A stretch of 43,790 nucleotides of DNA, from assembly GCA_026418625.1 (NCBI GenBank), contig JAOABA010000033.1, forward strand, positions 1 through 43,790. Reading direction: 5' to 3'. The notes beneath the pieces were generated by a model. The model worked only from the letters and a program-made list of their open reading frames with translations, was not told the origin of the DNA and ran no database searches. The translations under genes and the position numbers were made by a program. The stretch comes from Candidatus Kapaibacterium sp. (GTDB taxonomy: Bacteria; Bacteroidota; Ignavibacteria; Kapaibacteriales; UBA2268). Positions 1 to 43,790 of the stretch are shown piece by piece (within the stretch, counting starts at the first letter, position 1; every line of letters starts with the position of its first letter).

Positions 1-2
1 TT

Positions 3-755
3 ATTACTACAATTAACCGAAGATTACCTTTATGCCCAATTTATGTTAGGCCCACATTGGTTCAAGGGGATGGTTCAGCTGAAGAGATAGCAAAAGCTAT
101 CGAAGAATTGGATAAATTAGGACTTGATGTTATTATTATTGGTCGTGGAGGTGGTTCAATCGAAGATCTATGGTCGTATAATACAGAAATTGTTGCTGAA
201 GCAATTTTTAATTCCAAAACACCAATTATATCAGCCGTTGGTCACGAAACTGATTTCACAATTGCTGACTTTGTCGCCGATTTTCGTGCCGCAACACCTA
301 CTGCTTCAGCCGAGCTTGTTACTCAAATTACTATTGACAGACTTAACCAAATATTAAATGAAAATTTAAATGCTTTGTCAAATTCAATTTCATTCAATAT
401 TCAGCAAAGAAAATCACTTATTGATAATTATGCAAGTGTTTCGGGTTTTAAAAGGTTTCCAGATAAAATTTCGAAGCTTATTCAAATTGTTGATGATTAT
501 CAAACAAGATTAAACGCCGATATAATTAAGCATTTAAAAAAAATTAAAGATAAAACAGAATATTTAAATACTTTGCTAAAATCATTGCATCCTTTACAGC
601 CACTCAACAAAGGATTTGCTTTATTAAAGAATAAAAACCATACAATTTCTGTAGATGAAACATTAGGAAATTATATTGAAATAGATATTTTAAGAAAAAA
701 TGAAACAGCTAACGCTCACATTCTAAAAGTAAAACCAAAAAAAAATTACTTATGA
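3..755 (+). CDS. xseA: Exodeoxyribonuclease VII large subunit, C-terminal part
   Basis: This is the C-terminal part of the large subunit of exonuclease VII, which degrades single-stranded DNA from both ends. The frame is open from base 3, so the gene begins before the window; the TTG at 57 is an internal codon, because family-like sequence (RRLPLCPIYVRPTLVQGDG) lies upstream of it. The catalytic-domain signature is clear: GRGGGSIEDLWSYN, then PIISAVGHETDFTIADFVAD, then RAATPTASAE. A helical segment follows, ending in the usual short HPLQPLNKGFALL tail. The stop codon at 753-755 overlaps the Shine-Dalgarno of xseB, so the two subunits are made from one transcript. Confidence 0.95.
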   Translation: MTTINRRLPLCPIYVRPTLVQGDGSAEEIAKAIEELDKLGLDVIIIGRGGGSIEDLWSYNTEIVAEAIFNSKTPIISAVGHETDFTIADFVADFRAATPTASAELVTQITIDRLNQILNENLNALSNSISFNIQQRKSLIDNYASVSGFKRFPDKISKLIQIVDDYQTRLNADIIKHLKKIKDKTEYLNTLLKSLHPLQPLNKGFALLKNKNHTISVDETLGNYIEIDILRKNETANAHILKVKPKKNYL

Positions 756-762
756 GGACATT

Positions 763-975
763 ATGGCAAAAAAAGAAAATAAAAGCTTTGAAGAAAAGAT
801 AAAAAGATTAGAAGAAATTGTTAGAATTTTAGATGAAGATACTGAGCCACTCGAAGCACAGCTCTTACTTTTCGAAGAGGGGACAAATTTAATTAACGAC
901 CTAAGAAATATTCTTAATAAAGCAGAGCTCAAAATTCTTGATATTAAGTCTAATAATGATAGCAATCCATCTTAA
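763..975 (+). CDS. xseB: Exodeoxyribonuclease VII small subunit
   Basis: This 70-residue protein is the small subunit of exonuclease VII, which binds the large subunit as short paired helices. The family pattern FEEKIKRLEEIVRILDEDTEPLEAQLLLFEEG covers residues 9-40, and the length is normal for XseB (60-80). The start is 7 nt after the xseA stop, and the GAGG that serves it (754-757) lies on the xseA stop codon, so the pair is translationally coupled. The acidic, Asn/Ser-rich tail is not conserved in the family. Confidence 0.93.
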   Translation: MAKKENKSFEEKIKRLEEIVRILDEDTEPLEAQLLLFEEGTNLINDLRNILNKAELKILDIKSNNDSNPS

Positions 976-1043
976 TATTTATTAGTAATCCCACTTTAAA
1001 AAAATTTGGATTTTAGACTATTTTTATTTATTTTTCATCAACT

Positions 1044-1165
1044 ATGTATGAAATAATAGAAATATTTTTATTATAAATTATAAAATTTAATTTAAGTATA
1101 AATATTAAAAAGTGGAGTAATTTATAAAAGTTTAACTAAGAAAATATATTCTATTTTTCATACAT
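1044..1165. repeat. Inverted repeat in the leader of the LRR gene
   Basis: The 203-nt gap between xseB and the LRR gene holds a perfect 10-bp inverted repeat, ATGTATGAAA at 1044-1053 and TTTCATACAT at 1156-1165. A second pair, CCACTTT near 992 and AAAGTGG near 1111, also lies in this gap. The second arm of the first repeat sits just upstream of the ATG at 1179. The pair could fold the leader or bind a regulator, but in DNA this AT-rich chance is also possible. Confidence 0.25.
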
Positions 1166-1178
1166 AAAAGGTTTTTTT

Positions 1179-4100
1179 ATGAAGATACTTTATTTTTTTA
1201 CCCTTCTTCTTTTCTTTATTGTCACAAATTCCTATTCAGATGTTCCAGAGTCTGAGCGAAATGCATTAATTGATCTTTATGACTTTACTTTGGGTGATTT
1301 TTGGACAACAAAAACCAATTGGAAAACAGCCGCAGATGTTTCAACTTGGTATGGCGTTACTGTCGTAAACAACCACGTGACTAAAGTAGAACTCCCAAAC
1401 AATAATCTTATGGGATTTATCCCCGGACAAATTGATAGCCTCACTGAACTGAAAGTTCTTGACTTAAGCAATAATTCTAATTTAATGTTATCAACGATAC
1501 CTGATCGAATTGGTAATTTAACAAATCTTGAAGAGCTAAACCTTGCTTCTTGCGGTTTAGTAGGCTTTATTCCAGATGGTATTTGGAGCCTTAGTAATCT
1601 TGAAAAATTAATTTTGGAAAATAACTCCCTAACTGGTAATATTTCCGACGACATTGAGAATTTAACTAATATTGAATTACTTGATTTGAGTTATAATTTT
1701 TTGGATGGAGTTTTACCGGATAAATTTGATGCTTTAACAAACCTTAAATATCTGATACTCAAAAACAATGAATTCAGCGGAAATATACCTCCCAGCATTG
1801 GCAGTTGCTCTATGTTGGAATTTTTGGATTTTGGAAATCTATATCTTGATGGTGCAATTCCAAGTGAGCTGCTGAATTTAACAAATCTTCAGGTCCTTAT
1901 TCTCTCTAAAAACAGGATCGAAGGAGAAATTCCATCTGGTATAGATAATTTAAGTAACTTAGTAATTCTTTTACTTGACAATAACAAAATCACAGGTGTA
2001 ATTCCACCTGAAATTGGTAATCTTTTTAACCTTCAACGTTTAGAACTTCAAAATAATCCATTTAGTTCTTCTAATAGTATCCCATCAACATTTGGAGATC
2101 TATCTAATTTAAGAATTTTAAAACTCGATAACGATTCGTTAGGAGGAACAGTTCCAACATCTTTTAGTTCTTTGACAAATCTTGAAGAATTAACTCTTTC
2201 CAATAATGAGAACTTAGATGGAGATATACTTCTTTATGCTTTGAATAACCCAAATTTAAGAATTTTAAATGTTAGTAATTGTAACTTTTCTGGTTCAATT
2301 CCTTTCGAAATAGATTATTTAGCAAACTTAAGAGAACTTAACTTAGGTAATAACAATTTTTCAGGAAACATCCCGTATTCACTTGGTAATTTAGAATTCG
2401 TCCATACATTGAATTTATGTTCAAATTCTTTTACTGGTAATATTCCCGGAACTTTGTCCCAAATTGATTCATTAAAATATCTTTATTTAATGAATAATAA
2501 TTTAGATGGTTCTTTCCCTGATAGTTTATTATACTGCTATGAATTAATTGAATTAAGACTTGATAAAAATAATATAAGTGGCAATTTACCAGATTTTTGG
2601 GATGAATCTTTGTTCAACCTAAAAGTATTAACTTTATCTAATAATACTATGAGTGGAACGATTCCACCCACAATTGAATTTTTATTTAGTTTAGAAGAAT
2701 TAAATCTTGGGCATAATAATTTTTCTGGAGAAATACCTCCTGAATTAGGAAATTTACCCAACCTTATTCACTTAATTTTGAAAAATAATAATTTTTCTGG
2801 AGATATACCTCCTGAAATTGGATATCTCACTAATCTAGTAACTTTAGATCTTGATAGCAACAATTTCAGCCTTGTTCCAGATGAGCTTAATAATTTAACA
2901 AAACTACAGGTGCTTGCTCTTAACAAAAACACTCTTGATGCTCTTCCTTCTGATTTAAGCGGTCTATCTGATCTTAGAGTTTTCTATGTAGCTAACAACC
3001 TGTTAGTTGATTTACCTGATTACTCTGGGATGTTCGACTCTTTACAAACCTTCGATGTCAGAAACAATTTCTTAACATTCGCAGACATAATACCAAATCT
3101 TGAATATGAAGATGATTATTTTATCATTGATGACAGCGACTCTGATGGTGAACTTGACACAACAATATATTCACGGACCTTTTTATTTTCTCCGCAGCAT
3201 ACAATACCTATAGTTTGTGATGGTAATAAAAATGTTGGTGAAACATTCACACTCAATGTATATGTTGATGATGAACCTGATAATTTGTATATTTTCCTTA
3301 AAAATGGATATCCGATTAGGACTGATGACTCTATATCAAGTACATTAACTATAAATAATCTTGATTTTAGTGATGCTGGAATTTATTCTTGTCATATTTA
3401 TAATAGAAATTTAATTAACTACGCAGATAATTCTGAAGAAGATCAACAAGATACAATCAGATTAATTTTAATCACTGACGATTGCAATCTTGTAGTTCGT
3501 GGAGCACCAACAGTTCTAACGAAACCAATGAGTTCAATAGAGATGGAATCAGCCATTTCAGGCGGCGTCATAGTAAGTGATGGCGGATATCCAATAACGC
3601 AAAAAGGCGTATGCTGGTCAACAAGCCCAAATCCAGATATTACTGATAACATTACTAACAATGGCACAGGTAACAATGCATACTCAAGCTTCATTTCTGG
3701 TTTAACAGCAAAAACTATATATTACCTTAGAGCTTATGCTACCAATAGCTTTGGCACATCTTACGGAGCCGAAATCGTATTCTCAACACCTGATACGAAT
3801 AATTTAGTTAAAATTTTTGATTTAAGGTATAGCCTTGATACATCTCTTAGTGCATCAAATACATCAGATAGATGCATTACAAAATCAATCGATGCAAATA
3901 GCCCTTCAAATTTCATACAAAACATAGCTGCCAGTTTCATTAAAAACTTATTCAATGAGTATTTCCCAAGTTGGTTAGCTAATATAGGAGCTACGGTTAT
4001 TGACTGGTGGGGATATGCACCTTTGCAAATGTCATTTGGATTAAGGATCGATGCTGGTATATGTATGAAATTTAACCAAACTGAAGCTACTAAAGTAAAT

Positions 4101-5759
4101 GTGGATTATCCTATCAGCTATACAATAGAATATCCAAAACCTAAGAGCTTTGGTTGCGGAGATACCATCGAAATCAAAACTATAAAAAATGTTGGATTAT
4201 TAGACGAAAATGCTTTTGTTGTTGATCCACCTTTTTACGAGACTCAACTCAGTGGAACAATCAAAGATTTGAAAATCGGTGGAAGCTTTAAATTCTGCAC
4301 ACCACAAGGTCCTTGTATTGATATTCCATATTGGTGTCCAACATGGTCAGATCCATGGAGGGTTTGTTGGAAAAATATTTGTTTCCCACCTGCAATATGT
4401 TCACCAACAATAGAATATTGGTATAGCATATTTAGTGCTTTCAATATAAAACCGGTAAAATTTCCAATTGTTACTCTTTGCCCGAAAGTCTTTGAAATGA
4501 ATGACGATATGTTAAATCAACTTTTAGGTAGCAATGAACTTTGTGACGATTTGTTTGATTGTGTTACATCTGAGTATGATTGGCAACAAGGTATATGGCA
4601 GCAATTATGCGAAAATGATTATATAGATCTCGAAAGAGATAATAACGATCCCAGCAAAATTATTATGAGTTTCAATATTCCTGAAACCCCTGAATTTTAT
4701 TTCTTCGTTTCCAATCCAACCCCTGAAAATTTAAAATATCAAACACTTGAAGGAGGAAATAAACTTAGACGTTTCAGTTATCCAAAAGAAATTTTAGGAG
4801 TTCAATTAGATTTGGTTTCACTTTTAGATTATTTCCTTCCACCGCTCAAATATACATCAGGTGGAGAGGATAAAGAAATAGAATTAGCTACATCAATTAC
4901 AATAGGACCTTTTTCACTTGATATTGGAGATATTTCACCTACTTATTCAATTGAGCAATCTGCCGATTACAATTTCGAAATAATGGATTCAACGACTATT
5001 GTTTTAGGTCGTAAAATGTATTTTGCAGAATGGGATATCGTTACTCAATCAATAGTTGGCTCTTGGAAATATGACTCTATAGCTAATGTAAAATCCGGAA
5101 ATTCGTTAAAAGTTATAATTCCAGATGATCAGAATGATCCTATACCTGCTAATCCCGGATTCCGAGTAGGTGGTGTTTTAAATTCAAGAGTTAATCAAAC
5201 CGATTGGCAATCTCTTTATGTTGCAGTTTTACAAATATCTTTAAGTGGTGTTTTCGATTTTACCGCTTACGAAAAGACTTTTGCTAAAATTTTAGTTAAC
5301 ACTCCCCCACCAATAGATGATAAAAATTACAACTTTAATAACAATGCCTTTAATATCGAAGGATTCGAAGACGATCCGTTTGTTTTAATCCCTGAAAAAC
5401 CAAAACTTGAAATTAAAAGAATGCATCTATTAAAATTATATAATATTGGGAATGGATATCGAAGAGCTGGTTTTAGATTTATTCTTGAGAATACTGGAAA
5501 TGTTCCATTACACGATGTCGGTTTTTACTACAACTTAGCAAATATTTTCGAAGGCGCAAGAGACTGGTATATTCACTCTTTAACCGGCTGGGAATCCGAT
5601 GTAAATCCAAACTATGATGGTGCAGAAGATGTAAATCATTACCTGAAAACACTGTTCTTGATTCCGGAGAATATCGAGTTTTTGATATCTACGTTGATGT
5701 TCTGCCGGCTGTTCCTAATATTGATGATAATGGTTGCTTCGAGGAAGTCCGATATGTAA
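1179..5759 (+). CDS. Secreted plant-type LRR / Ig-like giant, N-terminal part (frameshifted)
   Basis: This is the first 1526 codons of what was one protein of about 1958 residues; the rest continues in another frame at 5642. Residues 1-20 are a signal peptide. Next comes an LRR cap (ALIDLYDFTLGDFWTTKTNW) and then more than twenty repeats of about 24 residues of the plant type, with N-x-x-x-G-x-IP spacing, to about residue 640. An Ig-like domain (about 685-765) ends in the typical DAGIYSCHIYN. An FN3-like domain (about 776-870) has GLTAKTIYYLRAYATNSFGT. The region 870-1487 is Cys/Trp-rich and unassigned. The last roughly 38 residues are out-of-frame translation. The likely role is surface binding or adhesion; the ligand is unknown. 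No tandem homologue is present in the window. Confidence 0.85.
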   Translation: MKILYFFTLLLFFIVTNSYSDVPESERNALIDLYDFTLGDFWTTKTNWKTAADVSTWYGVTVVNNHVTKVELPNNNLMGFIPGQIDSLTELKVLDLSNNSNLMLSTIPDRIGNLTNLEELNLASCGLVGFIPDGIWSLSNLEKLILENNSLTGNISDDIENLTNIELLDLSYNFLDGVLPDKFDALTNLKYLILKNNEFSGNIPPSIGSCSMLEFLDFGNLYLDGAIPSELLNLTNLQVLILSKNRIEGEIPSGIDNLSNLVILLLDNNKITGVIPPEIGNLFNLQRLELQNNPFSSSNSIPSTFGDLSNLRILKLDNDSLGGTVPTSFSSLTNLEELTLSNNENLDGDILLYALNNPNLRILNVSNCNFSGSIPFEIDYLANLRELNLGNNNFSGNIPYSLGNLEFVHTLNLCSNSFTGNIPGTLSQIDSLKYLYLMNNNLDGSFPDSLLYCYELIELRLDKNNISGNLPDFWDESLFNLKVLTLSNNTMSGTIPPTIEFLFSLEELNLGHNNFSGEIPPELGNLPNLIHLILKNNNFSGDIPPEIGYLTNLVTLDLDSNNFSLVPDELNNLTKLQVLALNKNTLDALPSDLSGLSDLRVFYVANNLLVDLPDYSGMFDSLQTFDVRNNFLTFADIIPNLEYEDDYFIIDDSDSDGELDTTIYSRTFLFSPQHTIPIVCDGNKNVGETFTLNVYVDDEPDNLYIFLKNGYPIRTDDSISSTLTINNLDFSDAGIYSCHIYNRNLINYADNSEEDQQDTIRLILITDDCNLVVRGAPTVLTKPMSSIEMESAISGGVIVSDGGYPITQKGVCWSTSPNPDITDNITNNGTGNNAYSSFISGLTAKTIYYLRAYATNSFGTSYGAEIVFSTPDTNNLVKIFDLRYSLDTSLSASNTSDRCITKSIDANSPSNFIQNIAASFIKNLFNEYFPSWLANIGATVIDWWGYAPLQMSFGLRIDAGICMKFNQTEATKVNVDYPISYTIEYPKPKSFGCGDTIEIKTIKNVGLLDENAFVVDPPFYETQLSGTIKDLKIGGSFKFCTPQGPCIDIPYWCPTWSDPWRVCWKNICFPPAICSPTIEYWYSIFSAFNIKPVKFPIVTLCPKVFEMNDDMLNQLLGSNELCDDLFDCVTSEYDWQQGIWQQLCENDYIDLERDNNDPSKIIMSFNIPETPEFYFFVSNPTPENLKYQTLEGGNKLRRFSYPKEILGVQLDLVSLLDYFLPPLKYTSGGEDKEIELATSITIGPFSLDIGDISPTYSIEQSADYNFEIMDSTTIVLGRKMYFAEWDIVTQSIVGSWKYDSIANVKSGNSLKVIIPDDQNDPIPANPGFRVGGVLNSRVNQTDWQSLYVAVLQISLSGVFDFTAYEKTFAKILVNTPPPIDDKNYNFNNNAFNIEGFEDDPFVLIPEKPKLEIKRMHLLKLYNIGNGYRRAGFRFILENTGNVPLHDVGFYYNLANIFEGARDWYIHSLTGWESDVNPNYDGAEDVNHYLKTLFLIPENIEFLISTLMFCRLFLILMIMVASRKSDM

Positions 5760-7054
5760 GCATTGCTACTGCAGAAGGAACATCACCGCTTGGAAGGCAT
5801 GTTTGGGACGGAAAACAACCCTGCTTAGTTGATGAATTATACCCTGAATTAGCTGGAAATTACCCATTAGTAGTTGATACAAATATGGGAGCTGTTGTTA
5901 TTAATAATTATGATGATTTAACTCTTTATGGAAGAACTAACGTAAAATTTGTCCCACCTTTTGCACTTTGTGAGGGTACCGTAGTTTCTGGAGGTAGGAT
6001 GGAATTCCGTGCCACTTCAATAAATGATGGAAGCAATACGATTAGAGGTGATATTATATCCAATGAGCATTTATACATTGATTATTCTAATATTTATGTT
6101 GATAATGCTATGATTGCAGGTAACTTATACCTCGATGATTATTCGAATTTGATTACCTATGGAGGATATTCTGATAACTCAGATTGTATTCCTTTGCCAG
6201 AATTTCCAACTGCAAATTTTTCTCAAGTTAGTTCATCAACCAACGTTATAGTTCCCGCTAGAACAACGGTCTATTTGAGACCCGGAAATTACAACAGAAT
6301 TGATTTGAATCTCAATTCCAGAGTAATATTCTCCCCCGGAACATATCGCATTAATACACTTAATTTTCTTGCAAATAATATAATTCTTTATTTCGACCAG
6401 AATTATAATAATACGCAAGGCTCTATTAATGTTAATGTTATTAATTTCAATACTAACAATACGAGATTTACAAGGTTCTTAACATTAAATGGACTAATTG
6501 GAAATTCAATTTTCAGACATAAAGGAAGTAGTAACCTGAATCTTAATAAAATCAGTTTTGATAATGCTATTATCGAAGCAGTAATAATAGCACCAAACAC
6601 AGAAGTTACTATTATTAACTCCACAAGACTTTTTGGTGGAATTTATGCAAATAAAATAGTCTTTGGTAGTAATTCTATGTTTCAATATTATAAGTTATTA
6701 GACGAAGCTGGAATTGTTCCAAAACTTCCTGTTTCTGAACCTTACGACTATGTATTTACTTTGGAAGATTTAAATCAAATCAATAATAGCTCTGAATTAA
6801 CAGCTTTCCCAAATCCATTTGGAGTGAAAACTTTGATTTCATTTAATCTCGAAGAGGAGGAATTCGGAAAAGTATCAATAAGTGATATGACCGGTAAAGA
6901 AATATTAGTCTTAAAGGATGGAATTCTGAATGCAGGCTTAAATACCTTCTCATTTGAGCAAGAGAATTTATCAGCTGGTGTTTATTTCTGCACACTTAGA
7001 ACAAAAAGCAGGAATGAAATGTATAAATTGATTTACCTGCCCGATAAGAGATAA
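5642..7054 (+). CDS. C-terminal part of the LRR giant, with T9SS sorting domain (shifted frame)
   Basis: This frame continues the protein without a start of its own: reading from 5642 gives PENTVLDSGEYRVFDIYV, a sensible continuation of the upstream beta-rich region. The first ATG in this frame (5885) is merely internal. About residues 70-340 resemble the Asn/Ser/Thr-rich beta-solenoid passenger regions of FCB surface proteins (LRPGNYNRIDLNLNSRVIF). The final ~88 residues, from AFPNPFGVKTLISFNL to the MYKLIYL end, are a type A T9SS sorting domain, so the protein should be exported by the type IX system. One missing base near 5640 explains the break. It may be a real mutation or a sequence error. 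Confidence 0.8.
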   Translation, partial: PENTVLDSGEYRVFDIYVDVLPAVPNIDDNGCFEEVRYVSIATAEGTSPLGRHVWDGKQPCLVDELYPELAGNYPLVVDTNMGAVVINNYDDLTLYGRTNVKFVPPFALCEGTVVSGGRMEFRATSINDGSNTIRGDIISNEHLYIDYSNIYVDNAMIAGNLYLDDYSNLITYGGYSDNSDCIPLPEFPTANFSQVSSSTNVIVPARTTVYLRPGNYNRIDLNLNSRVIFSPGTYRINTLNFLANNIILYFDQNYNNTQGSINVNVINFNTNNTRFTRFLTLNGLIGNSIFRHKGSSNLNLNKISFDNAIIEAVIIAPNTEVTIINSTRLFGGIYANKIVFGSNSMFQYYKLLDEAGIVPKLPVSEPYDYVFTLEDLNQINNSSELTAFPNPFGVKTLISFNLEEEEFGKVSISDMTGKEILVLKDGILNAGLNTFSFEQENLSAGVYFCTLRTKSRNEMYKLIYLPDKR

Positions 7055-7073
7055 TATTTTTATTTCGTCAATT

Positions 7074-7108
7074 ATTGGGGTTTCATTTTTTAATGATGAA
7101 ACCCCAAT
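7074..7108. terminator. Bidirectional intrinsic terminator
   Basis: A perfect 13-bp stem (ATTGGGGTTTCAT at 7074-7086 with ATGAAACCCCAAT at 7096-7108) closes a 9-nt loop between two convergent genes. T-rich DNA follows the plus-strand side and A-rich DNA precedes it, so it can end both the LRR gene and the long minus-strand run. Confidence 0.85.
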
Positions 7109-7113
7109 TTTAA

Positions 7114-8463
7114 TTAAAAACCTGAATCAATCAAATTTTTCATTATATCCTCAACAAATATATTTTTTGATTCACCAAACCACATTTCGTCAGGAATCAA
7201 AACTAAAGAGCTATATGTTGATGGATTTGTATTTATAAAATTTTCGGATGAGGCTATTTGGGATAATTCTTCAGGTCTGAATTCATTATCTATATCATTA
7301 TAAATAATCGTAATACCTAATTCTGTTAATTTATTTTCATCAATTGGAACCTTGTCAAAACCAAATAGTAACCACGGAACTTTAAATTTAATCACATAAT
7401 ATTTATCATAAACAGAAGCGGAAACCCTTATCTTTTTTACAGCTTCTTTTTGATAACTATCCATATCATCAGTAGAACTGACTTCTTTCACGTATGGTTT
7501 GGTTTCAGTAAAATCTCCCGGATATATTTTTATGGAATATATCCCTTTATCAGTTTTATTTACAAAATCAACTTTTTTATCCAAAACCTTAAAAAATCTT
7601 GATTGATTTTGCTGGTATACATTCATATCAAACCATATTTCTAAGTTATCGGAATAACAATTGGAACAATTAGAAGAAACAAAAAGATCGTCAAACACCT
7701 TGACAGTCACGTATAGATTATCATTATCATACGCTGATTTAGCTGTAAATGAAGCATCGCTCGGACCATTCCAATAATAGGCTCCAACTCCAACATTTTC
7801 CACTCTATCAACCAATATTTCGTTTGAAAAGCCTTTATAAACTTGACGTCCTCGGGGATATGAGGGGATTATTTGATATTTAGCTATAAATTCTTCTTTA
7901 TTATTGCTTGTAACAATAAATCTTTTCTTACCTGTTAAATTGACATAATCAATTGAATTTTCATAAGTATAATTAAAAATTCTTTTAGTGCTATAACTGT
8001 CCCTTAAAATTAAATTACCATCTCGATATTGGTATCCAATAATTTCCCAATTGTATTGTTCATTTTTCTTGGTTATATAACAAGAATTATCACGGATGAC
8101 AATTCCAACTTCAAGTGGTATCTCTACAAAACTATATGGATAAGTTCCAACATTAATTAAAAATCCATCAATATCAACAAATAAAAAGACTTGAACAATC
8201 TTTCTTTTTTCTCCAGAAATTCTTACTGCAAAAGCAACGTCATTATGTCCATCATTTGAAAAATCACCTACATCCCAACCCCAAATATTGTATGAACTCC
8301 CCTGAGGCATAAGTTTTTCAACATCATTTATTAATTCATCATCAAAATAGGAACTTAATTTTTTCTTAAACTCAGAAAATTTCATTCCTGATTGTGCTAA
8401 CAAGAACTCTGATGAAAATAAAGTAATACTAACTATGAATAATATCAGAATTTTCTTTATCAT
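7114..8463 (-). CDS. Secreted protein with CBM9-like domain
   Basis: This 449-residue protein begins with a signal peptide (residues 1-23, ending FLLAQ). An FG-GAP-like stretch, IWGWDVGDFSNDGHNDVAFAV, lies near residues 59-79. The second half looks like a carbohydrate-binding family 9 / DOMON-type beta-sandwich: AYYWNGPSDASFTAKSAYDN, then LYVTVKVFDD, DNLEIWFDM and VIKFKVPWLLFG. No glycosidase motif is visible. It is the last gene of the minus-strand run, 10 nt after the PfkB kinase stop, and ends at a strong terminator. A role in binding sugars at the surface or periplasm is inferred from fold-like motifs only. Confidence 0.6.
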   Translation of the reverse strand: MIKKILILFIVSITLFSSEFLLAQSGMKFSEFKKKLSSYFDDELINDVEKLMPQGSSYNIWGWDVGDFSNDGHNDVAFAVRISGEKRKIVQVFLFVDIDGFLINVGTYPYSFVEIPLEVGIVIRDNSCYITKKNEQYNWEIIGYQYRDGNLILRDSYSTKRIFNYTYENSIDYVNLTGKKRFIVTSNNKEEFIAKYQIIPSYPRGRQVYKGFSNEILVDRVENVGVGAYYWNGPSDASFTAKSAYDNDNLYVTVKVFDDLFVSSNCSNCYSDNLEIWFDMNVYQQNQSRFFKVLDKKVDFVNKTDKGIYSIKIYPGDFTETKPYVKEVSSTDDMDSYQKEAVKKIRVSASVYDKYYVIKFKVPWLLFGFDKVPIDENKLTELGITIIYNDIDNEFRPEELSQIASSENFINTNPSTYSSLVLIPDEMWFGESKNIFVEDIMKNLIDSGF

Positions 8464-8473
8464 TTTATTTATA

Positions 8474-9463
8474 TTAGGAATTAATTATCATATTTTTAAT
8501 TTCGATATGATCTTCATTCAATCTTGCTCCAAACTGAGAAACAACTTTTCCGGCAGAATATGCAGCTAATTTACCTGCTTTTTCAATATCTAAGCCCTTA
8601 ACAATACCATAAAGAATGCCAGCGGCAAACATATCTCCAGCTCCAGTTGTGTCTATAGCTTTAACTTCGATTGCAGGAATTTTTATGATATTATTATTCC
8701 AATAAATTAAAGACCCCTTACTACCAAGTGTAACAGCAAAATTTGGCACAAATCTTTTTAATTCTTGGACTGCTTCATCAATATTAGAAGTTTGAGTAAA
8801 TGAGATTGCTTCTTGTTCGTTGCAAAATATAAAATCGGATTTTTTTACAATTAATTCAAGAACAGAGCGGAAATTTTCAGTTATAAAGACATCAGAAAAA
8901 GTAACTGCCACTTTTACATAATTTTTTTTAGCGATTTCGATAGATTTAATAACTGCCTCGGCACTTTTTTCTGATGATAATTTATAACCTTCTGTATAAA
9001 GCCAATTAGAGCGAATTATTAAATTCTCATCAATATGGTTAGCATTAAATTGACCTGTAGCTCCTAAACAAGTATTCATAGTTCTTTCGGAATCGGGTGT
9101 AATCAAGACAACACAAGTTCCAGTAGGATATTCATCAATAAAATTTGCACTAAGTTCAATACCAATTTCTTTGAATTCCTTTGAATAAAAATCACCAAAT
9201 TCATCTTTTCCGAGAACTGTTTTGTATCCAGCAACACCTCCGAATTTCGAGAAAGCAATTAAAGTATTGGCAGCTGAACCACCGCTTGAAATATGGCAGG
9301 TTTTATCTTTTAAATATTCTAATAACTGCTTTTGTTCAGCTTCTGAAACAATTTTCATTTGAGATTTTTTTAGATTTAGTTTCTCTAAATCCTTATCGGT
9401 AACCTCATATTGCAAGTCAATCAAACCGTTACCTATTCCGCATATTTCTAATTTTTTACTCAT
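8474..9463 (-). CDS. PfkB-family kinase, adenosine-kinase-like
   Basis: This 329-residue ribokinase-fold enzyme phosphorylates a sugar or nucleoside from ATP. It carries the N-terminal GGSAANTLIAFSKFGG substrate-site signature (about residues 61-76) and the PfkB signature 2, DTTGAGDMFAAGILYG (about 268-283), with the catalytic Asp in TGAGD. The N-terminal style (CGIGNGLIDLQYEVTD) matches proteins commonly labelled adenosine kinase, but substrate cannot be fixed from sequence. Its start codon overlaps the end of ddl by 8 nt, showing translational coupling. Confidence 0.85.
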   Translation of the reverse strand: MSKKLEICGIGNGLIDLQYEVTDKDLEKLNLKKSQMKIVSEAEQKQLLEYLKDKTCHISSGGSAANTLIAFSKFGGVAGYKTVLGKDEFGDFYSKEFKEIGIELSANFIDEYPTGTCVVLITPDSERTMNTCLGATGQFNANHIDENLIIRSNWLYTEGYKLSSEKSAEAVIKSIEIAKKNYVKVAVTFSDVFITENFRSVLELIVKKSDFIFCNEQEAISFTQTSNIDEAVQELKRFVPNFAVTLGSKGSLIYWNNNIIKIPAIEVKAIDTTGAGDMFAAGILYGIVKGLDIEKAGKLAAYSAGKVVSQFGARLNEDHIEIKNMIINS

Positions 9464-10496
9464 CTTCTTCTTTTTCTGAATTTTTATTTAAAGCTAAATT
9501 GACTAACTCCTCACACAAATCTGCAAAATCAAGTTCAACTTCTTTTGCTGCCATTGGAACCAATGAGGTCTCGGTAAACCCCGGAATAGTATTCAATTCC
9601 AAAAGGAAAGGCTGCCCTTCTTCTGATAATCTAAAATCAGCACGGGCAACTCCTTTGCAATCAAGTACGTTGTAGGCAGATACAGCCAAACTTTGAGTGA
9701 ATTCTTCAATGTCCTCACTTAATTCGGCTGGACAGATATATTGTGTCTTTCCTTTTGAATATTTATGATTATAATCATAAAAGCCCTCCGATGGAATAAT
9801 TTCAATCACAGGAAGAGCTTCTCCATTCAACACACCCACTGTTATTTCTCGCCCTTCGATATATTGCTCGACTAAAATCACATCAGAATATTTTGCTGCT
9901 GTTAATATTCCCTGATGTATATCATCTAAATTACCATCATTGACAATTGTAATACCTACAGTTGAGCCCTGATTATTTGGTTTTATGACCAATTTATATC
10001 CAAGTTCACTCCTAATTTCTTCGAATAATTCATAATTATCATAATCTTTTTTCCTTATCACAGACCAAGCAGGTGTTGATATTCCTGCAGCCAAAAATAA
10101 CATTTTTGATGATAATTTATCAATAGCAACTGAGCTTGCTTTTATACCAGAACCTGTATAGGGTATTCCTCTTAATTCGAGTAAAGCTTGTATTTTGCCA
10201 TCTTCGCCATTGATTCCGTGCAATACTATAAAAGCAATATCTATGTCATCAAACAACTCAGAATTAACACATTCAATATATTTTTTTGTATCGAATTTCA
10301 TCAATTCTTCAATATCAGGAAAAACAGTCATATTAATCAGCTCGAAATTATTTATTTTTCCATTTTTCCCAAGAGCTGGATCAATAGCTATAACATTATG
10401 CCCCTTTTCTTTAAGAGCCTTCGCAACTGATAACCCTCCGTTTATTGAAACGTTCCTTTCAGGTGATATACCACCCATCAAAACAGCAATATTCAT
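9456..10496 (-). CDS. ddl: D-alanine--D-alanine ligase
   Basis: This 346-residue ATP-grasp enzyme joins two D-alanines for peptidoglycan precursors. The N-terminus MNIAVLMGGISPERNVSINGG is the Ddl signature. Later motifs are FIVLHGINGEDG, GIPYTGSG, KPNNQGSTVGI and, near the C-terminus, the metal-binding FLLELNTIPGFTETSLVP. The length is normal. The last residues (SEKEEDE) overlap the start of the PfkB kinase. Unusually, it is not beside murC or ftsQ but sits within a fermentation-gene run, 54 nt after the uracil-DNA glycosylase. Confidence 0.95.
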   Translation of the reverse strand: MNIAVLMGGISPERNVSINGGLSVAKALKEKGHNVIAIDPALGKNGKINNFELINMTVFPDIEELMKFDTKKYIECVNSELFDDIDIAFIVLHGINGEDGKIQALLELRGIPYTGSGIKASSVAIDKLSSKMLFLAAGISTPAWSVIRKKDYDNYELFEEIRSELGYKLVIKPNNQGSTVGITIVNDGNLDDIHQGILTAAKYSDVILVEQYIEGREITVGVLNGEALPVIEIIPSEGFYDYNHKYSKGKTQYICPAELSEDIEEFTQSLAVSAYNVLDCKGVARADFRLSEEGQPFLLELNTIPGFTETSLVPMAAKEVELDFADLCEELVNLALNKNSEKEEDE

Positions 10497-10550
10497 AAAT
10501 TTAATTTTTGGTTAAAATTAAAAAATGTAATTAAAGAATTTGCAATTTAA

Positions 10551-11345
10551 TCAAGAATTTGAAATGTTTTTAAGATAATCATCATAAAGGCTTCTTAATT
10601 TCTTCATTACCTCCCATACATTTCTTTTCCATTCAGGATTTCTGAGAAGTGCTGCAGGATGATAAGTTACAAGCATTTTAGTGCCTAAATATTCAATCAA
10701 TTTCCCTTCAATCTCGGCCATTTTTACCTTTTTTTTCAAAAGCGTCTCAGCAGATGTCAAACCTAAGGCAATTATGAATTTAGGTTTAATTAATTCAATC
10801 TGTTTGTGTAAATAAGGTTCACATTCATCAGTTTCGCTAATTAGAGGTCTTCTATTATTTGGAGGTCTGCATTTGAGAATATTACATATATAAACTTCAT
10901 CTCTTTTTAAATTTATTGACTCAATAATCTTTGTTAGTAGCTGTCCTGCTTTACCCACAAAAGGAAGCCCTTGCTCGTCTTCATCAGCTCCGGGAGCCTC
11001 TCCGATAAACATTATGTCAGCTTTAGGATTACCGCTACCAAAAACGAAATTTTTTCTTGTAAGACCTAATGGGCACTTTTGGCAATCTTTGATATTATGA
11101 TATAAATCATCTAAATTATTTGATCTGACCCAGTCCGGCTCTGTAGTGAATAGATCATTAGAAGAAAGAAGTATTTGATTATTTAACTCACCAATAATTG
11201 TTTCAACTTCACTGGTAATTTTGGCATCTTGATTTTCTATGATTTTAATTTTTGACTCTATACCTTTTTTTTTATCTAAGTATATTAATTGATTATCTGA
11301 AAACTGAAATTTTAAATATGATTCAATTTTTTTATATAAATTCAT
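10551..11345 (-). CDS. Uracil-DNA glycosylase, family 4 (Fe-S)
   Basis: This enzyme removes uracil from DNA in base excision repair. The catalytic region begins near residue 80 with the C88-x-x-C91 pair (DCQKCPLG), followed by [21 protein letters not shown]159 in [13 protein letters not shown] and C175 in DECEPYL; these four Cys fit the 4Fe-4S cluster of family-4 enzymes. The C-terminal [11 protein letters not shown] motif is also present. The first 75 residues are an unassigned Lys/Ile-rich extension not needed for the family, possibly a binding segment. The start is 6 nt after the buk stop, so it is in the same operon. Confidence 0.92.
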
Positions 11346-11351
11346 TTTAAA

Positions 11352-12422
11352 CTAATTATATTCTTTTATAGGAATTTCGCCTGTAAGGGCATAGTAAACA
11401 CCTTCAGCCAGAGCTTTCATTTCGTCCTCACCGGGGTAAACAAATATCGGTGCAATAAAACTTGTTCTTTGCTTAATCCATCTAACCAGAATTTCAGAAT
11501 TTGCGAGCCCACCCGTAATAAGAATAGCATCAACATCACCATTTAAAACTGTTGCGCAAGCCCCTATTTCTTTAGATATTTGATAAGCCATAGCTTGATA
11601 AACTGTTTCCGCATATTTGTCTCCAGATTTTATTCTAGCCTCAATTTCAAAAGCATTGTTAGTGTTCAAATAAGCAACTAAGCCTCCTCTTCCTGTTATC
11701 ATCTTTTTAATTTCATTAATCTGATACTTACCTGAAAAACATAATCTAACTAAAGCTCCAACTGGTAAGCTACCTGTCCTTTCAGCAGAAAAAGGACCAT
11801 CCCCATCAAGTCCATTATTAACGTCAATCACCTTTCCATTTTTATGAACTCCTACTGTGATACCACCACCAAGGTGAACAACAATTAAACTAAGCCTGTT
11901 ATAATCAATTTTCTTTTCTCTTGCGTGACGCCTTGCAACAGCTTTTTGATTTAAAGCATGAAAAATACTAATTCGTGGTAATTCAGGGTGACCAGAAAAT
12001 CTGGCAAGTTCTTCCATTTCGTCAACCACTACCGGATCAACGATATATGCGCCTATTTTCTTGCCTGATTCTTCGGCTAATTCTTTTGCTAATATTGCTC
12101 CCAGATTGGAAGCGTGCTCTCCGAGAAGTTCTTTTCGAATATCCTCAATCATTAAATCATTGACACGATAAACACCACCCGGAATAGGTTTGATTAGCCC
12201 ACCTCGTCCAACGATAGCATCTAAACTGTTAAGTTGTATTGATGCATTTTCTAATGAATTAATTATTATTCTTTTTCTGAATTCGTATTGGTCAATAATT
12301 CTTGGAAATTCAGCTAACTCTTCAACGCTATGTCTTAGAGTTTCTGTAAAGATATCATCAACATTATTAAATACAGCTATTTTAGTTGATGTTGAACCCG
12401 GATTAATCGCTAATATTCTCAT
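11352..12422 (-). CDS. buk: Butyrate kinase
   Basis: This 356-residue acetokinase-superfamily enzyme converts butyryl phosphate and ADP to butyrate and ATP. Signatures are the N-terminal phosphate loop ILAINPGSTSTKIAVF, IVGRGGLIKPIPGGVY, ISIFHALNQKAVARRHA, VVHLGGGITVGVHKNGKVID and ITGGLAN. These fit Buk rather than AckA, which is present separately at 16949-18196. It lies 18 nt after ptb, forming the classical ptb-buk pair. Substrate may include branched short-chain acids such as isobutyrate or isovalerate. Confidence 0.93.
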   Translation of the reverse strand: MRILAINPGSTSTKIAVFNNVDDIFTETLRHSVEELAEFPRIIDQYEFRKRIIINSLENASIQLNSLDAIVGRGGLIKPIPGGVYRVNDLMIEDIRKELLGEHASNLGAILAKELAEESGKKIGAYIVDPVVVDEMEELARFSGHPELPRISIFHALNQKAVARRHAREKKIDYNRLSLIVVHLGGGITVGVHKNGKVIDVNNGLDGDGPFSAERTGSLPVGALVRLCFSGKYQINEIKKMITGRGGLVAYLNTNNAFEIEARIKSGDKYAETVYQAMAYQISKEIGACATVLNGDVDAILITGGLANSEILVRWIKQRTSFIAPIFVYPGEDEMKALAEGVYYALTGEIPIKEYN

Positions 12423-12440
12423 ACTTTCCCATAAAAAATA

Positions 12441-13337
12441 TCAATAACAAGCAGCTAAAGCAATAGATGTAAGTTTGCTTCTATCAGTGTCAGCTCTGGA
12501 AGTTAAAATAACAGGGACAGTTGCACCAAGAATTACCGCTGCTACTGTTCCACCTGCCATATAAGTGAAAGATTTATACAAAACATTGCCAGATTGTATG
12601 TCAGGAGTAAGAATTAAATCTACATCACCTGCAACCTCACTTATTATACCTTTGTGATGGGCGGCTTCAGCAGATATTGCATTATCAAAACCAAGTGGTC
12701 CATCAATTATACACCCTTTAATCTGATTCCTACGGTTCATAATACTAAGTAATGCAGCATCAACTGTTGCTTGCATTTTTGTTGTAACAGTTTCTACTGC
12801 CGCAACACAGGCAACCTTAGGCTTTTCAATTCCAAGGCGGCGAAGAAAATCTACAGAATTGTTGATAATAGATACTTTTTCTTCCAAGCTTGGTGCAATA
12901 TTCTGGGCAGCGTCAGTCAAAGCAAGTATTTTATGATAGCTCTTCAATTCAAAAAAACCAATGTGACTTAGTAAATCACCCTTCCTCAAACCATTTTCTT
13001 TGTCAAGTATTGCCCTAAGATAATCAGCGGTTCCTACCAAGCCTTTCATCAAAATTTGTGCTTTATCTTCTCGAATTAAATTAACAGCAATCCTACAAGA
13101 TATTGCTGGATTTTCTTCATTAATAATCTCTATACCTTTAAGTGAAAAATTAAGCTCAGATGCAATATTTTCAATTTTCTTAACATTTCCAACTAAAATT
13201 GGTTCAATAATATTTTCTTTTGTAGCTTCAGATATTGCTGAAAGAACTGGTTCATCCTCAGCTGCAGCAACAACTAATTTCTTTTTCTTTGTATTCTTAG
13301 CTTTTTCAATAAAATAATTTAAATTTTTAATTTCCAT
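12441..13337 (-). CDS. ptb: Phosphate butyryltransferase
   Basis: This 298-residue enzyme of the phosphate acyltransferase family swaps CoA for phosphate on butyryl-CoA. Family motifs are KKLVVAAAEDEPVLSAI, the region MKGLVGTADYLRAILDKENGLR, HIGFFELKSYHKILALTDAA, DGPLGFDNAISAEAAHHKGI and the C-terminal AGGTVAAVILGATVPVILTSRAD. It is distinct from Pta in the same operon. A GAGG sits upstream of the ATG, and the gap from hutH is 21 nt. With buk it completes ATP formation from butyryl-CoA. Confidence 0.93.
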   Translation of the reverse strand: MEIKNLNYFIEKAKNTKKKKLVVAAAEDEPVLSAISEATKENIIEPILVGNVKKIENIASELNFSLKGIEIINEENPAISCRIAVNLIREDKAQILMKGLVGTADYLRAILDKENGLRKGDLLSHIGFFELKSYHKILALTDAAQNIAPSLEEKVSIINNSVDFLRRLGIEKPKVACVAAVETVTTKMQATVDAALLSIMNRRNQIKGCIIDGPLGFDNAISAEAAHHKGIISEVAGDVDLILTPDIQSGNVLYKSFTYMAGGTVAAVILGATVPVILTSRADTDRSKLTSIALAACY

Positions 13338-13358
13338 TTTAACCTCTTCAATTTAATC

Positions 13359-14882
13359 CTAATCTAATGAGCCAATTTTTTCTTCAACATTGATTAAAAT
13401 TTCATTAGATTTAACTAATTCCTTCATTTTATTATGATCTGGATAAAGAGGTCTATCAACATCAAGAAATTCCACGTATTTCCTAATAGTATTTCTCGCA
13501 GTTTGAACCCCTAAACCATTATTGAAATTTCTAAAATCAAGTGCCTGAGCAGCAGCCATAAATTCTATTCCAAGAATGCCGTAAGCATTATCCAATATTT
13601 GCTGATTTTTAAGTGCTGTATTCATACCCATTGATACAAAATCTTCCTGATCGGCTGCAGCCGGGATTGATTGAATAGATGCAGGTGCAGAAAGAATTCT
13701 TTGCTCTACTATTAAAGAGTCAGCTGTATATTGGCTTAGCATTAGTCCAGAATAAAATCCGGGTTCTTTAGTTAAAAAAGCCGGAAGGCCCTGACTTAAA
13801 GCCGGATTTAACAACCTATTAAGCCTTCTTTCAGATAGGACGCAAATCATAGTTATTGAAGCTCCAGCTAAATCCATAGGAAGACTGACTGGTGTTCCTT
13901 GGAAATTTGCACCTGTAAGCGTGAGCTTATCCTCAGGAATAAAAATAGGATTATCACCTACACCGTTCAACTCTATTTCGACTTGACTTTTAGCAAATTC
14001 TATAGCATCTCTTGCGGCTCCAATCACTTGTGGAGTTGATCTCATCGAATAAGCATCCTGAACTTTTGTTTTCACCTTACCAGTTAACAAATCACTACCT
14101 TCTATGCACTTTTTAATTGCTGCTGAACTTTTTATTGCACCATTGAAGCCTCTTAGTTTGTGTAATCTAATATCATATGGTTTCATATTTGCAAGTAGTG
14201 CTTCGAGAGTCATTGCAGCTGCTATTTCTGCTTGTTTAATAACACGTTTGAAATCGTTTATGTGAAGTGCACTAATTGCTGTCAACAAATTTGAACCATT
14301 AATCACAGCTAAACCATCTCTTGCTTCAAGACCCGGTATTTTTATACCAGCTTTTTCGAAAGCAACTCTGCCGGGCAATCTTTCACCATTGTAATAAGCT
14401 TCTCCCTCTCCCATCATTAGAAGTGCAATCTGTGACATAGGTGCTAAATCACCACAAGCTCCAACTGAACCTTTTTGGCATACAACTGGTATAACATCCT
14501 TGTTCAACATTTCTACTAAAGTAAGGGTTATTTCTGGACGACAACCAGAGTTACCGTGAGAATGGACATTAATTCTTGAGGCAATAGCCGCTCGAACAAA
14601 CTCTACTGGAACAGGTTCTCCAATTCCAGCTGAATGATTATATATCAAATACCTCTGAAAATTTTTTACTTGCTCATCGGACAAAACAATTTCAGAAAAT
14701 TCACCTATTCCTGTGTTTGTTCCATACATAATTTCTTTTGCCTGAAGCTTTTCTTCAAGCATAATTCTACATTTTTTTATTCTTTCCAGAGCTTCATTAG
14801 ACAATTCTACTTTTTCTTTTTTTCTTGCAATAAGCTCCAACTTTTCAGTTGTTAAACCACTGCCATCAAGAATTAATGCCAT
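13359..14882 (-). CDS. hutH: Histidine ammonia-lyase with Ala-Cys-Gly MIO triad
   Basis: This 507-residue MIO enzyme removes ammonia from histidine to give urocanate. The cofactor-forming triad is A142-C143-G144 (KGSVGACGDLAPMSQ) where most relatives have Ala-Ser-Gly. Other active-site residues match Pseudomonas HutH closely: Y53 (MYGTNTGIG), H83 (YNHSAGIGEP), N195, Y278, R281 and E413 in DQED. The His at 83 and Glu at 413 favour histidine over phenylalanine or tyrosine. No hutU, hutI or hutG lies nearby. It is 18 nt after the AsnRS-like gene and 21 nt before ptb. Confidence 0.9.
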   Translation of the reverse strand: MALILDGSGLTTEKLELIARKKEKVELSNEALERIKKCRIMLEEKLQAKEIMYGTNTGIGEFSEIVLSDEQVKNFQRYLIYNHSAGIGEPVPVEFVRAAIASRINVHSHGNSGCRPEITLTLVEMLNKDVIPVVCQKGSVGACGDLAPMSQIALLMMGEGEAYYNGERLPGRVAFEKAGIKIPGLEARDGLAVINGSNLLTAISALHINDFKRVIKQAEIAAAMTLEALLANMKPYDIRLHKLRGFNGAIKSSAAIKKCIEGSDLLTGKVKTKVQDAYSMRSTPQVIGAARDAIEFAKSQVEIELNGVGDNPIFIPEDKLTLTGANFQGTPVSLPMDLAGASITMICVLSERRLNRLLNPALSQGLPAFLTKEPGFYSGLMLSQYTADSLIVEQRILSAPASIQSIPAAADQEDFVSMGMNTALKNQQILDNAYGILGIEFMAAAQALDFRNFNNGLGVQTARNTIRKYVEFLDVDRPLYPDHNKMKELVKSNEILINVEEKIGSLD

Positions 14883-14900
14883 AAATTTACCTATATATTG

Positions 14901-15863
14901 CTAAAATGGAATAATTTCTTCTGAACCAAGAATGAATTGAGTTACTCTGCCAAAACCTAAACCCATTCCTGATCTTTCAACGGGATTATTTTTAAATAAG
15001 TCAAGATATTCTTCAAACATATCAGTAATTTCATCAGGCTTGTTATCGTGTAATATTTTCAGTTCTCTCAATTGTTTGATCATTGAACCTTCGTAAAGTC
15101 TTTTTCGAAGAATATCATAATCATACTCACGAACAGATCCACCAATTGACTCACCTGAGTGCTTTAAAATTACATCAACGCACTCACAAGTCTGTCTAGC
15201 TGGATCGCAATCCCTAGTCAATTTCATATTGAAAAACTTTATCAATTCAGGATAGTGAGTAATCATTAAATTACTGTCGAAATATTTTACAAGCATTTGC
15301 TCATGATCTGACTTCAGATCATCACCCCAATTAATATTTAGTGAATATTCTTTTTGAAGGATTTCAATAGCTTCAGTATATGTAATTACTTGGAAGCCTT
15401 TTTCATAATATATATACAAATTATGATGTTGTTCAGGTGTAAGAAGACCATACTTTGAGGATATATGAAGAGTATTCGTGAAAATATAGTTCAGCAAATC
15501 TGTGCAATGCTTCAATAGCCAATTTAAGTCAGTATCTAACGCTTCTGTTTCAAGTAGCTCAAAATCATTTAAATGACGTCCGTCAGATCTCCAATTTCTG
15601 TTATCTTTTCTGAATGACCGATTAGTTGAAAACATTCGAGGTAATCCATTAAGAATTATATCCCTTTCAAGATGAAGCTGAACTGTTTGTGAAAGTGTTT
15701 GAAATGTTTCTTCTTTTAGAGTAAAAACATTACTGACAGCTTCGCATGAACCGGTTGCATTAGTGATCCCTTGATAAGGGATACCAACAAAACCTTCATT
15801 CCACAAAAACTCTAGCGCAGATTGATAAATCAATCCTTTAAGTATTACTGTATTTTTTGACAT
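14901..15863 (-). CDS. Stand-alone AsnRS/AspRS-like class II enzyme (possible asparagine synthetase)
   Basis: This 320-residue protein is the catalytic core of an asparaginyl/aspartyl-tRNA synthetase without the N-terminal OB anticodon-binding domain. Motif 1-like ALEFLWNEGFVGIPYQGIT is at 16-34. Motif 2 shows SFRKDN followed by RHLNDFELLETEA (about 82-107). IGGSVREYDYDILRKRL and motif 3-like SGMGLGFGRVTQFILG close the protein; the motif 3 Arg is kept but the usual preceding Glu is Gly. Archaeal relatives of this form make asparagine from aspartate and ammonia. That role is a hypothesis here; another aminoacyl-adenylate reaction is possible. It has a strong AAAGGAG and its own upstream palindrome. 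Confidence 0.75.
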   Translation of the reverse strand: MSKNTVILKGLIYQSALEFLWNEGFVGIPYQGITNATGSCEAVSNVFTLKEETFQTLSQTVQLHLERDIILNGLPRMFSTNRSFRKDNRNWRSDGRHLNDFELLETEALDTDLNWLLKHCTDLLNYIFTNTLHISSKYGLLTPEQHHNLYIYYEKGFQVITYTEAIEILQKEYSLNINWGDDLKSDHEQMLVKYFDSNLMITHYPELIKFFNMKLTRDCDPARQTCECVDVILKHSGESIGGSVREYDYDILRKRLYEGSMIKQLRELKILHDNKPDEITDMFEEYLDLFKNNPVERSGMGLGFGRVTQFILGSEEIIPF

Positions 15864-15893
15864 TTACACTCCTTTAAATTATATAGATAAAAT

Positions 15894-15908
15894 CGGTCAG
15901 TATGACCG
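15894..15908. promoter_or_regulatory. Candidate operator upstream of the AsnRS-like/hutH genes
   Basis: A palindrome with 6-bp arms, CGGTCA (15894-15899) and TGACCG (15903-15908), separated by 3 nt, is G+C-rich in a very AT-rich 77-nt gap. On the minus strand it lies just upstream of a TATAAT-like box and the Shine-Dalgarno AAAGGAG. The position suggests a repressor site controlling an internal promoter for the AsnRS-like, hutH, ptb and buk genes. No regulator gene is adjacent. Confidence 0.4.
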
Positions 15909-15940
15909 GTTAACTAACACAACATCATAATCTATATTAT

Positions 15941-16915
15941 TTAAGCCATTAAACTACAAATAGCAGCTACATTTATCATATCATCAACGCTACAACCTCT
16001 CGATAGATCACAATAAGGTTTTCTTAATCCTTGAACTATTGGACCAACTGCTTCAGCACCAGCAAGTCTTTCAGTTAATTTGTAACCAATGTTTCCAGCA
16101 TCAAGGTCGGGAAAAATGAGAACATTTGCCTTGCCCGCAACTGGTGAACCCTTGCATTTTCTTTCTCCTATTGATGGTATCAAAGCTGCATCGGCTTGCA
16201 TTTCCCCATCTACTAATAGGTCAGGTGCTTTTTCTTTAACATATTTTGTTGCTTGAATAACCTTATCAACATGCGGGTGTGTTGCACTTCCTTTTGTTGA
16301 AAATGATAACATTGCTATTTTCGGTTCTTCGCCTGTTACAGCTTTGAAATTCCTTGCTGATGTAATTGCAATATCAGCGAGTTGGATATCAGTTGGGTCT
16401 GGATTTACAGCACAGTCAGCAAAACACAACATCCTTTCTGGAAGAACCATAATAAAATAACTACTTACTATTGATATTCCTTCAGCCACTCCAACTGTGA
16501 AAATTGCTGCTCTTATTACATCACCAGTGGAAGAGACATTTCCGCCAACAACAACTTTAACAACATCGGTTTCCAGTAAAAAGCCAGCATAATAAAGTGG
16601 ATTTTTAACTGTTTCAATAGCTTGTTCCAATGTCATTCCTTTAGCTTTTCTTTTTTCATAAAGTATATCAGCATACTTTTCGATCATATTGGATTGGTTA
16701 GGATCCAAAATTTCAATACCACTCAAATTAATTGAATTCTCTTCAGCGAGTTTGCTAATATTTTGAAAGTTACCCACCAAAACCGGTTGGGCTATTTTTT
16801 CTTTTAATAAATATTCTGCTGTCTTTAAAGTTCTAATATCTTCTGCGTCAGGAAAAGCAACTTTATAATTTTTACTTTTTGCTTTTTCTCTCATACTATC
16901 TGTGAAAGCACTCAT
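15941..16915 (-). CDS. pta: Phosphate acetyltransferase
   Basis: This 324-residue short-form enzyme converts acetyl-CoA and phosphate to acetyl phosphate. Signatures are the N-terminal [88 protein letters not shown] and [20 protein letters not shown]. It lacks the N-terminal regulatory domain of the long enterobacterial Pta. It is 33 nt after ackA and forms the classical pair with it. Confidence 0.96.
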
Positions 16916-16948
16916 TTGTATTTCCCATTTATGTTAATAATAGATCAT

Positions 16949-18196
16949 TTACCAGATTCTTGGAGCATCAATTACCACTCTAAGAGTATCTCTTGCTATT
17001 AAAAGTTCTTCGTTAGTAGGAATAGCATAGACTTTAATTTTACTATTTTCAGAACTGATTAACATTTCTTTTGAACGAACAGCTAAATTGTTAAGTTCTT
17101 CATCAAGTTCTACACCGAACCATTCCAATCCTTTTATAGCTCTTCTTCTGATATCGGGAGAATTTTCACCAATACCACCAGTAAAGCATATAGCATCAAC
17201 TCCATTCATAGCGGCCATATAAGCACCAATATATTTTCTTATGCGGCTACAAAACATATCTATTGCAAGAGTTGCTCGTCTGTCTTTATGCTCTTTTTCT
17301 TCTTCTAATAAGTCCCTCATATCATTTGTTAAGCCTGAAATACCTAATAAGCCTGAACGCTTGTTTAAGACTGAAAATACTTCATCAATTGTAATTCCCT
17401 CATTATGGGCTAAAAACTCGATGACTGATGGGTCTATATCGCCGCACCTTGTTCCCATCATTAAGCCATCTAATGGTGTTAATCCCATTGATGTATCAAT
17501 GGAAAAACCATTTTTTATTGCACAGGCAGAACATCCATTTCCCAAGTGAAGTGAAATAATGTTTACTTGCTCTCTTTCTAAGTTATTCAATAATCTATAT
17601 CTATATGCAATATATCTATGGGATGTTCCATGGAAACCATATTTTCTTATCTTAAATCTTCTATAGAATTGATAAGGAATAGCATACATATATGTTGTTT
17701 CAGGAATTGTAGAGTGAAAGGCTGTGTCAAAAATTGCAACTTGAGGAACCGACGGACCAAAAATATCACGAGATGCGTAAATTCCTTTCAAGTTTGCTGG
17801 ATTATGAAGAGGAGCTAATGGTATGCAATCTTCAATTCCATCAATCACATCATTGTCTATTTTCACAGCCTTTTTAAATCTTTCAGCACCATGAACACAA
17901 CGATGACCAATAGCATGAATATCACTGATATCCTTTATTCCGGGTATGTCAGTTTCTGGATTTGTTATCCATTTTATTGCATACATTAGGGCAATTTTGT
18001 GATCTCTTAATGGTTCAGCTGATTTAAATGCTGGTTTTCCAACAACTTGAAAAGATATTAATGATTGGCTACCTACCCTTTCGATTAATCCTTTAGCTAA
18101 CATTTTATCGCTATCGGATTTAATCATATCAATGTCTGTTTCAATAATTTGAAATTTTAACGATGAACTTCCACAGTTCAATACTAATATATTCAT
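16949..18196 (-). CDS. ackA: Acetate kinase
   Basis: This 415-residue acetokinase makes ATP and acetate from acetyl phosphate, or runs in reverse to activate acetate. Motifs are MNILVLNCGSSSLKFQII at the N-terminus, IGHRCVHGAERF, FDTAFHSTIPETTYMYAIP, KYGFHGTSHRYIAYR, ISLHLGNGCSACAI, DTSMGLTPLDGLMMGTRCGD and FTGGIGENSPDIR. The length is typical (about 400). It is the first gene of the minus-strand run, with a 17-nt perfect palindrome just upstream. Confidence 0.97.
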   Translation of the reverse strand: MNILVLNCGSSSLKFQIIETDIDMIKSDSDKMLAKGLIERVGSQSLISFQVVGKPAFKSAEPLRDHKIALMYAIKWITNPETDIPGIKDISDIHAIGHRCVHGAERFKKAVKIDNDVIDGIEDCIPLAPLHNPANLKGIYASRDIFGPSVPQVAIFDTAFHSTIPETTYMYAIPYQFYRRFKIRKYGFHGTSHRYIAYRYRLLNNLEREQVNIISLHLGNGCSACAIKNGFSIDTSMGLTPLDGLMMGTRCGDIDPSVIEFLAHNEGITIDEVFSVLNKRSGLLGISGLTNDMRDLLEEEKEHKDRRATLAIDMFCSRIRKYIGAYMAAMNGVDAICFTGGIGENSPDIRRRAIKGLEWFGVELDEELNNLAVRSKEMLISSENSKIKVYAIPTNEELLIARDTLRVVIDAPRIW

Positions 18197-18225
18197 AATT
18201 TAACCTTTAAAAAATAAATATTTAC

Positions 18226-18242
18226 TTTGTAATCATTACAAA
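18226..18242. promoter_or_regulatory. 17-nt palindrome upstream of ackA, candidate operator
   Basis: TTTGTAAT-C-ATTACAAA is a perfect 8-1-8 palindrome 30-46 nt upstream of the ackA ATG. A half-site-like GATTACAAA recurs near 18311-18319. The form resembles 7-1-7 boxes bound by Fur/PerR-type or other dimeric regulators. It would sit in the promoter or leader of the whole ackA-pta run. Confidence 0.4.
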
Positions 18243-18331
18243 ATTAGACATTTAAGTATATACAAAACAATTAAAGAAATGTAATAAAACATATTTTTTA
18301 CAACAAATTGATTACAAATCTTATCAACATT

Positions 18332-19582
18332 TCATTTTTTTTGAAAAAAGGATTTTTTTAGACCTTCAAAAAGCCAGTTTGCTATTGCCTGACGATTATT
18401 GTATTCAATAAATCTTATTTGATCTCTTTCGTTTTGAATATTACCAAGCTCAATATAGAGTGTTGTAGGAATAGTATTTTTCAACATAAACAGGTTTCTC
18501 GTACTGACAGTCCCTTTGTAACCTCTCCCCGGTTGATTTTTATCATACTTATCTTTTATGGTAGTTAAAAGTATGTTAGCAATATTTTCTCCTTTTTTAT
18601 CATTGTCTTGATGATAAAAGAAAATATCAATTTTTTGTTTGGTTTCTCTTGAATCTAAATGAATATTAATTGAAATTTGTTCTTTAGCATTTTTTTTATA
18701 CTTTTCATATAGTGCATTAATTATGTCAGACCCTTTTGCTAATCTCTCCTTCTGATAAATAGAGATTGTATCTCCAGTTGAAAATATCTCTTTTGAACTT
18801 GTGGTTAAAAATTTCTCATCACGGATACCATCATTTTTGTCATAAACAAGAAAAAAAACTTTGGCACCATTTTCGATTAAATTCCTCCCTAATCGGAGTG
18901 TTACATCATAAGCATATTCGTCTTCGTGGAGTTCATAACCATCTTTGAAACCAATCGCACCCGGGTCAGGTCCACCGTGACCACTAACCAAGTAAAAAAT
19001 AAAACCTTTAAATGTTGAAGATTTTTTTGTGAGTCTTGAATATTTTTCACCGAAAATTTTGAATTCACCTTTTTTCTCTTTTAAATCATATATTAATTCC
19101 TCCCCCGTGTTAAACTCTTCAGTCTTTTCATCATCAATTTTAACTGTTTGATTTTTTAAAAAACTCAAGGGAATATAAATTTTTTTACCTGATTTATAAT
19201 CTTTTTTAATCAATCCTTTTTCAATAAGATTATTATTGAAATCTAAAACTTTTTGAGGACTGACATTACTGATACTTTCTATCATAGATTCAAAATTTAT
19301 CGGGTCATAATCGAGAGTTAAAATTGGCAATTTATAAATATGATGTAAGAAAAGTTCCTCTTTGCTTGATATCTTTTTTTGGTTTAATTCTTTAAATTTA
19401 TTAATGTTGAAGCTACTAATTTCAAGATTAAATCTTTGCAATAATAAAGTAATTCCATCACCGGGCTTAATTTTTGTTGTCAGAAATTCCTGATTCTTCT
19501 GGCATAATAAAATATTGTTAAAAATAACAAATGTTGTTAACAAAATAAAATAATAATATCTATGTTTCTTAAGTTTTAACAA
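18332..19582 (-). CDS. N-acetylmuramoyl-L-alanine amidase (Amidase_3)
   Basis: This 416-residue cell-wall hydrolase cuts the bond between MurNAc and the stem peptide. A hydrophobic N-terminal segment (FILLTTFVIFNNILLC) is a signal or anchor. A LysM-like stretch (IKPGDGITLLLQRFNL) follows near residue 37. The catalytic domain from about residue 200 has the zinc motifs SGHGGPDPGAIG, YELHEDEYAYDVTLRLG, ISINIHLDS and the catalytic-Glu motif LYIELGNIQN. The predicted start is TTG with no clear ribosome site. It is 135 nt from ackA, and separately promoted from the divergent methyltransferase gene. Confidence 0.88.
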   Translation of the reverse strand: MLKLKKHRYYYFILLTTFVIFNNILLCQKNQEFLTTKIKPGDGITLLLQRFNLEISSFNINKFKELNQKKISSKEELFLHHIYKLPILTLDYDPINFESMIESISNVSPQKVLDFNNNLIEKGLIKKDYKSGKKIYIPLSFLKNQTVKIDDEKTEEFNTGEELIYDLKEKKGEFKIFGEKYSRLTKKSSTFKGFIFYLVSGHGGPDPGAIGFKDGYELHEDEYAYDVTLRLGRNLIENGAKVFFLVYDKNDGIRDEKFLTTSSKEIFSTGDTISIYQKERLAKGSDIINALYEKYKKNAKEQISINIHLDSRETKQKIDIFFYHQDNDKKGENIANILLTTIKDKYDKNQPGRGYKGTVSTRNLFMLKNTIPTTLYIELGNIQNERDQIRFIEYNNRQAIANWLFEGLKKSFFQKK

Positions 19583-19597
19583 TATTTTTTATCTAAC

Positions 19598-19629
19598 TTT
19601 GACAAATAATTTTAAATTTTAATATTTAC
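19598..19629 (+). promoter_or_regulatory. Possible Bacteroidota-type promoter for the methionine genes
   Basis: TTTG at 19598-19601 is followed after 18 nt by TAATATTTAC, an imperfect match to the Bacteroidota -33/-7 pattern (TTTG, then TAnnTTTG). It lies in the 71-nt gap between the divergent amidase and methyltransferase genes. No SAM or cobalamin riboswitch fits in this gap. Confidence 0.3.
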
Positions 19630-19653
19630 AGAATTTAATTTAAAATTTTTATT

Positions 19654-21504
19654 ATGAACAGAAAGAGAAAATTTCTTGAACTGCTTGAAAGCAAGGTGAT
19701 GCTTTTTGATGGAGGAATGGGAACCGAAATCTACAAAAAAGGTTTCTTCATCAATAAGTGTTATGATGAATTGAATATTTCAAATCCAACAATAATTAGA
19801 AAAATCCACGAAGAATATATAAAAGCCGGGTCTGACGTTATTGAAACAAATACTTTTGGAGCAAATCGTTTTAAGCTGCAAAAGTTTGGTTTAGCAGACA
19901 AGCTATATGAAATTAATTTTCAAGGAGCTAAAATTGCCAGAGAGATTGCTGGAGAGGAAATTTTTGTTGCTGGTTCGATAGGTCCTCTCGGAGTTCAAAT
20001 TGAACCACTTGGTCCAATAGCAAGAGAAGAAGCTCGAGCTTTCTTTCAGGAACAAATTATACCCCTTGTTGAAGGTGGCGTTGATATTATTATTTTTGAA
20101 ACTTTTGTTTATCCCGACGAACTGCTTCAAGCAGTTAAATCTGTAAAATCATTATACCCTGATTTACCTGTGATTGCTCAAATCACTATTGATGAAGATG
20201 GAACAACATTAACCGGTGCTGAACCTGTAAGATTAATTAAAGAAATTGAAACATTTGGTGCTGATGTTGTTGGGGTTAATTGCACTGTCGGTCCTCAAGT
20301 GATGTTGAACTGGCTTGAAAAAGTCCGGAAGCTTACTCAATTACCGATTTCACTGATGCCAAATGCAGGGAAACCGAAAAATATTGACGGTAGAAATATC
20401 TATCTTGCATCACCTGAATATTTTGGCGAATATGCAAAACACTTCGCCCAAGCTGGTGCAAATATTATCGGTGGCTGTTGTGGAACTGGACCTGAACACA
20501 TTAAAGCTATGAGGTCTTCTCTAAACGCTTTACTGAAAGATTTTAGAAGATCCAGAATTGAAATTGAAAAAGTCAGCGATCTACCGGATATTGAGGTAAT
20601 ACCCGTTGAAAAAAAATCAAGGTTAGCAAAAAGAATTCGAGACAGACATTTCGTAAAATTTGTTGAACTTCTTGCTCCACACGGTGTTTCAGCAGAAAAA
20701 GAAATCGAAAAAGCAAGAGAAATGTATTATTATGGCATTGATGTAATAAATATTCCCGATGGTCCAAGAGCAAGTGCGAGAATGTCAGCACTCTCTCTTG
20801 CCATTCAAATTCAAAGAGAAGTTGGCATAGAAACTGTCCTTCACTATGTTTGCAGGGATAGAAATGTTATTGGAATTCAGTCTGGTCTTTTGGGTGCTTA
20901 TGCACTTGGAATTAAAAATATATTAGCTATTACTGGAGATCCACCAAAATTAGGGAATTACCCAGATGCAACCGGAGTGTTTGATGTTGATTCAATTGGT
21001 TTAGTTAATATTCTGAATAGACTTAATCACGGACTTGATATTGCTGGAAATCCTATTGGAAAACCAACAGGTTTTTTTATAGGTGTTGGTGCAAATCCGG
21101 GAGCAATTAACCTTGATGAAGAGCTCAAAAGACTCGACTGGAAGATTGATGCCGGTGCAGAGTATATAGTAACACAACCTGTTTTTGAACTCAATGTATT
21201 TGAAAATTTTGTTAAAAAAGTAGAGCATTACAAAATACCTATTATTGCAGGTCTCTGGCCTCTGACTTCAATAAGAAATGCTGAATTTATGAATAATGAA
21301 GTTCCGGGCTGCAACGTTCCAGAAAATTTGATGGAAAGACTAAGGAAAGTTCAGGACTCAAAAGAAAAAAGCCTTGCTGAAGGCATAAAAATAGCTCGTG
21401 AAACACTCAATGATATGCTTGGAATGATTCAAGGGATTCAAATTGCTGCTCCTTTTGGTAGAATTCAAAGTGTAATTGATGTCCTTGATGGTTTCAATCT
21501 CTAA
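19654..21504 (+). CDS. Homocysteine S-methyltransferase / methylenetetrahydrofolate reductase fusion
   Basis: This 616-residue protein is a two-domain fusion of the YitJ type. Residues 1-300 are a homocysteine methyltransferase with its zinc-binding Cys set: C210 (GVNCTVGP) and C275-C276 (GGCCGTGPEH). From about residue 325, the MTHFR (MetF-like) domain reduces methylene-THF to methyl-THF; visible pieces are FVELLAPHGVSAEKEIEKA, NILAITGDPPKLGNYP and EYIVTQPVFEL. It stands 70 nt before full-length metH, which also has a homocysteine domain, so its reductase half probably feeds MetH. The methyl donor of its first domain is unknown. Confidence 0.92.
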   Translation: MNRKRKFLELLESKVMLFDGGMGTEIYKKGFFINKCYDELNISNPTIIRKIHEEYIKAGSDVIETNTFGANRFKLQKFGLADKLYEINFQGAKIAREIAGEEIFVAGSIGPLGVQIEPLGPIAREEARAFFQEQIIPLVEGGVDIIIFETFVYPDELLQAVKSVKSLYPDLPVIAQITIDEDGTTLTGAEPVRLIKEIETFGADVVGVNCTVGPQVMLNWLEKVRKLTQLPISLMPNAGKPKNIDGRNIYLASPEYFGEYAKHFAQAGANIIGGCCGTGPEHIKAMRSSLNALLKDFRRSRIEIEKVSDLPDIEVIPVEKKSRLAKRIRDRHFVKFVELLAPHGVSAEKEIEKAREMYYYGIDVINIPDGPRASARMSALSLAIQIQREVGIETVLHYVCRDRNVIGIQSGLLGAYALGIKNILAITGDPPKLGNYPDATGVFDVDSIGLVNILNRLNHGLDIAGNPIGKPTGFFIGVGANPGAINLDEELKRLDWKIDAGAEYIVTQPVFELNVFENFVKKVEHYKIPIIAGLWPLTSIRNAEFMNNEVPGCNVPENLMERLRKVQDSKEKSLAEGIKIARETLNDMLGMIQGIQIAAPFGRIQSVIDVLDGFNL

Positions 21505-21574
21505 TCAATTTTGTAACAAAAATAAAATATTTTGCTAAACTTCGTAATGTCTTTGTTTTATTATAGTAATTAAA

Positions 21575-24500
21575 ATGATTAAATCTGAAAATTTTGAGCT
21601 TTTAACACGAATTTTGAATCATAGAATATTGATTCTTGATGGTGCTATGGGCACTATGATTCAAAAACTTGGCTTTAATGAATCCGACTTCAGAGGCTCG
21701 AAATTCAGGGATTTTCCTTCAGATTTAAAAGGAAATAATGACATACTCTGCATCACTCAACCAGATGCAATTAAAAACATCCACTATCAATATCTGGCAG
21801 CTGGTGCCGATATTATTGAAACAAACACTTTCAATGCAAATTCAATTTCACAATCTGATTACATTACTCAAAGCTTTGTCTATGAAATAAACTTCAATGC
21901 TGCTAAAATTGCAAAAGAAGTCGCAAATGAATTTAATTTAAAAAATCCAGATAAACCACGCTTTGTTGCTGGTGCAATAGGACCAACAAATAAAACTGCT
22001 TCAATTTCTCCCGATGTAAATAAACCCGGCTATCGCTCTGCATACTTTGATGATTTTTATCATTCTTATTATGAACAAATATCTGGTCTTGTTGATGGTG
22101 GTGCGGATATTCTTCTTATTGAAACAATTTTTGATACTCTTAATGCAAAGGCAGCCATTTTTGCAATTTTTGAGTATTTCAAAAAAAATCAGGTTAGTCT
22201 TCCGGTAATGATATCGGGGACAATTGTTGATTTAAGCGGACGTTTGCTTTCAGGACAGACAATCTCGGCTTTTTGGACTTCCATTTCTCATACACCAAAT
22301 CTTTTAAGTGTAGGATTAAATTGCGCTCTGGGTCCAGAACAGATGAGACCTTTTATTTCGGAACTCTCCGATTTAGCTCACTGTTTTACAAGTCTTTATC
22401 CCAATGCTGGTTTTCCTAATGAATTTGGTCAATATGAAAAAACACCGGAGTCAATGGCAAAAGTATTAGATGAATTTGCAAAAGAGAATCTCTTCAATAT
22501 TGTTGGCGGTTGCTGCGGGACAACTCCGGATCATATTAAATTAATATCAGAAATATCACAAAAATACAAACCAAGAAAACCGAGAGAACCCCAAAAATAC
22601 TTAGTTCTAAGTGGTCTTGAATCCTTAAAAATTACTGAAGATACAAATTTTGTTAATATTGGAGAGCGAACAAATATCGCAGGTTCAAGAAAATTTGCAA
22701 AATTGATACTCGAAGGTAATTACGAAAAAGCACTTGAAATAGCCCTTCATCAAATCCAAAATGGAGCTCAAATTATTGATGTTAATATGGACGAAGGTCT
22801 GCTTAATTCAGAGGAAGCTATGGTTAATTTCCTTAACCTTTGTGCCTCTGAACCTGACATTGCCAGAGTTCCAGTTATGATTGATTCATCAAAATGGACC
22901 GTTCTCGAAGCTGGTTTGAAATGTTTACAAGGAAAGGGAATTGTAAACTCCATTTCTTTAAAGGAAGGTGAAGAAAAATTCAAGGAAATGGCTCAGTTAA
23001 TTAAGCAATACGGTGCTGCTGTAATTGTAATGGCTTTTGATGAAGAGGGTCAAGCGGTTAGCTATGAAAGAAAAATCGAAATCTGCCAAAGAGCTTATAA
23101 AATTTTAGTTGATGAATTGGGCTTTGAACCCCATAATATAATCTTTGACCCAAATGTTCTTACAATTGCCACAGGCATAGAGGAGCATAATGATTATGCA
23201 ATAAATTTCATTAAAGCTGTAAAATGGATAAAACAAAATCTTCCCGGAGCACTTGTCAGCGGTGGCATTAGCAATATCTCATTTTCATTCCGAGGAAATG
23301 ATAGAGTAAGGGAAGCAATGCATTCAGTCTTTTTATATCACTCAATTCAAGCTGGTCTTGATATGGGTATTGTTAATCCAGGTCAGCTGGAAGTATATGA
23401 AGAAATCCCTAAAGATCTTCTCGAATTGATTGAAGATGTAATTTTCAATCGTAGAAAAGACGCTACCGATAGGTTAATTGCTTTTGCTGATAGTATTAAG
23501 GAAAAAAGCACAGATAAACATATATTATCCGAAGAATGGCGCTCACATTCTGTTGAGGAAAGACTTAAATATTCACTTATCAAGGGAATAACCGAATTTA
23601 TTGAACAAGATGCTCAAGAAGCACTCGAAAAATATCCCGAACCTCTTAAAATCATTGAAGGTCCATTGATGGACGGGATGAATGTCGTTGGTGATTTATT
23701 TGGTAGCGGAAAAATGTTTCTACCGCAGGTTGTAAAAAGCGCCAGAGTTATGAAAAAATGTGTTGCTTATCTTTTGCCATTCATTGAGAAATCTTTAAAA
23801 TCTGGCACTCAAGCAACTACTAACGGAAAAATTTTATTAGCAACCGTAAAAGGAGATGTCCACGATATTGGTAAGAATATCGTTGGGGTTGTTCTTGCTT
23901 GTAATAACTATGAAATTATTGACCTTGGTGTAATGGTTCCAGCTTCGAAAATTATTGAAGAAGCCAAAAAGAACGATGTTGATATTGTGGGATTAAGCGG
24001 TTTGATTACACCATCTCTTGATGAGATGGTTCACGTAGCTAAAGAAATGGAGCATTCTGGTTTAAATATTCCTTTACTCATTGGGGGAGCTACTACTTCA
24101 CGTGTTCATACTGCCGTTAAGATAGCACCTGCCTATTCAAAACCAGTTGTGCACGTTTTAGATGCGTCGAAAAGTGTTACCGTTGTTAATAACTTATTAA
24201 ACAAAGAACAAAGCTCCGAATTCATTGAACAAATAAAGAGTGAATATCAGGAAATTAGAGAAAATCACCAAAAAAGACTCTCCGAAAACAAATTAATTAG
24301 CATTGAATCAGCAAGAAAAAATAAATTTAAATTTGACATCGACCAAGCTCAAATAAAAAAACCAAATAAATTGGGAGTCACAGTTTTTGAAAACTACCCA
24401 TTGAAAGAATTAAGAGAGTATATTAATTGGTCAGAATTTTTTATTACTTGGGAATTAAAAGGAAAATATCCTGCAATTTTTAAAAATCCAAAAATTGGTG

Positions 24501-25267
24501 CTGAAGCTAAAAAATTATTTGATGATGCCAACAAATTACTTGATTATATAATTGATGAAAACCTTATAAAAGCTAACGGCATCATAGGATTATTTCCTGC
24601 TAATTCGATTGGTGATGACGTTCAAATTTTTACGGACGAAAAAAGGACTGGAATTTTAACAGAACTTCATTTTTTGAGGCAACAATCCCTTAAGACAGAC
24701 TCTATACCAAATGCTTGTCTTGCTGATTATATTGCACCTATTGATTCTGGTGTTGTTGATTACATTGGTGCTTTTGCAGTTACTGCTGGAATTGGTGCAG
24801 AAGAGTTAGCTGAAAAATTCCGATTAGAAAATGATGATTACAATAAAATTATGGTCAAAATTCTTGCCGACAGACTTGCTGAAGCTTTTGCCGAGCTTCT
24901 GCATAAAGAAGTAAGAACAAATTACTGGGGCTATTCCGTTGAAGATAATTTGCAAGTTGATGACTTGATTAAAGAAAAATACATAGGAATCAGACCAGCC
25001 CCCGGTTATCCAGCTCTGCCAGACCATACAGAAAAAAGGATACTATTTGATTTGCTTGAAGTTGAAAAAAACACAGGTATAACCCTTTCAGAAAATTTTA
25101 TGATGATACCTCCAGCCTCTGTATGCGGCTTGTATTTTGCACATCCTGAAGCTCGATATTTCCCTGTTGGAAAAATTGATAAAGATCAGGTTCAGGATTA
25201 TCGCAAGAGAAAAGGTTTTAGCCTTGAGGAAATGGAAAAATGGTTGTCTCCTATTTTAGCTTATTAA
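21575..25267 (+). CDS. metH: Cobalamin-dependent methionine synthase
   Basis: This 1230-residue enzyme moves a methyl group from methyl-THF to homocysteine via B12, and has all four standard modules. The homocysteine domain (1-330) has zinc ligands C250, C313 and C314. The folate domain (about 360-620) has [20 protein letters not shown] and [10 protein letters not shown]. The B12 domain (about 650-890) has [12 protein letters not shown], with cobalt ligand H763. The C-terminal reactivation domain (about 920-1230) carries the SAM-binding [16 protein letters not shown]. It is close to the length of E. coli MetH. The ATG at 21575 fits the N-terminal family pattern. Confidence 0.97.
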
Positions 25268-25292
25268 TTAATAATATATACTGAGTTTTATT

Positions 25293-25781
25293 ATGACAAA
25301 TGAAGAAAGAGAAAGAAAACTAAAAAATTACTCCAAAGCTTACGAACAAGTAACTGAGCTTTTAAGAGAAATTCCTAAGGATGTTTGGAAATATAAACCT
25401 GATAAGAACAAATGGAGTATTCACGAGATAATTATTCATTTAGCCGATAGTGAGGTTAATGCTTATCAAAGGTGCAGAAAAATTATAGCCGAACCCGGCT
25501 CAACCATTGTTTTCTATGATCAGGATAAATGGGCTGAAAATCTTGATTACCACAATCAAAGCACTAATGATGCTGTTGAGTTATTTAGGTTATTAAGAAA
25601 AATGACTTATGAACTTTTAGATAGAATCCCTGAAAATGTTTGGAAAAATGAAGTAATTCACTCCGATGGCTCAGTTTGGAGCTTGGATAAATGGCTTGAT
25701 ATCTACGAAAACCATATAACTGGACACATTGAACAAATGAAAAGAAATTATTTCGAATGGCGAAGAATTGCTTATATTTAA
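25293..25781 (+). CDS. DinB-like four-helix metal-binding protein
   Basis: This 162-residue protein looks like the DinB/YfiT superfamily of four-helix bundles that often use three His ligands. His-containing motifs are SIHEIIIHLADSEVNAYQR (near residues 42-60) and ENHITGHIEQMKRNYFEW (near 139-156). Family members are thiol-dependent transferases or hydrolases, and many have no known role. It starts 25 nt after metH and may be cotranscribed, but a link to methionine metabolism is only positional. Confidence 0.75.
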   Translation: MTNEERERKLKNYSKAYEQVTELLREIPKDVWKYKPDKNKWSIHEIIIHLADSEVNAYQRCRKIIAEPGSTIVFYDQDKWAENLDYHNQSTNDAVELFRLLRKMTYELLDRIPENVWKNEVIHSDGSVWSLDKWLDIYENHITGHIEQMKRNYFEWRRIAYI

Positions 25782-25799
25782 CTTTTTTTTATTAATTCA

Positions 25800-26258
25800 A
25801 TGAATAAAATATTAAATAGGATATCAAAACGGGCTAAGAAATGGATTTATATCATTACAGCTAACTTTCTGGTTTTGCTTGGAGTAATAGGAATTTTTGT
25901 TCCCGTTCTTCCCACTACTATCTTCCTGATTTTAGCCGCTTCTCTTTATATGCGTAGTTCTGAGTATTACTATAATTGGTTAATGAATAATAAAATTCTT
26001 GGGAAATATATTAAGGACTATGTTGAACACAAGGGTATGCCTATTAGTTCAAAAATTGTTTCAATTACATTTCTATGGGTTGGAATAAGCTTTTCTGTAA
26101 TCTTTTTAATTGAAACATATTGGGTTAAGTTGTTACTTCTTGCAATAGCAGTTGGTGTAACAACTCATTTAATAATGCTCAAAACACTAAAAAAAGAAGT
26201 CTCCCCACAAAAAAATATTTCATTAATTACCAACACTGCTGAATCAGAAATTATTTAA
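25800..26258 (+). CDS. DUF454 (YbaN-family) inner membrane protein
   Basis: This 152-residue protein has the DUF454 layout: a basic N-terminus, a first membrane segment (LVLLGVIGIFVPVLPTTIFL, about 24-43), the motif MRSSEYYYNWLMNNKILGKYIKDY, and two closely spaced segments (about 85-125). The GxxGxxxPxLPTT pattern in the first segment is characteristic. The molecular function of the family is unknown. It follows the DinB-like gene by 18 nt and is followed by a hairpin at 26265-26290. Confidence 0.85.
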   Translation: MNKILNRISKRAKKWIYIITANFLVLLGVIGIFVPVLPTTIFLILAASLYMRSSEYYYNWLMNNKILGKYIKDYVEHKGMPISSKIVSITFLWVGISFSVIFLIETYWVKLLLLAIAVGVTTHLIMLKTLKKEVSPQKNISLITNTAESEII

Positions 26259-26264
26259 ATTAAA

Positions 26265-26290
26265 AACGGTGAGTTTTGCAACCCACCGTT
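26265..26290 (+). terminator. Hairpin after the DUF454 gene
   Basis: AACGGTG (26265-26271) pairs with CACCGTT (26284-26290), with GTT/AAC extending the stem inward. It lies 7 nt after the DUF454 stop. There is no strong T-run after it, so termination is plausible but not certain. Confidence 0.5.
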
Positions 26291-26296
26291 TGATGC

Positions 26297-26419
26297 TGTG
26301 TAAAAACCAGTCATCCTGAGCCGAAGGCGAAGAATCCATATTACATAAGTGATTGCATTATAATAGACTCTTCACTTCGTTCAGAGTGACCAACAGCCAT
26401 TTTTTATACTTTTTACACA
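26297..26419. mobile_element. MITE-like hairpin element, copy 1
   Basis: This 123-bp element has perfect 10-bp terminal inverted repeats, TGTGTAAAAA (26297-26306) and TTTTTACACA (26410-26419). Inside, a second inverted pair is formed by GTCATCCTGAGCCGAAGGCG and, on the far side, CTTCGTTCAGAGTGAC, of the widespread bacterial type beginning GTCAYYCTGA. It holds no gene. A degraded second copy with the same kind of ends is at 36251-36359. Confidence 0.75.
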
Positions 26420-26457
26420 TATTTGTTCGAATTAATATCATTTATTTGAATTTTATT

Positions 26458-27417
26458 CTACTGACACCAGAAAATTGTTCCATCAGGCGCAACACAGGGA
26501 CAATTTAATAAATTATTACCATTATAATTACACGGGTTGTATTGATTATTTGGCGGACAATCAACTATTATCCACTTGCAATTTTGCTGATCCCACTCGT
26601 AACAACAAATCCTACCCGGTGGACAATCCGGTTTTGAAGCAGTTGAAGGATCACAAGGAGGACAATCTTTGGCTACCCACCTGCAAAGTGATGGAACCCA
26701 TACCCACTTTGGTGTCCCATCTGGACATTTTGAATCATCAGGTGGATTAAATAAGGGCTTATCACAAGGCGGACAATCCTTGGCTACCCATTTACAAATA
26801 ACCGGATCCCAAACCCAAGTCTGTAGTGTCCCATCTGGACAATAAGTGATAGGTTTATCATAGGTTGGCTTTTCGCATTGCGGGCAATCTTTAGCTACCC
26901 ATTTGCATAAAATTGGATTCCAATACCAAACCTGAGGTGTTCCATCCGGACAGAAAGTCTTTGGTGGCTTTGTTGTTGGTTGGCAGGGAGGACATTCTTT
27001 AGGAACCCACTTGCAAATAGAGGGATCCCAAACCCATGTTTGTGGCTTTCCATCTGGACAAAATGTCTTGGGTGGCTTTGTTGTCGGAGTGCAAGGTGGA
27101 CATTTTACTGCAACCCATTCACACTTTTTTGTGTCCCAAGTCCATTGTTGTGGTGTCCCATCGGGACAAAATGTTCTTGGTGGTTCAGTTGTTGGTTCAC
27201 AAGGTGGGCAAACCCACTCCCCGGCTGCGTTTTGAACAGCTAAAACATCACCGTGACTTAAATGATTTTGAACGTCATTAGGATCAACCCAAATCAATTG
27301 ACCTTTATGACAGACAGCAACTTTGCGATCTTTTCCTTTGCCATTTTGGGCTTCAGCAAAAGAAACAATGGTTAAAACCATTAAAACTGCCAAACAAAAA
27401 GTGCGAAAAAGTTTCAT
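26458..27417 (-). CDS. Secreted Cys-rich repeat protein
   Basis: This 319-residue protein starts at the ATG at 27417, which has GGAGG 7 nt upstream; an in-frame ATG at 27438 has none. Residues 1-23 are a signal peptide. Residues 32-58 hold a small Cys/His module (VAVCHKGQLIWVDPNDVQNH then LSHGD). Residues 70-286 are six repeats of about 36 residues, each with CPPC, then CPDGxPQ, then W-x-WD...CKWV. The tail has further Cys. The fold is probably disulfide-stabilised and extracellular. The function is unknown. The repeats are visible as a period of about 108 nt in DNA, which also creates long antisense frames that are not genes. Confidence 0.8.
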   Translation of the reverse strand: MKLFRTFCLAVLMVLTIVSFAEAQNGKGKDRKVAVCHKGQLIWVDPNDVQNHLSHGDVLAVQNAAGEWVCPPCEPTTEPPRTFCPDGTPQQWTWDTKKCEWVAVKCPPCTPTTKPPKTFCPDGKPQTWVWDPSICKWVPKECPPCQPTTKPPKTFCPDGTPQVWYWNPILCKWVAKDCPQCEKPTYDKPITYCPDGTLQTWVWDPVICKWVAKDCPPCDKPLFNPPDDSKCPDGTPKWVWVPSLCRWVAKDCPPCDPSTASKPDCPPGRICCYEWDQQNCKWIIVDCPPNNQYNPCNYNGNNLLNCPCVAPDGTIFWCQ

Positions 27418-27571
27418 AAAACCTCCAAAATAAATCAAAAAATTGTTGGCTTAACTTAAAAAATAATTTTAATATTTCCAAATAAAATATTTTTGCTAAC
27501 CAATATATTTTATTATGATTTACTAAATATTTATATAGTAATATTTGAAATGGTAAATAAACTGGATATGA

Positions 27572-30022
27572 TTAATTGGAGTCTGATATTTTGGAAATTA
27601 AGAAGTGAATAAAAAACAAAGCCATAAAACTAAAAATTGAAAAAATAACAACAATTAACCATTGATGGATGTCCATTATCATTACTTCATAGAAATCAGT
27701 AATAATATTGAATGGAAAAAAATTTAACTTTATAGCAGAGAACAATATAAAAATTAAAATCATTAAAATTGTATATACCAAATAATTTTTTCTGTTAATA
27801 AAATCCCTAAATGCTACTATGAAATAAAAATTTGCAATTGATGATAAAATAAAAATTGAAAACAAAATATAATCAGCTTCTATTGGTTTTATCATTAAGA
27901 ATCTATGACTAAAATAATTACTTAAGTAAATAAACAGCAGGGATGTCAATGAAGCTGATATAACTGTTATACTTACATCCTTCCAAAAATTAGAAACATC
28001 ATTAACTCTTTTATTTTTTAATGATACAAAGTAAGATGGCAAACCAATCGCTAAGGCACTTAAAAGAGAACTTCTACGGGGTGTCAATGGAAAAGGTAAC
28101 AAAAAAATCCAATTTAGCAGAACCATCAAAAAAACACTGAAATTTTTTATCAAATAGAATAGAACTATAAAAGTTACTGTGTTGATTATCCTATTTCCTT
28201 CCTTAAAAATATCGGGCAACAAAGAAAACTTATTCTTAAGCAAGATAATATCAGATACCTCTTTTGTAGCAGTAACTCCAGAATCCATCGCAATACCTAA
28301 GTCCGCTTCTTTGATAGCTGGAAGGTCATTAAGTCCATCCCCGATAAAACAAATTTGCTTTTTGGTTTGCTTTAAGATTTTTACTATCCTTAACTTCTGG
28401 GAAGGTGTGAGTCTTGCAAAAAAATCATAAGATGTTACAATTTCTAAAGTTTCATCATCACTTATACTTTTAAGATTGTTGCCATCAAAAATATCTTCTC
28501 TTTTTGCACACAGTCCAACTTCTTTAAGCACTGAAAACGTTGCATCAATACTATCACCAGTCAAAATTTTAATTTCCTTGTTAATTTGCTTTAAATCCGT
28601 TAGCGTTGATTCGATATCTTCCCTAACTTCATCCTTCAATGAAATAATGCCCATTGGCTTCAAGTTTGGATGCTTAAAAATTTTATTTTGAATTTTTTCA
28701 TATTCATAATTTGGGATATAACAGAATAGTAAGTTTCTGTAACCCGTTATATTTTCATTATCACAAAGGGTGTTCAATCTATATTGAGATCTTTGGTCGA
28801 GCTTTTCAATAATTGTTTCAAATGAACCAAGAATATAAAGGTGATTAGTATCATTTTTTTTCTGCAAAACAACACTATATTTTAGTTCAGAGTCAAAAGG
28901 AATCTGGTCAAGCAATAGCAAGTTATTTTCTGAGTTAAATGAGCTAAAAACCCCGATGGTTGAATTTTTATGTAATGATAACTGATAAAAATCACCCAAA
29001 TATCTTTTTAATAAATCAATACCTGTATTTTCATCAATACTTATTATTTTATGAATAAGAATCTTATTTTTTGTAATCGTTCCTGTTTTATCAAGACAAA
29101 TAATATCAACTGTTGAAAAGGAATCTATAGCATTTAGTTTTTGAATGATTGCACCAATTTTTGAAATATTATAAATACCAATTACAATTGTAAAGGTGGT
29201 AAAAAAAATTAAACCTTCTGGGATGAGGGTAAATGCAATAGTAGAAATTTTTCTAATACTTTCTATGTCAATTGACTCAGTCCTGCCAATTAAAACCCCT
29301 TCAATAAAAATTAAAACAAGTGTTATTAAAAAAGAAACTGTAAAAATCAGATTAATTTTATTCATTAGAGGGGATGTGTTTATTTTTATCTTTTTTGCAA
29401 ATTGTGTAATTGTATTGGTATAACTTTCTAAACCAACTTTCTTGACTTCAATATAAGCAAGCCCATTTACACAGTAACTGCCTGAAAGCAAATCATCATT
29501 GTCAAATTTAGCTATTGGAAGTGATTCTCCAGTTATCAAAGACTCGTCAACTTCAAATTTCATTGATTTAATAACCTTAGAGTCAACTGGGATTTGATCT
29601 CCTTTAGTAATTAAGATAATATCATTTAAAACAATAGAAGAAATATCTATTTCGAGAACTTTTGAATCACGAACAACTTTTACTTTCTTGTTTTTTAATA
29701 ATTCAATTTTTTTGAGAGCTCTAACTGATTTGATTTTCTGATATATCGAAAAAGAAATATTTATTCCGATAACGACTAGAATGCCAACAGAATCAAGCAG
29801 AAGTCTTTCATCCTGCTTAGTAAAGTAAAAATAGAATAAGAATGAAATAATTAAAAAGTTGATCAGGTTAAATAGCGTAAATGTATTTTCAATAACGATT
29901 TGGAAGTAATTTACGTATCCGTTTGTTTTTTTTGTTTGATTTGTTAGATTTTTGGATTCTCGCTCTTTTACTTCATCCTCACTAAGTCCCTTAATGTGAG
30001 ATGGAACCAAATCAAGCAACAT
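27572..30022 (-). CDS. P-type ATPase, CtpE-like
   Basis: This 816-residue cation pump has the actuator motif DESLITGES, the phosphorylation site D311-KTGTIT and the hinge IGDGLNDLPAIKEADLGIAM. The membrane segment before the phosphorylation site has LIPEGL, and the C-terminal part has FPLTPRRSSLLSALAIGLPSYF; this pairing resembles the CtpE-like group, one member of which imports Ca2+. No N-terminal heavy-metal CxxC domain is present, which argues against copper or cadmium. About ten membrane segments are visible. Ion specificity is inferred. Its start overlaps the upstream small gene by 11 nt. Confidence 0.85.
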   Translation of the reverse strand: MLLDLVPSHIKGLSEDEVKERESKNLTNQTKKTNGYVNYFQIVIENTFTLFNLINFLIISFLFYFYFTKQDERLLLDSVGILVVIGINISFSIYQKIKSVRALKKIELLKNKKVKVVRDSKVLEIDISSIVLNDIILITKGDQIPVDSKVIKSMKFEVDESLITGESLPIAKFDNDDLLSGSYCVNGLAYIEVKKVGLESYTNTITQFAKKIKINTSPLMNKINLIFTVSFLITLVLIFIEGVLIGRTESIDIESIRKISTIAFTLIPEGLIFFTTFTIVIGIYNISKIGAIIQKLNAIDSFSTVDIICLDKTGTITKNKILIHKIISIDENTGIDLLKRYLGDFYQLSLHKNSTIGVFSSFNSENNLLLLDQIPFDSELKYSVVLQKKNDTNHLYILGSFETIIEKLDQRSQYRLNTLCDNENITGYRNLLFCYIPNYEYEKIQNKIFKHPNLKPMGIISLKDEVREDIESTLTDLKQINKEIKILTGDSIDATFSVLKEVGLCAKREDIFDGNNLKSISDDETLEIVTSYDFFARLTPSQKLRIVKILKQTKKQICFIGDGLNDLPAIKEADLGIAMDSGVTATKEVSDIILLKNKFSLLPDIFKEGNRIINTVTFIVLFYLIKNFSVFLMVLLNWIFLLPFPLTPRRSSLLSALAIGLPSYFVSLKNKRVNDVSNFWKDVSITVISASLTSLLFIYLSNYFSHRFLMIKPIEADYILFSIFILSSIANFYFIVAFRDFINRKNYLVYTILMILIFILFSAIKLNFFPFNIITDFYEVMIMDIHQWLIVVIFSIFSFMALFFIHFLISKISDSN

Positions 30023-30608
30023 AGGTCTCTTTATAAACTTGTAATGATTTTTTTGGTATGTCCAAAATTTCGTGGTTTGTCATCTTAGATAGTAAAAATC
30101 TAAATTTTTGTTTGTTTTGAAGTAATTCATAGGCACTTATATAAATTACTTTAAAATCGTTTAGTCTAACAAACGATAACCTTTTATAAGAAATTGATAA
30201 CAATATGCTTGATTCAATTATGTTGAAAAATGTTAATAAAGACTCATAAAGATTCAAATCTCTAATATGAAAACCAAATTTTAGGACCGAAGATTCCTTT
30301 AAAAAATAAAGGTTTCCTTTGATTGTAGCTTTTGGATTGATTAATCCGGCTTCTATTTTTTCGCACAAGTTTAATAATCCTTGCGTTAAATATATCATCT
30401 GTAACTTTGGATTAATTTTTTGCATTTTAAAAAAATCCCAGCTTGTGCCAAGATGAATCTCATATAATTTTGGAGTTAATGATATTGTAAAGAACATTGG
30501 TGAGTGATATTGATAAAAACCTATTTTTTTGAAAAAAGGTGTTGTTAAAAATCGGAGCCCTCTCCACAAAAGCAAAATAGAAATAATAACAACTAAAACA
30601 TATAACAT
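30012..30608 (-). CDS. Hypothetical membrane-anchored protein coupled to the P-type ATPase
   Basis: I do not recognise this 198-residue protein. An N-terminal hydrophobic segment (MLYVLVVIISILLLWRGLRF) should anchor it, followed by a mixed basic domain with several hydrophobic helices but no clear further membrane span. Its last codons overlap the ATPase start by 11 nt, so the two are translationally coupled. A regulatory or assembly partner of the pump is the simplest inference. No Shine-Dalgarno precedes its ATG. Confidence 0.65.
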   Translation of the reverse strand: MLYVLVVIISILLLWRGLRFLTTPFFKKIGFYQYHSPMFFTISLTPKLYEIHLGTSWDFFKMQKINPKLQMIYLTQGLLNLCEKIEAGLINPKATIKGNLYFLKESSVLKFGFHIRDLNLYESLLTFFNIIESSILLSISYKRLSFVRLNDFKVIYISAYELLQNKQKFRFLLSKMTNHEILDIPKKSLQVYKETYVA

Positions 30609-30720
30609 AAATTGATATTATTTGATTAATAATTATTCAAAAATACCAGTGAAATGTTATTTAGCTGTTAATTAATAATAAATGATTTGTTGATGTTAAT
30701 AATTAGTTATAAATAAAAAA

Positions 30721-30747
30721 AAGCAGGCTTTCGAAAAAAGCCTGCTT
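30721..30747 (-). terminator. Intrinsic terminator of gdhA
   Basis: AAGCAGGCTTT (30721-30731) and AAAGCCTGCTT (30737-30747) form a perfect 11-bp stem with a 5-nt loop. On the minus strand it is followed by a T-run (A-run at 30714-30720 on plus). It lies 19 nt after the glutamate dehydrogenase stop. Confidence 0.9.
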
Positions 30748-30766
30748 TCAATTAAAAAAAATAATT

Positions 30767-32053
30767 TTATACCCAGCCACGCATTTTGACTGCTTCGGCA
30801 ACTCTTGAAATCGAAATCATATAAGCGGCATCTCGCATATAAACATTCTTTTCTTGAGCTAATTCATAAACTGCGTGATAAGCGTTTGTCATCTTGGAGT
30901 CGAGCTTTTCAAGCACTTCCTCTTTACTCCAGAAGTAATTCATATTACATTGAACCTGCTCGAAATAAGAACAAGTAACTCCACCTGCATTAGCAAGAAA
31001 GTCAGGAATCATATGAATATTCTTTGCTTTGATTATTTCGTCTGCTTCAGGTGTTGTAGGTCCATTAGCTCCTTCAACAATAACTTTCACCGTTGATGCA
31101 ATAAGTGGAGCAGTTTCTGCATTAATCTGATTTTCAATGGCTGCAGGAACTAAAATATCAACTTCTTGCTTAATCCAGTCAATACCATCAAGAATTTCAT
31201 AACCTAAATCAGCAGCTTTGGCTTTATCAATCTCACCAAATTTATTTGTTATACCAAGTAATTCTTTCAAATTTAAACCATCTTTCTTTTTGTATGTTAT
31301 AGATCTTTTTTCTTGATTATCCCAGCAAGAAACACAAATTGCTTTACCACCAAGTTGAGTATAAAGTTCAATAGCATACTGACTAACATTTCCAAATCCT
31401 TGGAATGAAGCTGTAGTATTTTTAATATCAATACCTAATTTTTTCAGTGATTCTCTGAGGCAATAAATAACTCCATAACCTGTCGCTTCGGTTCTACCTA
31501 ATGAGCCACCAATACCTATAGGCTTTCCAGTAATGACGCCGGGTGCTTTGATTCCTGTTATTTTTTCATATTCATCCATCATCCAAATCATATGTTGTGG
31601 TGAGGTCATAACATCAGGAGCGGGAACATCTTGCAATGGACCAATATTTCTTGCAACTTGTCTAATCCAACCACGGCAAATGGCTTCTTGCTCTCTCATT
31701 GATAAATTTCTTGGGTCACAAACAACACCACCTTTTCCACCACCTAATGGAATATCAACGCAAGCAGTTTTCCAAGTCATCCACATTGCTAATGCTCTGA
31801 CTGTGTCAACTGTTTCTTGAGGATGGAACCTAATACCACCTTTTGATGGACCTCTTGCATCGCTATGTTGTACTCTGAAACCTCTGAATACTTTGTAAGA
31901 GCCATCATCCATTCTGATAGGAATGTTAAAATGATATTCTCTATCAGGATTTCTTAAAAAGTCTTTTGTTGCTTGGTCTAAACCAAGTTTTTCTGCAACA
32001 GCATCAAACTGTTGTTGAGCCATATGAAACGGATTAAATGATTCACTAGACAT
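30767..32053 (-). CDS. gdhA: Glutamate dehydrogenase
   Basis: This 428-residue Glu/Leu/Phe/Val dehydrogenase interconverts glutamate and 2-oxoglutarate plus ammonia. Motifs are FRVQHSDARGPSKGGIRFHP, the active-site lysine loop DIPLGGGKGGV, QDVPAPDVMT, the dinucleotide-binding FQGFGNVSQYAIEL and VEGANGPTTPEAD. Length and sequence suit the hexameric catabolic or dual-cofactor type. GGAG stands upstream of the ATG. It is monocistronic, with a strong terminator. It fits the amino-acid-centred metabolism suggested by hutH, ptb-buk and pta-ackA. Confidence 0.96.
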   Translation of the reverse strand: MSSESFNPFHMAQQQFDAVAEKLGLDQATKDFLRNPDREYHFNIPIRMDDGSYKVFRGFRVQHSDARGPSKGGIRFHPQETVDTVRALAMWMTWKTACVDIPLGGGKGGVVCDPRNLSMREQEAICRGWIRQVARNIGPLQDVPAPDVMTSPQHMIWMMDEYEKITGIKAPGVITGKPIGIGGSLGRTEATGYGVIYCLRESLKKLGIDIKNTTASFQGFGNVSQYAIELYTQLGGKAICVSCWDNQEKRSITYKKKDGLNLKELLGITNKFGEIDKAKAADLGYEILDGIDWIKQEVDILVPAAIENQINAETAPLIASTVKVIVEGANGPTTPEADEIIKAKNIHMIPDFLANAGGVTCSYFEQVQCNMNYFWSKEEVLEKLDSKMTNAYHAVYELAQEKNVYMRDAAYMISISRVAEAVKMRGWV

Positions 32054-32269
32054 AAAAAATCTCCAAAATTATTCTAAAATTAAAAACTCTTTTAAAATTA
32101 AAAGTTTATTCAAATGCAATTTAAGAAATAACCTATTTGCTATATCATTTTTATAAATTTTAAAAAAAAGTTAATTTTTTTTTAATATTTACAATGTTGT
32201 TTTATTAATTATTATGTAACTTTTTTTCCCGAAGTTTGTTATTATTTTTTCAAACAATTAGGATAAAAA

Positions 32270-33523
32270 ATGAGAAAATTAATTCTTTTATTGTCCTGCT
32301 TTTTAATTATCACACTCTTATCAGGGTGTTGCACCACTCGTGTTCAAAGATATAGTGGCAAAGTATATATTCCTATTTATAAAGACTTAAAAGAAGTCCG
32401 TAACGAATTTCGAAATGAAAGTCCAAGAGAATTAGAAAATCCCGGAAAAATTTATGTCTATGGATCTTATTTGTTCATTAACGAATTGAAAAAAGGTATT
32501 CATATCATTGATAATTCCAATCCATCAAATCCAAAATTTATTAATTTCATCAATATTCCCGGAAATGGTGACATTGCCGTGAAAGGTGATGTTCTCTATG
32601 CTGATAGTTATATTGATTTATTAGCCATTGACATTACAAATCCAAAAAATGTTAGACTATTAAAAAGAGTTGAAGGAATTTTTCCTAATCCTCTTACATC
32701 AGATCAGTCATATTTAGACCCCGAAAAGGGACTTCTTGTTGATTTTATCGTTCGAGACACTGTCTATGAATATGTTTATGAAGATTGCTGGGATTCATAT
32801 TCTAATCCCATAATGGAAAGCGATGGAAGGAAAGGTTCCGGCAGCACTCAAGGACCAGGTACACCATCCGGCATTGGTGGTTCAATGGCAAGATTTACAA
32901 TTTATCAGAATTACTTATACGCTGTTGACCATAATAACTTACAAACCTTTGACATTTCCACTCCTTCCAACCCCTTGGTATGGGCTAAAATTAATATTGG
33001 TTGGGAAATAGAAACTATCTTTCCATTTAAAGATAAACTCTTTATTGGATCAACGACAGGTATGTTTATATTTGATAATTCCGTTCCTTGGAATCCAAAA
33101 CAGGTTGGGCAGTTTTCTCACGCTCGTGGATGTGATCCAGTTGTAGCAAATGATTCATTAGCTTTTGTAACCTTAAGATCGGGAACAAGATGTGCCGGCA
33201 ACCAGAACCAGCTTGATATCCTCGATATCAAGGACTTATTCAGACCTCAACTTATTGCGTCATACCCAATGCAGGAACCTGCGGGCTTGGGCATTGATGA
33301 AAATGTCCTATTTATTTGTGATGGAAAAGCAGGTTTAAAAGTTTTTGATTTTACTAAACCAAAAGAGTTAAAACTTTTAAGCTGGCAATCTGATTTCAAC
33401 ACTTATGATATAATTCCTTTGGGATCCTATGCTATAGTTATCGGAAGTGATGGTTTATATCAATTTGATTATAAAAATCCTGAAAAATTAGTGCTCTTAA
33501 GTAAGATTTCTGTTAAAAAATAA
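32270..33523 (+). CDS. LVIVD-repeat lipoprotein
   Basis: This 417-residue protein has a lipoprotein signal peptide with lipobox LLSGC, making C20 or so the lipidated residue, followed by a second Cys. The body consists of LVIVD-type repeats forming a beta-propeller: IYVYGSYLFINELKKGIHII, VLYADSYIDLLAIDIT, NYLYAVDHNNLQTFDIS, KLFIGSTTGMFIFDNS, LAFVTLRSGTRC, LDILDIKDLFRP and VLFICDGKAGLKVFDFT. Such propellers sit on the outer membrane; their ligands are mostly unknown. AGGA precedes the ATG by about 8 nt. A terminator follows. Confidence 0.85.
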   Translation: MRKLILLLSCFLIITLLSGCCTTRVQRYSGKVYIPIYKDLKEVRNEFRNESPRELENPGKIYVYGSYLFINELKKGIHIIDNSNPSNPKFINFINIPGNGDIAVKGDVLYADSYIDLLAIDITNPKNVRLLKRVEGIFPNPLTSDQSYLDPEKGLLVDFIVRDTVYEYVYEDCWDSYSNPIMESDGRKGSGSTQGPGTPSGIGGSMARFTIYQNYLYAVDHNNLQTFDISTPSNPLVWAKINIGWEIETIFPFKDKLFIGSTTGMFIFDNSVPWNPKQVGQFSHARGCDPVVANDSLAFVTLRSGTRCAGNQNQLDILDIKDLFRPQLIASYPMQEPAGLGIDENVLFICDGKAGLKVFDFTKPKELKLLSWQSDFNTYDIIPLGSYAIVIGSDGLYQFDYKNPEKLVLLSKISVKK

Positions 33524-33551
33524 TTTCTCGCCCTGAAAAGCGAGATGACAG

Positions 33552-33589
33552 ACCCCCGAATGATTTTTCGCCTCCTTATCATCGGGGGT
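33552..33589 (+). terminator. Intrinsic terminator after the LVIVD lipoprotein
   Basis: ACCCCCGA (33552-33559) pairs with TCGGGGGT (33582-33589), with TGAT/ATCA extending the stem inward, followed by TTATTTTATTA. A smaller hairpin, TCTCGC/GCGAGA at 33526-33545, precedes it. The site lies between convergent genes. Confidence 0.8.
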
Positions 33590-33597
33590 TTATTTTA

Positions 33598-34710
33598 TTA
33601 CAATTGCTGCAACATCTTTTTAGCTCTTGGAATTTGATTGCTATTTGGATATTCATCAACAAATTTAGCATAAGATTTTTTTGCATCCTCGATTCTGCCT
33701 ATTCTCAAATATGATTCGGCAATCATTATTGTTGCATAGTCTTTTTTATATGAATCTCCTGATTTAACAACTTTTCTGAAATAATCAATGGCTTTGCTGT
33801 AATTACCAAGTCCGAAATAGCTCTCACCAAGCCAGTAATAAGTTTTTAATTTCTCTGAAGAATTCTTTTGATTATTTTCAAGTTTTGTCAGCTCTGCAAC
33901 AGCACTTTGGTAGTCTCTTTTCGCTAAAAAATCCATAGCCAATTCAAATTCCTGAGGGTTTGTTGTTTTCTGAGTGTTATTTGCCTTATTTATCTCAACA
34001 TTACTTTTATTATTGCTTGGTTTCTCTGTTGAAATGGAAATATTTTTCTTTGTATTTTCTTTTAAATTAGATTTTTTTGGTTCTGAGCGTTTCTGTTTGC
34101 TAGTATTCTCAGCTAAATCATTTGATGATTTTTCGCTTTCTTCGTCAGGATATAAATAAAACCCACTTTGATTATTTTCATAAACTTCATTTTTGGTCTC
34201 TTTATGCTTGCTATTTTCATCTCCATAAATGCCTGTTGCTGATTTTTGATTAAGGTTTGCAAGAATTGACCTAATGGTAACTTTAATATCTTCTATATCA
34301 TTTTTAATATTATCAATATCTCTTTCGAGGAATGTCAATTTATCGAGCATTTTATCTTGCTGTTCTGTGTAAATCTTCATTTGCTCTCTTAATGAAGGAA
34401 TTTTTCTCTGTGGATTGGTATTGAATTCTTCATTATTAGGATCTACTTCAGTATTTAAATTTTTATTTGATATATTATTACTCATTTTTTCAAAGAGTCG
34501 TTCAGCTTCTTGTAATTGGGTGCTTTTTTCATCCTTGACAACCTCTTTCTTTTTATTATCAACTTTAGAATTAGAGGTAAAAAATTGATTTCCGCTTCTA
34601 ACGCTATTCGGAATAGAACAAGATGTAAGAATCAAATTAAAAACAATGGTGGATAATATTAAACAAGATTTTATTATCATCCAAAAACTATTATGTAAGA
34701 TTTTTTTCAT
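33598..34710 (-). CDS. TPR lipoprotein, CpoB/YbgF-like
   Basis: This 370-residue protein begins with a lipoprotein signal peptide ending in the lipobox LILTSC. A charged linker and a coiled-coil region (about 85-150, EQQDKMLDKLTFLERDIDNI and beyond) come next, then a Lys/Asn/Ser-rich disordered stretch, and C-terminal tetratricopeptide repeats (from about 255) of the YbgF type: AMDFLAKRDYQSAVAELTKL, YYWLGESYFGLGNYSKAIDY and AESYLRIGRIEDAKKSYAKF. The order coiled coil then TPR matches the Tol-Pal associated CpoB, but no tol genes are nearby. The role in envelope maintenance is inferred. Confidence 0.8.
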   Translation of the reverse strand: MKKILHNSFWMIIKSCLILSTIVFNLILTSCSIPNSVRSGNQFFTSNSKVDNKKKEVVKDEKSTQLQEAERLFEKMSNNISNKNLNTEVDPNNEEFNTNPQRKIPSLREQMKIYTEQQDKMLDKLTFLERDIDNIKNDIEDIKVTIRSILANLNQKSATGIYGDENSKHKETKNEVYENNQSGFYLYPDEESEKSSNDLAENTSKQKRSEPKKSNLKENTKKNISISTEKPSNNKSNVEINKANNTQKTTNPQEFELAMDFLAKRDYQSAVAELTKLENNQKNSSEKLKTYYWLGESYFGLGNYSKAIDYFRKVVKSGDSYKKDYATIMIAESYLRIGRIEDAKKSYAKFVDEYPNSNQIPRAKKMLQQL

Positions 34711-34865
34711 ATAGCTTATTTATCAAGTAATTACAAAAATTATTCAATACAATTCATCTACATTACAATGTTCTTGCCAATTTTTTATGTTAATTTAAGT
34801 TCTTATTTTATCACCATTTTAATTAATTTGGATTTTGTTATTAATGTATAATCTTTGATAATAAA

Positions 34866-35987
34866 TTGAAAATACTAATTTTTAATTGGCAGGATATAAA
34901 AAATCCTTTTGGTGGTGGTGCTGAAGTTCATCTTCACGAAATTTTCAGCAGAATTGCAAAAATGGATAATGAAGTTTGGCTCTACTGCTGCAAAACACCT
35001 GAATTAGAATATTTTGAAGAAATTGACGGAATAAAGATCTTCAGAAACGGAAATAGAAATACGTTCAATTTCACAGTTAAATCAGCTTACTTAAATAAGT
35101 TTCGAAAAGAAAAATTCGATATAGTTATTGATGACATAAATAAAATTCCTTTCTATACTCCATTATACGTAAAAGAGCCACTATTAGCCATCAGCCATCA
35201 TTTTTTCGGAAAAAGTATTTTCAGGGAAGCTAATCCGATTAGTGCTTCTTATGTCTATTTCTCTGAAAAACTAATGGATTTTGTTTATAAAAAAACGCAA
35301 TTTGCTGTAGTTTCGCAAAGCACTATGGATGAGTTTATATCACGTGGCTATGATCCAAAAAATTTCTCGATTGTTCAGAATGCAATCACGCAAGAAAAAT
35401 TTCCGATGAAAGTTGCCAACAAATCAGAATTCCCTACAATTGCCTATTTCGGAAGATTAAAAAAATATAAAAGCATAGATCATTTGCTCTTTGCTTTTGC
35501 CAAAGTAGACAAAATTTTCCCAAATGCCAGACTTCATATTCTTGGTAAGGGTGATTTTATGCCGTCTCTACAAAAGTTAGCCGTTGAATTAAATATTTAT
35601 GACAAGACTAAGTTCTTCGGTTATGTCAGCGAAGCTGAAAAAATTGAACTTTTAAGTTCAGCTTGGGTTGTTGTTAATACTTCAATGAAGGAAGGCTGGG
35701 GAATTACCAATATTGAAGCAAATGCCTGCGGGACTCCTGTTATCTCTGCGAATGTTCCCGGATTAAAAGACTCCGTCAGCGAGGGTATCTCAGGTTTACT
35801 ATATGATTATGGTAACATTAACCAGCTTACCGAAAAACTTGAGGCAATCCTGAGCAATCAGCAACTTAGGAATAATCTATCTGAAGGATCAATTCAGTGG
35901 GCAAGTCTGTTTTCTTGGGACAATTCCGCAAAACTAATGCTCGAAAGATGCAAAGAAGTTATCGAGCTATATCACAAGAGAAAATAA
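34866..35987 (+). CDS. Glycosyltransferase family 4
   Basis: This 373-residue GT-B enzyme moves a sugar from a nucleotide donor to a glycan or lipid. The N-terminus has NPFGGGAEVHLHEIFSRIAK, the acceptor-domain glycine-rich loop. The C-terminal half has TIAYFGRLKKYKSIDHLL, ARLHILGKGDF, and the donor-binding stretch MKEGWGITNIEANACGTPVI containing the E-x7-E pattern. The start is TTG, since an in-frame stop lies 24 nt upstream and no ATG fits; there is no Shine-Dalgarno. It stands alone, not in a polysaccharide cluster. Confidence 0.88.
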   Translation: MKILIFNWQDIKNPFGGGAEVHLHEIFSRIAKMDNEVWLYCCKTPELEYFEEIDGIKIFRNGNRNTFNFTVKSAYLNKFRKEKFDIVIDDINKIPFYTPLYVKEPLLAISHHFFGKSIFREANPISASYVYFSEKLMDFVYKKTQFAVVSQSTMDEFISRGYDPKNFSIVQNAITQEKFPMKVANKSEFPTIAYFGRLKKYKSIDHLLFAFAKVDKIFPNARLHILGKGDFMPSLQKLAVELNIYDKTKFFGYVSEAEKIELLSSAWVVVNTSMKEGWGITNIEANACGTPVISANVPGLKDSVSEGISGLLYDYGNINQLTEKLEAILSNQQLRNNLSEGSIQWASLFSWDNSAKLMLERCKEVIELYHKRK

Positions 35988-36250
35988 TATTTTAAATTTA
36001 CTGGAAGTTTGAATTAATATTAAATCAAGCAGGAATGCTTGACTAAATGTTGGAACAATCATCATTTTTTAGTTAAAATGCATAATTTTTAAACTATAAG
36101 GTGATAAAAATGTGAACGGGAAATTGAGCTTTTTTGATAATATTCTCCAAAAACAAACATTATTTTCATTTTGAACGGATTTTTGAATTTTTTTTAATTA
36201 AATTTTCTATACTACAATTATAAGGAGGACAAGATTCCTGTATCTGGGGT

Positions 36251-36359
36251 TGTGCAAAAAGCAGCCATTCTAAGGCGAAAGCGAAGAATTTAATAAGCCA
36301 TAGAATTATAATGGACTCTTCACTCCGTTCAGAGTGACAAAAAACAATTTTTATTCACA
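36251..36359. mobile_element. MITE-like hairpin element, degraded copy 2
   Basis: The ends TGTGCAAAAA (36251) and TTTTTATTCACA (to 36359) and the internal ACTCTTCACTCCGTTCAGAG match copy 1 at 26297-26419. The left internal arm has decayed (CCATTCTAAGGCGAAAGCG). Its presence beside relic genes marks this region as a site of repeat accumulation. Confidence 0.65.
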
Positions 36360-36526
36360 TCTTCATACACAGGAATGAAAAGTTAGAAGGGTTTATTGAT
36401 GGAGGTATAGAAATTTGAATGTTGGATCTTAGATTTAGCACCAATTTTTCAAAGAACTCAATACAAAGATAGCCTGATAGTGCGGAAAAATTGAGTGAAT
36501 AGTTCAAGAAATAAATATGGATTTGA

Positions 36527-36679
36527 GAGAGTATGCAAATATTGAGCATTATTAACCCTACGGTAAACCGTAGCGTTGATGGAATTGGTGTAGATGAAAT
36601 CAGGCTTTATAATTTGATTGGTGATTATGTTTTATCAAGCGATTACAGAGGAACACACCCCTTTATCCCCTCTCAATAG
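36527..36679 (+). pseudogene. Relic of a T9SS sorting domain, copy 1
   Basis: The open frame reads ILSIINPTVNRSVDGIG then VDEIRLYNLIGDYVLSSDYRG, which matches the middle of the sorting domain of the intact protein ending at 39719 (DEINIYNILGECVLS). An upstream stop (36524) and loss of homology after 36652 show that only a fragment survives. The codons for INPTVNRSVD (36551-36580) are a 30-nt near-palindrome. Confidence 0.7.
36551..36580. repeat. In-frame 30-nt palindrome in relic 1
   Basis: The arms ATTAACCCTACGGTA and AACCGTAGCGTTGAT pair at 12 of 15 positions. The element is exactly ten codons and lies in the reading frame of the relic, in the loop between the first strands of the sorting domain. 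Confidence 0.75.
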
Positions 36680-36925
36680 GGGAGGATGTGAATTGGTGTT
36701 TGGCTGAAGCCAAATAGTGAATAGAAACAAGGGACCCAGACCGAGTGTCAGGGCTATTCATTAGCAATAAGGCGAAGAAAAGAATCTTTTTCTCCAGAGT
36801 CATTCCAGTGCAGACAGGAATTTCGTCAATCCACATAGACTCCTGCCGCCACAGGAGCGACATATTGGTGGGAGACTCCTGCCTTCGCAGGAGTGACGTT
36901 TCCCAACTCCCCTTGTTATTCCTGT
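36660..36925. repeat. Cluster of mixed palindromic repeats
   Basis: Several unrelated hairpins lie side by side: CCCCT/AGGGG around 36660-36682, TTTGGC-TGAA-GCCAAA near 36699-36714, GTCATTCCAGTGCAGACAGG near 36800, an imperfect CTCCTGCC/CAGGAG copy at 36839-36856, and ACTCCTGC-CTTC-GCAGGAGT at 36875-36894. The last is a perfect 8-bp stem of a type common in environmental bacterial genomes. Together they separate relic 1 from relic 2. Confidence 0.6.
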
Positions 36926-36936
36926 GCATACAGTAA

Positions 36937-37092
36937 TCAGAATTCAAAATTGTCAACATCCTTGGTGAGTGTGTTTTATCCGTAGAGACACAGCATGCTG
37001 TGTCTCTACAAAGGATTAGCATTTCAAATTTGCCGACTGGAATTTACTATGTCCGTCTTAGTAGTTGGGTGGGACGGTTTGTCAAAATTTAA
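36937..37092 (+). pseudogene. Relic of a T9SS sorting domain, copy 2
   Basis: The frame reads KIVNILGECVLS, VETQHAVSLQR, ISISNLPTGIYYVRLSSWVG then RFVKI and stop. It is nearly identical to the end of the intact protein at 39560-39719 (NILGECVLS ... LPSGIYYVRLGDWVGRFVKIE), including the number of residues between ECVLS and LPxG. It has a stop upstream (36934) and no gene body. It repeats the segment also seen in relic 1, so two former T9SS gene ends lie here. Confidence 0.75.
36982..37009. repeat. Perfect 28-nt palindrome in relic 2
   Basis: GTAGAGACACAGCA is followed directly by its exact reverse complement, with no loop. It encodes VETQHAVSL within the relic frame, between ECVLS and the conserved LPTGIYYVRL strand. 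Confidence 0.85.
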
Positions 37093-37227
37093 AAATTTGG
37101 ATAGCATTAAGTAATTTATTAATTTAACAACTCATTTGACTTAATTATGATGGAATAAATCTTTTTTTTCAAACTTTATATGGAGCTTTAGTTATGTCTA
37201 AAGAGTATATTCCCCTCCTCCTGTATA

Positions 37228-38353
37228 ATGTATATTTTTATCCTAACATTATTATTTTCTGTTAAGTTAATGGCATTTGACTGGACTCCGTACATTGATA
37301 CTGAACCATGCAGTTTTGATATACAGACAAACGTCCCTTGGAGCGAAGAGCCACAAGAGAAAAAAAATATGTTTAACAGAAGACAGTGACAGATGCTGTT
37401 TTATGATAATATATTATGACATATGGAATGGGGTTAACTTGGATTTATATGAAGTTTTTATTGCTGCAATTTTTAATGATGGAGGTCAATGTTGTGATGA
37501 ATACAATCAGGAAGAAATTCTTGAAGTTTTTTTTAAAGATTTGTATTTCCAAAAATCAGAAGATGATGCCGGATTTTATAATCAGGTTACACTTAAGTGG
37601 ATTAAACAAGCACCATATCTGGGATTCAGAACAATAAAAGGAAAGTGTATCGAAGGCGAAACAATTTGTGAGTTGGTCTGTTGCACAATGCCAATTGAAA
37701 TAACTTTCGGTGGCGAAGGATATCAATATTATCAGGTTAGAAATATTACAATTGGACCTTCACAATATACATCACCCCAATGCAGCATACCCTGTATTCA
37801 GTCTTGTATAGTCGAAAAACAAGGGGTGGAGCCTGTAAAATGTCCAATACCTTGCAATTACGGTGAATGGTCAGAAGTACAAGAACAGATAATTGATGTA
37901 TATAATTGTCCGGGTTGCCAGATAACAATCAGATTTCAAAGTAGAACAACGGACCAATGCCCACCTGAAAATTTTGAATATTATGATTATAGACTTCTTG
38001 GCTGGTCGAGAAATATTCAAGGTTGCATTAATTGTTTGCAATGGGAGGAATTTTATTATAGTTATGCCGTTAATTGGTTACTAAGGGATGGTGGCTTACC
38101 TAAGCCTACAGAGCTTAATGAATGTTTTACAAACTACAGAATAATCAGTTCGACTTGCTGGAGATTTGTTCAAAGAAATGGTCAATACATTGCCGAGCCT
38201 TGCGAAACGGAAAAATGTTGTTATAAACTTTTTAGGATTTGTAAAACAGAAGAAAATCCTGATAGATGGACTACTACAGAATTAGAAAATAATTACCCGA
38301 TTGAGCAATGTGACCAGCCTTGTATTAGAATATGTAATATAGTACCATATTAG
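37228..38353 (+). CDS. Secreted Cys-rich protein, frameshifted near the N-terminus
   Basis: The reading frame from ATG 37228 gives a signal peptide and mature start (MYIFILTLLFSVKLMAFDW), then runs to a run of eight A at 37360-37367. From there the next frame continues as ICLTEDSDRCCFMIIYYDIW to the stop at 38353. One extra A in the homopolymer explains the break. The main body has more than 25 Cys, many as CxxC or CC pairs, and no named domain that I recognise. Loose resemblance to the Cys-rich repeat protein at 26458-27417 is compositional. An ATG at 37194 with GGAG upstream is in a third frame. The next gene starts 19 nt after the stop. Confidence 0.65.
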
Positions 38354-38372
38354 TTTTGGAAAGGTTGAAAGA

Positions 38373-39719
38373 ATGAAGATAAAAGCTGTCCTTCTAATAA
38401 TAATTATTTTCCCAGTTTTGGTTCAAGCTCAAAGTGGAAAGTGGGAGGTAATTGATACATTAAGATTCATTCAACCAGGTCATCAATATCCATGGGAAAT
38501 GAATTACATAAAAATTGAAAAGAGAGGAAATACAATTTGTGCTTTTGGTAATATGAGCCGACAATATCCTTGGAATCGAGTATCATGGGATAATGGTAAA
38601 ACATGGTCTTCTACCTTAATGGACTCAGCAAGATACAATCCTGATGATTCTTATCGTCCGGGAATAATCAATTCCGTTTCATTTCCAAACGAAAATTTTT
38701 GCATTATTTCGACTGACTCTGCATATTTTTGGATATCAAAGAACAAATTGAAATCTTGGGAAAAAAAGACAATAAAATCAGGAGAATCTATATATCATAT
38801 AAAATTTCTAAATGATAATGTTGGGTATGGTTTGCGAAAAAAAAAATTAATGATAACTAAAGACGGAGGAAATAACTGGCACGAAAAAGAAATTGTATCA
38901 CCTGACTCACTATCTGATTTTTCAGTGAATGATATGGTTGTTTTTCCTGATAAAATCATTTTACTCATTTATTTACCTAAAAATAAAACAAAATATACAT
39001 TCATATCTACCAATGATGGTGAAACATGGAATTATTATTATTCAGACACATTGAAGTTTCAGAAGGTGTTTTTTCTCGACAAGAATAATGGCTGGGGCTG
39101 TGGTGGACATCAAACCCAACAGGATTCACCTGTTTTAAGGGATGTGATTGTTCACACAACAGATGGAGGAAAAACCTGGCAAAGGCAACTCGATACATTA
39201 GTAATCCCACCGATGGGTTTAAATCAAGTCTATTTTGTTGATAAAGAAAATGGATTTGCTCATGGACAGGGAAGAAAATTATGGCGAACAACAGACGGAG
39301 GCAAACAATGGATAAGAGATACAAGTTTCAATAGTAGAAATATTCCATGGCCTACTATTGACATAGCACCAGTATCGCAGGATCTTATCTATGCATGTTC
39401 AGAATACATTGGATTAACATACAAATACTCAGAATCTACATCAGTTGTTCCCGATATAAAACAAAGTTTATTACCGGTGTTATCAGTTTCCCCCAATCCA
39501 GCAAAAGATTATATTGAAATAATTTATAGTATAGGGACAGGTCTCAGTCTTGCCTATACTGACGAAATAAATATCTACAACATTCTTGGTGAGTGTGTAT
39601 TATCAGAGAAAATTCATCAGATAACTCAGAGTTATCGGATGAATATCGAACATTTGCCATCAGGAATTTACTATGTCCGTCTTGGTGATTGGGTGGGACG
39701 CTTTGTCAAAATTGAATAA
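38373..39719 (+). CDS. T9SS-exported YCF48/Asp-box-repeat protein
   Basis: This 448-residue protein has a signal peptide (residues 1-20, ending VLVQAQ). The body carries repeats of the Asp-box/YCF48 beta-propeller type: VSWDNGKTWSS, MITKDGGNNWHEKE, ISTNDGETWNYYY, VHTTDGGKTWQRQ and WRTTDGGKQWIRD. From residue 370 a T9SS sorting domain follows, with SVSPNPAKDYIEI, DEINIYNILGECVLS, LPSGIYYVRLGDWVG and RFVKIE. The two loops of this domain are encoded by 33-nt palindromic DNA (see findings). It is probably in an operon with the Cys-rich gene before it. The ligand is unknown. Confidence 0.88.
   Translation: MKIKAVLLIIIIFPVLVQAQSGKWEVIDTLRFIQPGHQYPWEMNYIKIEKRGNTICAFGNMSRQYPWNRVSWDNGKTWSSTLMDSARYNPDDSYRPGIINSVSFPNENFCIISTDSAYFWISKNKLKSWEKKTIKSGESIYHIKFLNDNVGYGLRKKKLMITKDGGNNWHEKEIVSPDSLSDFSVNDMVVFPDKIILLIYLPKNKTKYTFISTNDGETWNYYYSDTLKFQKVFFLDKNNGWGCGGHQTQQDSPVLRDVIVHTTDGGKTWQRQLDTLVIPPMGLNQVYFVDKENGFAHGQGRKLWRTTDGGKQWIRDTSFNSRNIPWPTIDIAPVSQDLIYACSEYIGLTYKYSESTSVVPDIKQSLLPVLSVSPNPAKDYIEIIYSIGTGLSLAYTDEINIYNILGECVLSEKIHQITQSYRMNIEHLPSGIYYVRLGDWVGRFVKIE
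39528..39560. repeat. In-frame 33-nt imperfect palindrome in the sorting domain, loop 1
   Basis: The ends AGTATAGG (39528-39535) and CCTATACT (39553-39560) pair perfectly; the inner part is decayed. The element is exactly eleven codons in frame (SIGTGLSLAYT) and lies at the loop position where relic 1 has its 30-nt palindrome. Confidence 0.65.
39612..39644. repeat. In-frame 33-nt near-perfect palindrome in the sorting domain, loop 2
   Basis: Arms ATTCATCAGATAACTC and GAGTTATCGGATGAAT pair at 15 of 16 positions around a single central A. The element is exactly eleven codons in frame (IHQITQSYRMN) and sits where relic 2 carries its 28-nt palindrome. Confidence 0.85.
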
Positions 39720-39739
39720 CCACTACTTTCAAGTAGTGG
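39720..39739 (+). terminator. Hairpin after the T9SS gene
   Basis: CCACTACTT-TC-AAGTAGTGG directly follows the stop codon at 39717-39719. The 9-bp stem has only a 2-nt loop and no clean T-run, so it may be a repeat that also acts as a terminator or mRNA stabiliser. Confidence 0.45.
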
Positions 39740-39803
39740 AGAAAGAAAAAATATTTCTAAAGAAGACTTCCGTTAGAACAGGCATCCCTTTCAGTGCAAA
39801 GAA

Positions 39804-39836
39804 AGATGTCCTACACTTCAAAGGTGTAGGACATCT
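39804..39836. repeat. 13-bp-stem palindrome between convergent genes
   Basis: AGATGTCCTACAC (39804-39816) and GTGTAGGACATCT (39824-39836) form a perfect stem with a 7-nt loop. It could serve as a terminator for the converging T9SS and peroxiredoxin genes. Its form is that of the dispersed palindromic repeats of this genome. Confidence 0.65.
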
Positions 39837-39897
39837 GATTATTTGGTAAATCCAGAATTTTTTACTGTTTATAAAAACATATCAAAATAAAAGAATA

Positions 39898-40557
39898 TTA
39901 TTCGCTTTTATCATTCAAGTCTTTATAGCAGAACCACCAATCATAGTTCTTATACCTGCTTTTCTTATATTGAGCGGCTTTAATATCGGAAGCAGGTGGA
40001 ACTATAACATTATCACCGATTAATTCATTATTGGGCCAATTAGCTGGCATTGCAGCGTGGTTGTTGTCTGCAATCTGAATAGCTTTGACCATTCTCAATA
40101 ATTCATCAAAGTTACGTCCGAGTTCCTGTGGATAATAAAGAATCGCTCTGATTTTCCCGGTAGGATCAACTAAGAAGACTGCTCTAACAGTATTTGTGCC
40201 TTTGCCGGGATGGATAAAACCTAATTTCTTTGCTAAATCGCCATTATCGGCAATTATTGGAAATTGAATTTCGATGTTTAAATTGTCTTTTATCCATTCA
40301 ACCCATTTAATGTGTGAAAAAACCTGATCAATAGACAAACCGATTAATTCGGTATTCAATTTCTTGAATTCATCATATCTTTTTTGAAAAGCATAGAATT
40401 CGGTTGTGCAAACCGGTGTGAAATCAGCCGGATGACTGAAAAGAATGAACCATTTGCCTTGAAAATCCTTTGGAATGACCATTTTTCCGTGTGTTGTTTG
40501 AACTTCGAATTCCGGGAACATATCCCCGATGAGTGGCATTGAACCATATTGTTCCAT
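39898..40557 (-). CDS. 1-Cys/Prx6-type peroxiredoxin
   Basis: This 219-residue thiol peroxidase reduces H2O2 and organic peroxides. The peroxidatic Cys is C50 in [13 protein letters not shown]. The length and the long C-terminal domain ([20 protein letters not shown], then [36 protein letters not shown]) mark the Prx6 group. One more Cys near residue 211 (WWFCYKD) is in the position where some archaeal members have resolving Cys. GGAGG precedes the ATG. It is the third gene of the perR-dps-prx operon, 38 nt after dps. Confidence 0.93.
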
Positions 40558-40595
40558 AAAAATTCCTCCTTTATTGAATTAGTTATTAATAATAA

Positions 40596-41069
40596 TTAGT
40601 TGTTTAAATAAGCAGAATACATCCAAACAAGTTTTTCTTGCTCTCTGATATAATCGGACATTAGCGCATTTGTTCCTTCGTCGCCAGCTTCGGCTGATAA
40701 TTCAAGAATTTTTCGCTGAAGCATAAGAAGTTTTTTGAAACTGTCTAAAATTGACTCAACACAAGCCTTACCATCAAAAACATTCACAGCGGGTTGAATT
40801 TGTGAATTTTTCAAATAATCCGTGAAACTGTGAAATGGGGTGTGGCTGAGTGTTAAAAGCCTCTCAGCTATTTCGTCAATCTTAAGTTGAATGTTGTTAT
40901 AAAGCTCTTCGAATTTCAAGTGCAATTCAAAGAACTTATCACCTTTGATATTCCAATGAAATCCTCTTAAGTTTTGATAAAACACCTGATAGTTAGCAAG
41001 TAAGATGTTAAGTTTTTCGGCTAATTTTTTTGATTTTTGTGCATCGAGACCAATTCTGTTTGTTGCCAT
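40596..41069 (-). CDS. dps: Dps-family ferritin
   Basis: This 157-residue mini-ferritin oxidises Fe2+ with H2O2 and stores the iron, protecting DNA. The ferroxidase residues H38, H50, E54, D65 and E69 (GFHWNIKG ... FFELHLKFEELY ... DEIAER) have the standard spacing. The start chosen is ATG 41069, which has AAGGAGGT 5 nt upstream; a longer frame to 41108 would run into perR and lacks such a site. It begins 22 nt after the perR stop, so the two share a transcript. Confidence 0.93.
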   Translation of the reverse strand: MATNRIGLDAQKSKKLAEKLNILLANYQVFYQNLRGFHWNIKGDKFFELHLKFEELYNNIQLKIDEIAERLLTLSHTPFHSFTDYLKNSQIQPAVNVFDGKACVESILDSFKKLLMLQRKILELSAEAGDEGTNALMSDYIREQEKLVWMYSAYLNN

Positions 41070-41091
41070 AGTTACCTCCTTAAAAAAATGT

Positions 41092-41505
41092 TTATTTAAA
41101 TTCTCCAATTAGTTGAAGATTTATTTCTTTTAACTCAAAATTATCAATTTTTTTGTTTTTAAAATAGTTTTCTATCATATTTTTTAAATCATTGTCATAA
41201 TAATCTTCCAATTTGTTTTTCTCAGGATGATATAAATGAAAATGATTAGTTGTGATTGCGTCATATCTCACGTAATCACAATCTGTTTTTATTGCCCTAA
41301 CAAGACCGACTTCTTTCAGCGACTCAAGAGTTTTATAAACAGTAGCCAAAGAAATCGTCGGATACTGTTTTAAAATGGTTTTATAAAGCTCCTCAGCCGA
41401 AGGATGTGTTTTGGTTTTCATCAAAGCATCCAAAACAGCCACCCTTTGATGAGTTGCCTTCAAACCAGATTTATTTAACTTCTCTATGATATCTTTTTTA
41501 TTCAT
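41092..41505 (-). CDS. perR: PerR-type Fur-family peroxide regulator without structural Zn cysteines
   Basis: This 137-residue repressor has the winged-helix region (GLKATHQRVAVLDALM and ISLATVYKTLESLKEVGLV). All five metal-sensing ligands of PerR are present with a constant offset of three from Bacillus subtilis: H34, D82, H88, H90 and D101. Asp rather than Glu at the last site favours PerR over Fur. Both CxxC pairs of the structural zinc site are missing; the first is replaced by YHPEKN and the only Cys is C76. The ATG at 41505 is preferred over a TTG at 41517. It leads a dps-peroxiredoxin operon. Confidence 0.88.
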   Translation of the reverse strand: MNKKDIIEKLNKSGLKATHQRVAVLDALMKTKTHPSAEELYKTILKQYPTISLATVYKTLESLKEVGLVRAIKTDCDYVRYDAITTNHFHLYHPEKNKLEDYYDNDLKNMIENYFKNKKIDNFELKEINLQLIGEFK

Positions 41506-41517
41506 AATATTAACCAA

Positions 41518-41539
41518 TATTAGCTAATAACGATTATCA
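41518..41539 (-). promoter_or_regulatory. Candidate PerR box and palindrome upstream of perR
   Basis: On the minus strand, TGATAAT-C-GTTATTA (41525-41539) matches 12 of 14 arm positions of the 7-1-7 Fur/PerR consensus TGATAAT-N-ATTATCA. A perfect 12-nt palindrome, TATTAGCTAATA (41518-41529), overlaps it. The site is 20-34 nt upstream of the perR ATG, well placed for autorepression of the whole operon. Confidence 0.6.
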
Positions 41540-41838
41540 TTTAGGAATTATTGTTAAATATTTTAAAAATTTTTTTGATGTATTTTGTATAGTTTGAAAA
41601 TTTAGTTTTTAACAAAAAATATATTGCTTTAAGCAAATTTGAAAAAAAATGAAATGATTTTCTTAAATTTGGATGTTTGATAAGAAATACTGCGCTTGTC
41701 TTATCGAAAAGATAGAATAATTTATTTTTTTTAACTAATGAACTATCTGATGAAAAAATATTTGTTTATATCGTTAGGAACAAGCATATTAAAGTTAAAA
41801 AATTAAGAGATAGAATTTATAAATGTTGATATAAATTA
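41540..41838. other. Intergenic region before the R-M genes
   Basis: This AT-rich stretch between the perR promoter and the methylase holds no convincing gene. A hairpin with arms GATAAG and CTTATC (about 41680-41704) contains a GCGC tetramer in its loop. A tiny frame of 18 codons near 41752 (MKKYLFISLGTSILKLKN) has no support. No C-protein gene is present. Confidence 0.5.
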
Positions 41839-42642
41839 ATGGAAATCAACAAAATATATTGCGAAGATTGTCTAATGACTATGGCAAGAATGCCCGAAGA
41901 ATTTGTTGATTTTATAATAACTTCCCCACCTTATGATGATATAAGAAATTACAATGGATTCCGCTTCGAGTTTGAAAAAATTGCCAATGAGCTATTTAGA
42001 ATTTTAAAAAAAGGTGGTGTAATGATTTGGGTGGTTGCTGATGCAACTATTGATGGAAGCGAAACAGGAACATCTTTTAAACAAGCGCTTTATTTTAAAG
42101 AGAGAGTTGGTTTTCGATTGCACGATACAATGATTTATTACAAAAACAACCCTATGCCTCAGACGGGAAATCGCTATCATCAACATTTTGAGTATATGTT
42201 TGCATTTTCTAAAGGTAATCCAAAAACATTCAATCCAATTACAGAACCCACAAAATATCATGGACTTGCAAATATGAAAAACCGTGGTAAAGAAGGTTCG
42301 CTTGATTATGAAAAAGTTCCTCGCACAGTGGAGAAAAAAGTTGGTAATGTATTTTTTTATTCTGTTGGTGGCGGCATTTCAACAAAAGATAAAATTGCTT
42401 ATCAACATCCTGCTATTTTTCCTGAGCAGTTAGTTTATGATCAAATTTATACTTGGACAAACGAGGGTGATTTGGTTTATGATCCATTCATAGGTAGTGG
42501 AACAACTGCTAAAGTAGCACATTTAATGAATCGTCTATGGATTGGCTCTGAAATATCAAAAGAATATGTTGAAATTGCTGAAAGAAGACTAGAAGAATAT
42601 ATATCAAAAAATTTATTTTCATTAAATAATGACAAATTTTGA
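41839..42642 (+). CDS. DNA methyltransferase, beta class, probably N4-cytosine
   Basis: This 267-residue methylase has the catalytic motif T28-S-P-P-Y32 near the N-terminus and the SAM-binding motif DPFIGSGT near residues 215-222, the order of the beta class. SPPY, rather than DPPY, is typical of N4-cytosine enzymes. It has no C5-cytosine PCQ motif. The central part (about 90-180) is the target-recognition region. Its last five codons overlap the endonuclease gene, so the pair is a type II restriction-modification system. The neighbour suggests GCGC as the target. There is no Shine-Dalgarno. Confidence 0.9.
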   Translation: MEINKIYCEDCLMTMARMPEEFVDFIITSPPYDDIRNYNGFRFEFEKIANELFRILKKGGVMIWVVADATIDGSETGTSFKQALYFKERVGFRLHDTMIYYKNNPMPQTGNRYHQHFEYMFAFSKGNPKTFNPITEPTKYHGLANMKNRGKEGSLDYEKVPRTVEKKVGNVFFYSVGGGISTKDKIAYQHPAIFPEQLVYDQIYTWTNEGDLVYDPFIGSGTTAKVAHLMNRLWIGSEISKEYVEIAERRLEEYISKNLFSLNNDKF

Positions 42643-43384
42643 GGTAGGCTCTAAAACAGCTAAAAATGGTTTCAAGAATGAAGATGATATTGTTAATAAA
42701 TTTAACAATTGGCAAAAAGATAAAGATGCCCAAGAATGGCTAATAATAATGAATTATGATTTAAACGAGATAGAATTCGTTAAAGCTATCAAAATCTCTG
42801 GTTATAAAACAGATGTTCAGGTTCAAGTAACCATTAAATTAAAGAGTTCTATAGATGTTCAAAATATTCAAGTCAAATTAGTCAGTAATCCAAAAGGATT
42901 TAACCAAATAGATAAACATTTGATTGATCATTATGTTGAATTATGGAACATTCCTGAGAAAATAACTTATTTTTTGAAACTTTATACTGGTGAAATTAAG
43001 CCAATTTTTAAAATAACTAAAGACAAACGAAGAATGTTAGCAAATGAGTTTTCTGCTGAAGAGCAAAGTATAATCTTAGAATGGTTAAGGAAAAATCAGT
43101 CTATGATTGTTAGCGATTTATTGAAAGGTAGAGGAAAATTTGCAGCAGAATGGTTCTTAGTCGCTCAAAAAATACATAAAAATGCACGTTGGATATTAAA
43201 GCCTATGAATTTTTGTTTGAACTTTTTCGGTAACGGTGAGGTAAAAATTACACCAAGAGGCAATTTTAAAATTGCAAAAATTACGATGCAACGAAAGGGA
43301 GGTGATGCAGGAAGAAAGACAGCAAATATGCTACAATTTAAAATTAACCCTGCAGAATTATTTGACATCAATAATTATTTATAA
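42629..43384 (+). CDS. HinP1I-like type II restriction endonuclease
   Basis: This 251-residue protein closely resembles R.HinP1I, which cuts G^CGC, as I recall that sequence. Shared stretches are ELGSKTAK-like EVGSKTAKNGFKNE at the N-terminus, SGYKTD, NIQVKLVSNPKGFNQIDKH, TKDKRRM, FAAEWFLVAQKIHKNARWIL and QRKGGDAGRKTANMLQFKI. The PD-(D/E)XK catalytic residues D62, Q81 and K83 fall at the same positions as in HinP1I. Length is normal (HinP1I is about 247). It overlaps the methylase by 14 nt. Confidence 0.88.
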   Translation: MTNFEVGSKTAKNGFKNEDDIVNKFNNWQKDKDAQEWLIIMNYDLNEIEFVKAIKISGYKTDVQVQVTIKLKSSIDVQNIQVKLVSNPKGFNQIDKHLIDHYVELWNIPEKITYFLKLYTGEIKPIFKITKDKRRMLANEFSAEEQSIILEWLRKNQSMIVSDLLKGRGKFAAEWFLVAQKIHKNARWILKPMNFCLNFFGNGEVKITPRGNFKIAKITMQRKGGDAGRKTANMLQFKINPAELFDINNYL

Positions 43385-43653
43385 AAATTTGATAAATCTT
43401 AGCCTTGTCATTAAACTGAAAAATTTAATAGGAAAAAATTAAATGAAATGCATTAAAAAAAACTATTACTTTATGTAGAAATGGTGCTGCTTTCAATGTA
43501 AAATATATAGTATAATTCAACAAGATCAAGTGTAAAATAAAATTACAGCTATTTTTAAGAATTTACAGTTGATTATGTGATTCAGAGAGTTTATTATTAA
43601 ATAAATAAAATATAAATTTGTTAAGATTATAGATATAATGTTTTGATTAATAG

Positions 43654-43678
43654 TGAAGTGGACCCCGAAAAGTAGACA
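43654..43678 (+). repeat. Left inverted-repeat end of an IS3-family element
   Basis: TGAAGTGGACCCC followed by GAAAAGTAGACA is the kind of terminal sequence found at IS3-family ends, starting with TG. It lies 43 nt before the OrfA start. The other end is beyond the window. The preceding gap (43385-43653) shows nothing recognisable. Confidence 0.7.
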
Positions 43679-43720
43679 AAAATAAATATTATTTTTGTAA
43701 ACAAACAAGGGAGAAAAATT

Positions 43721-43790
43721 ATGAGAGCAACGAAATACACAACAGAATTCAAAGAACGAGCAGTAAGATTAGTTCTTGAACAAGGACTAA
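43721..43790 (+). CDS. IS3-family transposase OrfA, N-terminal fragment
   Basis: The frame MRATKYTTEFKERAVRLVLE, continuing to the window edge, is the helix-turn-helix N-terminus of IS3/IS911-type OrfA. GGGAG lies 8-12 nt upstream of the ATG. The gene is cut by the end of the window, so completeness cannot be judged. It places a mobile element immediately downstream of the restriction-modification pair. Confidence 0.85.
   Translation, partial: MRATKYTTEFKERAVRLVLEQGL

Follow-up and report, generated by a model that had tools for sequence, protein, structure and literature searches.

Several unrelated families of palindromes, 28-33 nt long, fill the same two loops of T9SS type A sorting domains in several genomes, while being almost absent from the coding DNA that we examined outside sorting domains and RAYT-type genes. 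What is new here is that many families have repeatedly occupied two loops of a single secretion-signal domain, and have been exchanged as mosaics; in-frame REPs in other proteins are already known. The reading that we consider probable is that the loop palindromes are REP-like mobile repeats which entered sorting-domain loops and were spread among copies of the domain by recombination or gene conversion.

The gene that gave rise to these observations (38373-39719) lies in a stretch of 43,790 nucleotides, hereafter the window, from the genome that we label G000 (Table 1). The C-terminus of its open reading frame matches the T9SS type A sorting domain (PF18962, 6.5e-11) and scores 31.7 bits against TIGR04183, for which the cut-off is 23; its N-terminus, judged by eye, resembles a signal peptide. 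AlphaFold2 (mean pLDDT 83.4) predicts a seven-strand fold for the domain, and among PDB structures mirolase matches it best, with its C-terminal domain (TMq 0.68, Foldseek E 1e-3). On profile scores that exceed the cut-offs for both PF18962 and TIGR04183, and on a predicted CTD fold, we class the window domain as a T9SS type A sorting domain: it has the conserved strands and the predicted fold of the family, but differs from its usual members in that the loops are built from palindromic repeats.

A preliminary description of this gene reported two in-frame palindromes of eleven codons within the sorting domain, both between conserved strands. The second of these (39612-39644, 33 nt) is as described: 15 of 16 pairs match, the frame is kept, 30 of 33 positions are self-complementary and, folded as DNA, the segment has a z of -7.1 that none of 200 shuffles equals. 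The first (39528-39560) does have perfect ends of 8 bp, yet 20 of 33 positions are self-complementary, and on its own it is weak (z -2.3, with 9 of 200 shuffles as good). It is a decayed copy of family 1a (GTAGAGACAGGTCTNAGACCTGTCTCTAC), a 29-nt palindrome to which 39531-39559 aligns without gaps; in that register 16 of 29 positions are self-complementary. In the predicted model, palindrome 1 falls within a low-confidence loop between strands 25-31 and 43-47, while palindrome 2 spans a turn (59-64) and extends into strand 65-69, so that the placement between strands is right for the first and partly right for the second.

The relic domains upstream carry, as had been stated, different palindromes in their loops, one of 30 nt (24 of 30 positions self-complementary) at 36551-36580 and one of 28 nt at 36982-37009, where every position is self-complementary. 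In loop 1 of the second relic palindromy has been lost (8 of 26 positions self-complementary). Intergenic dRS3-like repeats at 36800-36910 (ATTCC..GGAAT, ACTCCTGC..GCAGGAGT) adjoin a relic domain and resemble loop family 1b. An Rfam search of positions 34000-41500 gave no match. In a perfect-seed repeat scan of the window neither target palindrome was among the 25 pairs listed, and we therefore adopted an ungapped-arm score (+1 for a match, -2 for a mismatch), to which all scores given below refer.

Table 1. Features of the window that bear on the loop palindromes (positions are those of the window; a dot marks features without strand)
Feature	Position	Strand	Basis or comparison
Putative secreted protein gene, BNR/Ycf48-like repeats and C-terminal T9SS type A sorting domain	38373..39719	+	Profile matches
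Sorting domain of palindrome-bearing subfamily, loop families 1a and 2b	39486..39716	+	A1 profile E 3.1e-37 (this domain is itself one row of A1)
Loop 1, decayed family 1a copy	39531..39559	+	6/28 positions differ from family 1a
Family 2b palindrome in loop 2, translated IHQITQSYRMN	39612..39644	+	Same family as palindromes around the C14 RAYT-like gene
Hairpin CCACTACTTTCAAGTAGTGG, immediately 3' of the stop codon	39720..39739	.	Like the hairpin after 18/53 A1 places (loose pattern)
33-nt intergenic palindrome AGATGTCC...GGACATCT, REP-like	39804..39836	.	Family also found 3' of sorting-domain copies
Family 1c palindrome ATTAACCCTACGGTAAACCGTAGCGTTGAT in loop 1 of relic sorting domain 1	36551..36580	+	3/30 positions off 1c consensus
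Relic sorting domain 1, loop 2, family 2d (CCCCTCT...AGGGG) segment	36653..36683	+	3/33 off 2d consensus, from 36653
Relic 2, loop 1, decayed family 1b (dRS3-like ATTCCTG...CAGGAAT)	36916..36941	+	6/26 positions off 1b
3' half of relic (orphan) sorting domain 2, with a single stop within the match	36925..37089	+	A1 profile E 1.5e-22
Relic 2, loop 2, perfect family 2a palindrome, 28 nt	36982..37009	+	28/28 self-complementary

Sorting-domain copies are often trailed by a CCACTACT hairpin (the loose pattern counted in Table 1), and the AGATGTCC palindrome lies downstream of copies at 16 of 53 A1 places, which indicates that the repeated unit extends past the stop codon. A palindrome similar to that at 39804-39836 sits 322 bp from a RAYT-like ORF in genome G005.

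The history of the loops can be followed within G000 in A1, a tight sorting-domain subfamily whose match list is topped by 21 gene-borne copies. With families assigned by distance (at most 0.36 for loop 1 and 0.34 for loop 2), 18 of these 21 have an assigned family at loop 1 and 20 at loop 2. Loop 1 holds family 1a (translated VETGLRP..), 1b (SFLRMQES, sometimes in tandem) or 1c (INPTVNRRVDG), and loop 2 holds 2a (VETQHAVSLQ), 2b (IHPITLSYRMN), 2c or 2d. Gene-borne copies combine 1a with 2a (4), 2b (4) and 2c (2); 1b with 2b (2), 2c (2) and 2d (1); and 1c with 2c (1) and 2d (1). Among orphans, 1a occurs with 2c (2) and 1b with 2a (3), 2b (2) and 2c (1), the pairing of 1b with 2a being confined to orphans. 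These gene and orphan labels were set by hand, with C13 entered once per strand; two places labelled as orphans although they lie in long open frames (C44:46857 and C20:4585) have no loop family, and the combinations are unaffected. As all four combinations of 1a or 1b with 2a or 2b are present, loops have been exchanged or acquired independently, and the loop-1 and loop-2 families recombine freely in this genome. The preliminary description had envisaged a family of palindromic elements that insert into, and are exchanged within, these loops. Recurrent families are indeed found, though several unrelated ones and not one, and the spread in this genome looks like an exchange of domain pieces instead of a fresh insertion each time.

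Divergence around the palindromes bears on how they spread. The comparison took in copies whose flanks are complete and whose domain tail can be recognised, which excludes those at RAYT loci. The per-site distance for 2b (16 copies, nine of them orphan) is 0.030 in the palindrome, 0.323 in the upstream flank and 0.163 downstream, and for 2a (10 copies, six orphan) 0.069, 0.284 and 0.258, the flank values being somewhat inflated because flanks were compared ungapped. The low-divergence tract overshoots the 2b palindrome by roughly 10-15 nt on each side, and orphan copies encode no protein to protect. A tract that reaches beyond the palindrome speaks for exchange among sorting-domain copies, by recombination or gene conversion with the palindrome at its centre, and most of the spread in G000 may well have taken this route. 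HSP start points cluster immediately past loop 1 and past loop 2; this follows from the loops being different, and is alone no proof of breakpoints at palindromes.

These data also suit a history in which only the sorting domain was duplicated, each palindrome having entered one ancestral domain once, with RAYT genes as bystanders. All ten 2a copies in G000 (at most 3 mismatches) lie within sorting-domain or orphan matches, as do nine of the ten 1a copies, the tenth lying 12 nt upstream of an orphan match; given this confinement, and a low-divergence tract that takes in flanking domain sequence, gene conversion accounts for the spread within this genome at least as well. Paralogues are 25-33% identical in the passenger (in long matches) and far closer in their tails: the window and C8 proteins share 25% identity over the matched passenger region and 86% in the tail. 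Orthologues of the window protein were sought in five genomes, and no empty site came to light: the matches were G000 paralogues, mostly 25-33% identical, and distant relatives only.

Duplication of the domain alone is harder to reconcile with the 2b-type copies that stand at RAYT loci or in DNA where no sorting-domain sequence flanks them. A whole-genome pattern search of G000 found 17 close 2b copies, of which 15 fall within sorting-domain or orphan matches. The other two are on contig C14, where a RAYT-like gene (G000:C14:43614-44198, minus strand) carries 2b-type palindromes at either end and a third within it, in frame; this inner copy reads SSDDSKSSDE in a frame unlike that of the sorting domains. 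The gene matches NCBIfam NF047646 with an E of 3.3e-15 and 56.3 bits, below the cut-off of 80; by eye, its protein has an HUH-type motif (MPTHFHF), and a PDB match to 4ER8 is weak (E 0.04). The 20 sites of the 2b core pattern in G000 comprise 15 in sorting domains or orphans, three at the RAYT locus and two elsewhere (C10:143489 and C17:41409). A looser 2b pattern gave 43 sites in relatives; of the 40 examined (one site in G011 and two in G014 were left out), six belong to sorting domains or orphans; the other 34 do not, and 28 of these are in no open frame of at least 90 aa. G010 has 18 2b-type sites, four of them in sorting domains or orphans. The preliminary description had suggested looking for palindromes common to the loops and to DNA elsewhere, and the same families do occur outside sorting domains.

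RAYT-like genes in other genomes present a similar picture. A RAYT-like ORF in G016 has a 2b-type palindrome at each end and one mid-ORF, all inside the open frame, and in the congeneric G001 a RAYT remnant lies beside three 1a-type palindromes, both close 1a copies of that genome (at most 3 mismatches) adjoining the remnant. RAYT-like ORFs of G014, G031, G039 and G003 contain other palindromes, likewise in frame, at 18-63 residues past the HUH-type motif. A palindrome is present in 14 of 22 RAYT-centred segments of 1.4 kb versus 2 of 21 control segments, the controls being the first 1.4 kb of relatives' sorting-domain loci. Loop palindromes are thus shared with RAYT loci, and this link, absent from the preliminary description, points to a likely source of the palindromes; transposition, with a part for RAYT in the dispersal, would fit these arrangements. 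Our survey of RAYT genes, which did not proceed family by family, saw no partner for 1b, 1c, 2c or 2d, or for 2a in G000.

We dropped a pairing of two RAYT sequence types with two palindrome classes, to which L256 and L251 run counter: 33-nt palindromes are carried by L254, L255 and L269 but are absent from L256, all of the YYHIYNRT type, and L251 breaks the pairing from the other side. Some further arrangements on and around such genes were observed. A separate IS200-type Y1 transposase gene on C14 (G000:C14:42166-42588, L158) has the palindrome CCCACGAATAAATTCGTGGG on each side, and the RAYT-like ORFs of L265 (G003) and L261 (G039) contain repeated peptide segments past the HUH-type motif, encoded in L261 by three identical in-frame palindromes.

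A single entry per palindrome is also at odds with the unrelated palindromes that occupy the same loops in other genomes, at times in two frames within one genome. Relatives' domains scoring at least 11 come from up to ten further genomes, a figure in which KTt_bin-1687 (CAIOZA) and G005 are counted once, as are G011 and Loclat_bin-16206 (CAIWET), each pair being probably one genome, and in which further coincidences are possible. Many of their loop palindromes are unlike those of G000 (GTAGGGGCGAACGGCCGTTCGCCCTTAC in L162, AACCTTCCGAAGGTTTGAAACCTTCGGAAGGTT in L161, GTAGGGAACAACGATCGTTGTTCCCTAC in L116, AGACTTCCGAAGTCTTGAAGACTTCGGAAGTCT in L121). Loop 1 of KTt_bin-1687 has one type read in two frames (L162, GTA GGG GCG; L172, TGT AGG GGC), and so has loop 2 of G010 with a 2b-type core (L329, CAT CCG AAG; L325, ACA TCC GAT). 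With 80 loci grouped by hand according to their titles, scores of at least 11 were found in 6 of 30 Ignavibacteria/Kapabacteria-like loci and 1 of 50 others. The lone outsider, L209 from a Bacteroidales rumen MAG, carries a GTAG-type palindrome (TGTAGAGACGTTTCCTGAAACGTCTCTACA) in sorting-domain loop 2 (L209:3102-3131). We consider it unlikely, on this evidence, that domain duplication is the whole explanation. Two loop peptides may be recorded here: loop 2 of L209 reads VETFPETSLQ, like the VETQHAVSLQ of 2a but with another interior, and loop 1 of the L187 sorting domain has NSVILNEAKNL, apparently the translation of a TCATTCTGAACGAAG-type repeat. A repeat related to the TCATTCTGAACGAAG type is present in G000 orphan flanks.

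Might the palindromes instead be kept as DNA or RNA hairpins near gene ends, serving termination, mRNA stability or regulation, with the peptide as a by-product? The hairpins are strong, sorting domains occupy the 3' ends of genes, more hairpins follow some of them, and compensatory changes preserve pairing: across families, two-sided pairing-preserving changes affect 10/14 pairs in 28-mers (0/500 shuffles reach the score) and 2/15 pairs in 33-mers, in sequences that had been chosen for palindromy. However, perfect copies persist in orphan fragments, sequence and not structure alone is conserved among copies, and such palindromes are scarce in the other ORFs of the stretches examined. In 792 kb of G000, in stretches chosen around sorting domains, those scoring at least 13 with a GC of at least 0.3 number 25 in 44.1 kb of sorting-domain or relic sequence, 3 in 662 kb of other ORF (one being the RAYT-like gene) and 20 in 85.8 kb of intergenic DNA; at a score of at least 11 without GC filter the numbers are 35, 11 and 63, respectively. 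In relatives, at a score of at least 11, sorting domains have 13 in 9.4 kb, other ORFs 4 in 100.5 kb and intergenic DNA 11 in 13.0 kb; three of the four sites in other ORFs fall within one RAYT-like ORF and the fourth is a sorting domain removed by de-duplication. A hairpin function as the reason for the palindromes therefore seems very improbable.

Comparison with codon-shuffled controls, a check put forward in the preliminary description, reveals an excess of loop palindromes in G000 and in relatives alike. G000 holds at least 150 PF18962 domains (150 scored of 250 candidates); 12 of the 150 listed score at least 11 against a mean of 0.83 (maximum 3) in 100 synonymous-codon shuffles, and 8 score at least 14 against a mean of 0.04 (maximum 1). 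Most of the palindromic domains in G000 are related copies, so these counts are not independent events and show enrichment, not numbers of insertions. The loop families account for 11 of the 12, the exception (C5:9607) having an AT-rich palindrome outside them. For relatives, with exact duplicate domains and matches trailed by more than 30 residues removed, 24 of 108 domains score at least 11 against a shuffled mean of 0.61 (maximum 3). By manual reading the palindrome is in loop 1 or loop 2 in 23 of these 24; the exception, L290, has GAAGTAAG.. outside the loop scheme. Chance or a codon-usage artefact, to which the weakness of the 39528 palindrome by itself might point, is refuted for the families taken together by the shuffles, by location specificity and by whole-genome recurrence that is exact (the reversed-pattern control gave 0).

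Under the account that we prefer, that of REP-like mobile repeats, a RAYT-type transposase would have dispersed the palindromes, and in-frame copies that landed in a tolerant surface loop would have survived. The palindromes would then have been spread and shuffled as the many sorting-domain copies recombined or underwent gene conversion with one another, and the same process may have left orphan 3' halves of sorting domains between genes. The loop-encoded peptides are probably passive loop fillers, and the palindrome-bearing secretion signals presumably still work, to judge from domains that are intact.

REPs are defined as extragenic, and their known in-frame cases are scattered; Rickettsia palindromic elements enter unrelated proteins. 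Family 1b (ATTCCTG...CAGGAAT) we take to be similar to the dRS3-type repeats of Neisseria, from which it differs in being coding and inside a sorting-domain loop. The likeness to REP elements and RAYT (TnpA_REP) lies in palindromes of 20-40 nt with several families per genome, in a palindrome-flanked RAYT-type partner gene, and in copies that lie in frame within proteins. In G000 the loop palindromes are multicopy and within that length range, with 10 copies of 2a, 10 of 1a and 20 of the 2b core pattern, short of the more than 100 per genome cited for REPs at high copy (PMC2817692), and the partner RAYT gene is flanked by the same palindrome in the case of 2b (G000, G016). For GTAG/CGTC REPs as described by Di Nocera et al. 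2013 (PMC3733652) the tag is unpaired, whereas here the GTAG end is paired or absent: 2a-type 28-mers pair GTAG with CTAC, 1a does likewise by sequence, and 2b has no GTAG/CGTC tag. It is because of this departure from the unpaired-tag definition that we call the palindromes REP-like. The intragenic REPs of that paper are in a range of proteins, among them uvrA, uvrB, dnaE2 and recB, and their sites mostly differ, recB of two Xanthomonas species being its same-site example (PMC3733652); here, in contrast, many families share a single domain family and its two fixed loops. Neither 'sorting' nor 'C-terminal' occurs as a word in the main text of that paper, and the literature listed in our searches, mostly at the level of titles and abstracts, yielded nothing that links palindromic repeats to T9SS sorting domains. 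Compared by description, Rickettsia palindromic elements are alike in being palindromes in frame within seemingly functional proteins (PMC3733652), and differ from the present case in its secretion-signal target, its length of 28-33 nt and its RAYT link.

In several genomes, unrelated palindromic repeats have entered two loops of one domain of defined function time and again, and this offers a natural series both for how mobile repeats become protein sequence and for how secretion signals spread among surface proteins. It also carries a warning, in that peptides of these tails such as VETQHAVSLQ or SFLRMQES are translations of repeats and not conserved protein motifs. More tentatively, it is possible that REP/RAYT made the T9SS sorting signal an exchangeable cassette, in which palindromes that bracket the central strand would serve as preferred breakpoints, secretion tails, whole or in part, would pass from one surface protein to another, and orphan tails would remain between genes.
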